Of a stretch of 64,000 nucleotides of DNA, positions 1 to 64,000 are shown piece by piece (position 1 is the stretch's first letter; each line of letters opens with the position of its first letter). This stretch comes from Miltoncostaea marina (GTDB lineage: Bacteria; Actinomycetota; Thermoleophilia; Miltoncostaeales; Miltoncostaeaceae): assembly GCF_018141525.1 (NCBI RefSeq), contig NZ_CP064655.1, forward strand, positions 1,054,001 through 1,118,000. Direction: 5' to 3'. The position numbers and the translations under genes are program-made. A model generated the notes under the pieces. The model saw only the letters and a list, made by a program, of their open reading frames with translations, did not search any database and was not told the DNA's origin.

Positions 1-312
1 GCACGCCGCCTCGGCGTCGGCCACCCGGGCGACCGTCCCGCCGGCCGCCGCGACCCGCTCCTCGAGCCGGTCGAGCAGGGCGGGCAGGTTGCGCACGCTG
101 CGCCGGCGGATCTCCCGCGTGCGCAGGCGCATCTCGGCGAAGGGCTGCTCGGCGCCGATGCGCGCCCGGCCCGCGGCCCAGCTGGCGGCCGCCGTGCGCA
201 GGTTGCCGCCCAGCTCGTCGTCGGCCAGCGCGGCGCGGGTGCGCTCGCGCAGGGGCTCGCTCGCCTCCGGGTAGGCGACGTGCGGCCGCCCCCGGGCCGG
301 GCCGTCGCTCAC
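1..312 (-). CDS. lutB: LutB/LldF-type iron-sulfur protein, N-terminal part (cut by window edge)
   Basis: Only the first 104 codons are inside the window. The GTG start overlaps the TGA of the lutA-like gene upstream (GTGA), which shows translational coupling. The visible part has the N-terminal pattern of LutB/LldF proteins: a basic helix with repeated arginines (RLRTREIRRRSVRNLPALL) followed by a LEERVAAAGG segment. LutB carries the ferredoxin-like 4Fe-4S sites in its C-terminal half, which lies outside. In the LutABC family the complex oxidises L-lactate to pyruvate in the cytoplasm. Identification rests on this N-terminus plus the adjacent lutA. Confidence 0.75.
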   Translation of the reverse strand, partial: MSDGPARGRPHVAYPEASEPLRERTRAALADDELGGNLRTAAASWAAGRARIGAEQPFAEMRLRTREIRRRSVRNLPALLDRLEERVAAAGGTVARVADAEAAC

Positions 313-1016
313 TCGGCCAGCACCTCGGCCAGGTGGCGCACCCGCAGCGGGATGCCGCAGCGGCGCGCCCGGCCCGCGATGTGCATGAGGCACGACAGGT
401 CGCACGCCACCAGCTCGTCGGCCCCCGCCGCCGCGGCGTTGCGGGCCTTCTCCTCGCCCAGGCGCCCGGAGACCTCGGGGAAGTTGACGCTGAACGTGCC
501 GCCGAAGCCGCAGCAGACGTCGGTCTGGCCCATCTCGCGTAGCTCCAGGCCCTCCACGCCGGCGATCACGGCGCGCGGGCTCTCCCGCTCGCCCAGCAGC
601 CGCAGCATGTGGCAGGAGTCGTGGTAGGTGACCGACCCCGAGCCCGTCGGCTTCGGCCGCAGGCCGTGGGCGGCGAGGAACTGGCTGAGCTCGCTCGTGC
701 GCTCGGCCATCTCGCGGGCCTCGGCCTCCTCCGGCCGGCCGGCGAACAGGTCGGCGTAGCCGTGGCGGATCATGGCTGCGCACGAGCCGGAGGGCACCAC
801 GATCGGGTCGTCGCCGCGGAAGGCGCGCATCGCCTGGCGCGCGACCGGGCGCGCCTGGTCGGGGTGGCCCGAGCTCCAGCCCGGCTGGCCGCAGCAGGTC
901 TGCCGGCGCGGCACGACCACCTCGACGCCCGCGCGCTCCAGCACGGCGCGCGCCGCGGCCGCCACGGACGGCGCGATCATGTCCGACAGGCACGTCCGCA
1001 TGAGCATGGCGCGCAT
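309..1016 (-). CDS. lutA: LutA/LldE-type (Fe-S)-binding oxidoreductase subunit
   Basis: About 235 residues. It has the two CCG-domain (DUF3390-type) motifs of this family: TCCGQPGWSSG near residue 40 and CCGFGGTFSV near residue 170. These cysteines bind an iron-sulfur cluster in LutA, GlpC and HdrB-type proteins. The frame stays open far upstream, but family proteins begin close to the MRTCLSDM motif, so I chose the ATG six residues before it. A longer start would run antisense through the tmRNA gene. It forms an operon with lutB (4-base overlap) and is divergent from ssrA. The likely role is electron transfer in L-lactate utilisation. Confidence 0.85.
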   Translation of the reverse strand: MRAMLMRTCLSDMIAPSVAAAARAVLERAGVEVVVPRRQTCCGQPGWSSGHPDQARPVARQAMRAFRGDDPIVVPSGSCAAMIRHGYADLFAGRPEEAEAREMAERTSELSQFLAAHGLRPKPTGSGSVTYHDSCHMLRLLGERESPRAVIAGVEGLELREMGQTDVCCGFGGTFSVNFPEVSGRLGEEKARNAAAAGADELVACDLSCLMHIAGRARRCGIPLRVRHLAEVLAE

Positions 1017-1061
1017 CGGGTGATCGTAGCGGCGGGCGGTGCTACCTTGTGGAGGACAGAC

Positions 1062-1428
1062 GGGCCCGATCCAGTTTCGACGGAGCGGAACCGCAACGGT
1101 AAGCGAGCCGCGGACCCGGAGGACCGCGTCAACAACCGGGAACCAACGGAGCTGCGGAGTCTTCTCCCAAGCTCGCTCTCGCTGCCTAAACAGCAGTAGA
1201 TGAGAGCCATCGGCCTCCCTTCGGGTCGTGAGGGAGATCACCGGTGTCAGCCAGCGACCCTGGCTCGGCGGCAACGGCACTCGGCCGCCGGGTGAGATCG
1301 CAGGAGCGCCTGGCGGGGGTGCGGTCGGTCGACGGTGACGCCCCCCGTGAGATCCTCACCGCCGACTGCGCTCGGAGAAGCCGTTGGGGGAACGCTTTCG
1401 GACGCCGGGGCAGTGCCGGCCGGGTCCA
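1062..1428 (+). ncRNA. ssrA: Transfer-messenger RNA (tmRNA)
   Basis: The 5' end GGGCCCG pairs with CGGGTCC at 1421-1427. The third pair is G-U, the alanyl-tRNA synthetase identity mark, and A follows as discriminator. The D-arm-like CAGTTTCGAC follows the 5' acceptor strand. The tag frame ends GCT CTC GCT GCC TAA, as in actinobacterial tmRNAs. If GCT at about 1149 is the resume codon, the tag reads AAESSPKLALAA. The conserved CGGAGAAGCC segment precedes the T-arm (stem GCCGG/CCGGC at 1404-1420). The T-loop reads GGCAGTG instead of the usual TTCRANY, and CCA is not encoded. A possible -10 (TACCTT) lies at 1043-1048. Role: rescue of stalled ribosomes. Confidence 0.88.
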
Positions 1429-1443
1429 CTGCGGAAGGTCGTA

Positions 1444-1480
1444 CCGGGGGTCGGAGCCAACGCTCCGGCCCCCGGTCTCG
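1444..1480 (+). terminator. Strong hairpin after tmRNA
   Basis: The arms at 1444-1457 and 1462-1475 form a 14-pair stem (one G-U) around a CAAC loop, followed by TCTCGTT. It separates the tmRNA from the GreA/GreB-like gene and can serve as its 3' terminator. Confidence 0.75.
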
Positions 1481-1496
1481 TTGAGGGAGGCATGCG

Positions 1497-1943
1497 ATGT
1501 CGAAGGCGTTCGTGAACGAGGACGCGGCCGGCGGCGACGCGTCCGGGCGCCTGCCCGCGCGCCCGGCGGATCCCCAGCCCATCACGCCGCGCGGGCTGGC
1601 GGAGCTGCGCGAGGAGCTGGCCGAGCTCGACGGCTCCAGCCGGCGGGCGCACGTGCTCGAGCAGATCCTCGAGACCGTCGAGGTGCGCGAGCCGGAGCTC
1701 GAGGACGGCCGCGCCGGCTTCGGCTGCGTGGTCGACGTGGAGCGCGGCACGGGCGCGCTTCGCCGCTACGAGCTCGCCGGCCCCGACGAGGCCGACCCGC
1801 GGGCGGGCCGGATCAGCGTCGCCTCGCCGCTCGGCGAGGCCCTCAGCGGACGCCGCGCCGGCGACGTCGTCGCGTTCGCGGCGCCGGCGGGGGAGGAGCG
1901 GATCCGCGTGCTCGAGGTATCGCTGCCCGGCGACGGCCGGTAG
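1497..1943 (+). CDS. GreA/GreB-family transcription factor-like protein
   Basis: 148 residues. The start MSKAFVNED resembles the opening of GreB-like proteins. Residues 30-65 form the helical coiled-coil arm (TPRGLAELREELAEL). The C-terminal FKBP-like Gre domain is shown by SVASPLGEALSGRRAGDVV at about 108-126. Gre factors enter the RNA polymerase secondary channel and stimulate cleavage of backtracked RNA. Acidic residues at the arm tip are not obvious, so this could be a Gre homologue with another polymerase-binding role. The RBS GAGGGAGG lies 6 bases before the ATG. It is single, just after the tmRNA terminator. Confidence 0.8.
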   Translation: MSKAFVNEDAAGGDASGRLPARPADPQPITPRGLAELREELAELDGSSRRAHVLEQILETVEVREPELEDGRAGFGCVVDVERGTGALRRYELAGPDEADPRAGRISVASPLGEALSGRRAGDVVAFAAPAGEERIRVLEVSLPGDGR

Positions 1944-1997
1944 GCCGGCTCCCCGCCCGGCCGTCGCCGTCGCGTCGGGCGGTGATCGCCGGCACGG

Positions 1998-2804
1998 TCA
2001 GCCGGCGGCCGCCCACGCGGCGCGGCGCCGGTCGGCCTCGCCGCGGCGCCGGAGCCACCCGTGGAGCAGGACCGCCGCGAGCGCGACCTCGACGAGGTCG
2101 CCGCCGTAGTACATGAGCTGCGCCCCGGCCTGGAGCTCGGCGGCCTCGTGGGGCGTACCGGCCGGCCAGCCGTGTGCGTACATGAGCTTCGCCAGCACCG
2201 CGTGCAGGGCGGCCGCGGCCACGAGCGCCCCGGCACGCACCGCCGTGGACGGCCGCCGCGCGACCGGGTCGGAGCCGATCAGCGCCCAGGTGAGCAGGCA
2301 GCCGGCGGCCAGCACGTGGAGGTGGACGAGCGCGTGGAGCGGGGCGCTCGTGAGCGTCGCCGCGTAGAGCGGCGTGAGGTAGAGCAGGACGAGGCCGCCC
2401 ATGTCGAGCACGACCGCGGTCGCCGGATGGGTGACGCGGTGGGACCAGCCGCTGCGCAGCAGCGGCGCGACGCGCCGGCGGGCGCGGCGCGGGGCCGAGC
2501 GGATCGCGAGGGTCAGCGGCGCGCCGAGCACCAGCAGCACGGGCGCGGCCATCCCCACCACGATGTGCTGCGCGGCGTGGACCCGGAAGTCGGCGCCGGC
2601 GCGCGCGTCGACGGCCGGCGACAGCGCGGCCGCCAGCAGCGCCGTGCCCGCGAGGAAGGTCGAGACGCGCCATGCGGGCCAGGCCCGCCCCGCCGCCCGC
2701 CGCCGGCCCGCCGCGACGACGTAGGCGATGGCCGCCGCCGCGAGCCCCAGCAGGGGGAGCGCCCCGATGAGGGCGCCGGGGCCGGCGTGGAGGGCGGGCG
2801 CCAC
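1998..2804 (-). CDS. ctaG: CtaG-like (caa3-type) cytochrome oxidase assembly membrane protein
   Basis: 268 residues with about seven hydrophobic segments. The family signature HAAQHIVVGMAAPVLLVLGAPL lies at about residues 76-97, and further conserved histidines occur in the central segments (ALVHLHVLAAG) and near the C-terminus (LMYAHGW, MYYGGDLVE). Caa3-type CtaG proteins are needed for cytochrome c oxidase maturation, probably copper delivery, in the cytoplasmic membrane. The GTG start lies 3 bases after the stop of the DUF2243 gene, so the two form an operon. DUF2243 and CtaG commonly co-occur in actinobacteria. Confidence 0.85.
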   Translation of the reverse strand: MAPALHAGPGALIGALPLLGLAAAAIAYVVAAGRRRAAGRAWPAWRVSTFLAGTALLAAALSPAVDARAGADFRVHAAQHIVVGMAAPVLLVLGAPLTLAIRSAPRRARRRVAPLLRSGWSHRVTHPATAVVLDMGGLVLLYLTPLYAATLTSAPLHALVHLHVLAAGCLLTWALIGSDPVARRPSTAVRAGALVAAAALHAVLAKLMYAHGWPAGTPHEAAELQAGAQLMYYGGDLVEVALAAVLLHGWLRRRGEADRRRAAWAAAG

Positions 2805-2807
2805 CCG

Positions 2808-3227
2808 TCAGGCCCGGGCGGCCGCCGCCCCGCGGGCCCGCACCAGCAGCACGATCCCGATCACCAGCAGCACCGCCCCGCCCGCGTTCCAGGCCACGTC
2901 GTAGGGCGCGATGTCGACCTCGTAGCGGATCTGGTGGGTGCGCAGGACCTTGTGGTCGATGATCCCGTCCCAGAGCTGGAAGCCGCCGAGACCGAGGAAC
3001 GCGCCGGCGCGCGCGTGCGCGGCGTCGAGGGTCCCCCGCCGGCGCATGTCGGCGTGCAGGAAGAATCCCGCCACCAGCACCATCAGCTCCGCCGCGTGCA
3101 GCGCGCCGTCGGAGACCAGCGACACCTCGGGCGTCGAGCGGTCGTAGAAGTGGTGCCAGTGCAGCAGCTGGTGGAAGACGATCTCGTCGATCGCCGCCAT
3201 CAGGCCCGCCCCGATGGCGGCCCACAC
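2808..3227 (-). CDS. DUF2243 membrane protein
   Basis: 139 residues from a GTG start. DUF2243 hallmarks are present: a first membrane helix containing DEIVFHQLLHWHHFYD and the later segment LGGFQLWDGIIDHKVLRTHQ. There are four hydrophobic segments. The reading frame continues upstream for 23 codons (including the segment DHAAPPGRETTRSLW) to an in-frame TAG, but no ATG, GTG or TTG lies there. The GTG is therefore the only ordinary start, and a few N-terminal residues may be missing. The function is unknown; it is usually next to ctaG, as here. Confidence 0.8.
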   Translation of the reverse strand: MWAAIGAGLMAAIDEIVFHQLLHWHHFYDRSTPEVSLVSDGALHAAELMVLVAGFFLHADMRRRGTLDAAHARAGAFLGLGGFQLWDGIIDHKVLRTHQIRYEVDIAPYDVAWNAGGAVLLVIGIVLLVRARGAAAARA

Positions 3228-3348
3228 CCAGAGGGAGCGGGTGGTCTCGCGCCCGGGCGGCGCGGCGTGGTCGACGGTCGCGATGGCGTCGCCCTACCCG
3301 CGGGCGCCCGGGGGTGAACCGGGCGCATGCGGCATATGCTCGACGCGG

Positions 3349-4329
3349 ATGCAGGGGGCGCCGCAGCCGGCCGCAGGCTCCCGCCCGCCGGGCGGGGATC
3401 GCCTGCTGGCCGAGCTGCGCCGCGCGCTCGACGAGGGCCGGATCGACCGCGACGACCTCGAGCGCCTGATCGCGGCCGCCGGCCCGCCGGCCGGGCGCCC
3501 GCGGGCGACGCGCGTGCTGGAGGCGCTCGGCGCCGCAGTCGTCGCGCTGGGCGCCGCGCTCGCGTACGCGACCGCCTTCGCCGACATGCCGGACGCCGCC
3601 CAGCTCCTGACGCCGTTCGCCTTCCCCGCGGCGGCGTTCGCCGCGTTCGCGCTGCTGGCGCGCCGCGGGCGACCCGCGTGGGAGCTCGAGGTGGCGGCGT
3701 GCACGGCCCTCGCCGCCCTCGCCGTCGCGATCGCCGCCGCGTGGGCCGGCGCCGACCATGTGGCGCCCGACCGCTGGGCGGCCGGCGGATCGCTGGTCGT
3801 CGCGGTGGCCGCGGCCGCGCTCGCCCGGCGGCCGCCGGGCCTGGCGGCGGGGGCCGTGGGTCTCGCCATGGCCGCGATCGCCGGCGCGGACGCCCTGGCC
3901 TCCGTGGCCGGGCTCGAGGGCGCCGGCTTCGCCTGGCTGCAGCTCGGCCTGGGCGCGGCGGCGCTCGCGGCGGGCGCGGCGGCACTGGCCCGGCGCCCCC
4001 GGCTCGCCGGGCTGCTGCTGGGCGCCGGCGTGGTGCTGGTGGCCGTCGGGGCGCTGATCGGGGTGGTCGGCGACGGCGGGGACGTCGAGGGCCTCGGCGG
4101 GTGGCACGTCCTCCTGTCGCTGACGGTCGCGGCGGCGGTCGTGCTGGCCGCCACCCTGCGCATGCCCGCGCTGCTCGCGGCGGCCGCCGGCGCCGGCCTG
4201 CTCTGGCTCATGCTCGTGATCCCGGTCGCGGGCGGCAGCGCCGGCTGGGCGCTCGCGGTGGTCGCCATGGGGGCGGGCCTCGCGCTGCTCGGCGTGCTCG
4301 CGGCGCGCCTGGGGGATCGCCGGCGGTGA
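3349..4329 (+). CDS. DUF2157-like polytopic membrane protein
   Basis: 326 residues. A short cytoplasmic N-terminus contains a helical unit (LLAELRRALDEGRIDRDDLERLI), as in DUF2157/SHOCT-like leaders. It is followed by roughly ten alanine- and leucine-rich membrane segments with no charged catalytic motif. I chose the ATG at MQGAPQ because the longer frame upstream would be antisense to the DUF2243 gene and reads as low-complexity arginine/proline sequence. The function is unknown. It is divergent from the ctaG operon. Confidence 0.7.
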   Translation: MQGAPQPAAGSRPPGGDRLLAELRRALDEGRIDRDDLERLIAAAGPPAGRPRATRVLEALGAAVVALGAALAYATAFADMPDAAQLLTPFAFPAAAFAAFALLARRGRPAWELEVAACTALAALAVAIAAAWAGADHVAPDRWAAGGSLVVAVAAAALARRPPGLAAGAVGLAMAAIAGADALASVAGLEGAGFAWLQLGLGAAALAAGAAALARRPRLAGLLLGAGVVLVAVGALIGVVGDGGDVEGLGGWHVLLSLTVAAAVVLAATLRMPALLAAAAGAGLLWLMLVIPVAGGSAGWALAVVAMGAGLALLGVLAARLGDRRR

Positions 4330-4370
4330 GGCCCGCGGCGCCCGGGGCGCCGCGCTGTCATGCTCGGCCC

Positions 4371-4574
4371 GTGAGCGACGATCGCCGCGAGACGGGCCCC
4401 GCGGGTCCGCCGCCCGCCCTTGCCGAGGCCCGCTGCGCGGACTGCGGGCGCCCGATCGCGCGCCGCGCGGACGGCCGCTGGGCGCACCGCGCGCGCGGGG
4501 TCGTGGCCGCGTGCGACCTCGACGCCGACCACCCGGCGGTGCCGGAGGGGGCGCCGCCGCCGCAGGGCGCCTGA
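4371..4574 (+). CDS. Small putative zinc-ribbon protein
   Basis: 67 residues from a GTG start 42 bases after the previous gene. The centre holds CADCGRPIARRADGRWAHR followed by a further Cys (VAACDLDADHP), giving a C-x2-C...H...C arrangement able to bind one zinc ion. The rest is proline- and alanine-rich. I recognise no family. Codon positions are strongly GC-biased at the third base, as in the neighbours, so it is probably coding. Confidence 0.5.
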   Translation: MSDDRRETGPAGPPPALAEARCADCGRPIARRADGRWAHRARGVVAACDLDADHPAVPEGAPPPQGA

Positions 4575-4600
4575 GCCCGCCGCCGGGCGCCTCACGACCC

Positions 4601-5161
4601 TCAGCCCCGGGCGCCGGCGCCCTCGAGGAAGAGCGTGGTGACCGACGCGGCGGCGTCCTCCACGCCGGCGCCCTCCCCGGCGATCCGCAGCCCGGCGCGC
4701 AGGAGGCCGCCCCACATCTGGAGCAGCCACTCGGCCGGGACGTCCGCGCGCAACGCACCCTCGGCCTGCCCGCGCTGCACCAGCCGTCGCAGGGGCGCCC
4801 CGATGCGCTCCGCGGCCGCCTCGTCGACGGGTCCCGCCGCGCCGTTCAGCACCGCGTAGCGGGAACCCACCGACAGCAGCGCGCGGGCCGCGCGCGCGAC
4901 GGCCTCCTCGCACGGCACGGCGTCGAGGTGGGAGTCGTCCAGGCGCCGGCCGGCCTCGGCGAGCGCGGCGACCGCCATCCGCTCGAGCAGCGCCTCGCGG
5001 TTGGGGAAGGTGCGGTAGAGGGTCGCCCGGCTCACGCCGGCGGCGGCCGCGATCTCGGCCATGCTCGCCTGCGGCCGGGCGGCCAGCACGTCGGCGGCCA
5101 CCTCGAGGAGCAGCTCCTCCGAGCGGGCGTGCAGCGGGCGGGGGGCGGCGGCGGAGGCCAT
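4601..5161 (-). CDS. TetR-family transcriptional repressor
   Basis: 186 residues. The N-terminal TetR helix-turn-helix lies at about residues 28-55 (SMAEIAAAAGVSRATLYRTF, followed by NREALLERM). The C-terminal 120 residues are a helical ligand-binding and dimer domain with no diagnostic sequence. It is divergent from the MMPL transporter with an 80-base gap that contains an 18-base inverted repeat. It therefore most likely represses the transporter and itself until a drug or lipid ligand binds. Confidence 0.9.
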   Translation of the reverse strand: MASAAAPRPLHARSEELLLEVAADVLAARPQASMAEIAAAAGVSRATLYRTFPNREALLERMAVAALAEAGRRLDDSHLDAVPCEEAVARAARALLSVGSRYAVLNGAAGPVDEAAAERIGAPLRRLVQRGQAEGALRADVPAEWLLQMWGGLLRAGLRIAGEGAGVEDAAASVTTLFLEGAGARG

Positions 5162-5189
5162 CGGCCGGCCGAGACTAGCCGCTTGCGCA

Positions 5190-5207
5190 TGAGACATCAA
5201 TGTCTCA
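5190..5207. promoter_or_regulatory. Probable TetR operator
   Basis: Perfect inverted repeat TGAGACAT-CA-ATGTCTCA between the divergent TetR and MMPL genes, 28 bases before the TetR start and 33 before the MMPL start. Size and symmetry fit a TetR dimer site. Confidence 0.7.
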
Positions 5208-5240
5208 GAATGCGCCGTCGCTATTTCATCAACCTCTGGA

Positions 5241-7388
5241 GTGCCCGTGTTCCGACGCATCGGCGCGATCGTCGCCGCGCATCCGTGGCGCGTCATCGCC
5301 GTCTGGGTCCTGGCCTTCGCGCTCGTCGTGCCCTTCGCGCCGACGCTCGCCGACGTCAGCAACTCCGACCAGACCAGCTTCCTGCCCGCAGACCGCGAGT
5401 CCGTCCAGGCGCAGGAGGTCGCGGACGAGCACTTCCCGGACGCCTCCGGGGCCACGTCGGTGCTTGTGGTCGACCGCGCCGACGGCGGGCCCCTCACCGC
5501 CGCGGACCGCGCGAGGGTGGGCGCGCTGGCCGAGCGCCTGGCCGGGGCGGGCATCCCGGCCGTGACCGGCGCGGTCACCGGCGCCGAGCAGGTGGCGCCC
5601 GACGGCACGGTGCAGCTCGTGCACGTGGCGTTCGACGGGCTCGCCACCGACGATCCGGTGACGGAGGCCGTCGCGGAGGTGCGCGACGAGGTCGCCGCCG
5701 CCCTGAGCGGCGGCGGGCTGCGCTCCCAGCTCGGGGGCGAGGCCGCCACGGTGGTCGACACCGAGGAGGCCTTCAGCTCGGCCGAGGCCATCACGGGCGT
5801 CGCGACCGTCGTGCTGATCCTGCTGCTGGTGGGCGTCATCTTCCGCAGCCCGGTCGCGGCGCTGCTGCCGATCGTCACGATCGGCCTGGTGTTCGCCCTG
5901 GCCACCTCGCTCGTCGCCCTGCTCGCCGACGCGACCGGCTTCGAGGTCGATGCGTCGCTCACCTCGCTGCTGATCGTGGTCCTGTTCGGCATCGGGACCG
6001 ACTACATCCTGTTCCTGCTCTTCCGCTACCGGGAGCGGCTGCGCGCCGGCGAGGAAGGCCGACCGGCGATCGCCGCCGCGGTGCACCGGGTGGGCGAGGC
6101 GATCGCCTCGTCGGCGCTCGTCGTGATCGTCGCCTTCCTCGCGCTGATGCTCTCCGACCTCGGCTCGTTCGAGAGCATGGCGCCGGGCCTCGCGATCTCG
6201 GTGACGGTCATGCTGCTGGCGAGCGTCACCCTCATCCCGGCGGTGGTCGCGCTCGTGGGCCCGCGCGTCTTCTGGCCCTCGAAGGCCTGGCGCACCGCGC
6301 CCGACGGGCCGTTCTTCCGCCGGGTGGGCGGGCTCATCCGCCGCCGCCCCGGCCGGGTGGCCCTGGCCTCGGGCGGCGTGCTGGTGGCGCTCGCCGCGGG
6401 GTCGCTGCTCTACACGGCCGACTACGACACGAGCTCGTCGCTGCCGAGCGACACGGAGTCGTCGCAGGCGTTCGCGACCCTGCGCGGCGCGTTCCCGGCC
6501 GGCGCGCTCAACCCGACCGAGGTCTACCTGTCGGGCGGCCGTGCGGCGGCGCGGGCCGGCGACCTGGCGGCCCGGCTCGGGCGGGTCCCCGGCGTCGCGG
6601 ACGTCAACACCCCGGTGGTGAGCGCCGACGGCCAGGTGGCGCGGGTCAGCGTGCTGCTGGCCGATCCGGCGGCCTCCGACGCGGCGATGGACGCGGTCGA
6701 GGGGCCGGTGCGCGCGGCGGCGCACGACTTCGCCGGCCCGGGCGAACGGGCGCTCGTGGGCGGCACCACCTCGGCCCACGTCGACGTGCGCGAGGCGGTG
6801 GAGCGCGACATGTCGGTCGTGTTCCCGGTCGCCGCGCTGCTCATCGCCGTGATCCTCGGGCTGCTGCTGCGCAGCCTCGTCGCGCCGCTCGTGCTGCTCG
6901 GGGCGGTGGCGCTCGGCTTCGCCGCGACGCTCGGCGCGGGGGTCGCCATCTTCCAGGGCGCCGCCGGCCAGCCGGGGCTGCTCTTCATGCTGCCGATCAT
7001 GCTCTACCTGTTCGTGATCGCGATCGGCACGGACTACAACATCCTCATGACCGCGCGCCTGCGCGAGGAGGTCACGCAGGGCCTCGACCGCCGCGCCGCC
7101 GCCGACATGGCGGTGGAGCACGCGGGGCCGGCGGTGGCCTCGGCCGGCGTGATCCTCGCCGGTACCTTCGCCTCGCTATCGCTCACCGGCGTGGGCCTGC
7201 TCGTGCAGATGGGCTCGGCCATCGCGCTCGGCGTGATGATCGTGGCGCTGCTGATGGCCTGCCTGCTGGTGCCGAGCATCGCGGCCCTGGCCGGCCACTG
7301 GTTCTGGTGGCCGGGGCACCGCGACGCGCCGGCGGCCGAGCCGGGCGGGCCCGCCGCGGAGGCGCGGCTGGAGCCGGCCGCCGACTAG
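5241..7388 (+). CDS. MMPL/RND-family membrane transporter
   Basis: 715 residues with two MMPL repeats. Each repeat has one helix, a large extracytoplasmic domain, then five helices. Typical signatures are GIGTDYILFLLFRYRERL at about residues 250-267 and AIGTDYNILMTARLREEV in the second half at about 594-611. These proteins export lipids or drugs using the proton gradient. The start is a GTG (MPVFRRIGAIV), and a second in-frame GTG lies two codons later. It is divergent from a TetR gene that probably regulates it. The substrate cannot be told from sequence. Confidence 0.9.
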   Translation: MPVFRRIGAIVAAHPWRVIAVWVLAFALVVPFAPTLADVSNSDQTSFLPADRESVQAQEVADEHFPDASGATSVLVVDRADGGPLTAADRARVGALAERLAGAGIPAVTGAVTGAEQVAPDGTVQLVHVAFDGLATDDPVTEAVAEVRDEVAAALSGGGLRSQLGGEAATVVDTEEAFSSAEAITGVATVVLILLLVGVIFRSPVAALLPIVTIGLVFALATSLVALLADATGFEVDASLTSLLIVVLFGIGTDYILFLLFRYRERLRAGEEGRPAIAAAVHRVGEAIASSALVVIVAFLALMLSDLGSFESMAPGLAISVTVMLLASVTLIPAVVALVGPRVFWPSKAWRTAPDGPFFRRVGGLIRRRPGRVALASGGVLVALAAGSLLYTADYDTSSSLPSDTESSQAFATLRGAFPAGALNPTEVYLSGGRAAARAGDLAARLGRVPGVADVNTPVVSADGQVARVSVLLADPAASDAAMDAVEGPVRAAAHDFAGPGERALVGGTTSAHVDVREAVERDMSVVFPVAALLIAVILGLLLRSLVAPLVLLGAVALGFAATLGAGVAIFQGAAGQPGLLFMLPIMLYLFVIAIGTDYNILMTARLREEVTQGLDRRAAADMAVEHAGPAVASAGVILAGTFASLSLTGVGLLVQMGSAIALGVMIVALLMACLLVPSIAALAGHWFWWPGHRDAPAAEPGGPAAEARLEPAAD

Positions 7389-7473
7389 GCCGCGGGACCC
7401 GGGGCGGGCGGTCGCCGGTTTCGGCGCCGGCCCGCCCGGGGATCCCCCGGCGGACCCCGAGAACGGAGAGCAC

Positions 7474-7560
7474 ATGGGCACGATGGTCCGGCGCGCCCTC
7501 ATCCTGGCAGCGCCCTTCCTCATCAAGCGCTTCCGCGACCGCAGGCGCGCCCGCCGGTAG
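7474..7560 (+). CDS. Very short basic peptide (28 residues)
   Basis: ATG preceded by GGAGAG at 7465-7470, ending at TAG 10 bases before yaaA. The peptide reads MGTMVRRALILAAPFLIKRF, then DRRRARR: a short hydrophobic helix followed by a strongly basic tail. It may be a membrane-associated microprotein. I recognise no family. Support is the good ribosome-binding site, the position between two genes on the same strand and the plausible amphipathic sequence. Confidence 0.4.
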   Translation: MGTMVRRALILAAPFLIKRFRDRRRARR

Positions 7561-7570
7561 CGTTCCGGCG

Positions 7571-8350
7571 GTGCGCCCGCCGGTCATCCTGCTGCCCCCG
7601 TCCGAGGGCAAGGCGACCGGCGGCCACGGGCCGCCGTGGCAGGCCGCCGGCGGCGCCTTCGCGGCGCTCGGCGACGAGCGGCGCCGGGTGCGCGACGCGG
7701 TCCGCGCGGTGCTCGCCGGCGGCGGGGACGCACCCGGGCGCCTGCTCGGCGCGCGTGGCCCGCACCTGGAGCGCGCCCTGGAGGGCTGGCGCCGGCTCGA
7801 CGAGGCGCCCACGCTGCCGGCCGCGGCGCGCTACTCGGGCGTCGTGTGGGGCGCGCTCGGGCCCGCGGACCTGGGCCGCGCCGCGCGGCGCCGGCTGGAG
7901 GAGCGGGTGCTCGTGCCGTCCGGGCTCTGGGGCCTCGTGGCCGCCGGCGACCCCCTGCCGGACTACCGGCTGCGGATGGGGGCCCGGGTGCCGCCGCTCG
8001 GGGCGCTGGCGGCCTTCTGGCGGCCGCGCGTCTCGGCGCTGGTGGCCGGGCGCGCCGCCGGCGGCTGGATCATCGACCTGCTGCCGCGCGAGCACGCCGC
8101 CGCCCTCGACCGGGCGGCGCTCGGCGACCGGCTGCTGCGCGTGGAGATCGTGGAGGACGGCCCGGACGGGCGCCGCCTGACCGGCCACGGCGGCAAGGCG
8201 CTCAAGGGGCGCCTGGCCCGCGCCCTGCTCGAACGTGACGCTCGCGATCCCGCCGCGATCGCGCGCCTGCGGGTGCCGGGCCTGCGCGCCGACCGGCGGG
8301 CGAGCGACCTCGATGGCCCGGCGCCGACGCTGGTGCTGCGGCGCGCCTGA
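7571..8350 (+). CDS. yaaA: YaaA-family peroxide stress protein
   Basis: 259 residues from GTG. It begins with the YaaA signature ILLPPSEGKATGG and has a central ARYSGVVWGAL (usually Y-x-G-x-V/L-Y) and the C-terminal HGGKALKGRLARALL, matching the K-x-x-RG helix of the family. E. coli YaaA limits iron and DNA damage during peroxide stress; the fold binds DNA. The longer open frame upstream overlaps the MMPL gene and is not coding. Same strand as the 28-residue peptide gene. Confidence 0.85.
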   Translation: MRPPVILLPPSEGKATGGHGPPWQAAGGAFAALGDERRRVRDAVRAVLAGGGDAPGRLLGARGPHLERALEGWRRLDEAPTLPAAARYSGVVWGALGPADLGRAARRRLEERVLVPSGLWGLVAAGDPLPDYRLRMGARVPPLGALAAFWRPRVSALVAGRAAGGWIIDLLPREHAAALDRAALGDRLLRVEIVEDGPDGRRLTGHGGKALKGRLARALLERDARDPAAIARLRVPGLRADRRASDLDGPAPTLVLRRA

Positions 8351-8353
8351 CGC

Positions 8354-9292
8354 CTACGGGGGGCCGGCCCGTCCGGTGGACGCCAACTTGCCGAGGGCGC
8401 GTCGCTCGATCTGGCGCACCCGCTCGGCGCTGAGGCCCAGGCGGGCGCCCAGCTCGCGCAGGCTCACCGCGGGGCCGTCGAGGCCGTAGCGGGCGCGGAG
8501 CACCTCCCGCTCGCGGTCGGAGAGCCCCGCCAGCAGCCCGTGCAGCTGCTCCAGCTCGATGGCGTCGAGCACCCGCTCGTACTCGCCCTCGGCCAGCGGG
8601 TCGACGATCAGCTCGCCGAAGGCGCTGGTGTCGCCGTCGTGGGTGCCGGCCGGCTGGTCGAGCGACCGCGGGGGCCGCTCCACGGCGAGCAGGTCGCCGA
8701 CCTGGTCGGGTCCCAGCCCGGAGCGCTCCGCCAGCTCGCCGCCGGTGGGCTCGCGGCCGTGCTCGCGCACGAGGGCCTCGCGGGCGTCGCGCAGGCGGGC
8801 CAGGTTGCGCAGGGCGCGGTCCGAGAGCACGGCCGGGCGCGTCAGCTCCGCGACGAGCTGCTGCATGGCCTGGCGCACCCACCAGGTGGCGTAGCCCCAG
8901 AACGGCGTGCCGAGTCCCGGATCGAAGCGCTCGAGGGCCCGCAGCAGCCCGACGACCCCCTCCTGGACGAGCTCCTGCCGCCCCACGCGGCCGCCGCGCC
9001 GGTAGACGGAGGCCGCCGAGAGGATGAGCGGCATGTGGGCCTCGACCAGCACGGCGCGCGCGGCCGGGTCGCCCGCCTTGGCGCGCAGCACCAGGCGGCG
9101 CTCGTCCTCGCGGGATGGGCGCCCGCGCGGTTCGAGCGAGTCGAGGTAGGGGCCGGCGGGCTCCGCGCGGCGCGGCCCGGGGCCGCCCAGCGCGCCCGCC
9201 AGCGAGCGGTCGAGGGCCTGCCCGCGGCGCACGTCCTCGCGCAGTCCGCCGCCGCCGGCCGCCGTCTCGGCCCGGGGGTCGTCGTCCACCAT
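8354..9292 (-). CDS. RNA polymerase sigma-70 family factor (RpoD/RpoS-like)
   Basis: 312 residues. Region 2 is clear (LVQEGVVGLLRALERFDP and GYATWWVRQAMQQLV) at about 110-155. Region 3 is at 165-225 and region 4 at 255-310 with the helix-turn-helix SLRELGARLGLSAERVRQIE. The N-terminus is short and lacks region 1.1, as in group 2 (non-essential) sigma factors. The W-W pair in region 2.4 indicates ordinary -10 melting. It ends 3 bases from the end of convergent yaaA and is divergent from hsp20, whose stress promoter it might read. Confidence 0.9.
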   Translation of the reverse strand: MVDDDPRAETAAGGGGLREDVRRGQALDRSLAGALGGPGPRRAEPAGPYLDSLEPRGRPSREDERRLVLRAKAGDPAARAVLVEAHMPLILSAASVYRRGGRVGRQELVQEGVVGLLRALERFDPGLGTPFWGYATWWVRQAMQQLVAELTRPAVLSDRALRNLARLRDAREALVREHGREPTGGELAERSGLGPDQVGDLLAVERPPRSLDQPAGTHDGDTSAFGELIVDPLAEGEYERVLDAIELEQLHGLLAGLSDREREVLRARYGLDGPAVSLRELGARLGLSAERVRQIERRALGKLASTGRAGPP

Positions 9293-9327
9293 CACGTGGC
9301 CGTGATCGTGCCACGTCCGGCCGGGGG

Positions 9328-9355
9328 TTGACGGCGCCCGCGGGCGTCCTACTGG
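9328..9355 (+). promoter_or_regulatory. Possible promoter of hsp20
   Basis: TTGACG at 9328-9333 and TACTGG at 9350-9355 with a 16-base spacer, about 60 bases upstream of the Hsp20 start. The -10 match is weak. No CIRCE or HAIR-type repeat is visible. Confidence 0.35.
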
Positions 9356-9416
9356 AGGGGATGGAGGGCCCGCCCGGGCCCGTTCCCGGACACACGATGT
9401 GAGAGGAGGTCGCGAG

Positions 9417-9857
9417 ATGCTCTGGACGGAGGCGTTCACCCCGCTGCTCACCCAGGTCGCCCGTCCCGCCGCCTTCGCGCCGCCGGCCGACGTCACGATC
9501 GGCGACGGCGACGTCGTCATCACCATGGACCTCCCCGGCCTGCGCGCCGAGGACGTCTCGATCGACATGATCGACGGGTACCTGCGCGTGAGCGGCGAGC
9601 GGAGGCGGCCCGAGGTGGCCGACGGGGCTTCGTGGGCCCACGGCGAGCGCGCCTTCGGGCGCTTCGAGCGCAGGCTCCGGCTGCCGGACGGCGTCGACCC
9701 GGACGCCATCACCGCGTCGATGAGCGACGGGGTGCTGTCGCTCATCGTGCCCAAGCCGCAGCGCCTGCGGCGCAGGACGATCCCGATCGGCACGGACGCC
9801 GACGCGCGCGCCCTCGCCGAGGGCGGGACGCGCCGCCTGGGCACCGGCGCGTCCTGA
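9417..9857 (+). CDS. Hsp20/alpha-crystallin small heat-shock protein
   Basis: 146 residues. The alpha-crystallin domain spans about 25-118: VVITMDLPGLRAEDVSIDM, GYLRVSGERR, FERRLRLPDGVDPD and the final ASMSDGVLSLIVPK, where the usual G-V-L motif is present. It binds unfolding proteins in the cytoplasm as an ATP-independent holdase. The strong RBS GAGAGGAGG at 9401-9409 supports the ATG of MLWTEAF over the upstream in-frame start. A hairpin follows the gene. Confidence 0.9.
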   Translation: MLWTEAFTPLLTQVARPAAFAPPADVTIGDGDVVITMDLPGLRAEDVSIDMIDGYLRVSGERRRPEVADGASWAHGERAFGRFERRLRLPDGVDPDAITASMSDGVLSLIVPKPQRLRRRTIPIGTDADARALAEGGTRRLGTGAS

Positions 9858-9866
9858 GCGCACCCC

Positions 9867-9890
9867 GCCGGCGGCCCGGTGGCCGCCGGC
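9867..9890 (+). terminator. GC-rich hairpin after hsp20
   Basis: Perfect 10-base stem GCCGGCGGCC / GGCCGCCGGC with a CGGT loop, just 9 bases after the hsp20 stop. No U-tract follows. Confidence 0.55.
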
Positions 9891-9983
9891 GCGCCCGCAT
9901 GACCGCGTGCCGCGCGACGGCACGCCGCCCTCGGCCGCCGCGGCCGCGCGCCCCAGCGCGCCCGCGGCGGCGCGCCGCCGCCG

Positions 9984-10021
9984 TGTTCTCGGAACTGATA
10001 ACGTTATCAACGCCGAGAACA
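9984..10021. promoter_or_regulatory. Nested 38-base palindrome (operator candidate)
   Basis: The outer arms TGTTCTCGG (9984-9992) and CCGAGAACA (10013-10021) and the inner 14-base perfect palindrome TGATAACGTTATCA (9996-10009) share one centre. Only three positions on each side are unmatched. It ends 17 bases before the next ATG, with the RBS GGGGAGGA between. It probably binds a dimer or tetramer of the HTH protein encoded two genes on. Confidence 0.75.
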
Positions 10022-10037
10022 TGACGGGGAGGACCCG

Positions 10038-10418
10038 ATGGCGACGATCACCGTGCCCGGCGGCCGGCTCCACGTGGCGCTGAGCCGCGGCGAGAAGGTC
10101 GCCGCGCTGCGCGGCGACATCCGCGTGCCGATCGCCGCGGTGCGCGACGTGACGGTCGAGGCGGACGCGCTCGGCGCGGCGACCGGCCTGCGCGCCCCGG
10201 GGCTCGCGATCCCGGGACGCACCACGATCGGCACGTGGCGCGGGCGCGGCGTCACGCGCTTCGTGGCCGCCCGCCGCGGCGTGCCGGCGGTGCGCGTCGC
10301 CCTGGCGGGCGCGGGCCTGGACGAGCTCATCGTGAGCACGCCCGACGCCGACGCGGTGGCCGGCGCGGTGCGGGCGGGGGCGGGCCTGGCGGGCGGCGAG
10401 CGTGCCGGCGTCGCCTGA
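10038..10418 (+). CDS. Conserved hypothetical protein, PH-like fold
   Basis: 126 residues, cytoplasmic, mostly beta strands. It has the recurring actinobacterial pattern LHVALSRGEKVAALRGDIRV...APGLAIPGRTTIGTWRGRG...LDELIVSTPDADAVA. Proteins of this type look like small bacterial PH-domain proteins of unknown function. It overlaps the following HTH gene by 17 bases, so the two are co-translated, and the 38-base palindrome stands directly upstream. Confidence 0.65.
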   Translation: MATITVPGGRLHVALSRGEKVAALRGDIRVPIAAVRDVTVEADALGAATGLRAPGLAIPGRTTIGTWRGRGVTRFVAARRGVPAVRVALAGAGLDELIVSTPDADAVAGAVRAGAGLAGGERAGVA

Positions 10419-10956
10419 CCTGCTGCTGCACCCGGTGCGCCTGCGCGTCGTCCAGGCGCTCGCGGGCGGCCGCCGGCTGTCCGCGGCGGAGCTGGCCGGG
10501 GAGCTCGCCGACGTGCCGCAGGCGTCGCTCTACCGGCACATCCGCGCGCTCGCCGGCGCCGGCGTGCTGGCGGTGGCGGAGGAGCGGCCCGCGCGGGGGA
10601 CGGCGCAGCGGGTCTACGCCCTGGTGGAGGGCCCGGCGAGCATCGGGCCCGACGACCTGGCCGGCGCGAGGCCGGAGGACCACCTGCGGTGGTTCGCCAC
10701 CGTCGTGGCGGGGCTGCTGGACGACTTCGGCCGCTACCTGCGGGCGGGCGGGGGCGACCTGGCGGCCGACGGGGTCGGCTACCGGCAGGTGGCCCTCGAG
10801 CTGAGCGACGCCGAGCTGGCCGAGCTTGCCGGGCGCATGGGGGCGGCGCTCGCCCCCGTGCTGGGCAACCGTCCGGCGCCGGGACGCAGGCGGCGCATGC
10901 TCACGACGATCGTCATGCCGGGCGGGCCCCCCGCCCCGGCGGCCGGCGGGGGCTGA
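10402..10956 (+). CDS. ArsR/YdfF-like winged-helix regulator
   Basis: 184 residues from GTG. Residues 5-75 form a winged helix-turn-helix (PVRLRVVQALAGGRRLSAAEL, DVPQASLYRHIRALAGAGVL, QRVYAL). The rest is a helical effector or dimer domain rich in leucine and arginine, with no metal-binding cysteines. It probably controls its own two-gene operon through the nested palindrome upstream. Ligand and wider targets are unknown. Confidence 0.75.
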   Translation: MPASPDLLLHPVRLRVVQALAGGRRLSAAELAGELADVPQASLYRHIRALAGAGVLAVAEERPARGTAQRVYALVEGPASIGPDDLAGARPEDHLRWFATVVAGLLDDFGRYLRAGGGDLAADGVGYRQVALELSDAELAELAGRMGAALAPVLGNRPAPGRRRRMLTTIVMPGGPPAPAAGGG

Positions 10957-10962
10957 GCCCCG

Positions 10963-11736
10963 TCAGGGGGCGTCGACCGCGGCGAGCGCCTCGGCGGTGG
11001 GGCCGGCGGGGACGAACTCGAGGCCCACGTGGCCGGCGTAGCCGGCCTCCGCGAGCGCGTCGACGAACGCGCGCAGGTCGAGCGTCCCCGTGCCGGGCGC
11101 CCCGCGGCCCGGGTGGTCGGCGTACTGGGCGTGGCCGATCAGCGACCCGGCCGCGGCGGCCTCGGCGGCCGGGTCGAGGCCCGCCGCGGCGGCGTGGTAG
11201 GCGTCGAGCAGCAGGCGCACGCCCCCGTGGCCGACGGCGGCGACGAACTCGGCCGCGGCCGCGGGCGTCGGCAGCAGCGGGTCGGCCACGTCCACGCCGT
11301 TGAGGTGCTCGACGACCAGGCGCGCGCCGAGCGGCGCGACGGCGTCGGCGGCCTCGCGGACGACGTCGCGCGCGGTCGCGAGCTGGCGGGCGCGCGGCGT
11401 GCCGGCGAGCGCCCTGCCCACGAGCAGGTTGACCACCTCGCCGCCGGCGGCGGTGACGGTGCGGGCGGCCGCCACGGCGGCCGCCACCGCCTCGTCGCCG
11501 CGCCCGGGGACGTTGCAGTAGCCGCGCTCGCCGGCCGCCAGGTCGCCCCCGTCGGCGTTGACCAGCACCGCCCGCGCGCCGGCCTCGCGCACCGCCGCCA
11601 CCCAGTCCGCCGGCGCGTCGGCCGGTGGCCACCAGGCCTCCACCGCGTCGAAGCCGGCCGCGCAAGCCGCCGCCGGGCGGGCGAGCGGCGGCAGCTCGCC
11701 GAAGAGGGTCCCGAGGTGGGCCGACAGCGCGATCAC
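10963..11736 (-). CDS. Sugar-phosphate isomerase-type TIM barrel (hydroxypyruvate isomerase-like)
   Basis: 257 residues, AP endonuclease family 2 / xylose-isomerase-like barrel. Candidate metal ligands occur in the normal order: E in LVVEHLNG (about 130), D and H in LLLDAYHAA (about 170), H in GHAQYADHPG and E in GLEFVPAG. The pattern PGRGAPGTGTLDL is typical of hydroxypyruvate isomerase (Hyi). Its GTG overlaps the stop of the dehydrogenase gene (GTGA), so both act in one operon, perhaps in hydroxyacid or sugar-acid catabolism. Exact substrate uncertain. Confidence 0.75.
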   Translation of the reverse strand: MIALSAHLGTLFGELPPLARPAAACAAGFDAVEAWWPPADAPADWVAAVREAGARAVLVNADGGDLAAGERGYCNVPGRGDEAVAAAVAAARTVTAAGGEVVNLLVGRALAGTPRARQLATARDVVREAADAVAPLGARLVVEHLNGVDVADPLLPTPAAAAEFVAAVGHGGVRLLLDAYHAAAAGLDPAAEAAAAGSLIGHAQYADHPGRGAPGTGTLDLRAFVDALAEAGYAGHVGLEFVPAGPTAEALAAVDAP

Positions 11737-12632
11737 GCGCCGAGCTTCCGTCGCCGGGCGGCGACCTCGCGCCCCATCTCCAGCGCCCGCGCCCGCAGGC
11801 GCGCCACCTCCTCGCCGGCGGCGCCCGTCCATGGCGCGAAGACGTCCCCGCCGGCGGCGCGGTCGAGCAGCGCCCCCTGCGGCGCCCGGGCGGCGGAGAG
11901 CTCCGGGAAGAGCTGCGCGGCGACGGCGGCGAAGGTGCGCAGCCCGCCCAGGTCGGCGGTCGCGAGCGGCCCCGCGGCCATCCAGCGCGGCGCGAGGCCG
12001 TCCGAGACGGCGGCGTCGATGTCGGCGGCGTCGGCCACGCCGGCCTCCAGCATGTGGAGACACTCGCGGAGCACCGCGAACTGGATGCGGTTCCAGATGA
12101 AGCCCGGGACGTCGGCCCGCACCACGAGGGGCGCCTTGCCCATCCGCCCGGCCACCTCGCGCAGGGCCGCCACGACCGCCGCGTCGGTGGCCGGGCCCGG
12201 CACGATCTCGACGACGGCGGTCTGGTGGGCGGGCTTCAGGAAGTGCAGGCCGGCGAACCGCTCCGGGCGGGCCAGCGCGGCGGCGAGGTCGCCGATGCGC
12301 AGGCTTGAGGTGTTGGTCGCGATGACGGCGTCCGGGGGGCACCAGGCCTCGGCGCGCGCGAGCAGCTCGCGCTTGGCGGCGAGGTCCTCGACGATCGTCT
12401 CCACCACGAGCGCGGCGCCCGCGAGGGCGTCGGGGCCGATCGGCGCGTCCGACACCGGCCCGTCGCGGCCCAGCAGGGCGAGGGCCCGGTCGCGGGCCGC
12501 GAGGGCCCGCCCGGCGTCGCGTCCGGCGATCACCACGCGGTGGCCCGCCGCGGCCAGCGCGGCGGCGATCTCGGGGCCCATCGCGCCGGTGCCGAGGACG
12601 GTCGCGCGGGGCGGGGAGGGGGTCGCGGGCAT
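11733..12632 (-). CDS. 3-hydroxyacyl-CoA dehydrogenase-family NAD-dependent oxidoreductase
   Basis: 299 residues. The N-terminal Rossmann motif is VLGTGAMGPEIAAALAAAGH. ETIVEDLAAK and ATNTSSL follow, then GLHFLKPAHQTAVVEIV, where the GLHF histidine is the catalytic residue of this family. The C-terminal helical domain starts near 190. The start ATG of MPATPSPP is close to the Rossmann strand; the longer frame upstream is not supported. Pairing with a Hyi-like isomerase suggests a hydroxyacid or lambda-crystallin-type substrate rather than fatty-acid oxidation. Confidence 0.8.
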   Translation of the reverse strand: MPATPSPPRATVLGTGAMGPEIAAALAAAGHRVVIAGRDAGRALAARDRALALLGRDGPVSDAPIGPDALAGAALVVETIVEDLAAKRELLARAEAWCPPDAVIATNTSSLRIGDLAAALARPERFAGLHFLKPAHQTAVVEIVPGPATDAAVVAALREVAGRMGKAPLVVRADVPGFIWNRIQFAVLRECLHMLEAGVADAADIDAAVSDGLAPRWMAAGPLATADLGGLRTFAAVAAQLFPELSAARAPQGALLDRAAGGDVFAPWTGAAGEEVARLRARALEMGREVAARRRKLGA

Positions 12633-12808
12633 GGCGGGCAGTCTCCCACGGGCCGGGGCGGCGGGTGGGCGCCGCCCCGGCGATCGCCGGGGTCCAACAC
12701 CCATTCGGCCGGTTCGCACTGACCGGGGGACGGGCCCCGTGCCACCCGCGCGTCGAGACTTCGGGCCCGGCCCTTGTGGGCGCGCCCGCGCGCCTCCACC
12801 GTGGGCCC

Positions 12809-13999
12809 ATGACCTCCGCCGCGCGCCCCCGCACCGCCGCCGTCCTGGCGGCCGTCGCGGCCCTCCTGGTGGCGGCGCTCGGCGCCGGCGCGGCCTCGGC
12901 GGCGACGTACCGCGAGCACGTGGTGGGCGGGGCCCCGTCGGCCGCGGGCGCGTGGCCCTCGATCGTCTCGATCGGCGCCGCCGGCGTGGCGGGGCCGGAC
13001 GCCCACTCCTGCGGCGGCACGCTCGTCGCCCCGGCGGCGGTGCTGACCGCGGCCCACTGCGTGACGGGCGACGACGGCACGCCGGCGGCCCCCGCGCGCA
13101 TGCAGGTGCTCGCCGGCACCGACGACCTCGGCGCCGGCGGCGAGCGGCTGGCCGTGGCCGAGGTGCGGGTGCACCCGGGGTACCGGGCGCTCGGCGCCGG
13201 CCCCGACGCCGCGCTGCTCATCCTCGCGACGCCCAGCTCGGCGCCCGTGGCCGCCTTCGCCCGGCCGGGCCAGGACCCGGACATCGAGCGTCCGGGCGAG
13301 ATCGCCGGCTGGGGCACCCAGAGCGAGGCGGGGACCACCGCGTCGCAGCGGCTCCTCTCGGCGCCGCTCACCATCTTCACCGGCGCCCGGTGCGCCGCGT
13401 TCCTCGGCGGCGCCTTCCCCGGCGCGGCGGCCCTCTGCGCCGGCCGGCCCGAGGGCGGCGTCGACACCTGCGCCGGCGACAGCGGCGGCCCCCTGCGCGA
13501 CGCGGGCGGCCTGGTGGTCGGCATCACGAGCTACGGCCTCGGGTGCGGCCGCGCGGGGCGGCCCGGCGTCTACACCCGGGTGAGCGCCGTGGCGGGCTGG
13601 ATCGATCGCTCGCTGGCCACCCCCGCCGGCGCGGTCGTGACGTCGGCGCCGGCCGCCGCGGCCGGCGCGCCCCGGGGGGCCGCCGCCCGGCGCGCGCCCG
13701 CGGTCCGGGCCCTCGCGGCCCGCGCCCGCGCCGGCCGCGTCGCCACGCTGCGCTACCGGCTCATGGGCAGCGGCCAGTCCACGCGCGAGACCATCGTCGT
13801 GCGGGCCGGCCGGCGGGTGCTGGCCCGGCTGCGCACCAACGCCGGCCCGGCGCGGGCCGACGTCATGTACTCGGTGCGCTGGCGCGTGCCGGGCCGCCCG
13901 CGGGCCGGCCGCAGCCTGCGCTTCTGCGTCACCACGCGCCTCGCCTCGGGCGGCGCGGGCCGCAGCTCGTGCGCGCCGCTGCGCGTGCGGGCACGCTGA
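12809..13999 (+). CDS. Secreted trypsin-like serine protease with C-terminal extension
   Basis: 396 residues. The signal peptide is at 1-33 (hydrophobic AAVLAAVAALLVAALGAG, then ASAA). The mature protein starts near VVGG, the usual activation-type N-terminus. Catalytic triad: H in LTAAHC, D in PDAALLIL, S in CAGDSGGPL. Cysteine pairs fit the S1 fold, which ends near residue 275. The last ~120 residues are an arginine- and alanine-rich beta domain with two cysteines, perhaps for cell-surface or substrate binding. Single gene; target unknown. Confidence 0.9.
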   Translation: MTSAARPRTAAVLAAVAALLVAALGAGAASAATYREHVVGGAPSAAGAWPSIVSIGAAGVAGPDAHSCGGTLVAPAAVLTAAHCVTGDDGTPAAPARMQVLAGTDDLGAGGERLAVAEVRVHPGYRALGAGPDAALLILATPSSAPVAAFARPGQDPDIERPGEIAGWGTQSEAGTTASQRLLSAPLTIFTGARCAAFLGGAFPGAAALCAGRPEGGVDTCAGDSGGPLRDAGGLVVGITSYGLGCGRAGRPGVYTRVSAVAGWIDRSLATPAGAVVTSAPAAAAGAPRGAAARRAPAVRALAARARAGRVATLRYRLMGSGQSTRETIVVRAGRRVLARLRTNAGPARADVMYSVRWRVPGRPRAGRSLRFCVTTRLASGGAGRSSCAPLRVRAR

Positions 14000-14206
14000 T
14001 CCGGACCGGCGGTTTTCCCCGCAGGGGGCGCACTTCGGGCCGCCCGGCGCGTTTCGCGGCGGCCGCCTCGGGTAGTCCACCTCGGGGCGTCCGGCGAGCC
14101 TCGTGCGTGAGAACCCGCACGACTACGCGCTTTTCATCCGCCGGCGCTGGTAGGTTGCTGCCGCGGGCAAGCCTGCTCCCGCATACATCGAGCCAGGGGG
14201 TCTGTA
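14000..14206 (+). promoter_or_regulatory. Upstream region of the HU gene
   Basis: No gene seen. TAGGTT (near 14151) is a possible -10 and TTTTCA about 20 bases before it a poor -35. A small inverted repeat CGTGCG...CGCACG lies near 14102-14121. The RBS AGGGGG stands close to the GTG of the next gene. Confidence 0.4.
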
Positions 14207-14497
14207 GTGAACAAGACCGAGTTCGTCAGCAGGGTCGCCGCCGAGGCCGACATCAGCAACGGTGACGCCCAGAAGGCTGTCGGCGCCGTGCTCAAGGTCA
14301 TCGAGGATGCCCTCAAGAGCGGTGAGGACGTCGCCTTCGCCGGGTTCGGGAAGTTCTCCGTCTCCGAGCGCGCGGCGCGGACCGGGGTCAACCCCCAGGA
14401 CCCGTCGAAGAAGGTCGAGATCCCCGCCCGGACGGTGCCCCGGTTCACCCCGGGCGCGGTCCTCAAGGAGGCCGTCGCGTCGGGCGGCCGCAAGTAG
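14207..14497 (+). CDS. hup: HU-family nucleoid protein
   Basis: 96 residues from GTG. Full-length HU: helical dimerisation part (MNKTEFVSRVAAEADISNGD), then FAGFGKFSVSERAARTGVNPQ with the DNA-binding arm RTGVNPQDPSKKVEIPA, and the closing VPRFTPGAVLKEAV. It lacks the long lysine/alanine tail of mycobacterial HU. It binds and bends DNA without strong sequence preference in the nucleoid. RBS AGGGGG precedes the start; a single gene with its own promoter region. Confidence 0.95.
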   Translation: MNKTEFVSRVAAEADISNGDAQKAVGAVLKVIEDALKSGEDVAFAGFGKFSVSERAARTGVNPQDPSKKVEIPARTVPRFTPGAVLKEAVASGGRK

Positions 14498-14579
14498 CGC
14501 ACCCCCGCAGCTCGCGCTCCCGGGGCGCGCGGCCCGTCCGGCGGGCCGCGCGCCGGGTGCCCCGGTCGCGGTGGGCGCG

Positions 14580-15815
14580 ATGAGCGCCGTGGATCCGCAG
14601 GCCGAGGTCGTGCGCGCCGGCCGGGCCGCCGCCGCCGCGCACGCCTCCTTGCGCGGGGCCGGCCCGGACGGCGTCGCCGCGGCGCTCGCGGCCATGGCGC
14701 GCCTGCTCGTGGACCGGGCCGAGCCGGTGCTGGCGGCGAACGCCGCCGACGTGGCGGCCGCCCAGGGCTCCATGGCGCCGGCGCTGGTCGATCGGCTGCG
14801 CCTCGACGCGGCGCGGCTCGAGCGCATGAGCGCGCAGATCGAGGCGCTGGCCGGGCTGGACGACGTCGAGCCGCTCGTCGGCACGCGCGACCTGCCGGGC
14901 GGCCTGGTGGTCGAGGAGCGGCGGCGCCCGGTGGGCGTCGTGGGCGCCAACTACGAAGCCCGGCCCAACGTGACCATCGACGTGGCCTCGCAGCTCATCA
15001 AGTCGCGCAACGCGGGCGTGCTGCGCACCGGCGGGGCCGCGCTCGGCTCGGCCGTGGCGCTGCACGACGAGGTGATCCGCCCGGCGATGGCGGGGGCGGG
15101 CATCGACCCGGACGCCGTGCAGCTGGTGCGGTCGGCCGACCGCGGCGCCGCCCGCGCGCTCGTGACGTACCCGCGCCTCATCCCGCTCGTGATCCTGCGC
15201 GGCTCGGGCGAGACGACCGCCGCGCTCGCGCGGGAGGCGGCCGCCCACGGCGTTCGCACGCTGGCCCACGCCGAGGGCGGCGGCGTGCTCTACGTCGATC
15301 ACGCCGCCGACGCCGACCGCCTGCCGGCGCTCGTGGAGCGCAGCCTCGACCGGCTCGGCGTCTGCAACCGGCTCAACCTGCTGCTGGTCGCCGCGCCCCG
15401 CTGGGTGGAGCTGATGCCGGCGATCACCGAGACGCTCGAGCGGCTCGGCGTGCGGCCCTCGCTGCCGCCGCACGGCCACCCGCTCGGCCACGAGTGGGCG
15501 CTCGACGACGGCAACGAGTCGACCGTGACCATCGCCCCGGTCGAGGACGCGGCCGAGGCCGCCCGGATCGCCAACGAGGAGACCTCCGGGCTCGCGGCGG
15601 CCATCTTCACCGAGGACGCCGGCGCCGCCGAGCGCTTCCTGTCGAGCTACGCCGGGACGGGCGCGTTCTGGAACGCGACCACCCGCATCCTGGACGGCTT
15701 CGAGATGCTCGGCGCCCCCGAGACCGGGATCAACGTGGATCACGTCCCGGGACCGCGGGGTCCGGTCACGTACCGCGACCTGCACCTGCGCCAGTACGTG
15801 GTGCGCCCCGCGTGA
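14580..15815 (+). CDS. proA: Glutamate-5-semialdehyde dehydrogenase (gamma-glutamyl phosphate reductase)
   Basis: 411 residues, the normal length of ProA. Family motifs: VEERRRPVGVVGANYEARPN (about 102-121), GSGETTAALAREAAAHGV, and the catalytic cysteine in LGVCNRLNLLLV at about 262. The C-terminal GTGAFWNATTRILDGFEMLG is also typical. It reduces gamma-glutamyl phosphate to glutamate semialdehyde in proline synthesis. The ATG lies 82 bases after hup. proB and proC are not in this window. Confidence 0.92.
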   Translation: MSAVDPQAEVVRAGRAAAAAHASLRGAGPDGVAAALAAMARLLVDRAEPVLAANAADVAAAQGSMAPALVDRLRLDAARLERMSAQIEALAGLDDVEPLVGTRDLPGGLVVEERRRPVGVVGANYEARPNVTIDVASQLIKSRNAGVLRTGGAALGSAVALHDEVIRPAMAGAGIDPDAVQLVRSADRGAARALVTYPRLIPLVILRGSGETTAALAREAAAHGVRTLAHAEGGGVLYVDHAADADRLPALVERSLDRLGVCNRLNLLLVAAPRWVELMPAITETLERLGVRPSLPPHGHPLGHEWALDDGNESTVTIAPVEDAAEAARIANEETSGLAAAIFTEDAGAAERFLSSYAGTGAFWNATTRILDGFEMLGAPETGINVDHVPGPRGPVTYRDLHLRQYVVRPA

Positions 15816-15901
15816 GCGCGTTCGCGCGGGGCGCCGCGAGGGGCGCGGGTCGCTTGCTATTGTCTCCCGGCCCGCAGCGCAGCGGGCCCCGTAAGCCCCT
15901 G

Positions 15902-15967
15902 ATGAGAGGGACCGTCACCGTCATCACACCGCTCCCACGACCCGCCAAGGTGCTGTTTGCCGCCTAG
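15902..15967 (+). CDS. Possible leader peptide overlapping the infC start
   Basis: ATG-started reading frame of 21 codons (MRGTVTVITPLPRPAKVLFA, then A and TAG) whose end overlaps the TTG start of infC by 11 bases in another frame. Upstream lies a hairpin GGCCCGC...GCGGGCC at 15869-15888 and a possible -10 (GCTATT) near 15856. Position and overlap suggest a leader that couples or attenuates expression of the infC operon. The RBS is weak, so this is uncertain. Confidence 0.35.
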   Translation: MRGTVTVITPLPRPAKVLFAA

Positions 15968-16571
15968 GCGAGGACCCGACACACGACCGCCCGCCGGCCC
16001 CTCGACGCGGATCAACGACGCGATCCGGGCGGAGTCGGTGCGGCTGATCGACGCCGACGGCGAGAACCACGGCGTCGTCCCGCTCGCGCGGGCGCAGGAG
16101 ATCGCCGCCCGCGCCGGCCTGGACCTGGTCGAGGTGGCCGCCGACGCCCGTCCGCCGGTCTGCCGGATCATGGACTACGGCAAGTGGCGCTACGAGCAGG
16201 AGCAGAAGGCCAAGCAGGCCCGGCGCCACCAGAGCACGATCACCATCAAGGAGATCAAGTTCCGGCCGAAGATCGACCCGCACGACTACGCCACCAAGAA
16301 GGGGCACGTCGAGCGGTTCCTCCGGCACCGGGACAAGGTCAAGGTGACGATCATGTTCCGCGGCCGCGAGCTGATGCACCCCGAGCGCGGCGAGGCGATC
16401 CTGCTCAAGCTCGCCGACGAGCTCAAGGACATCGCGGCCATCGAGAGCCGGCCCAACCTGGACGGCCGCAACATGGTCATGATGATCGCGCCGCTCAAGA
16501 ACCCGCAGGGCGGGGAGGCGGCGGAGGGCGCTGGTCGCCCGGCCCGCGAAGAGGCCGAGGCCGCGAAGTAG
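15957..16571 (+). CDS. infC: Translation initiation factor IF-3
   Basis: 204 residues. The N-terminal domain begins STRINDAIRAESVRLID and the linker/C-domain has DYGKWRYEQEQKAKQARR, ITIKEIKFRPKIDPHDYATK and VTIMFRGRELMHPERGE. IF-3 binds the 30S subunit and checks the start codon. The start is TTG, six bases after AAGG; no ATG or GTG fits, and a rare start for infC is common in bacteria as part of autoregulation. A glutamate- and alanine-rich C-terminal tail extends the usual protein by about 20 residues. First gene of the infC-rpmI-rplT operon. Confidence 0.93.
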   Translation: MPPRRGPDTRPPAGPSTRINDAIRAESVRLIDADGENHGVVPLARAQEIAARAGLDLVEVAADARPPVCRIMDYGKWRYEQEQKAKQARRHQSTITIKEIKFRPKIDPHDYATKKGHVERFLRHRDKVKVTIMFRGRELMHPERGEAILLKLADELKDIAAIESRPNLDGRNMVMMIAPLKNPQGGEAAEGAGRPAREEAEAAK

Positions 16572-16647
16572 CATCCCGGCGTCGCGGCCACGCCGCGCGT
16601 CGTCTATCGTTGTCGGTCGGCCCGACGGACCACCCGAGGAATCACGC

Positions 16648-16845
16648 ATGCCCAAGATGAAGACCAGCAGATCCGCGAAGAAGCGCTTCCGGCTCACCGG
16701 GACCGGCAAGGTCCGCTTCCAGCGCGCGGGCATGCGGCACAACCTCGAGAACATGTCCGGCAAGGAGCAGCGCCACCTCTCGAAGGAGGCGGAGCTCGCG
16801 CCGGAGATGGTCAAGGGCGTCAAGCGGATGCTGGGGAAGAGGTAG
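16648..16845 (+). CDS. rpmI: 50S ribosomal protein L35 (bL35)
   Basis: 65 residues, full length. Begins [20 protein letters not shown] and contains [16 protein letters not shown]. Very basic. Lies 76 bases after infC and 4 bases before rplT, the standard order. GAGG at about 16634 serves as RBS. Confidence 0.97.
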
Positions 16846-16849
16846 CCCG

Positions 16850-17224
16850 ATGGCCCGAGTCAAGCGTTCGGTCGGCGCGCGCAAGAAGCGCCGCAAGGTC
16901 CTCGCACAGGCCAGCGGCTACTGGGGGACCAAGCACTCCTCCTACAAGCGCGCGAAGGAGCAGGTCCAGCGCTCGCTGCGCTACGCGTACCGCGACCGCC
17001 GGGTGCGCAAGCGCGACTTCCGCCGGCTGTGGATCGCCCGCATCAACGCGGCCGCCCGCGAGAACGGCCTCACCTACAGCGAGCTGATGCACGGCCTGCG
17101 ACTGGCCGGCGTCGAGCTCGACCGCAAGATCCTGGCCGAGCTCGCCACGCACGAGCCCGAGGCCTTCGCGGCCCTCGCGGCGCGCGCCCGCACCGCCCGA
17201 GCGAGCGAGCCCGTCGGCGCCTGA
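16850..17224 (+). CDS. rplT: 50S ribosomal protein L20 (bL20)
   Basis: 124 residues. Begins [20 protein letters not shown] and contains [20 protein letters not shown] and [21 protein letters not shown]20 is essential for early 50S assembly and in many bacteria represses its own operon through the infC-rpmI leader. Start 4 bases after the rpmI stop. The last 15 residues are an alanine- and arginine-rich tail. Confidence 0.97.
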
Positions 17225-17231
17225 CCGCTCC

Positions 17232-18044
17232 CTGCGCCTCGCGAGCTCGCCGCGCAACCCCGCGCTGCAGCTCGCGCGGGCGCTGCAGGCGAAGAAGGTC
17301 CGCCGCGAGCGACGGCTGCTCGTGGCGGAGGGTGAGGACCTGGTCGACGCCGCGCTCGCGCGCGGCGTGCGGCCGGTCGCGCTCCTGTTCGACGCCGAGC
17401 GGCTGAGCGGGGACGACCCGCGCCTGCGGGCGACGGAGGGCCTGCGGGAGCGCTACCTCGTGCCGCCGAAGCTGATGGCGGCCGCGAGCGGCCTCGCCGC
17501 CGCGCCGCGGGTGATGGCCATCCTGCCGCAGCCGCCCGTGCGCTCCTTCCGCGACGTGCGCTTCCCGCCCTCGCCGGGCGTCTACCTGGCGGGGGTCGCC
17601 GACCCCGGCAACGTGGGCACGCTCGTGCGCACGGCCGCGGCGCTCGGCGCCGACTGGCTGGCGCTCGGCCCCGGCTCGGCGGACGCGTTCCACCCCCGCG
17701 CCGTGCGGGCGGCGATGGGGTCGACCTTCGCCCTGCCGGTGCTGGAGGGCGTCGCGCCCGCCGACCTCGCCACTCGCGAGGGCTTCGCGGTGGTGGCCGC
17801 CGTCGCCCGCGGCGGGGTGCCGCCCTGGGAGGCCGACCTCGCGCGCCCGCTGGTGCTGGCCCTGGGCGCGGAGCGGGCGGGGCTCGAGCCCGCGCTGGAG
17901 GCGCTCTCGGACGGCCGGGAGACGGTCCGCGTGACGATCCCGCAGACCGAGGGGACCGAGTCGCTCAACGTCTCGGCCGCCGGGGCCGCCCTGCTGGCCG
18001 AGGCCGCGCGCCAGCGGGCCGCCCGCCCCGGGCCGGTCGGGTAG
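17232..18044 (+). CDS. SpoU/TrmH-family RNA 2'-O-methyltransferase
   Basis: The SPOUT knot motifs are clear: VADPGNVGTLVRTAAALGAD, LALGAERAGLEPAL and the final IPQTEGTESLNVSAAGAALL. The first ordinary start is the GTG at 17322 (MAEGEDLVDAAL), but the conserved substrate-binding N-terminus of these enzymes is encoded upstream in frame (ASSPRNPALQLARALQAKK and RRERRLLVAEGED). I therefore place the start at the CTG at 17232, eight bases after the rplT stop. It methylates a ribose 2'-OH in rRNA (or tRNA) using AdoMet. Target unknown; the place between rplT and pheS is common in actinobacteria. Confidence 0.88.
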   Translation: MRLASSPRNPALQLARALQAKKVRRERRLLVAEGEDLVDAALARGVRPVALLFDAERLSGDDPRLRATEGLRERYLVPPKLMAAASGLAAAPRVMAILPQPPVRSFRDVRFPPSPGVYLAGVADPGNVGTLVRTAAALGADWLALGPGSADAFHPRAVRAAMGSTFALPVLEGVAPADLATREGFAVVAAVARGGVPPWEADLARPLVLALGAERAGLEPALEALSDGRETVRVTIPQTEGTESLNVSAAGAALLAEAARQRAARPGPVG

Positions 18045-18056
18045 CCTGACGGGCCG

Positions 18057-19067
18057 ATGACCGACCCCCAGCTCGACGCGGTCCAGGCGCAGGCACTGGA
18101 CGACATCAGCGCCGCCCGCACGCTCGCCGAGCTCGAGGCGGCGCGGGTGGCCCACACCGGGCGCCGCAGCCCGCTTGCGACGACGCTCGCCGGGATCGGC
18201 GCGCTGCCGCCGGAGCGGCGCGGCGCGGTGGGCAAGGCGGCCAACGCCGTCCGCCGGGCCGTGGAGGCGGCGCTCGCCGCGCGCACCGAGGAGCTGGAGG
18301 CCGAGGAGCTGGGCGCCGCGCTGGAGCGCGACACGACCGACGTCACGCTGCCCGGCGACCCGCACCCGCTCGGCGCGCTGCACCCCATCACCCAGGTCCG
18401 CCAGGAGATGGAGGACATCCTCATGGGCCTCGGCTACCGGGTGGCCGACGGCCCGGAGGTCGAGACCGACTGGCACGTCTTCACGGCGCTCAACACGCCG
18501 GAGGGGCACCCGGCGCGCTCGCCGAGCGACACGTTCTTCATCGACGGCCGGCCCGACCGGCTGCTGCGCACCCAGACCTCGCCCGTCCAGGTGCGCGAGA
18601 TGCAGCGCTCGGAGCCCCCGATCTACCTCGTGGCGCCCGGGCCCGTGTACCGGCGCGACGACATCGACGCCACCCACAGCCCGATGTTCCACCAGATGGA
18701 GGGCCTCGCGGTCGACGAGGGGCTGACGCTCGCCCACCTGAAGGGCACGATGCTGCGCTTCTTCCGCGAGCTGCTGGGCGGCGAGCGCGAGATCCTGCTG
18801 CAGCCGCACTTCTTCCCGTTCACCGAGCCGTCGGTGGACGTCCAGGTCTCCTACGTCGACAAGTCGGGCCGCACCGGCTGGCTGGAGCTGGCCGGGGCCG
18901 GGATGGTCGACCCCAACGTGCTCCGGTACTGCGGGATCGACGCCGAGCGCTACACGGGCTTCGCGTTCGGCTGCGGCCTCGACCGCATCGCGATGATCCG
19001 CTTCGGCGTGCCGGACCTGCGCCTCTTCTTCGAGAACGACCTGCGCTTCCTGGAGCAGTTCGCGTGA
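18057..19067 (+). CDS. pheS: Phenylalanine-tRNA ligase alpha subunit
   Basis: 336 residues. N-terminal coiled coil at about 10-85, then the class II catalytic core: [19 protein letters not shown], motif 2 [19 protein letters not shown] and motif 3 [20 protein letters not shown]. The complex with PheT charges tRNA-Phe in the cytoplasm. The ATG lies 12 bases after the methyltransferase, and the TGA overlaps the pheT GTG. Confidence 0.97.
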
Positions 19068-21490
19068 GGGTCCCGCTCTCGTGGCTGCGCGAGCGGGTCG
19101 AGGTGGCCCTGCCGGCGGAGGAGCTCGCCCGCGCGCTGTCGCGCAGCGGCACGCTGGTGGAGGAGGTCCACGCGATCGGCGTGCCCGCGGTCGACGGCAA
19201 CCTCGACCGCTTCCGGGTGGGCCGGGTGCTGTCGGCCGAGCGGCACCCGGACGCCGACCGCCTGCGCGTCTGCGCGGTGGACCTGGGCGGGCCCGAGCCC
19301 GCCGGCATCGTCTGCGGGGCCCCCAACGTCGCCGCCGGCCAGACCGTGGCGGTCGCCCTGCCGGGCGCGCTGCTGCCGGGCGCGCCGAAGCCGCTGGGCG
19401 TGGCGAAGCTGCGGGGCGTCGAGAGCCGCGGGATGATCCTCTCGGCGGCCGAGCTCGCCATCCCCGGCGACGCGTCCGGGATCATGGTGCTCGAGGACGG
19501 CCCGGCGCCGGGCACGCCGCTCGCCGAGGTCCTGCCGCTCTCCGAGACCGTGCTCGAGCTGGAGATCACCTCCAACCGCCCCGACTGCCTGGCCGTGCAG
19601 GGCGTCGCGCGCGAGGTGCACGCGGTCACCGGCGCGCCGCTCGTGCCGCTCGACGAGTCGGACCCGCCCGCCGAGGGCCCCGGGCGCGTGGAGGACCACG
19701 CCGCCCTCGAGGTCCAGGCCCCCGACCTCTGCCCGCGCTACATGGCGCGCGTCTTCACCGAGGTCCGGGTGGGGCCGTCGCCGGCCTGGCTCGTGCACCG
19801 GCTCGAGGCGGCCGGCATGCGGTCGATCTCCAACGTCGTCGACGTCACCAACTACGTGATGCTGCTCACCGGGCAGCCGCTGCACGCCTTCGACCTCGAC
19901 CGGCTGGCCGGCCGGCGGATCGTGGTGCGCCGGGCGGGCGATGGCGAGCCCATCACCACCCTCGACGGCCAGCGCCGCACGCTGGACCCGGCCATGCTGG
20001 CCATCTGCGACGCCGAGCAGCCCGCCGTGATCGCGGGGATCTTCGGCGCCGAGTTCGCCGAGGTCGCGGAGGGCACCACGCGGGTGCTGCTCGAGGCGGC
20101 GACCTTCGACGGGCCGTCGATCCTCGACGCCTCGCTGCGGCTCGGGCTGCGCACCGAGTCGAGCGGCCGCTTCGAGAAGGGCCTGCCGCGCGAGCTGCCG
20201 CAGCGGGCGATGGCGATAGCGAGCCGCATGCTCGTGGAGCTGTGCGGGGCGCGGATGGTGCCCGGCACGCTCGACGCGGGCGAGCCCCCGCCGCCGCGCG
20301 AGCCGGTGCGCATGCGCCACGCGCGCCTGCGGGCGGTGCTCGGCATCGACGTCCCGCCCGCCGAGTCGCAGGCGATCCTCGAGCGCCTCGGCATGGACGT
20401 GGAGGCCGGCGAGGACGCGCTGACGGTCGTCGTGCCGTTCGAGCGCGCCGGCGACGTCACCCGCGAGATCGACCTCGTGGAGGAGGTCGCCCGCGTCCAC
20501 GGCCTGGACGGCATCCCGGCCGAGCTGCCGCGCCTGGTGGGCGACGGCCGACTCACCCCCCAGCAGGCGCTGGTGCGGCGGCTGTCGCGCCTCGCCGCCG
20601 ACCTCGGCCTGCACGAGGCGATCACCTACCGCCAGGTCCCCGAGTCCGACGCCGACGCCCTGCGGCTCGCGCCCGACGACCCGCGTCGGCGGGTCGTGCG
20701 CATGGCGCGGCCGATGAGCGCCGAGATGGCGGTGATGCGCCGCTCCATGCTGCCGGGGCTGCTGCGCGCGGTCGCGCGCAACCAGGCCCACCAGCGGGGC
20801 GACGGTGGCCTGTTCGAGGTGGGCCGCACCTACGCCCCCCGCGAGGACGGCATGGCCGATGAGCGGCTCTGGCTCGCCGCCGTGCGCTTCGGCGCCGCCG
20901 GGCCGGCCGGCTGGCGCGACCGGCCGCGTCCCGTCGATGTCCACTCGGCCATCGGCCTGGCCACGACGCTCTGCCGGGCCGCGCGGGTGCGGCCCGCGGT
21001 GCGCCCGAACGCCGCCCCGTACTTCCACCCCGTGCGCCAGGCGCGCCTGGTGGCGGGCGACGACGAGCGGCCCGTCGGCTGGGCCGCCGAGGTGCACCCG
21101 CTCGTGCTGCGCGCCTTCGACGCGGCGGGCCCCGTGGCGGCGGTCGTGCTCGACCTCGACGCGATCGCGCAGGCGGCCGGGCCGCCGCCGCGCTACGAGG
21201 ACCTCCTGACCGTGCCGGTGTCCACCCGCGACCTCGCGCTCGTGGTGGCCGAGGGCGTGCCGGCCGCCGAGCTGGTCGGCGCCGCGCGCGAGGCGGGCGC
21301 GCCGCTGGTGCGCGAGGTCGCCGTCTTCGACCGCTACGCGGGCGAGCAGGTGGAGGCGGGCCACGTCAGCCTGGCGCTGCGACTTGAGCTCGCCGACCCG
21401 GGCCGCACGCTGACCGACGACGAGATCGAGGGCGCGGTGGCCCGGGTGCGCGAGGCGCTGGCCGGCCACGGCGCGAGGCTGCGCGGCTGA
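19064..21490 (+). CDS. pheT: Phenylalanine-tRNA ligase beta subunit
   Basis: 808 residues, normal length. Domains in order: tRNA-binding OB fold at about 40-150 ([20 protein letters not shown]), B3/B4 editing domain at about 210-390 ([20 protein letters not shown]), B5 at about 400-470, catalytic-like domain, and a C-terminal ferredoxin-fold anticodon-binding domain ([13 protein letters not shown]). GTG start overlaps the pheS stop, and its own TGA overlaps the argC ATG. Confidence 0.97.
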
Positions 21491-22473
21491 TGGCCCCCGT
21501 CGTCCACGTCTTCGGCGCGGCGGGCTTCGCGGGCGCGCAGCTCGCCGCGCTGGTCGACCGCCACCCCGGGCTCGAGCTCGGCGTCATCACCGCCCGCGGG
21601 GACGCCGGCCGGCGCCTGGTCGAGGTCGCCCCCGAGTACCGCGTCGACCGGCTGCTCGAGCCGCCCGACGTGGCCTCGGTGGCGGCCGGCGACCTCGTCG
21701 CGGTGGCCTACCCGCACGCCGAGGCGGCGAAGCTGGTGGCGGCGCTCATCGACCGCGGCGCCCGTGTGGTCGACGTCTCGGCCGACCACCGCCTGCACGA
21801 CGCCACGCTCTACCCCCAGGTCTACGGCTTCGAGCACCCGCGGCCGGACCTGCTGGCCGAGGCGGTCTACGGGCTGCCCGAGCGCCACCGCGAGGCGATC
21901 CGGGGCGCCCGCCTGGTCGCCAACCCCGGCTGCTTCCCCGAGGCCTCGATCCTGGCCCTGCTGCCGCTGGCCGGCGAGATCGCCGACGTGGTGATCGACG
22001 CCAAGAGCGGCGTCAGCGGCGCCGGCCGCACCCCGACCGACACGGTCCACTACTCGCGCGCGGCCGACAACGTCAGCCCGTACAAGGTCTACGCGCACCG
22101 CCACCGGCCGGAGATGGAGCAGGAGCTCGGCGTCGAGGTGACGTTCACCCCGCACCTGGTGCCGGTCGACCGCGGCCTGCTGGCCACCTGCTACGCGCGC
22201 CTGCTCGGCGACGCGCCGCACCCGGACGACCTGCTGGAGCGCTACCGCGCCTTCTACGCGGGGCACCCGTTCGTGGAGGTGGTGGAGCAGCCGCCGGGCA
22301 TGCGGGCGGTGCAGCGCACCAACTACGCCCAGGTGCACGTGGCGCTCGACCCCCGCGGCGGGCGGATCACGGCCTTCGGCGTGCTCGACAACATCGGCAA
22401 GGGCGCGGCGGGGCAGGCGGTGCAGAACCTCAACCTGATGGCCGGCCTCCCCGAGACGGAGGGCCTCGACTGA
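21490..22473 (+). CDS. argC: N-acetyl-gamma-glutamyl-phosphate reductase
   Basis: 327 residues. NAD(P)-binding start VFGAAGFAGAQLAAL; catalytic cysteine in LVANPGCFPEASILALLPL; substrate segment DAKSGVSGAGRTPT; C-terminal RTNYAQVHVALD and VLDNIGKGAAGQAVQNLN. It reduces N-acetylglutamyl phosphate in arginine synthesis. The ATG overlaps the pheT stop (ATGA), so arginine genes are read from the pheST transcript. No ARG box is evident between them. Confidence 0.96.
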   Translation: MAPVVHVFGAAGFAGAQLAALVDRHPGLELGVITARGDAGRRLVEVAPEYRVDRLLEPPDVASVAAGDLVAVAYPHAEAAKLVAALIDRGARVVDVSADHRLHDATLYPQVYGFEHPRPDLLAEAVYGLPERHREAIRGARLVANPGCFPEASILALLPLAGEIADVVIDAKSGVSGAGRTPTDTVHYSRAADNVSPYKVYAHRHRPEMEQELGVEVTFTPHLVPVDRGLLATCYARLLGDAPHPDDLLERYRAFYAGHPFVEVVEQPPGMRAVQRTNYAQVHVALDPRGGRITAFGVLDNIGKGAAGQAVQNLNLMAGLPETEGLD

Positions 22474-22502
22474 ACCCGGTCGCCCGCGCGGACTGGCTGC
22501 GG

Positions 22503-23684
22503 GTGCCCGACGGCCTCGCCCCGGTGGAGGGCGGGTCGGTCACCACCACGCCCGGCTTCCACGCCGCGGGCGTCGCCTGCGGGCTGAAGCCCTCGGGCGC
22601 GCTCGACGTGGGGGTGCTCGCCGCGCTCGGGCCGTGCGCCTCGGGCTACGTCGACACCACCAGCGCGCTGCCGTCGGCCCCCGTGCGGCGCAACCGCGGG
22701 CTCGACCGCTCGCGACTGCGGGCGGTGGTCGTCAACGCGGGCAGCGCCAACGCCGCCACGGGCTCGCCGGGCGTCGACGACGCCCACGCCATGGCGCGGC
22801 GGGCGGCCGTGCGGCTCGCGCTCGACCCGGGCGAGGTGGCCGTCTGCAGCACGGGCACGATCGGCGACCGCCTGGCGATGGACCTGGTGGGGCCGGGCAT
22901 CGACGCGGCCGCCGCGGCGCTCGGGCCGGACGGCGGCGCCGACTTCAACCGGGCGATCTGCACCACCGACCGGGCGCCGAAGGGCGGCGCCTTCCGGCTC
23001 GCGCTCGGCACGGGCGCGGTCACGATCGGCGCGGCGGCCAAGGGCGCCGGCATGATCCGGCCCGACATGGCGACGATGCTCGCCTTCATCACGACCGACG
23101 CCGCGGTCGACGCGGGCGACCTGCAGGCGATGACCGCGGCGGCCGCGGCGGCCTCGTTCAACCGCATCAGCGTCGACGCCCAGATGAGCCCGTCCGACAC
23201 GCTGCTGGTGATGGCGGGCGGCGACGGCCCGCCGCTGGCGGGCGCCGACCGCGACCGCCTGGGCGACGCGCTCGCCGCCGTCTGCCGCTGGCTCGCAGTG
23301 CAGATGGTCAAGGACGGCGAGGGGGCCGAGCACGCCGTGCGGGTGCTCGTGCGCGGCGCCGCCGACGCCGCGGAGGCCGAGCGCGTGGCCCGCGCGGTCG
23401 GCGAGTCCTCGCTCGTGAAGACGGCCCTCTTCGGCCGCGACCCCAACTGGGGGCGCGTGAGCCAGGCCGTCGGCCAGGCGCTCGCCGGCCGCGCCGGGGA
23501 GGTTCGCGAGCCCTCGATCGCGGTCGACGGCGTGCCGTTCGGCGCCCCCGGGGCGCTGGAGGTGATGGGCCGCGACGAGTACGACCTCGAGGTGGGGCTC
23601 GGCCGCGGCGACGGCGAGGCCGAGCTCTGGGTCTCCGACCTGGGGCACGCCTACATCACGATCAACGCCGAATACCACACCTGA
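22503..23684 (+). CDS. argJ: Glutamate N-acetyltransferase / amino-acid acetyltransferase
   Basis: 393 residues from GTG. The self-cleavage site is KGAGMIRPDMATMLAFITTD, where the T of ATML becomes the nucleophile of the beta chain. Other motifs: VNAGSANAATG, VCSTGTIGDRLAM, and the C-terminal FGRDPNWGRVSQAVG. It recycles the acetyl group from N-acetylornithine to glutamate. The frame is open upstream to a CTG at 22470 that overlaps the argC TGA, so the protein could be 11 residues longer. A terminator hairpin follows. Confidence 0.95.
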   Translation: MPDGLAPVEGGSVTTTPGFHAAGVACGLKPSGALDVGVLAALGPCASGYVDTTSALPSAPVRRNRGLDRSRLRAVVVNAGSANAATGSPGVDDAHAMARRAAVRLALDPGEVAVCSTGTIGDRLAMDLVGPGIDAAAAALGPDGGADFNRAICTTDRAPKGGAFRLALGTGAVTIGAAAKGAGMIRPDMATMLAFITTDAAVDAGDLQAMTAAAAAASFNRISVDAQMSPSDTLLVMAGGDGPPLAGADRDRLGDALAAVCRWLAVQMVKDGEGAEHAVRVLVRGAADAAEAERVARAVGESSLVKTALFGRDPNWGRVSQAVGQALAGRAGEVREPSIAVDGVPFGAPGALEVMGRDEYDLEVGLGRGDGEAELWVSDLGHAYITINAEYHT

Positions 23685-23688
23685 CCCC

Positions 23689-23713
23689 GACGGCGGGCCG
23701 AGCGCCCGCCGTC
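23689..23713 (+). terminator. Terminator after argJ
   Basis: Ten-base stem GACGGCGGGC / GCCCGCCGTC with a 5-base loop, 4 bases after the argJ stop. No U-tract. It ends the infC-to-argJ gene run. Confidence 0.65.
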
Positions 23714-23798
23714 CCGGTTCGGCCCGCCGGCGATACGCCGGCCGCCGCGCCCCCTGCACACTGCGGGCCATCACGCCCGCACCGACAGGGGAGGCGCC

Positions 23799-23942
23799 AT
23801 GACCCACCAGACGCCCCGCACCGTCGCCGTCGAGCCCTCGGCAGGGCCCGGCATCCCGCTCTACACCCTCGTGCTGGCCGGCGTGCTGCGCCTGCGCGAG
23901 GGCGGCGCATGCCCGGCGCCGGCGGAGGAGGACCCGCGGTGA
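23799..23942 (+). CDS. Small hypothetical protein (47 residues)
   Basis: ATG with a good RBS (GGGGAGG, 23788-23794). The sequence contains a short hydrophobic helix (GIPLYTLVLAGVLRLREGG) and ends EEDPR. I recognise no family. It lies in the block between the argJ terminator and the IS21 remnant, so it may be a remnant or a recent arrival. Confidence 0.4.
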   Translation: MTHQTPRTVAVEPSAGPGIPLYTLVLAGVLRLREGGACPAPAEEDPR

Positions 23943-23981
23943 CGAGGCCCCGGCCACCGCTCGAGGCCGTGCCCGGCGTGG

Positions 23982-24170
23982 TCATCCCGCGAGGATCGTC
24001 GCCGTCTGCGCCTCGAGCTCGGCGTCGGTGAGGACGCCCGCGGCCCGCCGCTCCCCCAGCTCCTTGAGCTGGCCCAGCGGTCGCCCGTGCCGCCCGGATC
24101 GGGCCGGCGGCGGCCCGGCGTACGCCGGCTCCGCGTGCTGCGGGTTCCCGCGCCCAGCGCAGCCCCGGAT
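23982..24170 (-). pseudogene. SHOCT-domain protein fragment
   Basis: The C-terminal part LGQLKELGERRAAGVLTDAE, ending in a short helix LEAQTATILAG, is a typical SHOCT motif (short C-terminal helix-turn-helix-like domain). The open frame continues N-terminally only into the IS21-type end repeats at 24177-24224, and no start or membrane part is present. The original 5' half appears lost at the IS insertion. Confidence 0.6.
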
Positions 24171-24176
24171 GTCGAC

Positions 24177-24224
24177 CACGGTCGAAAGCGGACCCCCGGT
24201 CACGGTTGAAGACAGACCCCCGGG
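24177..24224. repeat. Two tandem 24-base end repeats
   Basis: Copies at 24177-24200 and 24201-24224 share CACGGT(C/T)GAA and (G/A)GACCCCCGG. Such tandem copies are usual at IS21-type termini, where they bind the transposase. Confidence 0.7.
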
Positions 24225-24292
24225 GTCCCGCCGGGCCGCAACGCTCCCGGAGCAGAGCAGGCAAGGGCCGGCGCCGGGCCGACAGGCCCGGG

Positions 24293-24440
24293 TCAGCCCT
24301 CGTCCACGATCTCCGGCCGCGGCCGAGCGGGCACGTCGTTGCCGCGCAGGCGGTAGCTGTCGCCCTTGAGGGCGAGGATCTCGGCGTGGTGCACGAGCCG
24401 GTCGATCATCGCGGCGGCCACCGCGGCCACCACATCGCCT
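24293..24440 (-). pseudogene. istB C-terminal fragment
   Basis: Encodes MIDRLVHHAEILALKGDSYR, then LRGNDV, the conserved end of the IS21 helper ATPase IstB, followed by a short divergent tail and TGA. The ATPase core (Walker A and B) is absent; upstream sequence is not recognisable as istB. Confidence 0.75.
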
Positions 24441-24801
24441 GCTCCGACGGGCGCGTATGCCGCCGCCCTCCCCGACGCCGCATCGGCGCTGGGCGACCTG
24501 GGCGGGCGGTCGCGTCCGGCGACGCCGCGGAGGCGGCGGGCCTGCCCGATGCCGCCCTGGCGGAGCGGCGCGACGCGCTCGTCGCCGCGTCCGGCCCCTT
24601 CGCCGCCGCGTCGCGCGAGGCCGGCGCGGCGCGGGAGGCGACCGGAGCGACGGCCTGCTGGATGTCCGGCGCCGGGAGCCGATCGCCGTGGCGGGATCGG
24701 CGGGAGGCGGCGCGGGGCGAGAGCGACGCCGCGCTGGGCAGATCCGGTCGGGCGGGGGGCGCGCCGCGACGCCGGGCGGAGCCGGCCGGGCGCCTCGCGG
24801 C
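24441..24801. other. Stretch without a recognisable gene
   Basis: All frames are open because of the high GC content, but none gives a recognisable protein, and plausible stretches change frame. It is probably degraded flank of the IS21 element. Confidence 0.5.
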
Positions 24802-25776
24802 CTACGGGCGCACGGCGTCGCGTGCGGCCGGGGCGCCGAGTCCCGCGGCGATGAGGCCGGCGTTGTGGCGCACCATGCCGGCGTAGGTGCCCTCCGGGGT
24901 GCCCTCGTCGCCCGCGGCGTCGGCGAACAGCTCGCCCCCGATGCGGACCTCCTGGCCGCGCCGCCGCGCCGCCGCCAGAACGGCCTCGATCGTGCCCGTC
25001 GGCACCGACGACTCGACGAACACGGCCCGCACCCCCCGGGCCGCGATCACCCCGGCCACGCGCTCGATGTCGGCCGTCGTGGCCTCGGTCTGGGTCGAGG
25101 TGCCCTGGATCGCCACGACGTCGAAGCCGTACTCGCGGCCGAAGTAGCCGAAGGCGTCGTGCGAGGTGATGAGCACCCGCGAGCGCTCCGGCACGACCGC
25201 GAGGCGCCTGCGCACCTCGCGGTCGAGGGCGCGCAGCTCGCGCAGGTATGCGGCCGCCCGGCGACGGTAGACGGCGGCGTGGGCCGGGTCGCGCCGCGCG
25301 AACGCGTCGCGCACCACCCCGACGGTGGTCTCCCACATCGGGACGCTGAACCAGACGTGCGGGTCGTACTTGCCCTCGAACTCGCTCGGCCGGCGCAGCT
25401 CCGCCTCGGGGATCGCGCGGGTCACGGCCACCGTCGGCTGCACCTCGCCCAGCTCGTCCAGCAGGTCGGTCAGGCGGCCCTCCAGCTCGAGGCCCCCGTA
25501 GAGGATGACGTCGGCCCCGCGCAGCGCCTCGACGTCGCGCGCGCTCGCCTTGTAGAGGTGGGGGTCGACCCCCGGGCCCATCAGGCCGGTCACCTCGACC
25601 CGGTCGCCGCCGACCTGCCGCGCGAGGTCGGTGATGAAGTTGGTGGTGGCCGTGACGCGCATGTCGCGGCCGGCGATCTCCTGCGGGTCGGCCGGCTCGG
25701 CGGCGCAGCCGGCCGCCGCGAGCGCCACGACGACGAGGAGCGCCGCCAGCGCGGCGCCCGCGCCCCGCCGCCTCAC
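24802..25776 (-). CDS. Mn/Zn-type ABC transporter substrate-binding lipoprotein
   Basis: 324 residues, cluster A-I (TroA/MntA/ZnuA). Lipoprotein signal with LAAAGC near residue 20. Metal ligands by position: H in DPHLYKAS, H in DPHVWFSV, H in TSHDAFGYF, D in ELFADAAG. The segments FVESSVPTGTIEAV and GTPEGTYAGMVRHN are typical of TroA/MntA, and the long histidine-rich loop of ZnuA is absent. Manganese is therefore favoured over zinc. The GTG overlaps the permease stop. Last gene of a four-gene import operon. Confidence 0.88.
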   Translation of the reverse strand: MRRRGAGAALAALLVVVALAAAGCAAEPADPQEIAGRDMRVTATTNFITDLARQVGGDRVEVTGLMGPGVDPHLYKASARDVEALRGADVILYGGLELEGRLTDLLDELGEVQPTVAVTRAIPEAELRRPSEFEGKYDPHVWFSVPMWETTVGVVRDAFARRDPAHAAVYRRRAAAYLRELRALDREVRRRLAVVPERSRVLITSHDAFGYFGREYGFDVVAIQGTSTQTEATTADIERVAGVIAARGVRAVFVESSVPTGTIEAVLAAARRRGQEVRIGGELFADAAGDEGTPEGTYAGMVRHNAGLIAAGLGAPAARDAVRP

Positions 25777-26684
25777 CCCTCGGCCGCGGCGGCCGCGGCG
25801 CGGGTCAGCGCGCGGCGCCGCCGGGCGCGCTGCACGGCGCGCGGCACGAGCCCGTGGCGGGGCGAGCCGAGCAGGGCGAGGGCGAAGACGGCCGCGGCCA
25901 CGAGGCCCATCGCCCCGGCGATCGACGCGTCGATGCGCATCGCCCCGGCGTAGCCGGCGACGGCGCTGACCCACCCGATCGCGACGGCGATCGCCACCAT
26001 GGCGACGAGGCGGTCGGTGAGCAGGTACGCGGCGGCGGCGGGGACGATGAGGAGGGTCACGACCAGGATCGCCCCGACCGCCTCGAAGGCGGTCACCGCC
26101 GTGACCGCCACCGCGATCAGCAGCAGCCGCGACAGCACGGTGGGGGACACCCCCACCGTGCGGGCGTACTCGGGGTCGAACGAGGTCACCTTCAGCTCCT
26201 TCCAGAGCAGCGCGACCAGCAGCAGGTTGACCGTCACGACGGCGCCCATCACGACGACCGAGCGGATGAGCGCCACGTCGCCGATCTCCAGGACGCGGAA
26301 CGGCGTGAACGCGATCTCGCCGTAGATGGTGGAGTCGAGGTCGAGGTGGATGTCGTCGGCGTAGCGGTGGATGCCGAGCACGCCCAGCGCGAACAGCGCG
26401 GGGAAGACGAGCCCGATGGCGGCGTCGCTCGCCACGAGCCCGGTGGCGCGCAGGGCCTCGATCGCGAGCACGCACAGCACCGCGAACACCGCGGCGCCCA
26501 GCACCACCGCGAGCGGCGCCCGCGTCTGGAAGATGAGGAAGGCGGCCACGATGCCGGGCAGCACCGCGTGGCTCACGGCGTCGCCCATCAGCGCCACGCG
26601 GCGCAGCACCAGGAACGGGCCCAGCAGCGCGCAGGCCGTGGCCGTGAGGCCGGCGGTGAGCACGATCGCGAGGGCGTCGCTCAC
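25773..26684 (-). CDS. Metal ABC transporter permease (TroD/MntD-like)
   Basis: 303 residues, ABC-3 family with eight or more membrane helices. Signature LRRVALMGDAVSHAVLPGI at about 28-46 and, later, AFEAVGAILVVTLLIVPAAA. It pairs with the other permease to form the membrane channel. GTG start overlaps the stop of the upstream permease gene (GTGA). No regulatory domain, unlike its partner; the basic, alanine-rich tail is short. Confidence 0.9.
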   Translation of the reverse strand: MSDALAIVLTAGLTATACALLGPFLVLRRVALMGDAVSHAVLPGIVAAFLIFQTRAPLAVVLGAAVFAVLCVLAIEALRATGLVASDAAIGLVFPALFALGVLGIHRYADDIHLDLDSTIYGEIAFTPFRVLEIGDVALIRSVVVMGAVVTVNLLLVALLWKELKVTSFDPEYARTVGVSPTVLSRLLLIAVAVTAVTAFEAVGAILVVTLLIVPAAAAYLLTDRLVAMVAIAVAIGWVSAVAGYAGAMRIDASIAGAMGLVAAAVFALALLGSPRHGLVPRAVQRARRRRALTRAAAAAAEG

Positions 26685-27922
26685 GCGCGCCCCTCCGCCA
26701 TCGCGATGAGGCGGTCGGTGAGCTCGTCGCCGAGGCTGCCGCGCAGGTCGCGCGGGTCGGGCTCGCGGGCGTCGCCGGGGTCCAGCCGCCAGCCGTGCTC
26801 GAGCCAGGCCGACCACAGCCGCCGCTCGTCCAGCAGCCGGTGGGCGGCTGCCGCGCCGCGCTCGCTGAGGCGCAGCCGGTCGCCGTCGCGCTCGATCATC
26901 CCGGCCCGGTCGAGGTCGCGGACGCCCCGGCGCACCTCGCGCGGCGGCCGGGCGCCCGCCATGGCGAGCTCGGCCGGGGTCGGCGGCGGACCCGCGTGGA
27001 GCGCCGTCTCGAGGTCGACCAGCACGCCGCTCACCCGCGCCGCGCGGCCCTCGCGGCGACGCCGCGCCGCCCGCCACACCACGCCGCGCGCCGGGGCGAG
27101 CAGCACGGCCGCGAGCACCACGGCCGTGCCGGTCAGCACGATCACCGGGCCGGTCGGCACCTCGGCCCGCGACGACAGCAGCGCGCCCGTCACGCCCACG
27201 CCGGCGCCGATCAGCCCCGCCAGCGGCAGCAGCACGGCGAGCCGGCTGGTGAGCTGGCGCGCCGCGACCGTCGGCACGATGAGCATCGCCACCATCAGGA
27301 TCGCCCCCACGGCGCGCAGGCCGAGCACGATCGCCACGACCAGCAGCGCGGTCGTGGCGAGCTCGAGGACCCGCACCGGCAGGCCGGCCGCCGCGGCGAA
27401 CTCGCGGTCGAACAGCGCGGTCTTGAGCGGGCGCAGGGCGATCGCGACGCACGCGATGGCCGCGGCCGCCACGGCGGCCATCACGGCCACGTCGCGCTCC
27501 AGCAGCCCAGCGGCCTGGCCGAAGAGGTAGCTCTCCAGCCCGGCCTGCTGCGCGTCGCCCGTGCCGCTGATGTACGTCAGCAGGACGATGCCGAGCGAGA
27601 AGAAGCTCGACAGCACCACGCCGATCGCGGCGTCGGGTCGGATGCGGCTCGAGCGCTCGATGCCGACCATCATCAGCGCGCCCACCAGCCCGGCGATCGC
27701 CGCGCCGGCGAGCAGGGAGGCCGGGTCCTTCGCGCCGGTCGCGAGGAAGGCGATCGCCACGCCCGGCAGGGCCGAGTGGGCCAGTGCGTCGCCCACCAGG
27801 CTGCGCCCGGGCAGCACGGCGAGCGCCCCGAGCACCCCCGCCGCGACCCCGAGCACCGCCGCCCCCAGCACCACCACCGCGTCGGTGTAGGGCAGCGGCA
27901 GGAGGTCGATCAGCCAGCCCAC
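26681..27922 (-). CDS. Metal ABC transporter permease fused to a DtxR/MntR-like domain
   Basis: 413 residues. Residues 1-285 form an ABC-3 permease (LPGRSLVGDALAHSALPGVA, LRAVGAILMVAMLIVPTVAA). From about 305 comes a cytoplasmic winged-helix and metal-sensor-like part (TPAELAMAGARPPREVRRGV, LDRAGMIERDGDRLRLSERG, and RLLDERRLWSAWLEHGWRL), resembling the DNA-binding and dimerisation helices of DtxR/MntR regulators. Such permease fusions are known in this transporter family. The domain may sense metal and gate transport, or bind DNA at the membrane. GTG overlaps the ATPase gene by 13 bases. Confidence 0.85.
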   Translation of the reverse strand: MGWLIDLLPLPYTDAVVVLGAAVLGVAAGVLGALAVLPGRSLVGDALAHSALPGVAIAFLATGAKDPASLLAGAAIAGLVGALMMVGIERSSRIRPDAAIGVVLSSFFSLGIVLLTYISGTGDAQQAGLESYLFGQAAGLLERDVAVMAAVAAAAIACVAIALRPLKTALFDREFAAAAGLPVRVLELATTALLVVAIVLGLRAVGAILMVAMLIVPTVAARQLTSRLAVLLPLAGLIGAGVGVTGALLSSRAEVPTGPVIVLTGTAVVLAAVLLAPARGVVWRAARRRREGRAARVSGVLVDLETALHAGPPPTPAELAMAGARPPREVRRGVRDLDRAGMIERDGDRLRLSERGAAAAHRLLDERRLWSAWLEHGWRLDPGDAREPDPRDLRGSLGDELTDRLIAMAEGRA

Positions 27923-28680
27923 AGGGCCTCCGCGCGCTGGTCGTCGCCGAGGTCGGCGGCGCCGTAGGCGCGGCGCAGGTTGTCCGGGGTCATCGTGGTG
28001 GCCGCGGGCCCGGAGGCGACGGCGCGCACGTTGAGCAGCAGCACCCAGTCCACGACCTGGCGCACGGTCTGCAGGTCGTGGTGCACCATCACGATCGAGC
28101 GGCCCTCGCGGTCGCGCAGCTCGCGCAGCAGGCGCAGGAGCGCGGCCTCGGTGCGCGCGTCGATGCCGGCGAAGGGCTCGTCGAGCACGAGGAGCTCGGC
28201 GCGCTGGGCCAGCGCCCGGGCCACGAAGACCCGCTGCCGCTGGCCGCCGGAGAGCTGGCCGATCTGGCGGCGCGCGAACGGCGCCATGCCCACGCGCTCC
28301 AGTGCCTCGTCGACGATCGCCCGGTCGCCCCGCGCCAGGCGCCGGATCCAGCCGGCCGACGGGTAGCGGCCCATCTCCACGACCTCGCGCACCGTGATCG
28401 GGAAGTCCCAGTCGACCGCCTCGCGCTGGGGGACGTAGGCGACCCGGCGCATCGCCTCGCGGGCGGGGTGGCCGAGGATCGTCACGCGCCCGGCGTCGGC
28501 CGGCACGAGCCCCATCGCCGCGCGCAGCAGCGTCGACTTGCCCGACCCGTTGGGCCCGACGATCGCCGACATCGCGCCCTGCGGGAACTCGGCGTCGACG
28601 TCCCACAGCACCGGTCGTGCGCCGTAGGAGACGGTCAGGTGACGGAGCTCCAGGGCGGGGATGTCCGGGGCGGGCGTCAC
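27910..28680 (-). CDS. Metal ABC transporter ATP-binding protein
   Basis: 256 residues from the chosen GTG. Walker A GPNGSGKST, Q-loop YVPQREAVDWDFPITV (the VDWDFP motif is typical of Mn/Zn/Fe-type ATPases such as MntB/ZnuC), signature LSGGQRQRV, Walker B LLVLDEP, H-loop MVHHD. An upstream in-frame GTG at 28728 lies inside the operator palindrome, whereas the GTG at 28680 has GGAGAG 2-3 bases before it, so the shorter form is preferred. First gene of the operon. Confidence 0.9.
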   Translation of the reverse strand: MTPAPDIPALELRHLTVSYGARPVLWDVDAEFPQGAMSAIVGPNGSGKSTLLRAAMGLVPADAGRVTILGHPAREAMRRVAYVPQREAVDWDFPITVREVVEMGRYPSAGWIRRLARGDRAIVDEALERVGMAPFARRQIGQLSGGQRQRVFVARALAQRAELLVLDEPFAGIDARTEAALLRLLRELRDREGRSIVMVHHDLQTVRQVVDWVLLLNVRAVASGPAATTMTPDNLRRAYGAADLGDDQRAEALWAG

Positions 28681-28718
28681 GGGCTCTCCGGCGGTCGGGT
28701 AGTCACCGCTAGGAGAGT

Positions 28719-28736
28719 AACTAGCCACGGCTAGTT
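28719..28736. promoter_or_regulatory. Operator-like inverted repeat upstream of the metal import operon
   Basis: Perfect inverted repeat AACTAGCC-AC-GGCTAGTT, about 40 bases before the ATPase start. Size and base content resemble DtxR/MntR-family boxes. Minus-strand TACTCT just downstream could be the -10. Confidence 0.7.
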
Positions 28737-28764
28737 CGGCAACGTAGCTCCGGCTCAGCTCGGC

Positions 28765-29724
28765 TCAGCAGCCGGGGTGGACCTCTCCGCGGCGCCGCTC
28801 GCCCACGGCGTGCAGCCGTCCGCCGTGCTCCACCTGCAGCGTGGTGTGGTGGATGCCGAACCGCTCGTCCAGCAGCCCGGCGAGCTCGCGCCGGCGGGCG
28901 TGGCAGTCCTCGCCGGGGCCCACGAGGACGTGCGCTGACAGGGCGGGGAACCCGGAGGTGATCGTCCACACGTGCAGGTCGTGCACCTCGCGCACGCCGG
29001 GCACCGCCGCCATGGCCCGGCCGATCGCGTCCGGGTCGACCCCGGCCGGCGCGGCCTCGAGCAGCACGCCGGTCGACTCCACGAGGATGCGTCCGGCGCC
29101 CACGAGGATCAGCGCGGCGATGAGGAGCCCGGCCACCGGGTCGGCGAGCGTCCAGCCGGCCGCCAGCACGAGCGACGCGGCCACCACGACGCCGACCGAG
29201 CCGAGCAGGTCGCCGATCACGTGCGCGAGCGCGGCGCGCACGTTGAGGCTCTCGCCGCCGGAGCGCCACAGCACCGCGGCGCCCACGACGTTGACGGCGA
29301 GTCCGACGAGGCCGATCGCCAGCGTGGGCAGGGCGTCGATGTCCGGCGGGTCGCCGAGGCGGCCGGCCGCCTCGGCGGCGATCCAGACGGCCACGACGAC
29401 CAGCGCCACGCCGTTGGCCTGGGCGGCGAGGATCTCGGCGCGCCGCCATCCGAAGCTCATCCGCGAGCTCGCCGGCCGGCGCGCCAGCCAGACGGCGCCC
29501 AGGGCGAGCGCGAGCGACGCCCCGTCGGAGAGCATGTGGCCGGCGTCCGCCAGCAGGGCCACGCTGCCGGCGACGAGGCCGCCGGCCAGCTCCAGGACGG
29601 CCACGCCGCACGTGAGCGCCAGCACGGTGGCGAGCGCCCGCGCGTCGCGCGAGCGGTCGGCGTGGCCGTGGCCATGCGCGTGCCCGTGTCCGTGGTGGTG
29701 CCCCACAGGCGTGGAGGGCGCCAC
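28765..29724 (-). CDS. Cation diffusion facilitator (CzcD/ZitB-type metal exporter)
   Basis: 319 residues. Histidine-rich N-terminus (HHHGHGHAHGHGHADR) and six membrane helices. Metal site pairs in SVALLADAGHMLSDG (H, D) and ALAHVIGDLLGSVGV (H, D) match the H-D zinc pattern. The C-terminal cytoplasmic domain ends with HHTTLQVEHG. It exports Zn2+, Co2+ or Cd2+ in exchange for protons. GTG start; ends 44 bases upstream of the import operon start on the same strand, so import and export genes share a locus. Confidence 0.92.
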   Translation of the reverse strand: MAPSTPVGHHHGHGHAHGHGHADRSRDARALATVLALTCGVAVLELAGGLVAGSVALLADAGHMLSDGASLALALGAVWLARRPASSRMSFGWRRAEILAAQANGVALVVVAVWIAAEAAGRLGDPPDIDALPTLAIGLVGLAVNVVGAAVLWRSGGESLNVRAALAHVIGDLLGSVGVVVAASLVLAAGWTLADPVAGLLIAALILVGAGRILVESTGVLLEAAPAGVDPDAIGRAMAAVPGVREVHDLHVWTITSGFPALSAHVLVGPGEDCHARRRELAGLLDERFGIHHTTLQVEHGGRLHAVGERRRGEVHPGC

Positions 29725-29810
29725 GACGGGCCCCGGCGGGGCCCCCTGTTGACGCGATCCGTCAGCGCGGCGCCCCGAGCCGCGCCGTCGTGTGTCACGA
29801 TCCTGCGCCG

Positions 29811-30688
29811 ATGGCCGACGACGCGCCCACCACCCGCCGCGAGGACCTCCAGCCCCGGGTCGAGGTGCTCCTCGAGGCCCTGCCGTACATCCGGCAGTTC
29901 GCCGGGGCCACCATCGTCATCAAGTACGGCGGCGCCGCGATGACGAGCCCCGAGCTCAAGGCCTCGTTCGCCCGCGACGTGGCGCTCCTCAAGCTCGTCG
30001 GCATGAACCCCGTCGTGGTGCACGGCGGCGGCCCCGACATCTCGCGCTACTCCGACCGCCTGGGGCTCGAGGTGCGCTTCGAGCGCGGCCTGCGCGTGAC
30101 CGACGCGCCCACGATGGAGCTCGTCAAGATGGTGCTGGTCGGCAAGGTCAACAAGGAGATCGTGGCCCAGCTGCACGTGGCCGGCGCCCCGGCGGTCGGC
30201 CTGGCGGGCGACGACGGCGGCCTGATCCTCGCCGACAAGGCCCCGGGCGGCGAGGCCGACCTCGGCTTCGTCGGGCGGGTGAAGGCGATCGACCCCCGCG
30301 TGCTCGAGCGGCTGTCCGACTTCGTCCCGGTGGTCGCCTCCGTGGGCGTCGACGAGTCGGGCCAGAGCTACAACATCAACGCCGACACCGTGGCCGGGCG
30401 GCTGGCCGCCGCCCTCGGTGCCCGCAAGGCGATCTTCCTGACCGACGTGGAGGGCGTGTACCGCGACTTCGTCGACCCGGCGAGCCTCATCAGCGAGTGC
30501 CGCCTCGGCGACCTGCGCGCCCTGGTGGACGCCGGCGCGGTCGGCACCGGCATGATCCCGAAGCTCGCCGCCGTGATCGACGCGCTCGAGCACGGCGTCG
30601 GGGCGGCGCACATCATCGACGGGCGGGTGCCGCACTCCGTGCTCGTGGAGATCTTCACCGAGACCGGCATCGGCACGAAGGTGACCGC

Positions 30689-30692
<4 letters not shown>
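29811..30692 (+). CDS. argB: Acetylglutamate kinase
   Basis: 293 residues. Substrate motifs: ATIVIKYGGAAMTSPELKAS, NPVVVHGGGPDISRY, GLAGDDGGLILADK, and the C-terminal GAVGTGMIPKLAAVIDAL with VGAAHIIDGRVPHSVLVEIF. It phosphorylates N-acetylglutamate, the control step of arginine synthesis. The N-terminal extension of about 10 residues is short, so arginine inhibition cannot be judged. Stop overlaps argD (GTGA). It is divergent from the CDF gene and separated from argCJ by 6.1 kb. Confidence 0.97.
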
Positions 30693-31867
<1,175 letters not shown>

Positions 31868-32449
31868 TCCGGCGTCGCCCCCGGGCGGGCCGTCGCCCCC
31901 GGGCGGGCCGCCGCCCCCGGGCGGGCTGCCGCCGCCGGGCGGGCCGGGCCGGCGGTGACCCGGGGGCCCGGGCGGGTCGTCGAGCAGCCAGCGCCCCTCG
32001 CGGAACCAGCGGCGCATGGTGCGCACGCTGGGCGGCCGGGCGGGACCGGCCTCGAGCGAGGCCAGCAGCGACCCGATCACCGCCGCCGGGTGCTCGCCGG
32101 CGGCGAAGCGCCGCTCGGCCTCGGCGCGCAGGGCCGGCCAGGCGTACGAGCCGGGGCGCGGGCGCCCCCCGTCGCCGCGCGACAGCAGGCGCGCCCGGTG
32201 CAGGTCGAGCGCCCGGTGGCGGCGCCGGTCAAGGCAGCCGGCCGCCCCCCAGACCGACATCAGGCTGACCACCAGGTCGCGCCCCACCCGCCGGCGCTGG
32301 AAGGCCGCCGAGCGGTGGGCCGCGCAGAGCCAGACCGACACCCCGGCCGGCAGGTGCAGCTCGGCCCGCGGCCCCTCGCCCGGGCCGGCGCAGATCGCAC
32401 AGGGCGGCCGGCTGCCGAGCGAGCGGTCCTTGTAGTAGCTGCGCGCCAT
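31868..32449 (-). CDS. Conserved-looking Cys-containing protein with collagen-like tail (3' end uncertain)
   Basis: ATG at 32449. About 150 ordered residues: MARSYYKDRSLGSRPPCAIC with a C-x2-C pair, WLCAAHRSAAFQRRRVG, a helical stretch SYAWPALRAEAERRFAAGEH, and PPSVRTMRRWFREGRWLLDD, which looks like a small DNA-binding helix pair. A Gly-Pro-rich tail follows (GPPGGD/GPPGGG repeats). No stop occurs before the argD stop region; the frame stays open antisense to argD as far as 30368. The end given here is a convenience. Possible regulator; function unknown. Confidence 0.5.
31873..31944. repeat. Four tandem 18-base repeats (collagen-like coding)
   Basis: Units at 31873, 31891, 31909 and 31927, the first two identical (CGTCGCCCCCGGGCGGGC). 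On the minus strand each encodes GPPGGD or GPPGGG in the tail of the adjacent protein. The 18-base period keeps frame, which supports coding. Confidence 0.75.
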
Positions 32450-32533
32450 CGCCGACCGAGCATCGCCCCGCCCGTCGTCACCGCGAAAGCCCCCGCCCGT
32501 GCCCGAAGGCGCACGGCCCCGCGCCGGCCCACG

Positions 32534-32802
32534 TCGCAATCGGACGCGCGCCCGAGGTCCGATCGGACCGCTTCCCCGCACGAGGGGCGGGCGGGGGCGT
32601 CGGCAGCGGCCCTGAGCTCGGGCGTCAGATCGGACGGCGCGCCGGGCCGTGTCGCGATCGGACCACCGCTCGAGGTCCAATCGGACATCGACGAGACGGC
32701 GGGCGCCACGTCGGCCTCGGCGGCGGCCCTGGTCCCGGACGTCGAGCGGACGGCGCGCCGGGCCATGTTCCGATCGGACCGCGGCCCGAGGTCCAATCGG
32801 CC
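32534..32802. repeat. Repeat array A: paired GTCC-N4-GGAC dyads, three units
   Basis: First dyads at 32534-32545, 32652-32663 and 32768-32779 (spacing 118 and 116 bases). Second dyads at 32557-32568, 32675-32686 and 32791-32802, always 23 bases after the first. The best half is GTCCGATCGGAC at 32557, a perfect palindrome. Between units, GGCGCGCCGGGCC and a GCGGCCCTG segment also recur. Same family as arrays at 46.8 and 62.4 kb. Confidence 0.8.
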
Positions 32803-33387
32803 CGCTCCCCCAGGGGCGGATCGCCGCCACGGGGAGGTGGTGGGAGCGGGGAGGACAGATGGGGCGCGTCACGTCGCCGTGAACGGCGCTCTGCGCGGCA
32901 GGCCTATGAGCCCCAGGTTCCTGCCCTTCAGGGCGGTCACTCCCCGCACCCGTGCCGACTCTCCCACCCGGGGCGCGCCCGTGTCGACCCCCCAGGCGAG
33001 GGATCATGTGCCGGGCGGCACGGAGGGCCAGGCGGGTGGCGGGGGCGGCTGGGACGCGGCCCCGCCGCCGGCAACCTCTCCTGGCCCTTCGGCAGCCCCT
33101 CGGCGCGGCGGCGCGAGCCCCGCCCTCGGCTGACCCCGCGCGGCCCCGCCGCCGGCCGCCCCTCGGCGACCGCTCGGTTGCCCTTCGGCAGCCCCTCGGC
33201 GCGGCGGCGCGAGCCCCGCCCTCGGCTGACCCCCGCCGACCCGACGACGACGCGAGCCCCGCCCTCGGCGGACCCCGCGCCGACCCGACGGCGGCGCGAG
33301 CCCCGCCGCCCCGCGGCCGGCTCGGCCACGACCCATCATGCCGAGGGTGCGCCGGCCCCTGGGCCGCAGCGCCCCCGCGGGAGGGGG
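32803..33387. other. Intergenic, GC-rich, no convincing gene
   Basis: Frames are open by composition only. It contains the 54-base exact repeat described separately and, at 33234-33320, two or three degenerate copies of a CCCGACG-to-GCGAGCCCCGCC segment. The antisense frames translate to low-complexity Gly/Arg/Ala sequence. Confidence 0.55.
33084..33233. repeat. Exact 54-base direct repeat
   Basis: Identical copies at 33084-33137 and 33180-33233, separated by 42 bases; both start GCCCTTCGGCAGCCCCTCGG. Not related to the dyad family. Confidence 0.85.
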
Positions 33388-35943
33388 CTACTCCTCGTGG
33401 AGCGCCTCGAGGGGGTTGAGGCGGGCGGCGCGGCGGGCGGGAAGGACGGCGGCGAGGACGCCGGCCACGATCGAGAGCACCAGGAACAGGACCAGCGTGC
33501 CAAGCGGGAGGGAGAACTCGATCCCCTGGTCCTCGAGGCCCCGGGTCAGCACCCAGGCGAAGACGACGCCGATGATGATGCCGAGGACCGCCCCGATGAC
33601 GGCGGTGATCATGCTCTCGTAGCGCACGATCGCCCGCATCTGGCGGCGGGTGGTGCCGATGGCGCGCAGCATGCCGATCTCGCGGGTGCGCTCGTAGATC
33701 GAGAGGATCAGCGCGTTGACGATGCCGAACAGGGAGATGATTAGGCTGATCGCGAGCAGCGCGTAGAGCAGCGCGAGGATCTGGTCGATCTGGCCCTCGA
33801 TCTGGTCGGTGAACTCGGCGTTCGACTGCACGTCGACGGAGGGGAAGTCGGTCTCGATGCGCCGCTCGACGGCGGCCTGGCCCGCCGCGGGGTCGACGCC
33901 GTCCTCGAACGAGACGACGCCGACGGAGGGGTCGGGCGGGACCTCGAGCCGGTTCGCGGCCTCGTCGGAGACGACGATGCCGGTGAAGAGCACCGGGTCG
34001 CGGTACTCGCCGAGCACGGTGAAGGCCTGGGTCCTGCCCCGGTTGGTGCGCACGGTGAACCGGTCGCCGGTGCGCAGGCCGGTGGAGCGCGCGAGGTTGG
34101 TCTCGATGAGCGCGCCGTCGGTGCCGAGGCGGTCGAACAGCGCGTCGGAGGCGTCGCCCTCCCAGTCGAAGTCGAGCACCCGCGGGCCGACCTCGGGGTC
34201 GAACGCGTTGAGGAACTGGGTGCCGCCGGGCTCGGTCCTGATCTCGGGGAAGCGGATGAACGCCGCGTCCCGCACGCCCGGCACCCCCCGGACCGCGTCC
34301 TCGACGGCGGCGGGGAAGGGCTCGAAGGTGCTCGACTGGAGGATCAGGTCGCCCTGGATGGTGCGGGTGATCGCGCCGGTGAACGAGTCCTTCAGGCCGG
34401 CGGCGAAGATGGCGACGAAGGAGACCAGGCCCACGCCGATCATCAGCGCCGCGGCGGTGGAGGCGGTGCGCGCCGGGTTGCGGGTGGCGTTGGCGCGGGC
34501 GAGGCGGCCGGTGGTGCCGGCGAGCGCCTCGATGGGCGCCCCGATCGCCCGGGCCATCGGCCGGACGGCGAAGCGGGCGAGGAACCCGGCGCCCAGGAAG
34601 ACCAGCACGGCGCCGGCGGCGAGCGCCTGCAGCGCCTCGGTGGCGCCGAGGTCCGACAGCAGCCCGTAGGCGAACAGCAGGATGCCGCCCACCAGGAAGA
34701 GGCCGGCCAGGTAGGGCGCCGCCTTCGAGAAGCGCCCGGCGGGCAGGGTGGCGCCCTCCTGCACCGCGGCGATCGGCGGCACGCGGGTCGCGCGCAGGGC
34801 CGGCCCGACCGACGCCAGCACGGTCACGACCACGCCGACCAGCAGGCCGGTGACCACCGTGCCGGCCGCCACCCGGATGCCCGTGGCCGGCAGCCCGATG
34901 CCGATCGCCTCGAAGATGGCGAGGATGCCGGCGGCCACCCCGATGCCCGCCACGAGGCCCAGCAGCGACGCGACCACGCCCACGAGGAGCGCCTCGCCGA
35001 TCACGGAGCGCATCACCTGGCCGCGCGTGGCGCCCAGGGTGCGCATCATCCCGAACTCCTTCACCCGCTGGGCGACGGTGATCGAGAAGGTGTTGAAGAT
35101 GATGAACGCGCCGACGAAGAGCGCGACGCCCGCGAAGGTGAGCAGGGCCGGGCCGAGGAATCCGGAGATCTCGTCGCCGATCTCGTCGCTCTGGGCCTGG
35201 GCGTTCTCGGCGGCCGTCTCGACCTTCACGTCGGCCGGCATCGCCGCGCGGATGCGCGTCGCGAGCTCCGCCTCGGTCAGGCCCGGCTCGGCCGCGGCCA
35301 GGACCTGCGAGGTCTCGCCCTCGCGGTCGAACCAGCGCTGGGCGTCGCCGAAGGTGATGAGGACGACGGTGGCGCCGCCGATCGACTCCACGTCGCCGTA
35401 GCGGAAGACGCCGACGAGCTTCACCGGCTGGAGCCCGACCTTCGTGCCGAGCTCGACGTCATCCATGCCGACCTGGAGGTCCTCGCGGTCGGCCACGCTC
35501 TTGATGACCGCGACCTCGCCGGGGTTCTCGGGCAGCCGGCCCTCGAGCACGACGCTCGGGTTGATCGACTCGTCGACGTTCGACACCACGATCGCCGGCG
35601 CCCCGCCCTGCGACTCGATCTCGTCGCCGCCCACCACGAGCTGGCCGCTGGTGGAGATCTGGCCCTCGGCGTGCCGGACGCCGTCCACCCGGCGCACGTC
35701 GTCGATGACCGACGCGGGCAGCGGCGGGAGCTGGTCCTCGAAGGTGTCGAAGTCCGTGTCGCGCGAGACGATCGCGTCGACCTTCTCGTTGCCGGTCTCG
35801 AAGATCTCGTCGAAGGCGCGGTTGATCTGGTCGGTGAGGATGAAGGTCCCCGCGACCATCGCCACGCCGAGCACGATGGCGATCGAGGTCAGGACCGTCC
35901 GCAGCTTGCGGGTCGCGAGCCCGCGCAGGATGAGCCGGAACAC
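33388..35943 (-). CDS. FtsX/MacB-type ABC transporter permease
   Basis: 851 residues with two FtsX blocks. N-terminal membrane helix (LTSIAIVLGVAMVAGTFILT), a large extracytoplasmic domain (about 50-270), three helices with TVAQRVKEFGMMRTLGATRG (about 300), a second extracytoplasmic domain (about 540-700) and a final three helices with IYERTREIGMLRAIGTTRRQ. The end PARRAARLNPLEALHEE is typical. Such permeases move lipids, lipoproteins or peptides outward or transmit force (mechanotransmission). GTG start 8 bases after the ATPase stop. Confidence 0.92.
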   Translation of the reverse strand: MFRLILRGLATRKLRTVLTSIAIVLGVAMVAGTFILTDQINRAFDEIFETGNEKVDAIVSRDTDFDTFEDQLPPLPASVIDDVRRVDGVRHAEGQISTSGQLVVGGDEIESQGGAPAIVVSNVDESINPSVVLEGRLPENPGEVAVIKSVADREDLQVGMDDVELGTKVGLQPVKLVGVFRYGDVESIGGATVVLITFGDAQRWFDREGETSQVLAAAEPGLTEAELATRIRAAMPADVKVETAAENAQAQSDEIGDEISGFLGPALLTFAGVALFVGAFIIFNTFSITVAQRVKEFGMMRTLGATRGQVMRSVIGEALLVGVVASLLGLVAGIGVAAGILAIFEAIGIGLPATGIRVAAGTVVTGLLVGVVVTVLASVGPALRATRVPPIAAVQEGATLPAGRFSKAAPYLAGLFLVGGILLFAYGLLSDLGATEALQALAAGAVLVFLGAGFLARFAVRPMARAIGAPIEALAGTTGRLARANATRNPARTASTAAALMIGVGLVSFVAIFAAGLKDSFTGAITRTIQGDLILQSSTFEPFPAAVEDAVRGVPGVRDAAFIRFPEIRTEPGGTQFLNAFDPEVGPRVLDFDWEGDASDALFDRLGTDGALIETNLARSTGLRTGDRFTVRTNRGRTQAFTVLGEYRDPVLFTGIVVSDEAANRLEVPPDPSVGVVSFEDGVDPAAGQAAVERRIETDFPSVDVQSNAEFTDQIEGQIDQILALLYALLAISLIISLFGIVNALILSIYERTREIGMLRAIGTTRRQMRAIVRYESMITAVIGAVLGIIIGVVFAWVLTRGLEDQGIEFSLPLGTLVLFLVLSIVAGVLAAVLPARRAARLNPLEALHEE

Positions 35944-35951
35944 GGGCCGGC

Positions 35952-36722
35952 CTACTCGAGCGACTTGACGACGTCGTAGATGGCGTCGGCCTCGAGGTGG
36001 CCGTGGTCCTGCACGATCAGGCCGTCGCGCAGGAACAGCACCCGGTCGGCGAACGCCGCGGCGCGGCCGTCGTGGGTGACCATCACGATCGTCTGCCCGT
36101 ACTCGTCCACCGAGTGGCGCAGCAGGCGCAGCATCTCCTCGGAGGTGGCCGAGTCGAGGTTGCCGGTGGGCTCGTCGGCGAACAGCACCGCCGGGCGCGA
36201 GATGAGCCCGCGCGCCAGGGCGACCCGCTGCTGCTGGCCGCCGGACAGCTCCGACGGCCGGTGGCGGCGGCGGTCGTCGAGGCCGACCGAGGTCACGAGC
36301 TCCCGCTCCCAGGCGGGGTCCACCTTGCGCCCGGCGATGGTCATCGGCAGCTCGAGGTTCTCCTCGGCCGTCAGCATCGGGAGCAGGTTGAAGAACTGGA
36401 AGACGAAGCCGACCTTCTCGCGGCGCAGCATCGTGAGCTGCTTGTCCGAGAGCGAGGTGATCTCCGTGCCGTCGATGGTCACGCTGCCCGAGCTGGGGGA
36501 GTCGAGCCCGGCCAGGATGTGCATGAGCGTCGACTTGCCGGAGCCGGACGGGCCCATCACGGCGGCGAACTGGCCCTTCGGGAAGTCGACCGAGACGCCC
36601 CGCAGCGCGTCGACCGCGGCGTCGCCGGACCCGTAGCGCTTCGTCAGGTCCCGCGCGGACACGGCGAGGCCGTCGCGCGGATCGGCGGCTGGAGCGGTCG
36701 GCTCCGGCGTCGCTTCGGACAT
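35952..36722 (-). CDS. MacB/LolD-type ABC transporter ATP-binding protein
   Basis: 256 residues. Walker A MGPSGSGKSTLM, the DKQLTMLRREKVGFVFQFFN Q-loop region typical of LolD/MacB, signature LSGGQQQRVALARGL, Walker B LFADEPTGNLDS, H-loop MVTHD. Partner of the FtsX-type permease next to it. The ATG of MSEATPEP was chosen over an upstream in-frame start, since the ATPase fold begins about 20 residues later. Confidence 0.93.
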   Translation of the reverse strand: MSEATPEPTAPAADPRDGLAVSARDLTKRYGSGDAAVDALRGVSVDFPKGQFAAVMGPSGSGKSTLMHILAGLDSPSSGSVTIDGTEITSLSDKQLTMLRREKVGFVFQFFNLLPMLTAEENLELPMTIAGRKVDPAWERELVTSVGLDDRRRHRPSELSGGQQQRVALARGLISRPAVLFADEPTGNLDSATSEEMLRLLRHSVDEYGQTIVMVTHDGRAAAFADRVLFLRDGLIVQDHGHLEADAIYDVVKSLE

Positions 36723-36810
36723 CGTGTGGCACCCCCCGGCGGTTCGCGGACGGCGCCAGGATACGCGCCCCTCCCGGACGGCCCGCAAGGTGCGGCGGGT
36801 TACGTCCTGG

Positions 36811-37302
36811 TTACGCCGCGCGCCGGGCGGTGCGCTCCGAGGCCGTCGCCGGGCGGGCCTCCGGGCGGCGGAAGCCGACGGTGACCTCGGTCCCCCGGCC
36901 CTGCGGCCGCACGGTCAGCTCGTCGGCGAGCCGGCTGATGATGAGGAGCCCCCGGCCGCGCTCGCTGGACGGCGGCGGCGGCTCGGCCGGCACGGTGGGG
37001 ACGGCGCGGCCCGGCACGCCCTGGTCCACGACCCGCAGGTCGGCCCACCCCTCGGTGACCGACAGCTCCACCTCCACGGCGGCGCCGACGGGCGACCCGT
37101 GCTCGATCGCGTTGGTCAGCACCTCGTTGGAGGCCAGCAGGACGATGCAGGCCGCCTCGGGCGGCCACTCCTCCCGCGTGAGCAGGCAGGCGAGCGCCGA
37201 GCGCACGAACCCGAGCACCGCGAGGTCGGCGGGGAGCCTCAGGCTTGAGTGGACGCCGTGCGTCAAGGGATCCGGTGGTGCCGCCAGGGTCTGGGTGCGC
37301 AT
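36811..37302 (-). CDS. RsbW/SpoIIAB-like anti-sigma factor kinase (HATPase)
   Basis: 163 residues. GHKL ATPase motifs: N-box VLLASNEVLTNAIEHG, G1 VVDQGVPG, G2 GRGLLIISRLAD, and a final beta strand GTEVTVGFRRP. A helical N-terminus (residues 15-50) replaces a sensor. Proteins of this type bind sigma factors or phosphorylate anti-sigma antagonists. No antagonist or sigma gene is adjacent, so its partner is elsewhere; the sigma factor at 8.4-9.3 kb is one candidate. A GTG ten codons upstream is an alternative start. Confidence 0.8.
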   Translation of the reverse strand: MRTQTLAAPPDPLTHGVHSSLRLPADLAVLGFVRSALACLLTREEWPPEAACIVLLASNEVLTNAIEHGSPVGAAVEVELSVTEGWADLRVVDQGVPGRAVPTVPAEPPPPSSERGRGLLIISRLADELTVRPQGRGTEVTVGFRRPEARPATASERTARRAA

Positions 37303-37440
37303 GAGGAGCCTATCGGCGGTATACGACGTCACTCCACGGTTCCGGCCCCCTCATGGGGAGAGTCTCGCCCCCCGCGATCCGGGGGGTGGGCGCCCGTCGT
37401 GCCCTAGACTGACCGGCGCCAATCGACCGGAGGCCTCCAC

Positions 37441-38703
37441 GTGCCAGAGCACCGCCCGTCACCGCCCGTCGCGGGATACCTCGCCGAGCCCCACGAGGTG
37501 CACCGAGTCGTGCTGCTCTACTCGGGGGGCCTGGACACGTCGGTGATGCTGAAGTGGATCCAGGACGAGTACGACGCCGAGGTCGTGGCGCTGTGCGTGG
37601 ACCTGGGCCAGCCGGCCGACGACTTCGACGCCGTGCGCCAGAAGGCCCTCGACCTGGGCGCGGTCGCGAGCCTCGTGGTGGACGCCAAGGAGGAGTTCGC
37701 ACGCGACTACGTGGCGCCGGCCATCAAGGCCAACGCGCGCTACCAGGGCGGCTACCCGCTGTTCACCGCGCTGGGGCGCCCGCTGCTCGCCAAGCTGGCC
37801 TGCGAGGCCGCCCGCGAGCACGACGCCGACACGGTCGCGCACGGCTGCACGGGCAAGGGCAACGACCAGGTGCGCATCGAGGCGACGATCGCCACGCTCG
37901 CGCCCGACCTGAAGGTGATCGCGCCGGTGCGCGAGTGGTCGATGGGCCGCGACGAGGAGATCGCCTACGCCCAGGAGCACGGCATCCCGGTCACCTCGAC
38001 GGTGGAGCGGCCGTACTCCATCGACGACAACCTCTGGGGGCGCTCGAGCGAGGGCGGCGTCATCGAGGACCTGGAGCAGCCGCCGCCCGGCGACGTCTTC
38101 CAGCTCGTCACGCCGCCCACGGAGGCCCCGGACCGTCCCGAGGACGTGGTCCTCGGCTTCCGCGACGGCCTGCCCGTCAGCCTCGACGGCGAGGAGCTGG
38201 GCCTGGTCGAGCTCATCCGCCGCGTGGCCGACGCGGCCGCCCGCAACGGCGTCGGCATCCTCGATCACATCGAGGACCGGGTCGTGGGCCTGAAGGTGCG
38301 CGACCTCTACGAGGTGCCGGCCGCCGAGGTGATCCTCACCGCCCACCGCGAGCTCGAGAAGCTCGTCTGCACCGGCCGCGAGAACGCGCTCAAGCCGCAG
38401 CTCGACGCGCTGTGGGCCCAGCTCGCCTACGAGGGCGTCTGGTACGAGCCGCTGCTCGCCGACCTCAACGCGTTCATGGACCGCGTCAACGCCCGGGTGG
38501 AGGGCGAGATCACGATGCGCCTCTACAAGGGCTCGGCCACGGCCGTGGCGCGGCGCTCGCCCAACGCGATCTACGACCGCAGCCTCGCCACCTTCAACGC
38601 CGACGCCTCGTTCGCCCAGGGCGCGGCGCCCGGCTTCATCGAGCTGTTCTCCCTGCAGAGCCGCACGGCGTACCGCATCGCGCAGGCGCGGGAGCGCGGA
38701 TGA
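37441..38703 (+). CDS. argG: Argininosuccinate synthase
   Basis: 420 residues. P-loop-type VVLLYSGGLDTSVMLKWIQD near residue 22, then GGYPLFTALGRPLLAKLACE, VAHGCTGKGNDQVRIEATIA, PYSIDDNLWGRSSEGGVIED and the C-terminal VEGEITMRLYKGSATAVARR. It joins citrulline and aspartate using ATP. GTG start with GGAGGC 5-6 bases before it. The N-terminus is about 20 residues longer than usual. Its TGA overlaps the next gene (ATGA). Confidence 0.96.
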   Translation: MPEHRPSPPVAGYLAEPHEVHRVVLLYSGGLDTSVMLKWIQDEYDAEVVALCVDLGQPADDFDAVRQKALDLGAVASLVVDAKEEFARDYVAPAIKANARYQGGYPLFTALGRPLLAKLACEAAREHDADTVAHGCTGKGNDQVRIEATIATLAPDLKVIAPVREWSMGRDEEIAYAQEHGIPVTSTVERPYSIDDNLWGRSSEGGVIEDLEQPPPGDVFQLVTPPTEAPDRPEDVVLGFRDGLPVSLDGEELGLVELIRRVADAAARNGVGILDHIEDRVVGLKVRDLYEVPAAEVILTAHRELEKLVCTGRENALKPQLDALWAQLAYEGVWYEPLLADLNAFMDRVNARVEGEITMRLYKGSATAVARRSPNAIYDRSLATFNADASFAQGAAPGFIELFSLQSRTAYRIAQARERG

Positions 38704-39653
38704 GGCGCGGCGGGCCGCCGATCCTCCCGCTCGACGCGGCGGGGGTGCCTCCGTACGCGCGCGTCGAGCGGGGCGCGCGCGGGCTGCGGTTCGCGCCGCT
38801 GCCCGCGCCGGAGGGCGCGGCGGCCGAGCCGGGCGCCCCGCTGCGCGCGATGGCGGGCGCCCCCGCGGCGCTGCGCCGGGCGGCCGTCGTGGCCGACGGC
38901 GCCCTGGTGCTCGGCGTGGGCGCCGGGGTCGCGTACACCCTGCGGGCGCCGGCGATGCAGGTGATCCACGACCGCCGCCCGCCCGGCCTCGACCGCGCCG
39001 CCGGCGCGGCGGGGGCCAACGCGGGCCTGCTGCACGGCGCCGACGGGTGGCGGATGGTGGTGCTGCCGAGCCTCGGCGACGTCGCCGCCGACCTCGGGCC
39101 GGGCCCGGTCGCGCTGCGCCCCGACGGCCGGCGCCTGGCCGTCGCGCTCGAGGGCCGGGTGGAGGAGCACGACCTGCCCGGGGACGGTCCCGCCGCGGTG
39201 CACGAGGGGCCCGCCGACGCGCTCGCCTACCTGCCCGACGGCACGCTGCTCGCGGCGGCCGGCGCCGCGGTCGGCGCGCCCGGCGCGGCGCCGGCAGCCG
39301 ACGGGCCGCCGGTCGTCGAGCTGCACGCCGCCGCGGCCGCGCCGCGCGCCGCCGCCCTCCACGCCGACGGCACGGTGACGGTCTGGGAGGCGGGGGCCGC
39401 GGAGCCGCTCGGCCGCTGGGCCGCGCCGCCGGAGGCGCGCGGCTCGGTCGCGCTCTCGCCCGACGGCGCGCTCGTCGCGCTCGGCTCGCCCGAGGGCGAC
39501 GCGCCGGTCGCCGTCGTCGTCGACGCCCGCGGCGGCGCGCCCGTGCGGGTCGTGGAGGGCGCCCGCGCGATCGCGTTCGGCCCCGAGCCGGGCACGCTCG
39601 TCGTGTCCGGCGACTGGGGCTGCGCCTGGCTGTCACCACCCGAGGAGGCCTGA
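38700..39653 (+). CDS. Hypothetical protein with WD40/propeller-like repeats
   Basis: 317 residues, rich in alanine and glycine. Recurring short strands with D-G turns (ALRPDGRRLAVALEGRVEEH, ALAYLPDGTLLAAAGAAV, VALSPDGALVALGSPEGD, IAFGPEPGTLVVSGDWG) resemble blades of a WD40-like beta-propeller. There is no signal peptide, so it is probably cytoplasmic. It overlaps argG and the next gene by 4 and 3 bases. Function unknown; this is not a known arginine enzyme. Confidence 0.65.
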   Translation: MRRGGPPILPLDAAGVPPYARVERGARGLRFAPLPAPEGAAAEPGAPLRAMAGAPAALRRAAVVADGALVLGVGAGVAYTLRAPAMQVIHDRRPPGLDRAAGAAGANAGLLHGADGWRMVVLPSLGDVAADLGPGPVALRPDGRRLAVALEGRVEEHDLPGDGPAAVHEGPADALAYLPDGTLLAAAGAAVGAPGAAPAADGPPVVELHAAAAAPRAAALHADGTVTVWEAGAAEPLGRWAAPPEARGSVALSPDGALVALGSPEGDAPVAVVVDARGGAPVRVVEGARAIAFGPEPGTLVVSGDWGCAWLSPPEEA

Positions 39654-40273
39654 TGAGCACACGTCCGCTGGGACCCCCCGCCGTCATCCCCGACGACCCC
39701 GGGCCCTGGAGCGTGGTCTCATCGGTCTTCGGCTCGATCGGCGCGCCGGGCCGCCGGCGCCCCCAGCCGCCCATGGGCCTCATGCTCTCCCCGCCGCCGA
39801 CCGCGGTCGCGGGGGAGCTGGCCGGCCTCGAGCGCGCCGCCGGCGTCGCCGGCGCGGCGCCCGTGCGGGTCGTCGCCGCCGCCCGCGAGCCGGCGTTCGC
39901 GCTGGCGTTCGACGAGGACGGCGCCACGCTGCGCGGCGTCTCCCCGCACGTGCGGCGCAGCTGGTCGCTGCCGGAGCTCCTCCAGGCCTCCGAGGAGCGC
40001 CCCGGCGACGACCCCGCCGCCGGGCTCGCGGCCCCGGCCGCCCCGGACGCCCTCGCCGGCGCGGAGCCGGTCGCCACGGCGCCGGGCGGCGCCTACCGGG
40101 CGGTGTACACCCGCGAGGGCCGCGCCGACGTCGTCGCCGTCGTCCGGGCCGCCGACGGGGCGCTCGTGCGCTGGATCCGCGGCGCCCGGGCCGCCGCCTG
40201 GTCCGCCGACGGGCGCCGCCTGGCGCTCGGCGGGCCGTGGGGCGTCATCCTGGCGGAGCTCGCCGAGGGCTGA
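39653..40273 (+). CDS. Hypothetical protein, partner of the preceding propeller-like protein
   Basis: 206 residues. Ends with AAWSADGRRLALGGPWGVIL, a blade-like unit similar to those of the previous protein, and earlier has FALAFDEDGATLRGVSPHVR. It is probably a short propeller-related protein. The ATG overlaps the preceding stop (TGATG). Both genes lie behind argG and end at a strong convergent terminator. No family recognised. Confidence 0.6.
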   Translation: MSTRPLGPPAVIPDDPGPWSVVSSVFGSIGAPGRRRPQPPMGLMLSPPPTAVAGELAGLERAAGVAGAAPVRVVAAAREPAFALAFDEDGATLRGVSPHVRRSWSLPELLQASEERPGDDPAAGLAAPAAPDALAGAEPVATAPGGAYRAVYTREGRADVVAVVRAADGALVRWIRGARAAAWSADGRRLALGGPWGVILAELAEG

Positions 40274-40281
40274 GCCGCGGG

Positions 40282-40320
40282 GACGGGGCCGCCGGCTGCG
40301 GTCAGCCGCGCGGCCCCGTC
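40282..40320. terminator. Bidirectional terminator between convergent genes
   Basis: Outer stem GACGGGGCCGC / GCGGCCCCGTC (11 pairs) and inner stem GGCTG / CAGCC around a CGGT loop. The stop codon of the minus-strand P-type ATPase (40302-40304) lies within the structure. Confidence 0.75.
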
Positions 40321-42236
40321 AGCGCCCGGAGGGCGTTGAGGATCACGGCGACGTCGATCGCCTCCTGCAGGAGGGCGCCGCCCACCGGCGGCAGGTGGCC
40401 CGCCGCCGCGACGATCATCGCCGCGATGGACAGGCCCATGCCCACCAGGACGCTCTGGCGGGCGATGCCGATGGACCGGCGGCCGATCTCGACGGCGTCC
40501 GCGATGCGCCCGATCTCGTCGACGGCCACGATCGCGTCCGCCGCCTCGGTCGACGCGCTCGCGCCGATCGACCCCACCGCGATGCCGACGTCCGCCATCG
40601 CCAGCGCGGGGGCGTCGTTGATGCCGTCGCCGACCATCACCACGCCGGCGCCGTCCGCGCGCATCGCGCGCACCACGTCGAGCTTGTCGGCGGGCGTCTG
40701 GTCGGCGTGGACCCGGTCCACCCCCACGCGGGCCGCCACCTCCTCGGCGACCGACCGCTCGTCGCCGGTCACCATCGCGATCTGCTCGATGCCGGTCCGG
40801 CGCATGCGCTCGACGGTGGCCGAGGCGTCGTCGCGCAGGCGGTCGCCGAAGACCACGGCGCCCGCCGCCCGGCCGTCGATCCCCACCGCGACCACGGCGC
40901 GTCCCGCCCCTGCTGCGACGCCGAGCGCCTCGACGCCGGTCACCCCCTGCCCGCGCACCCAATCGGGGGCCCCCGCAACGACCCGCGCGCCGTCGACCCG
41001 CCCCTGCACGCCGAAGCCGGGGTCCTCCACCACGTCGGCGGGCAGCGACAGCCGCAGCTCGCGGCCGGCGGCCGCGTCCACGAGGGCCTGGCCGAGCACG
41101 TGCATCGAGAGCTGCTCGACCGAGGCCGCCAGCCGCAGCACCTCGTCAGCGGAGCGGCCGTCCGCCGCGACGACGTCCTCCACCTCGGGCGTTCCGAGGG
41201 TCAGGGTGCCGGTCTTGTCGAGCAGCACGGCGCGCGCCCCCCCGAGCGCCTCGATCACGCCCGCGCCCTTCACGATCACGCCGCGCCGGGCCGCCCGCGA
41301 CACGCCGGCGACCAGCGCGATCGGCGCCGCCAGGATCAGCGGGCACGGGGTCGCGACGACCAGCACCGCGAGCGCGCGCACCGGATCGCCGCTGACTGCC
41401 CAGGCGAGCCCGGCCAGGGCGAGCGTGACCGCGAGGAACACCACGGCGTAGCGGTCGGCCATGCGCACGAAGGGTGCGCGCTGGGCGCCCGCCTCCCGCA
41501 CGAGGCGGACGATCGCGGCGTACGCGCTCTCGGCGGCGGGCCGGGTGGCGCGGACGTCGATCGCTGCGCCGGCGTTCGTGCTGCCGCTGCGCACCGCCCC
41601 GCCCTCGGGGATCTCGACCGGCAGCGGCTCGCCGGTGAGGGCGGCCTGGTCGAGCACGGCCGAGCCGCCCTCGACCAGCCCGTCCACCGGCAGCACCTCG
41701 CCGGCGCGCACCACGACCAGGTCGCCGACCCCGACCGCGTCGGCCGGGACCTCCACCAGCGCGCCGTCGCGGCGGAGCGTCGCGGTGCGGGGCGCCCGGG
41801 CGAGCAGCGCCGCGAGCTCCCGGCGCGAGCGGCCGGCGGCCAGCGCCTCGAGCGCCTCGCCGCCGGACATCATCAGCGCCACCACCGCCGCCGCCAGGTA
41901 CTCGCCGAGCGCCAGGGCGCCCGCCATGGCGAGCAGGGCGATCACGTCGACGCCGAGGTCGCCGCGGGTCAGCGCGCGGGCCACGCTCAGGACGAGCGGC
42001 GCCAGCACCAGCACGGTCGTCGCGCTCCAGACGGCGTCGGCCGCGACGTCGAGGCCGAGCGCCCACAGGAGCAGCCCGGACAGCACCCCGGCCAGCGCCA
42101 GGCCGGGCAGCAGCCAGGCGGGCGGGCGGCGCCCGCGCCCGGGCTCGGCGCCGGCCGTCGTGGTGACGGCGCCGGGCGGCCCGGACGGCGCCTCCGCCCG
42201 GGTGCCCCCGGCGCCGGTGGTGGTCGAGCTGGTCAG
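40302..42236 (-). CDS. Heavy-metal translocating P-type ATPase
   Basis: 644 residues from a CTG start (594 from the first GTG at 42086). Motifs: TGEP loop ALTGEPLPVEI, ion site VVATPCPLIL (CPC), phosphorylation site DKTGTLTLGTP, hinge GDGINDAPALAMADVGIAVG. No N-terminal CxxC metal domain. The GTG start would cut the first membrane helix (AWLLPGLALAGVLSGLLLWA). The CTG 50 codons upstream has GGAGGAGG just before it and restores the helix, so I chose it. Exports a soft metal such as Cu, Zn or Cd; the SMHVLGQALVDAA segment near the HP motif fits. Confidence 0.9.
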   Translation of the reverse strand: MTSSTTTGAGGTRAEAPSGPPGAVTTTAGAEPGRGRRPPAWLLPGLALAGVLSGLLLWALGLDVAADAVWSATTVLVLAPLVLSVARALTRGDLGVDVIALLAMAGALALGEYLAAAVVALMMSGGEALEALAAGRSRRELAALLARAPRTATLRRDGALVEVPADAVGVGDLVVVRAGEVLPVDGLVEGGSAVLDQAALTGEPLPVEIPEGGAVRSGSTNAGAAIDVRATRPAAESAYAAIVRLVREAGAQRAPFVRMADRYAVVFLAVTLALAGLAWAVSGDPVRALAVLVVATPCPLILAAPIALVAGVSRAARRGVIVKGAGVIEALGGARAVLLDKTGTLTLGTPEVEDVVAADGRSADEVLRLAASVEQLSMHVLGQALVDAAAGRELRLSLPADVVEDPGFGVQGRVDGARVVAGAPDWVRGQGVTGVEALGVAAGAGRAVVAVGIDGRAAGAVVFGDRLRDDASATVERMRRTGIEQIAMVTGDERSVAEEVAARVGVDRVHADQTPADKLDVVRAMRADGAGVVMVGDGINDAPALAMADVGIAVGSIGASASTEAADAIVAVDEIGRIADAVEIGRRSIGIARQSVLVGMGLSIAAMIVAAAGHLPPVGGALLQEAIDVAVILNALRALTGPRG

Positions 42237-42300
42237 GGCGCCTCCTCCTGGTGCGGCCGTGCCCAGCGTAGCCGGGGTCCCCCGGCCCCGCCGTTCCGCC

Positions 42301-42744
42301 TCAGGCCTCGCCGTCGCCCAGCACGCCGATCTGCGCGAGGAGGGTGAGCACGTCGAGGTGGTGCTCGACGTCGGCGACCCTGCCGTCGCGGACCGTCACC
42401 CAGAGCGTCGCCGTGACCTCGATGCGCCGGCCGGTGGGGGCGATGTCGCGGCCCGACGTCCCGAGCGGCCCGTCCTGGGTGCCGCGCCAGATCACGTCCT
42501 CGGCCACCGTGCCGCCCTCCGCGAGCGCGCGGCGGATGTCGCCCCGCACGTCGGGCAGCGCGACCTTCCATTCGCGCAGCGCCTCGAGGTAGGGCTCGAT
42601 GCCCTCGATGCGGCGGCCCGTGCCCGCCTCGGTGTAGACGATGCCGGGGTGGGACAGCTCGGCGAAGCGGTCCCAGTCCTCGTCGTTGAAGGCCTCGAGC
42701 TGGGCCGCGGCGACGGCCCGGGGGTCGGATGCGGTCGTGGTCAT
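42301..42744 (-). CDS. SnoaL-like polyketide-cyclase-fold protein
   Basis: 147 residues, NTF2-like cone fold. The pattern AAAQLEAFNDEDWDRFAELS, a middle segment IEGIEPYLEALREWKVALPD, APTGRRIEVTATLWVTVRDG and the closing HHLDVLTLLAQIGVL is typical of ester-cyclase/SnoaL proteins. ATG preceded by GGAGGCGCG. Substrate unknown. Divergent from dnaE. Confidence 0.85.
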   Translation of the reverse strand: MTTTASDPRAVAAAQLEAFNDEDWDRFAELSHPGIVYTEAGTGRRIEGIEPYLEALREWKVALPDVRGDIRRALAEGGTVAEDVIWRGTQDGPLGTSGRDIAPTGRRIEVTATLWVTVRDGRVADVEHHLDVLTLLAQIGVLGDGEA

Positions 42745-42902
42745 CGCGCCTCCTCGAGGCACGGGAGGTCGAGGGTACGACGCCCGCGCCGCCGGGGGAA
42801 GGGCGGCGGCGCGGCCAGGACTCACCGGCGGCAAAAGCCCCGCAAACAGCGGACTCCTGCGATTGTGGCGTCCGACCCGGTGTGCCACCCTGTCACCGCC
42901 TC

Positions 42903-45900
42903 ATGCCCGCCGCCGACCCGCCCTTCGTCCACCTCCACGTCCACTCGGACCGCTCCGTCCTCGACGGCGCGTGCGAGATCGAGCGGCTGCTGAACCGCGT
43001 CGAGCAGATGGGGCAGGGGGCCGTCGCGCTCACCGACCACGGCGTGATGAGCGGGGCGGTCGACCTCTATCGCAAGGCCACCAAGCGCGGCATCACGCCC
43101 GTGGTTGGCCTCGAGGCGTACGTGGTGCCCGACCACCGCGAGCGGCCCACCCGCGAGAAGCGCAACCACCTCACGCTGCTCGCCGAGACGACCGAGGGCT
43201 ACTACAACCTCATCAAGCTCTGCTCGGCCGGCTACCTCGAGGGGTACCACCGCAAGCCGCGCATCTCGCACGAGCTGATGGAGCGCCACTCGGACGGGAT
43301 CATCGCCCTGTCGGGCTGCCTGTCGGGCGTCGTCTGCAGCAGCCTCGAGCAGGGCGACACCGACGCCGCGGCCGCCGAGCTCGACCGCCTGCGGCAGATC
43401 TTCGGGCCCGACGACGTCTACGCCGAGATCCAGCACGCCGGCCTGCCGGTGCAGACCGGCATCAACGAGCACCTGCGGCGCATCGCGACCGACCTCGGCA
43501 TCCCGATGGTCGCCACCTGCGACGCGCACTACCCCTGCCGCGAGGACGCGGACGCCCACGAGGCGCTGCTGGCCATCCAGACGCGGGACGTGCTCAGCAA
43601 CCCGAAGCGCTTCCGCTTCGACACGAAGGAGTTCTACCTCAAGACCGGCGCGGAGATGGCCGCCGCGCTGCCCGACTTCCTCGACGCCCTGCCGGTCTCG
43701 GTGGAGATCGCCGAGCGCTGCTCGGCGCTCAGCCTGCCGCTCGGCGACATCAAGCTCCCGCGGTTCCCGGTGCCGGGCGGCGAGACCGCCGAGGCCTACC
43801 TCGAGCGGCTCTGCCGCGAGGGGCTCGACCGGCGCTACCCGGGCGGCTGGCCGGCCGCCGCCGAGGAGCGGCTGCGCTTCGAGCTCGACGTCATCCGGGA
43901 GATGGGCTTCAGCAGCTACTTCCTGATCGTCTGGGACTACACGCGCTGGGCGCGCGAGAACGGCGTCGCCGTGGGACCGGGCCGCGGCTCGGCGGCCGGC
44001 TCGCTGGTGTCGTTCGCGCTGCGTATCGTCGACGTCGATCCGCTCGCCCACGACCTGCTGTTCGAGCGCTTCCTCAACCCGGGGCGCAAGAGCATGCCCG
44101 ACATCGACACCGACTTCTCGGTGGCCGGGCGCGACCGTGTGGTGGCCTACGTCACCGAGAAGTACGGCCAGTCCGCGGTGGCCCGCATCGGCACGTTCGG
44201 CAAGCTGCTCGCGCGCGCCGTCGTGCGCGACGCCGGCCGCGTGCTGGGGCACACGTACGGCCAGGTCGACCGCATCGCCAAGCTCGTCCCGGAGCGGCCC
44301 ATCGGGATCAAGCTCGAGGAGGCGATGAAGCCGGGCACCGAGCTCGCCCAGGCGTACGCCGAGGACCCGGTCACCAAGCAGATCATCGACACCGCCCGGC
44401 CGCTCGAGGGCCTCGTGCGCAACGAGGGCGTCCACGCCGCCGGCGTCGTGATCGCGCCGAGCGACATCACCGACTACGTGCCGGTGCGGATGGACGACGA
44501 GGGCAACGTCGTCACCCAGGTGCCCGACCACGACGTCGAGGCGCTCGGCCTGCTGAAGATGGACTTCCTCGGCCTGCGCAACCTCGACGTCATCGAGGGC
44601 GCGCTGCGGCTCATCGCGGACCGCACCGGCGAGGACCTCGACATCGACACGGTGCCGCTCGACGACCCGGCCACCTACGCGATGCTGGCCCGCGGCGACG
44701 CCGTCGGCGTGTTCCAGTTCGAGTCGAGCGGCATGCGCGAGGCGCTCCGCGAGGTGCGGCCGACCGAGTTCGCCGACCTCATCGCCCTCGTCGCGCTGTA
44801 CCGGCCGGGGCCGATGGCCTTCATCCCGACCTACGCCCGCAACAAGCGCGACCCCTCGCTCGTCACGTTCGCCGACCCGCGCCTCGAGCCGATCACCGGC
44901 CCCACCTACGGGGTCGCGGTGTACCAGGAGCAGCTGATGGCGATCTCCCGGCAGCTCGCCGGGTTCTCGCCGTCGCGCGCCGACGACCTGCGCAAGGCGG
45001 TCGGCAAGAAGGACAAGGTCCTGATGGCCTCGCTGAAGGACGAGTTCATCGAGGGCTGCCTGGCCAGCGGCACCGACCGCAAGGTGGCGCAGGACCTCTG
45101 GGGCCTCTGCGAGGCGGCCGGCGACTACTCGTTCAACAAGAGTCACGCCGCCTGCTACGCGCTGCTCGCCTACCGCACCGCCTACCTGAAGGCGAACCAC
45201 CCGGCCGAGTACATGGCGTCGCTGCTGTCCTCGGTGATGGACACGAAGGACCGCGTGCCCTTCTACGTGGCCTGCTGCACGGACATGGGCCTCTCGGTGC
45301 TGCCGCCCGACGTCAACGTCAGCCGCGCCGACTTCGCGGTGACCGGCGAGCGCGAGATCCGCTTCGGCCTCACGGCGACGAAGGGCGTCGGCGACAACGC
45401 CGTCGCGGCGATCATCGCGGCCCGCGACGCCGGCGGGCCGTTCGAGTCGATCTGGGACTTCTGCCGGCGCGTCGACCAGGCGCAGGTCAACAAGCGCGCG
45501 CTGGAGAGCCTCGTGCGCGCCGGGGCGCTCGACTGCACCGGCGACACGCGCCTCGGCATGCTCGAGACGATCCCGGCCGCGGTCGCCCAGGCCGCGCGCC
45601 GCCGCCAGGACCTCGCGGCCGGCCAGGAGTCGCTCTTCGGGGCGATGGGCGGCGGCGACGACGGCGCCGCCGACCCGGTCGTCCTCGAGGTCGACGCCCC
45701 GGTCCCGACGATCGAGATGCCCAAGGAGGAGCTGCTCGCCGCCGAGAAGGAGGCGCTCGGCCTCTACGTGTCGAGCCACCCCCTCCAGGACTGCCGCCGC
45801 CAGCTCGCACGCGCCGTCACGTGCGGCCTCGCCGCGCTCGGCGAGCGCGCCGACGGCGAGCCGGTCACCGTGGGCGGGATGATCGGCGCGGTCAAGAACA

Positions 45901-46352
45901 TCACCACCCGCCGCGGCGAGCCGATGATGTTCGTCCGCCTCGACGACCTCGAGGGGCAGGTCGAGGTGGTCGTCGTGCCGGCGGTGCTCGCCGAGGCCCG
46001 CGAGCTGCTCACGATGGACGCGATGCTGCTCATGACCGGCCGCGTCGACCAGAAGGGGGAGGGCGAGACGAAGCTCGTCGCCCAGTCGGTCCGGGCCTTC
46101 GTGCCCGAGGAGGGCGGCGAGGAGGAGCGCCTGCGCCTGCGCGTCCCGATGGAGCGCCTCGCGGCCACGCCGCTCCCCGAGCTGCGCCGGGTGCTCGTCG
46201 ACCACCCCGGCCCGGCGAAGGTGATCGTGGACGTGGAGACCCCCGCCGGCCGCCGCCGGCTGCGGCTCAGCGACGAGTTCTCGGTCGACCCCCGGGCCAA
46301 CTCCCTGGTCGCGGAGCTGAAGACGCTGTTCGGGGAGCGCTGCCTGGCCTGA
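42903..46352 (+). CDS. dnaE: DNA polymerase III alpha subunit
   Basis: 1149 residues. PHP domain at the start (HLHVHSDRSVLDGACEIERL); palm with the catalytic pair PDIDTDF at about 400; VGPGRGSAAGSLVSFALRIV; finger and tau-binding parts (YQEQLMAISRQLAGFSPSRA, SFNKSHAACYALLAYRTAYL). C-terminal OB fold near residue 980 (VTVGGMIGAVKNITTRRGEP). The main replicative polymerase. The long open frame antisense to it is a GC artefact. Confidence 0.97.
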   Translation: MPAADPPFVHLHVHSDRSVLDGACEIERLLNRVEQMGQGAVALTDHGVMSGAVDLYRKATKRGITPVVGLEAYVVPDHRERPTREKRNHLTLLAETTEGYYNLIKLCSAGYLEGYHRKPRISHELMERHSDGIIALSGCLSGVVCSSLEQGDTDAAAAELDRLRQIFGPDDVYAEIQHAGLPVQTGINEHLRRIATDLGIPMVATCDAHYPCREDADAHEALLAIQTRDVLSNPKRFRFDTKEFYLKTGAEMAAALPDFLDALPVSVEIAERCSALSLPLGDIKLPRFPVPGGETAEAYLERLCREGLDRRYPGGWPAAAEERLRFELDVIREMGFSSYFLIVWDYTRWARENGVAVGPGRGSAAGSLVSFALRIVDVDPLAHDLLFERFLNPGRKSMPDIDTDFSVAGRDRVVAYVTEKYGQSAVARIGTFGKLLARAVVRDAGRVLGHTYGQVDRIAKLVPERPIGIKLEEAMKPGTELAQAYAEDPVTKQIIDTARPLEGLVRNEGVHAAGVVIAPSDITDYVPVRMDDEGNVVTQVPDHDVEALGLLKMDFLGLRNLDVIEGALRLIADRTGEDLDIDTVPLDDPATYAMLARGDAVGVFQFESSGMREALREVRPTEFADLIALVALYRPGPMAFIPTYARNKRDPSLVTFADPRLEPITGPTYGVAVYQEQLMAISRQLAGFSPSRADDLRKAVGKKDKVLMASLKDEFIEGCLASGTDRKVAQDLWGLCEAAGDYSFNKSHAACYALLAYRTAYLKANHPAEYMASLLSSVMDTKDRVPFYVACCTDMGLSVLPPDVNVSRADFAVTGEREIRFGLTATKGVGDNAVAAIIAARDAGGPFESIWDFCRRVDQAQVNKRALESLVRAGALDCTGDTRLGMLETIPAAVAQAARRRQDLAAGQESLFGAMGGGDDGAADPVVLEVDAPVPTIEMPKEELLAAEKEALGLYVSSHPLQDCRRQLARAVTCGLAALGERADGEPVTVGGMIGAVKNITTRRGEPMMFVRLDDLEGQVEVVVVPAVLAEARELLTMDAMLLMTGRVDQKGEGETKLVAQSVRAFVPEEGGEEERLRLRVPMERLAATPLPELRRVLVDHPGPAKVIVDVETPAGRRRLRLSDEFSVDPRANSLVAELKTLFGERCLA

Positions 46353-46369
46353 CGGCCGCCCGCCCCCGC

Positions 46370-46389
46370 GCCGCGCGCTGCGGCGCGGC
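46370..46389 (+). terminator. Hairpin after dnaE
   Basis: GCCGCGC / GCGCGGC with a 6-base loop, 17 bases after the dnaE stop. No U-tract. Followed by the convergent amphi-Trp gene. Confidence 0.45.
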
Positions 46390-46425
46390 TCGTCCGCGGC
46401 CGCCGTGCGCGGCGCCACGGGCGCG

Positions 46426-46671
46426 TCACGTCGCGATCGGCCCGCCGCGCCAGCCGATCTCGATCTCGATCTCCATCCCCTCGTCGTCCTGCTCGATCTC
46501 GACGGACAGCTGCACCTCGTCCGGCACCCGGACGCTCAGCCGCTTGCCCTCCCGGGTCACCTGCAGCCCGTTGTTCGACGCGAGCTCGTCGGCGATCGCG
46601 CGCAGCCGCCGCGCCGCCTCCTCGCGGCTGACCGTCGCCTCCTGGCCGTAGAGCTCGTATTCGTCCGACAT
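46426..46671 (-). CDS. Amphi-Trp domain-containing protein
   Basis: 81 residues. Sequence begins MSDEYELYGQEATVSREEAA and ends EGMEIEIEIGWRGGPIAT; an amphipathic helix is followed by alternating hydrophobic beta strands ending with the conserved W. This family occurs widely in bacteria and haloarchaea with no known function. ATG with GGAGGAC 5 bases before. It ends close to dnaE on the opposite strand; array B lies upstream. Confidence 0.85.
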   Translation of the reverse strand: MSDEYELYGQEATVSREEAARRLRAIADELASNNGLQVTREGKRLSVRVPDEVQLSVEIEQDDEGMEIEIEIGWRGGPIAT

Positions 46672-46789
46672 CCGTCCTCCCGGTCGAGTGGTCCCATATC
46701 CATACCCCGCCCGGCCCTCGGGCGCATCACAGCGCCGCCGCCCGGCGACGCCCGGGCCGGCGCCCGCGGCCTCCCAGGCGACCGTCCGG

Positions 46790-47470
46790 ATCCGATCGGC
46801 CCGCTGCGCCCCGATCGCGGTCGAGGTCCACTTGGACGCGGCGCCGGGGTCCATTCGGACGTCTCGGCCGCGGTCGAGGTTTACCCCGACGCCGCGCCGG
46901 CATCCGGTTGGCGCACCGAGCCGTCGCCGCGCGGGAGGCGCGCCGGCACGGCGGCCGGCTGCGTCGGTCGGCCGACCGACGCAGCCGGGGGCGGGGTGGC
47001 GGTCCACTTGGACCCGGCGTCGGGGTCCATTCGGGCGTACCGGGCCGTCGCTGCGCGGGAGCCGCGCCGGCACGGCGGCCGGCTGCGTCGCTCGGCCACC
47101 GACGCGCCCGGCGGGTGGTGGTCCACTTGGACCCGGCGTCGGGGTCCATTCGGGCGTGTCGGCGTCGCCGCACGGAGCCCCGCCCCGCGCACCGGCCGGT
47201 CCCTCGGCCGCGTCGATCGGCCGGCCGCTGCGCCCGGCGGGGTGGTGGTCCACTTGGACCCGACGCCGGGGTCCATTCGGACGCGTCCGGCTGGCGCCGG
47301 CACGTGCCCTCCGTCCCCGGTCGGTCGGTCGGCGGGGTTCCCGGCGCGCGGGACGTCCGAATGGACCTCGGCGCCTCGTCCAATCGCGCAGACCACAGCG
47401 CCTCGTCCGATCGCGCGGACCGCGGCCCCGGGGCGCGTCCCGGGGCCGCCGGGCGCGTCCGAGTGGCGCG
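46790..47470. repeat. Repeat array B: paired dyads within ~120-base tandem units
   Basis: Four 37-base cores at 46825, 47001, 47120 and 47247, each GGTCCACTTGGAC...GGGTCCATTCGG(A/G)CG with the two dyads 23 bases apart. The last three units share a longer ~120-base repeat, including GCCGGCACGGCGGCCGGCTG. A 30-base perfect palindrome lies at 46957-46986. At 47355 a pair appears in the opposite orientation (GTCCGAATGGAC, then GTCCAATCGCGC 23 bases on). Same family as arrays A and C. Confidence 0.85.
46957..46986. repeat. 30-base perfect palindrome inside array B
   Basis: GGCTGCGTCGGTCGG at 46957-46971 is followed by its exact reverse complement. Degenerate versions occupy the same place in the next two units, so the hairpin belongs to the repeat unit. 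Confidence 0.85.
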
Positions 47471-47515
47471 TCCGCGCCCCTGTCAAACCCGCGCACCCGG
47501 GGCCGGCGCGGACGC

Positions 47516-47545
47516 TTGACCCCGGGCGGGGGAGGGCGCTTCACT
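47516..47545 (+). promoter_or_regulatory. Possible promoter upstream of the Cys-rich gene
   Basis: TTGACC at 47516-47521 and TTCACT at 47540-47545 with an 18-base spacer. A 7-codon frame starting ATG at 47553 (MRARVPR) ends in ATGA overlapping the next start. Confidence 0.35.
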
Positions 47546-47573
47546 ACACCGCGATGCGCGCTCGGGTACCCCG

Positions 47574-47978
47574 ATGAGACGCTCCGCCGCGGCGGTCTCC
47601 GCCGCCGCAGGGTCGTGCCGTCAGTGCCCGGTCTCGTGCGAGCGGACGGTGCGCCCGGCGGGCTGCCTGGAGGCCGGGTGCCCCCGGCTCTACTCGTACG
47701 AGCGGGACGGGCGCACGTGGGTGGGGTGCATGGAGGGCGTCTACCGGGTCGAGATCGACCTGGAGCGCCTGCGGCGCATGCAGCGCACCGCGGCGGGGTT
47801 CGGCTCGCTGCGGGCGGCGAAGGAGCCGCTGCCGATCTGCGACGCGGCCGTCGAGCGCACGTTCGAGCACCGCTCGGAGGCGCCCTGCGTCAACCCCGAC
47901 TTCCTGCTCTCGGGCACCGACGTGCGTTACACGGTCACCGCCGCGCCGGGCGCCGCCGGGGCCGAGCGCCGGGACTGA
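47574..47978 (+). CDS. Conserved Cys-rich hypothetical protein
   Basis: 134 residues. Eight cysteines, several in metal-site arrangements: SCRQCPVSCERTVRPAGCLE and AGCPRLYS near the N-terminus, then VGCMEGVYRV, PICDAAV and PCVNPDFLLS. The central EIDLERLRRMQRTAAGFGSL is helical. It looks like a small zinc- or Fe-S-binding cytoplasmic protein. No family recognised. It stands directly downstream of array B, and a minimal 7-codon frame overlaps its start. Confidence 0.65.
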   Translation: MRRSAAAVSAAAGSCRQCPVSCERTVRPAGCLEAGCPRLYSYERDGRTWVGCMEGVYRVEIDLERLRRMQRTAAGFGSLRAAKEPLPICDAAVERTFEHRSEAPCVNPDFLLSGTDVRYTVTAAPGAAGAERRD

Positions 47979-48033
47979 CCGCGCGGCCGGCGCGCGCGCC
48001 CGGCCGGCCGGCCGCGCGCGCGCCGCACCCCGC

Positions 48034-48378
<345 letters not shown>

Positions 48379-48489
48379 CGGTGGTGGTCCTTCCGTGGAG
48401 GTGGGGCGGACGGGCGTGCCGCCCCTCGCACCCGGGATCGGCACGCGGCGCGCGACGCCGTATCCGTCGTGATGCGTGAGGCGCGGCCC

Positions 48490-49380
48490 CTACGGGCGCG
48501 CGGGGGCGTCGGCGCGCAGCAGCAGGGCCACCCACGACCGGAACGGCCGCCAGGGCTCGGCGATCTCCCGCAGGCGCCGGTCGTCGGGCGGCGCGGGGAG
48601 CCCGTACGCCTCGGCCACCGCGGCGCGGACGCGCGGCTCGGCGAGGGGCGGCACGTCGGGCGCGCCCGCGCCGCGGATGAGGATCACCTCGGCCGAGTAC
48701 GGCCCCACGCCGGGCAGCTCGCGCAGCTCGCGCAGCGCCTCGTCGGCCGGCAGGGCTCGCAGGTGCCCGGCGTCCAGACGACCGTCGACGGCGGCGCGGG
48801 CCAGCTCGCGCAGGCGCTCCGTGCGCTCGGGGGTGAGCCCCCGGCCGGGCGCCAGTCCGGCCAGGCGCTCGGGGGCGGGGAAGGTGCGCAGCCGGCGCCC
48901 CGCCACCTCGACCTCGCCGCCGAGCGCGGCCACGATGCGGGCCCGCGTGGCGAGCGACTGCGCGAGCTGCGTGCGCTGGGTGAGGATCGCCCAGACGCCG
49001 GCCTCGTAGGGCGAGGGGAAGAGCGGCGGCCGCAGGCCCGGGTGGCGGCGCATCGCCGCGCCCACCACCGGGTCGCGCCGGCCCACGGCGCCGTAGCCGC
49101 GGCCGTCGATGTCGAGCGAGAGCGCCCTGGCCACCCGGTCGCGGGCGGCCGCGGGGTCGGCCGCCGCGCCGTCGCCGGTGACCACGGCTGCCACCGCGCC
49201 GCCGTGCTCGCGCAGCGCCGCGCCCACCGTGCCCGTCGCGCCGTCCGGCCCCAGCGCCAGGCGCAGGACCCCGTCGTCGTCGGCGTCCTCGCGGCCCGCC
49301 GGCGGCCAGCCCGCGAGGAACGCCGCGGCGGCGCGCAGCGCGAACGGCCCGCGGGGGACGATGCGCAGCTCGGCCGGCAC
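48490..49380 (-). CDS. AlkA-like DNA-3-methyladenine glycosylase
   Basis: 296 residues. HhH-GPD core: YEAGVWAILTQRTQLAQSLA, then the hairpin ELPGVGPYSAEVILIRGAG followed by the catalytic aspartate in GAPDVPPL. The N-terminal 90 residues have the AlkA-type beta domain. Removes alkylated purines in base excision repair. GTG start; an upstream in-frame segment overlaps the divergent phosphorylase gene. EndoIII-type Fe-S cysteines are absent. Confidence 0.85.
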   Translation of the reverse strand: MPAELRIVPRGPFALRAAAAFLAGWPPAGREDADDDGVLRLALGPDGATGTVGAALREHGGAVAAVVTGDGAAADPAAARDRVARALSLDIDGRGYGAVGRRDPVVGAAMRRHPGLRPPLFPSPYEAGVWAILTQRTQLAQSLATRARIVAALGGEVEVAGRRLRTFPAPERLAGLAPGRGLTPERTERLRELARAAVDGRLDAGHLRALPADEALRELRELPGVGPYSAEVILIRGAGAPDVPPLAEPRVRAAVAEAYGLPAPPDDRRLREIAEPWRPFRSWVALLLRADAPARP

Positions 49381-49421
49381 GAGGGGGAGGATAGGGGCGC
49401 CGGCGCCGGTAGGCTGCGGGC

Positions 49422-50222
49422 GTGACGGACCTCCCCCGCATCGGCCTCGTCACCGGTACCGGCCTCTACGAGCTCGACGGCCTCGAGGACCGCGAGGAGC
49501 GGCTCGTCGCGACGCCCCACGGCGAGGTGACCGTCGTGCTCGGCACCCTCCACGGGGTGTCGGTCGCCCACGTGCCCCGCCACGGCGCCGGCCACGCCCG
49601 CCTGTCGCACCAGCTCACGCCGCGCGCCACGGTCGCGGCGATCGCCGCCGCCGGTGCCCGGGCGATGGTCTCGACCACCGTCTGCGGCGCGGTCGACCCG
49701 GGCCTGGCGCTGGGCTCGCTGGTGGTGTTCGACGACCTCCACTTCCCGTCCAACCGCCTGGCCGACGGCTCGCTCTGCACCCTGTTCACCGACCCGGCCA
49801 TGCCGGGCCGCGGCCACTGGATCTACGAGCGCCCGTTCGCCGAGGGCGTGCGGCGCGGGCTGCTGGAGGGCGCGCGCGCCGCCGGCCTCGACGTGCGCGA
49901 CGGCGGCACGTACGGGCACGTGGACGGTCCCCGCTTCAACACCCGCACCGAGATCGCCCAGCTCGCGGCCGCCGGCGTGGCGGCGGTGAGCCAGACCGGC
50001 GGCCCGGAGACCGTGCTCGCCGGCGAGGCGCGCCTGCCGTTCGCGCTGATCGGCTTCGTCACCGACCACGCCAACGGCGTCATGCCGGAGCCGACGCCGC
50101 CCGACACGCTGGAGCGGCTCTTCCGCGAGAGCGCCGGGCGCCTGCAGCTGGCCCTGCGCGAGGCGGTGCCGCGCATCGCCGCCGACCCGGGCGAGCCGGC
50201 CGGCATCCTCTTCGCCCTCTAG
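49422..50222 (+). CDS. MTA/purine nucleoside phosphorylase family protein
   Basis: 266 residues from GTG. Phosphate site near the start (IGLVTGTGLYELDGLEDREE), then HVPRHGAGHARLSHQLTPRA, substrate loop TVCGAVDPGLALGSLVVFDD, the GTYGHVDGPRFNTRTEI segment and SQTGGPETVLAGEARLPFAL, the usual M-T-x-x-PE-x-x-LA replaced by QTGGPETVLA. This is the S-methyl-5'-thioadenosine phosphorylase group. It splits MTA (or guanosine/inosine) for methionine and purine salvage. Single gene. Exact nucleoside uncertain. Confidence 0.85.
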   Translation: MTDLPRIGLVTGTGLYELDGLEDREERLVATPHGEVTVVLGTLHGVSVAHVPRHGAGHARLSHQLTPRATVAAIAAAGARAMVSTTVCGAVDPGLALGSLVVFDDLHFPSNRLADGSLCTLFTDPAMPGRGHWIYERPFAEGVRRGLLEGARAAGLDVRDGGTYGHVDGPRFNTRTEIAQLAAAGVAAVSQTGGPETVLAGEARLPFALIGFVTDHANGVMPEPTPPDTLERLFRESAGRLQLALREAVPRIAADPGEPAGILFAL

Positions 50223-50223
50223 T

Positions 50224-50847
50224 TCAGCGCCCGCCCCCGACCCGGCGCGCCAGCCCCGGGTACCCGACCACCAGCCCGTCGGCGTCCAGGAGCAGCTCGG
50301 CGCTGACGCCCGCGTGCGCGCCGAGGTCGGTGTAGCGCACGACGGCGCCGCCGACCTGGTCCCGCACGTGCTCGTAGCGCTGGCGCGAGGGGTGGACGGT
50401 CAGCGCGGGCACGTCGACCCAGGCCGCCACGATCTCGGCCGGCGGCCCGGGGCGCATCAGGCCGAGGCGCCGCACCGGCATGAGGTTGGTGAGCGGGGAG
50501 CCGCCGAGGTCGCAGTCGAGGGCGCCGGCGAGGTCGGGCCGCTCCACGACGGCGGGCGGCCCGCCGTCCTCCGCCGCCGCGCACGTCCACCGCCCATCGG
50601 CGCCCCGCTCGAGCGCGAGCGCGCGCGACCAGCCCGCGCCGGTCGCGGTGACGTCGAGGCGGCGGGTGACGAACCCCTCGCCGGCGTCCAGGCGGTAGTC
50701 GAGGCGGTAGGGGCGCCCCGGCAGCGGGTCGCCGCCGGCCTGGGTGCCGCGGGCCCGGACGCCCGCCGTGCCGAGCTCCACCTCGGCGACCTCGGCGCGC
50801 CATTCGTCCACGCCGCTCCAGAGCACGAGGAGCGGCGCCGGGCTCAC
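50224..50847 (-). CDS. Putative glycolipid-binding protein (DUF1089)
   Basis: 207 residues. Beta-rich, with the DUF1089 pattern: LLVLWSGVDEWRAEVAEVEL, RPYRLDYRLDAG, CDLGGSPLTNLMPVRRLGL, VDVPALTVHPSRQRYEHV, and the final VGYPGLARRV. The family structure shows a lipocalin-like barrel proposed to bind glycolipid. GTG overlaps the permease stop (GTGA), so it is co-expressed with the iron-type importer. Its link to iron transport is unknown. Confidence 0.85.
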   Translation of the reverse strand: MSPAPLLVLWSGVDEWRAEVAEVELGTAGVRARGTQAGGDPLPGRPYRLDYRLDAGEGFVTRRLDVTATGAGWSRALALERGADGRWTCAAAEDGGPPAVVERPDLAGALDCDLGGSPLTNLMPVRRLGLMRPGPPAEIVAAWVDVPALTVHPSRQRYEHVRDQVGGAVVRYTDLGAHAGVSAELLLDADGLVVGYPGLARRVGGGR

Positions 50848-52445
50848 GAGAAGGCCTCGCCCCGGCGCACCACGAGCAGCCAGGTGAGCACCCCCGACAC
50901 CGCCACCAGCAGCAGCGCGGCGATGCTGGCGTCCGCCCAGAACGCGTCCTCGGCGGCGCTCCAGACCCGCGTGGCCAGGGTGGGGAAGCCCGCGGGGGCG
51001 AGCAGCAGGGTGACGGGCAGCTCCTTCATCGCCGACAGCAGCACCAGCCCCGCGGCGGCCGCGAGCCCCGGGGTCATCAGCGGCAGATCGATGCTCAGCA
51101 GGCGCGCCAGCCGCCCCCGGCCGAGCGTGCGCGCGGCGTCGTCGAGGCGGCGCGGCACGCTCGCCACCGCCACCCGCGAGGGGCCCAGCGCGAGCGCGCC
51201 GAAGTGGATCGCGTACGCGCCCACCAGCAGCGGGAGGGTCTGGTAGAGGCCGCCGAACGCGCCGGGGCTGTTGAGGGTCCAGAACGCCAGCGCCAGCGCG
51301 ATCACGATGCCCGGCAGGGCGAAGCCGCCGGTGATCAGGGCGTCGGCCGCGCCGCCCAGCCGGCCCCGGTGGCGCACGGTGAGGAAGGCGACCGGCAGGA
51401 CGGCCGCCACCGCGACCCCGGCGGCCACCGCCGACGCCACGGAGGTGTTGACCGCCGGCTCCACCAGCAGGCCGGGGTCGGCGACGAGCGAGGTGGGCCG
51501 GCTGGAGCCCTCGGCGGCGCCGCGGATCGCCCAGTAGCCCAGCACGGCGAGCGGCGCCACCAGGCTCAGGGTGAGCAGCCCGCCGACGAAGCCCAGCCCG
51601 GCGGCGCGCCAGCGGCCGAGCTGCACGGTCAGCGGGCGGCCGCCGCGGCGCACGTCCACCCCGAGCCGGCCGGCGACGCGCCGCTGGCCCACGACGACGA
51701 CGATCGCCAGCAGACCCAGCGCCAGGCTCAGCGCGGCGGCGACGGCGGGGTCGATCAGCCGGTTGGCGTAGATCGCCCGCGTCAGGGTGTCGTAGCGCAG
51801 CAGCTGGACCGCCCCGAAGTCGGCGATCGTGTAGAGGAAGACGAGCAGCCCGCCGCCCGCGATCGCCGTGCGCGCCTGGGGCAGCACCACGGTGGCGAAG
51901 GTCCCGAGGGGGCCGCGGCCGAGCAGTCGCGCCGACTCCTCCATCGAGGCCGGCAGCTGGCGCAGGCGCGCGGCGACCGGCAGGTAGACGTAGGGATAGG
52001 TGAGGAGCGTCAGCACCGTGAAGGCGCCCGCGAAGCCGCCCACCTCGGGCAGCCGGGCGCCGTCGGCGACGGGGGAGAGCAGGCGCTCCACCAGCCCGCC
52101 CCGCGCGAACGCCGCGATCAGCGCGAAGGCGCCGATGAACGACGGCAGCACCAGCGGCAGCGGCAGGAGCAGGCGCGCCACCCGGCGGCCGGGCAGGTCG
52201 GTGCGCATCACCAGCCAGGCGGCCAGCGTGCCCACCGCCGCCGCGGCGGCGGCGACGGTCGTGCCCAGCAGCAGGCTGCGGCCGAGCGGCCCGAGCAGGG
52301 CCGCGTCGGAGACGATCGACCAGGTCTCGCCCTCGTCGGCCGTGCGGACCACGAGGTACGCCAGCGGCGCCGCGAACGGCGCCGCCAGCAGCACCACCGC
52401 GAGCCGCAGGCCCGCGGCCCGCAGCCGGGCCGCGTCCCGCGTCAG
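50844..52445 (-). CDS. Fe3+-type ABC transporter permease (FbpB-like)
   Basis: 533 residues, two permease halves fused as usual in FbpB/ThiP/CysW-type proteins; about twelve helices. EAA loops: ASMEESARLLGRGPLGTFATVVLPQ-type segment at about 185 and RRLDDAARTLGRGRLARLLS at about 440. The first in-frame GTG lies inside the first helix (RLAVVLLAAPFAAPLAYLVV), so the start must be upstream. The only candidate is CTG at 52445, which overlaps the TGA of the binding-protein gene (CTGA). Imports Fe3+ with the ATPase encoded two genes upstream. Confidence 0.9.
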   Translation of the reverse strand: MTRDAARLRAAGLRLAVVLLAAPFAAPLAYLVVRTADEGETWSIVSDAALLGPLGRSLLLGTTVAAAAAAVGTLAAWLVMRTDLPGRRVARLLLPLPLVLPSFIGAFALIAAFARGGLVERLLSPVADGARLPEVGGFAGAFTVLTLLTYPYVYLPVAARLRQLPASMEESARLLGRGPLGTFATVVLPQARTAIAGGGLLVFLYTIADFGAVQLLRYDTLTRAIYANRLIDPAVAAALSLALGLLAIVVVVGQRRVAGRLGVDVRRGGRPLTVQLGRWRAAGLGFVGGLLTLSLVAPLAVLGYWAIRGAAEGSSRPTSLVADPGLLVEPAVNTSVASAVAAGVAVAAVLPVAFLTVRHRGRLGGAADALITGGFALPGIVIALALAFWTLNSPGAFGGLYQTLPLLVGAYAIHFGALALGPSRVAVASVPRRLDDAARTLGRGRLARLLSIDLPLMTPGLAAAAGLVLLSAMKELPVTLLLAPAGFPTLATRVWSAAEDAFWADASIAALLLVAVSGVLTWLLVVRRGEAFS

Positions 52446-53455
52446 TTGAGCCCGCTGGCCGCGATCATGCGGCCGGTCGCCTCGATGTCGCCGAGCTCGT
52501 CGGCCCGCTCGCCGGCCGGCGGCCGCAGCGTCGAGAAGGCCGGCACGCCCTCGGCGGGCGGCACGCCCTTCACCAGCGGGTACTCGAAGGTCTCGTCGGC
52601 GAAGTAGCGCTGCGACTCCTCGGAGAGCAGGAAGTCCACGAACCGCGCGGCGTCCTCCTGGCGGTCGGACGCGGCCAGCACGCTCACCGACGAGGGGATC
52701 ACGAGGTTGCCGATGTCGCCGTCGGCGAACTGGTGGTTGCGGCTGGGCAGGCCGGGATCCTCCGCAAGGAAGCGGTGGTTGTAGTAGTGGTTGACCAGCC
52801 CGACGGGGATCTCGCCGCGCCCGACGGCCTCCACGATGGCGTTGTTGTTGGCGTAGGTGCGCGCGTCGTTGGCGGCCATGCCGCGCAGCCAGCGCTCGGC
52901 GACCTGCTCGCCCTCCAGGTGGCGCATCGCGGTGACGAAGTCCTGGAACGAGCCGTTGGACGGCGCCAGGCCCACCTTGCCGCGCCACTCGGGCGCGGTC
53001 AGGTCCATCACCGAGTCGGGCAGTTCGGCCTCCGCCACCTGATCGCGGTTGTAGACCAGCACGCGGGCGCGGCCGCTGACGCCCACCCAGCGGCCGTCGC
53101 GGTCCTCGAACCCGGGGGCGACCTTCGACAGGGTGGCCTCGGGGAGCGGGGCCAGCAGGTCCTTGCCGGCCAGGTAGGCCGTCGCGCCGGGGCTCTGGCC
53201 CCAGTAGACGTCGGCGGGGCTGTCGGCGCCCTCCGTGCCGACGAGCAGGGCGAGGTCGTTCGTGTCGCCGTAGCGCACGTCCACCTCGACGCCCGTCTCC
53301 TGGGTGAACCGCTCGATGACCGGGGCGACCAGGCTCTCCGTGCGCCCGCTGTAGACGGTCAGCGCGTCGTCGCCGCCGCCGCCGCACCCGGCGGCGCCCA
53401 GGCCGGTCACCGCGATCACCACCGCCAGCACCGATGCGACCAGCGCTCGCCTCAA
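52442..53455 (-). CDS. Fe3+-type ABC transporter substrate-binding lipoprotein
   Basis: 337 residues from TTG. Lipoprotein signal: LRRALVASVLAVVIAVTGLG, then AAGC with C at about 29. Ferric-binding (FbpA/FutA) features: LTVYSGRTESLVAPVIERF, GDTNDLALLVGTEG, VLVYNRDQV and the tyrosine cluster VNHYYNHRF that coordinates Fe3+. TTG has AGGGGGA five bases before it and places the signal peptide at the N-terminus; a GTG 22 codons upstream would add a basic extension. Iron is inferred from these motifs and from the DtxR-led operon. Confidence 0.88.
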   Translation of the reverse strand: MRRALVASVLAVVIAVTGLGAAGCGGGGDDALTVYSGRTESLVAPVIERFTQETGVEVDVRYGDTNDLALLVGTEGADSPADVYWGQSPGATAYLAGKDLLAPLPEATLSKVAPGFEDRDGRWVGVSGRARVLVYNRDQVAEAELPDSVMDLTAPEWRGKVGLAPSNGSFQDFVTAMRHLEGEQVAERWLRGMAANDARTYANNNAIVEAVGRGEIPVGLVNHYYNHRFLAEDPGLPSRNHQFADGDIGNLVIPSSVSVLAASDRQEDAARFVDFLLSEESQRYFADETFEYPLVKGVPPAEGVPAFSTLRPPAGERADELGDIEATGRMIAASGLN

Positions 53456-53579
53456 CGTCGTCCCCCTGCGTCGGGTCTCCGGGTCCTGCCGCCGTGCGGC
53501 CGCCCGGAGTCTATGGGTCACGACGATTGAAATTAAGGGGCGCCAGAGATCGATCGTCAGGCGCGCCGACGAACGGTCC

Positions 53580-54685
<1,106 letters not shown>

Positions 54686-54689
<4 letters not shown>

Positions 54690-55381
54690 CCGGGGAGCAC
54701 GTACAGGCCGGCCGCCGCGCGCTCGCCGATCACGCGCTCCTCGCCCCCGACCGTGAGGGTGAGCTGGCCGGCGGCCTCGTCGACGCGGGTCACCTCGAGC
54801 TCGGTGCCCGGCACCAGCTCCTGCTCGTAGAACCAGTGCAGCAGGTCGCCGTCGTGCTCGGCCAGGCGCACGATGCGCGCCGGCCCGGACGCCACCTGGG
54901 AGAGCGGCCGCAGGTCGGCGTTCTCCTCCTTCTCCTGCGTCGTATCGACCGGCCAGCCGTGCGGGCAGCGGTCGGGGTGGCCGAGCTGGACGCTGAGCCG
55001 CTCGACCATCTCGTCGGTGAAGGCGTCGCCCATCTCGTCGGCGTGCACGTGCGATTCGGCGGGTGTGTAGCCCATGAAGTCGGTGAGGAAGCGCTCGATG
55101 ATGCGGTGGTTGCGGACGATGCGCTCGGCCTCCTCGCGGCCGCGCTTCGTCAGCACCGGGCCCTTGCGCGGGCCGCGCTCCACGAGCCCGTCGGCCTCGA
55201 GGCGCTTGAGCATCTCGCTGGCCGTGGGCGGCGTCACCTGCAGCATCTCGGCGACCCGGGCGGCCGGCACGGGCGCCTCGCCCTTCACGAGCGGGCCGTA
55301 CTCGCCGACCGGCGTCGCGAGGAAATAGATCGCCTCGAGGTAGTCGTGGACCGAGTGCGTGCGGGGGGCCATGGCCGCCAT
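54686..55381 (-). CDS. DtxR-family metal-dependent repressor
   Basis: 231 residues. Winged helix at about 10-75 (HSVHDYLEAIYFLATPVGEY, PVPAARVAEMLQVTPPTASE, LERGPRKGPVLTKRG-type wing); metal and dimer domain with the ligand-rich helix SHVHADEMGDAFTDEMVERL, GHPDRCPHGWPVD; C-terminal SH3/FeoA-like domain (about 155-228). Family members bind Fe2+ or Mn2+ and repress uptake genes. First gene of the iron-import operon, so probably autoregulated. A second ATG at 55372 is equally possible. Confidence 0.93.
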
Positions 55382-55467
55382 TCTACCGGCTCTTCGCCGG
55401 GCCATCCCTCCCGGGATCGGGGCCGCTGCGTCCCGGTCGTCGGCGGCCCGACCTCGGACCCGCCGGC

Positions 55468-55773
55468 TCACCGCATCCGCGGGTCCTCGGTCGCGTCGGC
55501 GTAGACCGGCGGGCACCCGCCGCCGGCGCCGGCGCGCAGCTCATAGTGCCAGGGTTCGTTGTCGTAGACCCGGCAGAGCCCGTACGCGGCGCCGTGGGCG
55601 ACGAGCCAGGCCATCGCCTCGGCGGGCCCCACGTCGACCGCCTCACCCCGCACGTGGGCGGACGTCTCGAGGGTGGCCACCCACCGGGCGGCCTCCTCGG
55701 GCGAGCCGTACCGGAGGACCGCCTCGTGGAACAGGCGCCGCTGGTGCTCGGGGGGGGTGCCGGCCGACGCCAT
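55468..55773 (-). pseudogene. D-Ala-D-Ala carboxypeptidase (M15B/VanY-like), C-terminal fragment
   Basis: The recognisable part starts at about EHQRRLFHEAVLRYGSPEEA. It has the zinc motif SAHVRGEAVDVG (H-x6-D form), GAAYGLCRVYDNEPWHYE with the second H, and a short tail. The N-terminal half, including the G-Y-R-S motif, is missing; the coding similarity ends at the run of G near 55750-55757, exactly where a histidine-kinase fragment on the other strand begins. Confidence 0.75.
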
Positions 55774-56478
55774 GCTGGCGCGGCTGGAGGCCCACGTGGC
55801 GGAGCAGCGGCGGTTCGCGGCGAACGCGTCGCACGAGCTGCGGACCCCGCTCGCGATCACCCGGACGCTGCTCGAGGTGGCCCGCGACGACCCGGACCGC
55901 GACGCCGGCGAGCTGGTCGAGCGCCTCCACGCCGTCATCGCCCGCGCGATCGACCTCACCGACGCGCTGCTGCTGCTGAGCCGCGCCGACCGCCGGGCCT
56001 TCACCTCGGGGCCCGTCGACCGTCGCTGGTCGCCGAGGAGGCCGCCGAGACGCTCCTGCCCCTCGCGGAGCGGCGCGGGGTGGACGTCGCGGTGGCCGGC
56101 GACGCGGCCACGGCGCTCGGCTCGCACGCGCCGCTGCTGCAGCTCTGCACGAACCTCGTCCGCGACGGCATCGTCCACAACCTGCCCCAGGGGGGCACGG
56201 TGCGGGTCACCACCGGCGTCCGGGGCGGCCAGGCGGAGCTCGTCGTCGAGAGCACCGGTGAGCCGCTCGCGCCGGAGCTGGTCGCCACGCTCGCCGAGCC
56301 GTTCCGGCGCGGCACCGACCGCGTGCGCACCGACCACGCCGGCGTGGGCCTCGGGCTGGCGATCGTGACCGGCATCGCCGAGGCCCACGACGGCGGCGTC
56401 GAGCTCGCGCCGCGGGCCGCCGGGGGCCTGCGTGCCACCGTCCGGATGCCCGCCGCGGGGGCGCCCGCGGGCGGTTGA
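55755..56478 (+). pseudogene. Sensor histidine kinase, C-terminal fragment with frameshift
   Basis: HisKA part QRRFAANASHELRTPLAITR and the following RTLLEVARDD lie in one frame up to about 56020 (SGPVD). The GHKL part continues in another frame (SLVAEEAAETLLPLAERRGV, RGTDRVRTDHAGVGLGLAIV), which implies a one-base deletion near 56023. Sensor, membrane helices and HAMP domain are missing at the 5' side. No response regulator gene is nearby. It is a decayed kinase. Confidence 0.8.
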
Positions 56479-56556
56479 CGGGCGCCGCCGGCGGGGGCGC
56501 CCGCGCGGGCACCGGGCGAGGTGGCGCGCGCGCGGATGACAAGCTACATTCGGCAC

Positions 56557-57348
56557 ATGTCCCCGTCGGCAGCGCCCGGGGCAGGTCCCCGGCGGATCCT
56601 GGTCATCGCCAACGAGACGTGCGCGTCGCCGGCGATCGTGGACGAGGTGCGCTACCGGGGCGGCGACGACGCCGTCGTGCACGTGGTCGCGCCGGCGCTC
56701 GCGCGCTCGCGGCTGGAGCACTGGCTCACGTCCGACCTCGACCGCCGCCAGCAGGAGGCCCGGGAACGGCTGTGGGCGTCGATCGACGCGCTCCGCGCCG
56801 CGGGCTTCAGCGCCGACGGCACGCTCGGCGACCAGGACCCGCTGCAAGCCCTCGACGACGCCATGCGGGTGGTCGATCCGCACGAGGTGGTCATCGCCAC
56901 GCATCCGCCCGCGCGCAGCAACTGGCTCGAGCGCCGGGTGGTGCAGCGGGCGCGCTCGCGCTACACGGTGCCCGTCACGCACGTGGTCGTGGACCTCGAG
57001 CAGGAGCGGGCCGAGTCGGACGGCCGGCCGCCCTCGCGGCCGAAGGAGCGTCCGCGCCGCATGCGGGTGTTCCACATGAGCGACTACGACGAGGCGATGG
57101 CGATCCGCGACGGCGGCTTCAGGGACCACCTGGGCGCGCGCGACTCGGCGCCCGGCGTCTGGGTCACGGACCGCCCGCCCGCGGGCGCCGCCGCGGGCGA
57201 CGCGATCGTGTTCGCGGTCGACGTCCCCGAGGAGTCCGTCGCCTCGTTCGAGCGCGAGCCCGACGGCGAGGCCCGGCGCTTCCTGCTGCCGGCCGAGCTG
57301 CTCAACCGGCACGGACCGCCGGTCGCGCAGGACGACTGGTCCGAGTAG
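56557..57348 (+). CDS. Universal-stress-like protein with a C-terminal ART-like domain
   Basis: 263 residues. The first half (about 13-140) has the alternating strand-helix pattern of USP/nucleotide-binding proteins (RILVIANETCASPAIVDEVR, VHVVAPALARSR, HEVVIATHPP). The second half begins MRVFHMSDYDEAMAIRDGGF, whose H-x..I-x-x-G-F layout resembles the first motif of ADP-ribosyltransferase-fold proteins, followed by GVWVTDRP and AIVFAVDVPEE, then FLLPAELLNRHGPP. Start: the ATG of MSPSAAP. Activity of the second half is unproven. Confidence 0.6.
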   Translation: MSPSAAPGAGPRRILVIANETCASPAIVDEVRYRGGDDAVVHVVAPALARSRLEHWLTSDLDRRQQEARERLWASIDALRAAGFSADGTLGDQDPLQALDDAMRVVDPHEVVIATHPPARSNWLERRVVQRARSRYTVPVTHVVVDLEQERAESDGRPPSRPKERPRRMRVFHMSDYDEAMAIRDGGFRDHLGARDSAPGVWVTDRPPAGAAAGDAIVFAVDVPEESVASFEREPDGEARRFLLPAELLNRHGPPVAQDDWSE

Positions 57349-57351
57349 GCC

Positions 57352-58026
57352 CTACGCGGCGGCCGGCCGGGCGGCCTCGAGCTCCCGCAGGCGCAGGTAG
57401 GTGAGGGTCCAGGCGACCGCCACGAACGGCGCCGCCAGGCTGTTGCCGACGGCCGTCTGGATGAACGAGCCCGCCTCCGTGCCGAGCGGGGCGGCCACGA
57501 TCGCCAGCACGAGCGCGAACGCCAGCAGCACGATCAGGGTCAGCACCATCACGCCGAACACCGGCCACCCGTTGCCGTGCACCAGCTCGCGGCTGCGGCC
57601 GAAGGCCTCGATCACCCCGCGGGCCTCCAGCATGATCACCGGCGAGAGCACGAGCCACCACGTCAGCAGCACCAGCCCCGGCACGACGAACAGCACGAGG
57701 CCGGCGATCACGCCCAGCGTGGCCAGGATCCCGGCGACGGCCAGCGTCACCAGGCGCTGCCCGGCGTAGCCGTACGCCTCGGCGGCGCTCGGGTCGCGCC
57801 GTCCCGCCCGGATGTCCTCGACCGCCCGCACCAGCGCCCCCTGCACCAGGAAGATCGCGGCGGCGTTCAGCACGTTCGCGGCCAGGATGCCCGGCCAGCC
57901 GACCAGCCCGAGCACGGCCGACGCCGCGCCGAGCGGCACGAACACCGCGGCGGCGATGACGATGAGGGGGCGGGCGTGGGACCGGTAGAGCTCCCAGGAC
58001 CGGCCCAGGATGTCGCCCGGGTCCAT
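57352..58026 (-). CDS. Polytopic membrane protein (YciC/DUF-type)
   Basis: 224 residues with six hydrophobic segments. N-terminal MDPGDILGRSWELYRSHARP is typical of a membrane family in which a cytoplasmic helix precedes helix 1; PGLVLLTWWLVLSPVIMLEA and GVIEAFGRSRELVHGNGWPV are in the middle. Role unknown, perhaps membrane organisation. Convergent with the USP-like gene (3-base gap). Confidence 0.75.
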   Translation of the reverse strand: MDPGDILGRSWELYRSHARPLIVIAAAVFVPLGAASAVLGLVGWPGILAANVLNAAAIFLVQGALVRAVEDIRAGRRDPSAAEAYGYAGQRLVTLAVAGILATLGVIAGLVLFVVPGLVLLTWWLVLSPVIMLEARGVIEAFGRSRELVHGNGWPVFGVMVLTLIVLLAFALVLAIVAAPLGTEAGSFIQTAVGNSLAAPFVAVAWTLTYLRLRELEAARPAAA

Positions 58027-58077
58027 CGCGCCGATCCTACGCGCGGCCGGGGGGCGCGAGCGCCCGCGGGCGGGCGC

Positions 58078-58863
58078 TCAGGTGCGGATCCCGACCCCGC
58101 GGCGGAAGGTCCACCACGCCCAGCCGGTCATGGCGGCGGCCAGCCCGAGCGTGACGCCGACCGACAGCAGGGGGTCGACGTCGGAGCTGCCGAGCATGCC
58201 GTGGCGCGCGGCGACCACCATGTAGAAGATCGGGTCGGCGTGGGTCAGCGCCCGCCAGGGCTCGGCGAGCGACTCGATCGAGTAGAAGACGCCGCCCAGG
58301 AAGACGAGCGGCTGGATCACCAGGTTGCCGACCACGTTCTGCTGGTCCCAGCCGGTCGAGTAGAGGCCCACCACCGTGCCGAGCGAGGTGAAGGCCAGGC
58401 TGGTGCCGAGCAGGGCCAGCCCCAGCACGAACGGGTGCTCGACGGGGAAGTCGACGAAGGCCCGGGCTGCGGCGAGCGTGAGCACGCCGATCAGCAGGCT
58501 GCGCACGACCCCGCCGGCGAGGTAGCCGATCAGCAGCTGGGAGGGCGTCATCGGGCTGCTCGCCGGGTCCTCGATGAAGCCGTCGTTGCGGGCCTGGAAG
58601 ATCGACGTGGCGTTGTTGCCGAAGGCCGCGGTGGCCACCCCCATCAGCACGAGCCCGGGCACGATGAACTGCTCGTACGGCATGCCGTCGATGGTCGGGA
58701 TGCGGCTGCCGAGCGCCACGCCGAAGACCACGATGAACAGCACCGCCGCGACGATCGGCGGCGCGATCGTCTGGCTCCACAGGCGAAGCACGCGCAGCAC
58801 CTCGCGCTCCGACAGCGCCGCCACGCCGCGCCGCCGGGCGCGCCGGATCTCCGCGGTCGTCAC
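58078..58863 (-). CDS. ABC-2 type transporter permease
   Basis: 261 residues. Six membrane helices, ABC-2 family: YEQFIVPGLVLMGVATAAFG, NDGFIEDPASSPMTPSQLLI, GVFYSIESLAEPWRALTHAD, PIFYMVVAARHGMLG. It exports drugs, lipids or polysaccharide with the ATPase next to it. GTG start overlaps the ATPase stop (GTGA). Substrate unknown. Confidence 0.9.
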   Translation of the reverse strand: MTTAEIRRARRRGVAALSEREVLRVLRLWSQTIAPPIVAAVLFIVVFGVALGSRIPTIDGMPYEQFIVPGLVLMGVATAAFGNNATSIFQARNDGFIEDPASSPMTPSQLLIGYLAGGVVRSLLIGVLTLAAARAFVDFPVEHPFVLGLALLGTSLAFTSLGTVVGLYSTGWDQQNVVGNLVIQPLVFLGGVFYSIESLAEPWRALTHADPIFYMVVAARHGMLGSSDVDPLLSVGVTLGLAAAMTGWAWWTFRRGVGIRT

Positions 58864-59603
58864 CGGCCGACCACCTGCAGGTAGACGTCCTCCAGGCGCG
58901 GTGCCGCGTAGCGCTCGCGCAGGTCGCCCGGCGCGCCGTCGGCCACGATGCGCCCCGAGCGGATGAAGGCGACCCGCTCGCAGAGCGCCTCCGCCTCCTC
59001 GATGTAGTGCGTGGTGAGCAGGATCGAGGTGCCGTCGGCGTGCAGCGAGCGGATGTAGGCCCACAGGTCGTGGCGCAGCTCCAGATCGACGCCCGCGGTG
59101 GGCTCGTCGAGGATCACCAGGCGCGGCCGGTGCAGCAGGGCGCGGGCCAGCAGCAGGCGCCGCCGCATGCCGCCCGACAGCAGGTGCGCGTAGCTGGTGG
59201 ACTTCGCCGAGAGGTCGAAGGCGCGCAGCATCTCGTCGGCACGCGTCCGGGCGTCGGCGCGCGACATGCCGAAGTAGCGGCCGTGCAGGGTCAGCAGCTC
59301 GCGCACCGGCACGAAGCGGTCGAGCGCGACGTCCTGCGGCGCGTAGCCGATCGTCCGGCGGGCCTCGGCGGCGCGCGGGCCCCAGGCGGGCACCCCGAAC
59401 ACGCTGATCGTGCCGCCGGTGGGCTCGGTGAGCCCGACGATGCTGCGGATGAGCGTCGTCTTGCCGGCCCCGTTCGGCCCCAGCAGGCCGAAGAACGCGC
59501 CCCGCGGCACCTCGAGGTCGAGGCCCGCGAGGGCCGTCACGCCGCCCCCGAACTCCTTCGTGACTCCCTCGCAGCGGAGGGCGGGGGCGGCCGCGTGATC
59601 CAC
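58860..59603 (-). CDS. ABC-2 type transporter ATP-binding protein (DrrA/YadG-like)
   Basis: 247 residues. Walker [19 protein letters not shown]-loop [14 protein letters not shown], signature [16 protein letters not shown], Walker [16 protein letters not shown]-loop [12 protein letters not shown]. Start GTG chosen where the ATPase fold begins ([20 protein letters not shown]); the longer frame reads antisense sequence. Works with the permease that overlaps it. Confidence 0.92.
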
Positions 59604-59647
59604 GATGGGCGACGGTAGCGGGCCGCGGCCCGCCGCGCCCCGGGGGG

Positions 59648-60178
59648 TCAGACGGGCTCGCTCCCGGACCCGCGCAGCTTCTTCACCAGCATGTAGACGC
59701 CGCCGGCGACGGCGCCGAGCACGGCGATGCGGCCGACGAAGCGACCGAGGCGGCCCTTCTTGGTGGGCTGCTCGACGACCTTCGAGACCGCCCGCTGCAG
59801 GTCGGTGGCCGACGCCTCGACGCGCTTCTGCAGCTTCTTGTCGCGCGCCAGCTTCTTGGCGGCCTTCGAGGGGGGCTTGCCGCTGATCTCGCCCTGCACC
59901 TGGCGGCCCGTCTGGAACGCCTGGCGCAGCGCGTCGTGCAGCTCGGGGTCGTTCATCGCCCGCGTCACGATCGGCCGCGCCGCCTCGATCAGCGCCGTCG
60001 CGCGGTCGGCGGCGGCCGACGCGGTCCCCTTGGTGTTCCTGAACATGAGCACTCCCTCTGCCTCTCGGCGTCCGCCGGGGCGCAGGCCCTCGAGCCGGCG
60101 CGCGACCTCGCGCCGCGCGATCCGGCGCGCGACGCGGTACACGACGTAGCCGACGACGGCCTGGCGACGTTTGATCAC
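59648..60178 (-). CDS. Hypothetical protein with one C-terminal membrane helix
   Basis: 176 residues from GTG. Basic amphipathic N-terminus ([20 protein letters not shown]), a long helical, lysine-rich middle ([20 protein letters not shown]) and a C-terminal membrane helix ([20 protein letters not shown]). An internal ATG (MFRNTKG) would remove the first 44 residues. No family recognised. It ends 41 bases upstream of the ABC ATPase start on the same strand. Confidence 0.6.
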
Positions 60179-60278
60179 GGCCCCACTCTAGTGCCGCGCC
60201 CCCTCCGCGTCGAAACACCCCCGGGACGGGCGATCCGGGGGTGGCGACGGCATGGGGGAGGTGAGGTACCATGCATCA

Positions 60279-60297
60279 GGCCTCGCTTGGCGAGGCC
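60279..60297 (+). promoter_or_regulatory. Hairpin in the cspA 5' leader
   Basis: GGCCTCGC-TTG-GCGAGGCC, perfect 8-base stem, 28 bases before the cspA ATG. Cold-shock mRNA leaders often fold; this may act as such an element. Confidence 0.5.
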
Positions 60298-60325
60298 GAT
60301 CGTGCGCCTAACCGAAGGAAGATCA

Positions 60326-60529
60326 ATGGCTGAGGGTGTCGTGAAGTGGTTCTCGTCCGAGAAGGGCTACGGGTTCATCACGCCGGATGACGGCGGCAAG
60401 GATCTGTTCGTCCACTTCTCGGAGATCGCCGGCTCGGGCTACCGCAACCTCGAAGAGGGTCAGCGGGTCAGCTACGAGGCGACGGAAGGTCAGAAGGGCC
60501 CGCAGGCGTCGAGCGTCCAGGCGCTGTAG
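60326..60529 (+). CDS. cspA: Cold-shock protein
   Basis: 67 residues, single cold-shock domain: [20 protein letters not shown] with RNP1 (KGYGFI), DLFVHFSEI with RNP2 (LFVHF), then [17 protein letters not shown]. Binds single-stranded RNA and DNA. RBS GAAGGAAG 5 bases before the ATG. infA follows 50 bases later. Confidence 0.97.
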
Positions 60530-60579
60530 CAACAGCCGACGACCCTCGGTCTCAGGCACTGAGAGGAAGAGGAGAAGTT

Positions 60580-60807
60580 CTGGCGACGAAGCAGAAGGAA
60601 GAGGCGATCGAGGTGGAGGGGGAGGTCACCGAGGCGCTCCCCAACACCATGTTCCGCGTGGTCCTGGACAACGAGCACGAGGTGCTCGCTCACATGGCGG
60701 GCAAGCTCCGGCGGTTCCGGATCCGCATCAACCCGGGTGACCGGGTGAAGGTGGAACTGTCGCCGTACGACCTCTCACGAGGCCGCATCACCTTCCGCCT
60801 GAAGTAG
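60580..60807 (+). CDS. infA: Translation initiation factor IF-1 (CTG start)
   Basis: 75 residues, the S1/OB fold of IF-1: [36 protein letters not shown], and the closing [20 protein letters not shown]-1s begin M-A-K-(K/D)..IEVEG; here the CTG codon is followed by [13 protein letters not shown], with GAGGAAGAGGAGAAG at 60563-60577 as RBS. The first ordinary start, GTG 60613, lies inside the conserved EVEGEV strand, so CTG is the real start. Essential gene, downstream of cspA. Confidence 0.93.
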
Positions 60808-60815
60808 TCCCCGCG

Positions 60816-60863
60816 CCGCCCGCCCGCCCCGCGCGCGACGCGCCGGGCGGGCGGGCGGGCGGC
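60816..60863 (+). terminator. Terminator after infA
   Basis: GCCGCCCGCCCG at 60816-60827 pairs with CGGGCGGGCGGC at 60852-60863 (12 bases) around a 24-base loop that itself contains GCGCG repeats. It lies between convergent infA and the MgtC gene. Confidence 0.55.
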
Positions 60864-60887
60864 CCATACCGGCCCTGCGCCCCGCGG

Positions 60888-61562
60888 CTAGGTGTCGCGC
60901 CGCCATTCGGCGCGGTGCACCTCGTCGAGCCCGAGCAGCGCGCGGGTGACCTGGTCGAGCGCGGCGTCGTCGGACGTGCGCACATGGATGGTGACCGTGC
61001 GTCGTCCGCCGGCGACGGCGTCGTCGTCGACCAGGTCGAGCCTGCCGACCTCCGCGCCGGCGTGCTCCAGCTCGGACATGATGCGGCCGAGCGTGGCGTG
61101 GCCCGGCTGGTAGACGACCGTCACGGTCGCCACCTGCAACAGCTCGACCTTCACGAGCTCGAGGCCCAGCACCACCACGAGGGCCGCCCCCACGCCCACG
61201 AGCGCCAGCAGGTACGCGCCGGCGCCGGCGGCCACGCCGAGCGCCGCCGCCATCCAGAGCGTCGCGGCCGTCGTGAGGCCCCGCACGTTGACGCCGATCT
61301 TCAGGATCGCGCCGGCGCCGATGAAGCCGATGCCGGCGGCCACCTGGGCGGCGACGCGGGCCGGGTCGACGTTCTCGCTGCGGGCGATGTCCTCGAACCC
61401 GTACGCGCCCGCAAGCGTGAACAGCGCCGCCCCCACCGCCACGAGCGCATGGGTGCGCAGGCCGGCGTTGCGCTCCCGGATCTCGCGCTCGAGGCCGAGC
61501 GCCGCCCCGGCGCCGAGCGCCGCGGCGACGCGGCCGATCAGGTCGAGGGCCTCGAGGTCCAC
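60888..61562 (-). CDS. MgtC/SapB-family membrane protein
   Basis: 224 residues. Four to five membrane helices with the MgtC core: LGLEREIRERNAGLRTHALV, AGIGFIGAGAILKIGVNVRG, LTTAATLWMAAALGVAAGAG. The C-terminal cytoplasmic ACT-like domain spans about 145-220. MgtC proteins aid growth at low Mg2+ and modulate ATP synthase in pathogens. GTG start overlaps the PAP2 gene by 25 bases. Confidence 0.9.
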   Translation of the reverse strand: MDLEALDLIGRVAAALGAGAALGLEREIRERNAGLRTHALVAVGAALFTLAGAYGFEDIARSENVDPARVAAQVAAGIGFIGAGAILKIGVNVRGLTTAATLWMAAALGVAAGAGAYLLALVGVGAALVVVLGLELVKVELLQVATVTVVYQPGHATLGRIMSELEHAGAEVGRLDLVDDDAVAGGRRTVTIHVRTSDDAALDQVTRALLGLDEVHRAEWRRDT

Positions 61563-62188
61563 CGGCCCGAGGATTCCCCGCCGCGGCCCCGCCCAAAGCG
61601 GCCCCGGACGAGGGCTGCGGCCAGCCGCCGCCAGGCCGCCACGACGACGAGCGCGATCACCAGGCCGACGAGCGCGCCCACGGCGACGTCCAGCGGGTGG
61701 TGCACGCCGAGGTAGACGCGCGACAGCGCGACCAGCGCCGCCAGCGCCAGCGCCAGCGCGGGCCATCGCAGCCGCGGGTGCAGCAGCGCCACGACGCCCG
61801 CCGTCGCGAAGGCCGTCGTCGCGTGCCCGGACGGCATCGAGGCGTCCGCCGGCAGCGCGACCAGCGCGGTGATCGCGCCGTCGCCGAGCGGCGGCCGCGC
61901 GCGGTCGAAGGCGTCCTTCAGGCCCCACGACGCCGCCGACGCGAGCCCGTGCGCGAGCGCCGCGCAGACCACGACCGCGCCCGCGGCCCGCGCCGCGGCA
62001 GCCGGCCCGCGCCCCGCCCGCCGGGCCATGGCCAGCGCGCCCGTCACCCCGACCGCCGGGATCAGCAGCGCCTTCACCCACCAGGCCGACAGCGCCACCA
62101 CCACCGGCGTCACCGCGTCGGCCCGCAGGGCCACGACGGCCTCGAGCACGGCCCGGTCGATCGCGACGAGGAGCTCGGCGGCGGCCAC
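61538..62188 (-). CDS. PAP2-family phosphatase (membrane)
   Basis: 216 residues, about six helices. PAP2 motifs in order: KDAFDRARPP, MPSGHATTAFA, and SRVYLGVHHPLDVAVG. These form the phosphatase active site (K-R-P, SGH, R-x5-H-x3-D). It acts on phosphatidic acid or undecaprenyl pyrophosphate. The end is arginine-rich and overlaps the MgtC start, so the two are co-translated. Confidence 0.92.
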   Translation of the reverse strand: MAAAELLVAIDRAVLEAVVALRADAVTPVVVALSAWWVKALLIPAVGVTGALAMARRAGRGPAAAARAAGAVVVCAALAHGLASAASWGLKDAFDRARPPLGDGAITALVALPADASMPSGHATTAFATAGVVALLHPRLRWPALALALAALVALSRVYLGVHHPLDVAVGALVGLVIALVVVAAWRRLAAALVRGRFGRGRGGESSGRWTSRPST

Positions 62189-62277
62189 CCGGCGCAGGGT
62201 AGCGCCGCCGTCCCGCCCGCCCCGGCACGCCGATCGACTTCGGCGCGCCTCACTTGGGGTGTAGGGTGCGGCTCGGC

Positions 62278-62394
62278 GTGGCGAAGAAGTCGAAGAAGAA
62301 GATCAAGATCAAGAAGCGCTGCTGCGAGTCGAAGCGGATGTGCGCCGGCTGCCCGCTGCGCCCCGAGAACCGGAGTCAGCGCAAGCGCGACTGA
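62278..62394 (+). CDS. Small conserved Cys-rich basic protein (38 residues)
   Basis: GTG-started. Reads MAKKSKKKIKIKKRCCESKR, then MCAGCPLRPENRSQRKRD. The C-C...C-x2-C-P motif behind a lysine-rich start resembles a family of very short actinobacterial proteins. It probably binds one zinc ion and perhaps RNA or the ribosome. It lies directly before array C. RBS is poor (GGTGT upstream). Confidence 0.7.
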   Translation: MAKKSKKKIKIKKRCCESKRMCAGCPLRPENRSQRKRD

Positions 62395-62437
62395 CGCCCC
62401 GGGGCCGGGCGGCCGCCCGCGCCCGGCGCCCGCCGGC

Positions 62438-62960
62438 GTCCGAATGGACCTCGCGCGCGCCCGAGTGGACCGCTGCGGAACGGGCGCGGCGGCGACCGCT
62501 GTGAGGCGCCCCCGCTCAGGCGGCGACCGCTGCGCCGCCGGGTCGCGGGCTCGTCGATGCCAAGTGGACCTCGGGCTCGCGGACAAGTGGACCCCACGTC
62601 CGGAACGCTTCCTGCGGACCGGCGCCAGGCGCGCTGCTCAAGGCCCCCGGCGCCTCGTGCCCCGGGCCGCGGGACGGTCGATGCCAAGTGGACCTCGGGG
62701 TCGCGGCCAAGTGGCACCCTCGTCCGGACGGGCCCGTGCGGCCGGTGTCAGGCGACGCTGCGCAGGGCCGCGATACGCCCCGGCCACGGCCCCTCCGCGG
62801 TGCGTCCAAGTGGACCTCGGGCCCGCGGCCAAGTGGCCCCCTCGTCCGGACGCCCCCCCGGCTTGAGGCGAGCGACGCTGCTCAGGGGCCCCCGACCCCT
62901 CCGCCGCCGCCCGCCCGCGCCGTACGCCGGAGTGGACCGCGGGCCCGGGTCCGATCGGCT
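62438..62960. repeat. Repeat array C: five ~122-base units with paired dyads
   Basis: First dyads at 62438, 62558, 62682, 62804 and 62926 (spacing 120, 124, 122, 122). In the last four units the second dyad (62581, 62705, 62827, 62949) starts exactly 23 bases after the first. The clearest is GTCCAAGTGGAC with GGCCAAGTGGCC at 62804-62838. CTCGTCCGGA and a GCGACGCTGC segment also recur. Opposite in orientation to array B. Confidence 0.85.
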
Positions 62961-63000
62961 CCGGTGCCGCCAGGCCACCCGTCGGCGGCGAGGGCGGCCC

Positions 63001-63417
63001 TCAGGCCGGCGGGGCGTACCGGTGGTGGAGGTCGAGGGCGTTGCCGGACGGGTCGAGGAAGATCGCCTGGTGGCAGACGCCGCTGTCGATCGTCTCGCTG
63101 ACGAACACGACGCCCGTCGCCTCGAGCTCCTCGCGCGCCGCGGCGACGTCGTCGACGTGGAAGGCGATCGGGACGACGTGGGGGCGGAACTCCTGGCCGA
63201 AGGCCGTGGGGTCCATCACGGCGATGGTGAGCTGGCCGGCCTGGAACTCCTGGGCGGGCATGTCGCCCCAGCGCTTGCCGGCGGGCAGGCCGAGGACGGT
63301 TCCGTAGAAGCGCGCCGACTCCTCGAAGTCCCGGGCGGGGATCGTGACGAAGTCGACGCCGGAGATGCGGCTGGAGGCGCCGGCGGCGCCGGCGCCCGTG
63401 TCCGCGCTCGTGGTCAT
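63001..63417 (-). CDS. VOC/glyoxalase-family protein
   Basis: 138 residues. VOC fold: ISGVDFVTIPARDFEESARF, YGTVLGLP, FQAGQLTIAVMD, IAFHVDDVAAAREELEATGV, FLDPSGNALDLHHRYAP. Potential metal ligands are few (E and H of the strands), so it may be a glyoxalase-like dioxygenase or a resistance protein. ATG start. Substrate unknown. Confidence 0.9.
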   Translation of the reverse strand: MTTSADTGAGAAGASSRISGVDFVTIPARDFEESARFYGTVLGLPAGKRWGDMPAQEFQAGQLTIAVMDPTAFGQEFRPHVVPIAFHVDDVAAAREELEATGVVFVSETIDSGVCHQAIFLDPSGNALDLHHRYAPPA

Positions 63418-63486
63418 TGACGTGTGCTCCCGGTCGCGTGGGTCTGGGCGCCGATCGTCCCACGCCCGGCGGCCGGCGCGCGCGGC

Positions 63487-63663
63487 TCAGGCGCGGCCGG
63501 CGCCGCGGCCCGCGCAGAGGCGCTCGCCCAGGCCCATGCAGGCCGGGCAGGTGCGCGGGGTGAGGCGGCCGCCGCGGACGAGCGCGACGTAGAGGCGCCG
63601 CTGCCCCCAGCAGGTGCCGCAGGGCGCCCAGACCGACTCGGGTGGTGCGGAGGGGATGCGCAT
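63487..63663 (-). CDS. Small zinc-ribbon protein (58 residues)
   Basis: Two C-x2-C pairs with glycine after the knuckles: APCGTCWGQRRLYVALV and TCPACMGLGERLCAG, like the DnaJ-type cysteine-rich motif. Probably binds zinc. ATG MRIPSAPPESVW. No family recognised with certainty. It is divergent from the dehydrogenase gene. Confidence 0.65.
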   Translation of the reverse strand: MRIPSAPPESVWAPCGTCWGQRRLYVALVRGGRLTPRTCPACMGLGERLCAGRGAGRA

Positions 63664-63764
63664 GGGGCGAGTGTGGCGGCGTCGGGCACCGCGGCCCTTG
63701 GCCGCCGGGCCGATCTTCGCCGGGGCGGTCCTCGACCGGTGGGCGGGGTGTAGCGTCCCCGGCC

Positions 63765-64000
63765 ATGCGTGGCGTGAGCATCGGCGCGTGGGGAGCGCCG
63801 CCCGAGGTCGGCGAGCGGCCGGAGCCGGGCCGGGTCGCGGGGCGTGCGCTCGTGCGGGTGTCGCGGACCTCGGTCAACCCGCTCGACCTGGCGATCGGCG
63901 CCGGCCGCTTCTACGGGCCGCTGCCGGACCTGCCGTACACGCCGGGCGCGGAGGCGGTGGGGGAGGTGCTCGCCTCCGAGGCCCACGCGCCGGGCACGCG
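63765..64000 (+). CDS. Zinc-type alcohol dehydrogenase / quinone oxidoreductase, N-terminal part
   Basis: The first 78 codons are visible. MRGVSIGAWGAPPEVGERPE, ALVRVSRTSVNPLDLAIGAG, then YTPGAEAVGEVL: the GroES-like domain of MDR oxidoreductases, with P-G-x-E-x-x-G. No zinc cysteine follows the NPLD motif, so quinone-reductase type is more likely. Runs off the window end. Confidence 0.85.
   Translation, partial: MRGVSIGAWGAPPEVGERPEPGRVAGRALVRVSRTSVNPLDLAIGAGRFYGPLPDLPYTPGAEAVGEVLASEAHAPGT

Follow-up and report, generated by a model that had tools for sequence, protein, structure and literature searches.

Genus-restricted clusters of twin-dyad repeats and a CxxC/CxxH helix-turn-helix protein family as their candidate binder

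The window analysed here is a stretch of 64,000 nucleotides (positions 1,054,001–1,118,000) from the genome of Miltoncostaea marina (G000), a single contig of 3,370,274 bases with about 77% G+C. Array B, at 46790–47470 of the window, repeats a 35-bp unit five times, four times directly and once inverted; each unit comprises two 12-bp dyads, GTCCRNTYGGAC, with a pitch of 23 bp. The direct copies read GTCCACTTGGAC / GTCCATTCGG(A/G)C, with dyads at 46826/46849, 47002/47025, 47121/47144 and 47248/47271 and an offset that is always 23 bases; these are the four near-identical cores of the original prediction. A 62-nt repeat family occurs at 46814, 46990, 47109 and 47236 (spacings of 176, 119 and 127), with 74–84% identity to the reference. 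The pair at 47355 had been predicted to be inverted and does match on the minus strand, though its second dyad is degenerate; it was also recovered by the genome pattern search (1101357–1101385, minus strand). The same search confirmed the predicted opposite orientations of arrays B and C, and since orientation varies among loci genome-wide, this opposition carries no message. With up to two mismatches, GTCCAYTTGGAC has 28 matches in the 64-kb window, compared with 4.0 ± 2.1 in shuffled sequences. All features are collected in Table 1.

Table 1. Features of the window that bear on the twin-dyad repeats (window positions).
Feature	Position	Strand	Remark
CxxC/CxxH protein gene, ~160 aa, with excisionase-like HTH	31970..32449	-	Proposed binder; one of three near-identical G000 copies
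Own twin-dyad site of the array A gene	32534..32568	-	Dyad starts at 119 and 96 bases upstream of the start codon
Remainder of array A	32652..32802	+	Two more twin-dyad pairs upstream of the gene
Block of amphi-Trp gene and array B	46353..47490		Approximate limits; missing at the orthologous dnaE/conserved-ORF junction of three genus relatives
amphi-Trp domain gene (PF20068)	46426..46671	-	Neighbour of array B within the block
Twin-dyad pair 1	46826..46860	+	GTCCACTTGGAC-N11-GTCCATTCGGAC
Three tandem ~120-bp units	46910..47282	+	Each a linker, its hairpin intact or decayed, ahead of a dyad pair
Perfect 34-bp palindrome	46955..46988		Linker of the first hairpin-plus-pair unit
Twin-dyad pair 2	47002..47036	+	
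Twin-dyad pair 3	47121..47155	+	
Twin-dyad pair 4	47248..47282	+	
Inverted twin-dyad pair 5	47355..47389	-	Degenerate second dyad; then a partial 27-bp repeat to 47417
Array C	62438..62838	-	Dyad family in common with array B, in minus orientation

The palindrome at 46955–46988 has 17-nt arms that are 100% complementary, and its module recurs, decayed, at 47034–47097 with 92% identity over 64 nt. The original description, of a palindrome perfect in one unit and decayed in the next two, was correct apart from the length, which is 34 bp rather than 30. RNA folding of the linkers gives z-scores of −3.4, +0.1 and −3.1 for the three units. It had further been suggested that hairpin and dyad pair make up one composite unit. 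Within array B they are indeed tandemly co-duplicated, but the composite does not hold as a general unit, because the hairpin core is local and the dyad pair occurs elsewhere with other linkers, so that the two modules move independently: the hairpin module precedes only three of the four direct pairs, its 30-base core has no other occurrence among the 154 fetched loci, and about 20 other clusters carry the dyad pair with different linkers. The hairpin is a local passenger of array B, and the dyad pair is the general unit. A decayed protein gene was rejected as the source of the repeats, since just 8 of 275 clustered dyads lie inside a called gene and 23 is not divisible by 3.

In three relatives of the same genus (G001–G003), dnaE is directly followed by the conserved ORF that starts here at 47574, and about 1.1 kb, comprising the amphi-Trp gene and array B, is missing. 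The amphi-Trp gene (46426–46671, minus strand), which shares this block with array B, appears to be either mobile or subject to loss. Its homologue in G001 sits elsewhere, at 403 kb, with no listed dyad pair nearby, and a search of G002 and G003 found none. Co-mobility of array B with this gene was rejected on the strength of the G001 homologue; the two do not form an obligate unit.

Genome-wide figures come from pattern searches and fetched stretches. With up to two mismatches, the pair pattern occurs at 92 places in G000, as against 7 for the reversed control, and these matches group into about 20 intergenic clusters. With up to one mismatch, it occurs at 63, 133, 15 and 11 places in the four genus genomes (G000–G003), and is at control level in further genera belonging to this family and class. 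Among 396 actinobacterial genomes, the exact pattern was found 41 times in G000 and once each in two others. A stricter pattern hit a single place in the GTDB contig collection, which may omit records near the window genome; the hit lies on a MAG contig whose matched sequence equals the G002 locus. Taken together, the searches show that the twin-dyad clusters are restricted to one bacterial genus. Array positions at 1040, 2621 and 2386 kb are common to G000 and G001, and one at 2.63 Mb is common to G000 and G002, with differing numbers of dyads in both comparisons. These shared positions, together with the absence of the array B block from the relatives, indicate that arrays are inherited in place and also turned over.

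The geometry of the pair is uniform. In the fetched loci of every genome, neighbouring dyads most often lie 23 bp apart, with 40 such pairs in G000, 102 in G001 and 17 in G002/G003. The GTCC/GGAC half-sites are strongly conserved and the dyad centre is less so. Half-sites and pitch are constant over loci and species while the linkers are completely different, which makes a neutral tandem repeat without function highly improbable, even though unit number and linkers vary among loci and species as such a repeat would have them do. A 16-bp element, CGAGGTCCANTTGGAC, forms inverted repeats in some isolated pairs and direct repeats in the runs; the pitch is 23 for both direct and inverted neighbours. 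A pitch that is independent of the arrangement points to proteins spaced on double-stranded DNA rather than to an RNA hairpin.

Where do the arrays sit? Array-bearing gaps are convergent in 18 of 35 cases compared with 25 of 126 baseline gaps (p = 4e-4), an enrichment that is only indicative, since the gene calls come from a home-made caller and array gaps are longer than average; divergent gaps are less frequent than in the baseline. The bias may reflect a role at gene 3′ ends or simply a tolerance of insertions in such gaps. The same enrichment could arise if the repeats acted as transcription terminators or as hairpins in the RNA of gene 3′ ends, and a few isolated pairs are in fact perfect or near-perfect long hairpins. 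One of them, a near-perfect inverted twin dyad at 2.631 Mb (L029, 4172–4206; z −7.0), fills the entire gap between convergent stop codons and resembles a bidirectional terminator, with a related pair at the matching place of G002 (L094, 2358). We nevertheless regard terminators as very unlikely to account for the family, because the two halves of a pair are no more complementary than expected by chance (7 hairpin-grade pairs observed vs 10.3 with shuffled partners), the array B pair folds with a z-score of −1.7, direct-repeat runs fold poorly, and an Rfam covariance search gave no match. The pairs are not selected as hairpins and, in contrast to intrinsic terminators, have no compensation-conserved stem.

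Array A (32534–32802) lies within a block of about 0.7–0.84 kb, of which G000 has three copies at 94–97% identity, and the block includes a minus-strand gene that starts at 32449. Three near-identical blocks mean that array A and this gene were dispersed together. The encoded protein belongs to a family that is without name or description so far and is multi-copy in the genus, with 7, 8, 6 and 7 matches in G000–G003 (broken copies counted in pieces); one other genus has 7 matches (G010), and a few relatives have single copies. The conserved region of about 157 residues has invariant C17, C20, C42 and H45, a PGSYAW motif and a C-terminal S..TMRRWFREGRW segment. This last segment weakly matches the excisionase family PF07825 in 10 of 19 members (16.6 bits, under the curated cut-off of 23) and also lambda Xis chains, with an E-value of about 0.6. 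The helix-turn-helix (HTH) and zinc assignments are motif-based; a single-sequence structure model (pLDDT 48.7) was too poor for searching. No family match was found in PHROGs, NCBIfam or PADLOC, and a phage or plasmid origin was rejected, as phage, plasmid and viral collections held no homologue.

Two side observations concern the integrity of the copies. One family copy (G000:C1:1328989-1329457) is broken, its match being split between two reading frames in pieces that overlap. Past the conserved GRWL end, the frame of the genus copies meets no early stop and continues as a Pro/Gly-rich tail (31697–31970 and homologous loci), which in the array A copy runs antisense into the neighbouring aminotransferase gene; the G010 copies end with normal stops. 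This continuation may represent a disordered tail or, alternatively, a non-stop message.

The family genes carry the dyad at a fixed upstream position. With dyads counted at a score of at least 8, one lies between −119 and −111 relative to the start codon in 15 of the 20 genus copies that have upstream sequence, against a background of 7 in 290 called genes of the array stretches, some of which are themselves family copies. A copy from another genus (G018) has its dyad at −123. A conserved upstream site, as looked for in an autoregulatory operator, is present in several species. Within 900 bases downstream of the genus copies, the single hit was a weak one (L126). A gap-free alignment of nearly all genus copies spans the two sites, 23 bp apart, and a conserved GGCACGG-like stretch after them. 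The second site regularly departs from the perfect dyad, reading GTCCRATYGCGAC or GTCCAATCGCAC, and the palindrome score consequently does not clearly single out 23 upstream of genes (8.96 at spacing 23, 8.89 at 15); the 23-bp spacing there rests on the gap-free alignment, the score being insufficient by itself. A paired site fixed upstream of nearly every family copy suggests the family protein as its binder.

Half-sites also differ among paralogues. Variants such as GCCC..GGGC (2057 kb copy), GTCG.. (1606 kb copy) and GCGTC.. (G003c) retain the 23-bp centre spacing, as counted by eye on alignments. In a table of residues and half-sites drawn up by hand and post hoc from related paralogues, GGAC-type half-sites accompany arginine at position x of S..TMxRW in 8 of 10 copies and E, Q or N in 0 of 4 (p = 0.015). 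Some G010 copies (L118, L128) are preceded by palindromes with a CCA-N-TTGG core, GCGCCACTTGGCGC and TGGCCAATTGGCCA; their sequences suggest that this core may be older than the GTCC half-site.

Array loci of G000 are confined to two mid-arm zones, at about 0.55–1.12 and 2.39–2.64 Mb. Two array-free stretches of 1.27 Mb lie around the origin and the presumed terminus. Such confinement might be expected of positional chromosome sites, bound by an unrelated chromosome-organising or global DNA-binding protein that would have the HTH genes merely among its targets. We think this quite unlikely: G001 shows no zoning, with sites near both origin and presumed terminus, and half-site variation among paralogues would not be expected if one unrelated protein bound all the sites. 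Mid-arm zoning as a mechanism was rejected because it is not repeated in G001 and the GC skew is too weak for placing the terminus.

The reading to which we lean, with a little more than even confidence, is that the dyads are operators of the CxxC/CxxH-HTH family and that array B is an orphan operator cluster. A dimer of the family protein would bind each 12-bp dyad, neighbouring dimers would cooperate across 23 bp, and the pair next to the gene would be autoregulatory. Arrays may arise by tandem duplication of operator regions. Most arrays, including B, have no family gene nearby; such orphan arrays could serve to titrate the protein or enable its action at remote intergenic sites, chiefly gene 3′ ends. 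No functional theme was seen among array-neighbouring genes in the flanking proteins scanned. The combination of convergent enrichment and divergent depletion is unusual for ordinary operators and counts against the operator reading, as do the lack of a family gene near most arrays, the missing functional theme and the imperfect second dyad upstream of the family genes. A more far-reaching proposal, which we hold only tentatively and consider rather doubtful, is a new kind of repeat–protein partnership, in which small paralogous zinc/HTH proteins found throughout the genus, each with its own half-site specificity and all with the common 23-bp architecture, might spread or maintain their own operator arrays along the chromosome without a known transposase.

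How does this compare with known systems? With paired dyads at a constant distance ahead of the gene for their proposed regulator, the system recalls an autoregulated transcription factor with a multi-site operator. It differs in that there are several paralogues, whose half-sites are not alike, and in that orphan arrays lie mostly at the 3′ ends of unrelated genes. Lambda Xis binds closely spaced repeated sites, and the recognition helix of the HTH family weakly matches excisionases (PF07825); however, the family falls below the Pfam cut-off, has an N-terminal CxxC/CxxH domain and is encoded by multi-copy chromosomal genes. In plasmid iteron arrays, a single protein binds direct repeats that span about two helical turns. 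The twin dyads, in contrast, are dispersed over the chromosome, the HTH protein matches nothing in the plasmid collection, and no replication initiator was seen among the flanking proteins scanned at array loci.

Another parallel is with REP/BIME elements and their RAYT transposases, which are dispersed, short palindromic intergenic repeats in paired or mosaic arrangements, with a gene family that carries the repeat (PMC2817692, PMC3733652). The twin dyads are likewise dispersed, intergenic and paired, biased to gene 3′ ends and set in mosaic tandem arrays with local linkers; the repeat-carrying gene is itself duplicated, and the array B block is missing in relatives. Dyad pairs of this kind could be mobile or amplifying, spread by the HTH protein or by an unrelated transposase. 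We consider such an element unlikely. A Y1 transposase (PF01797) was found in none of G000–G003, the control genomes being positive, and identity with REP/RAYT was rejected for this reason. The GTAG/CGTC tag is absent from the position profile of 159 dyad pairs, and the pairs are often direct, at the 23-bp pitch, rather than hairpins. Whereas a RAYT gene is flanked by two inverted repeats, the HTH family has its dyads upstream only; its protein has no recognised catalytic residues, and several array positions are common to different species. What the twin dyads present is a still unexplained class of intergenic repeat tied to one undescribed, testable protein family. If confirmed, they would constitute a repeat–protein system analogous to REP/RAYT that operates without an HUH enzyme, and would offer a natural series of paralogous regulators whose operators diverge while the geometry stays constant, which would be of use in research on the evolution of DNA-binding specificity.
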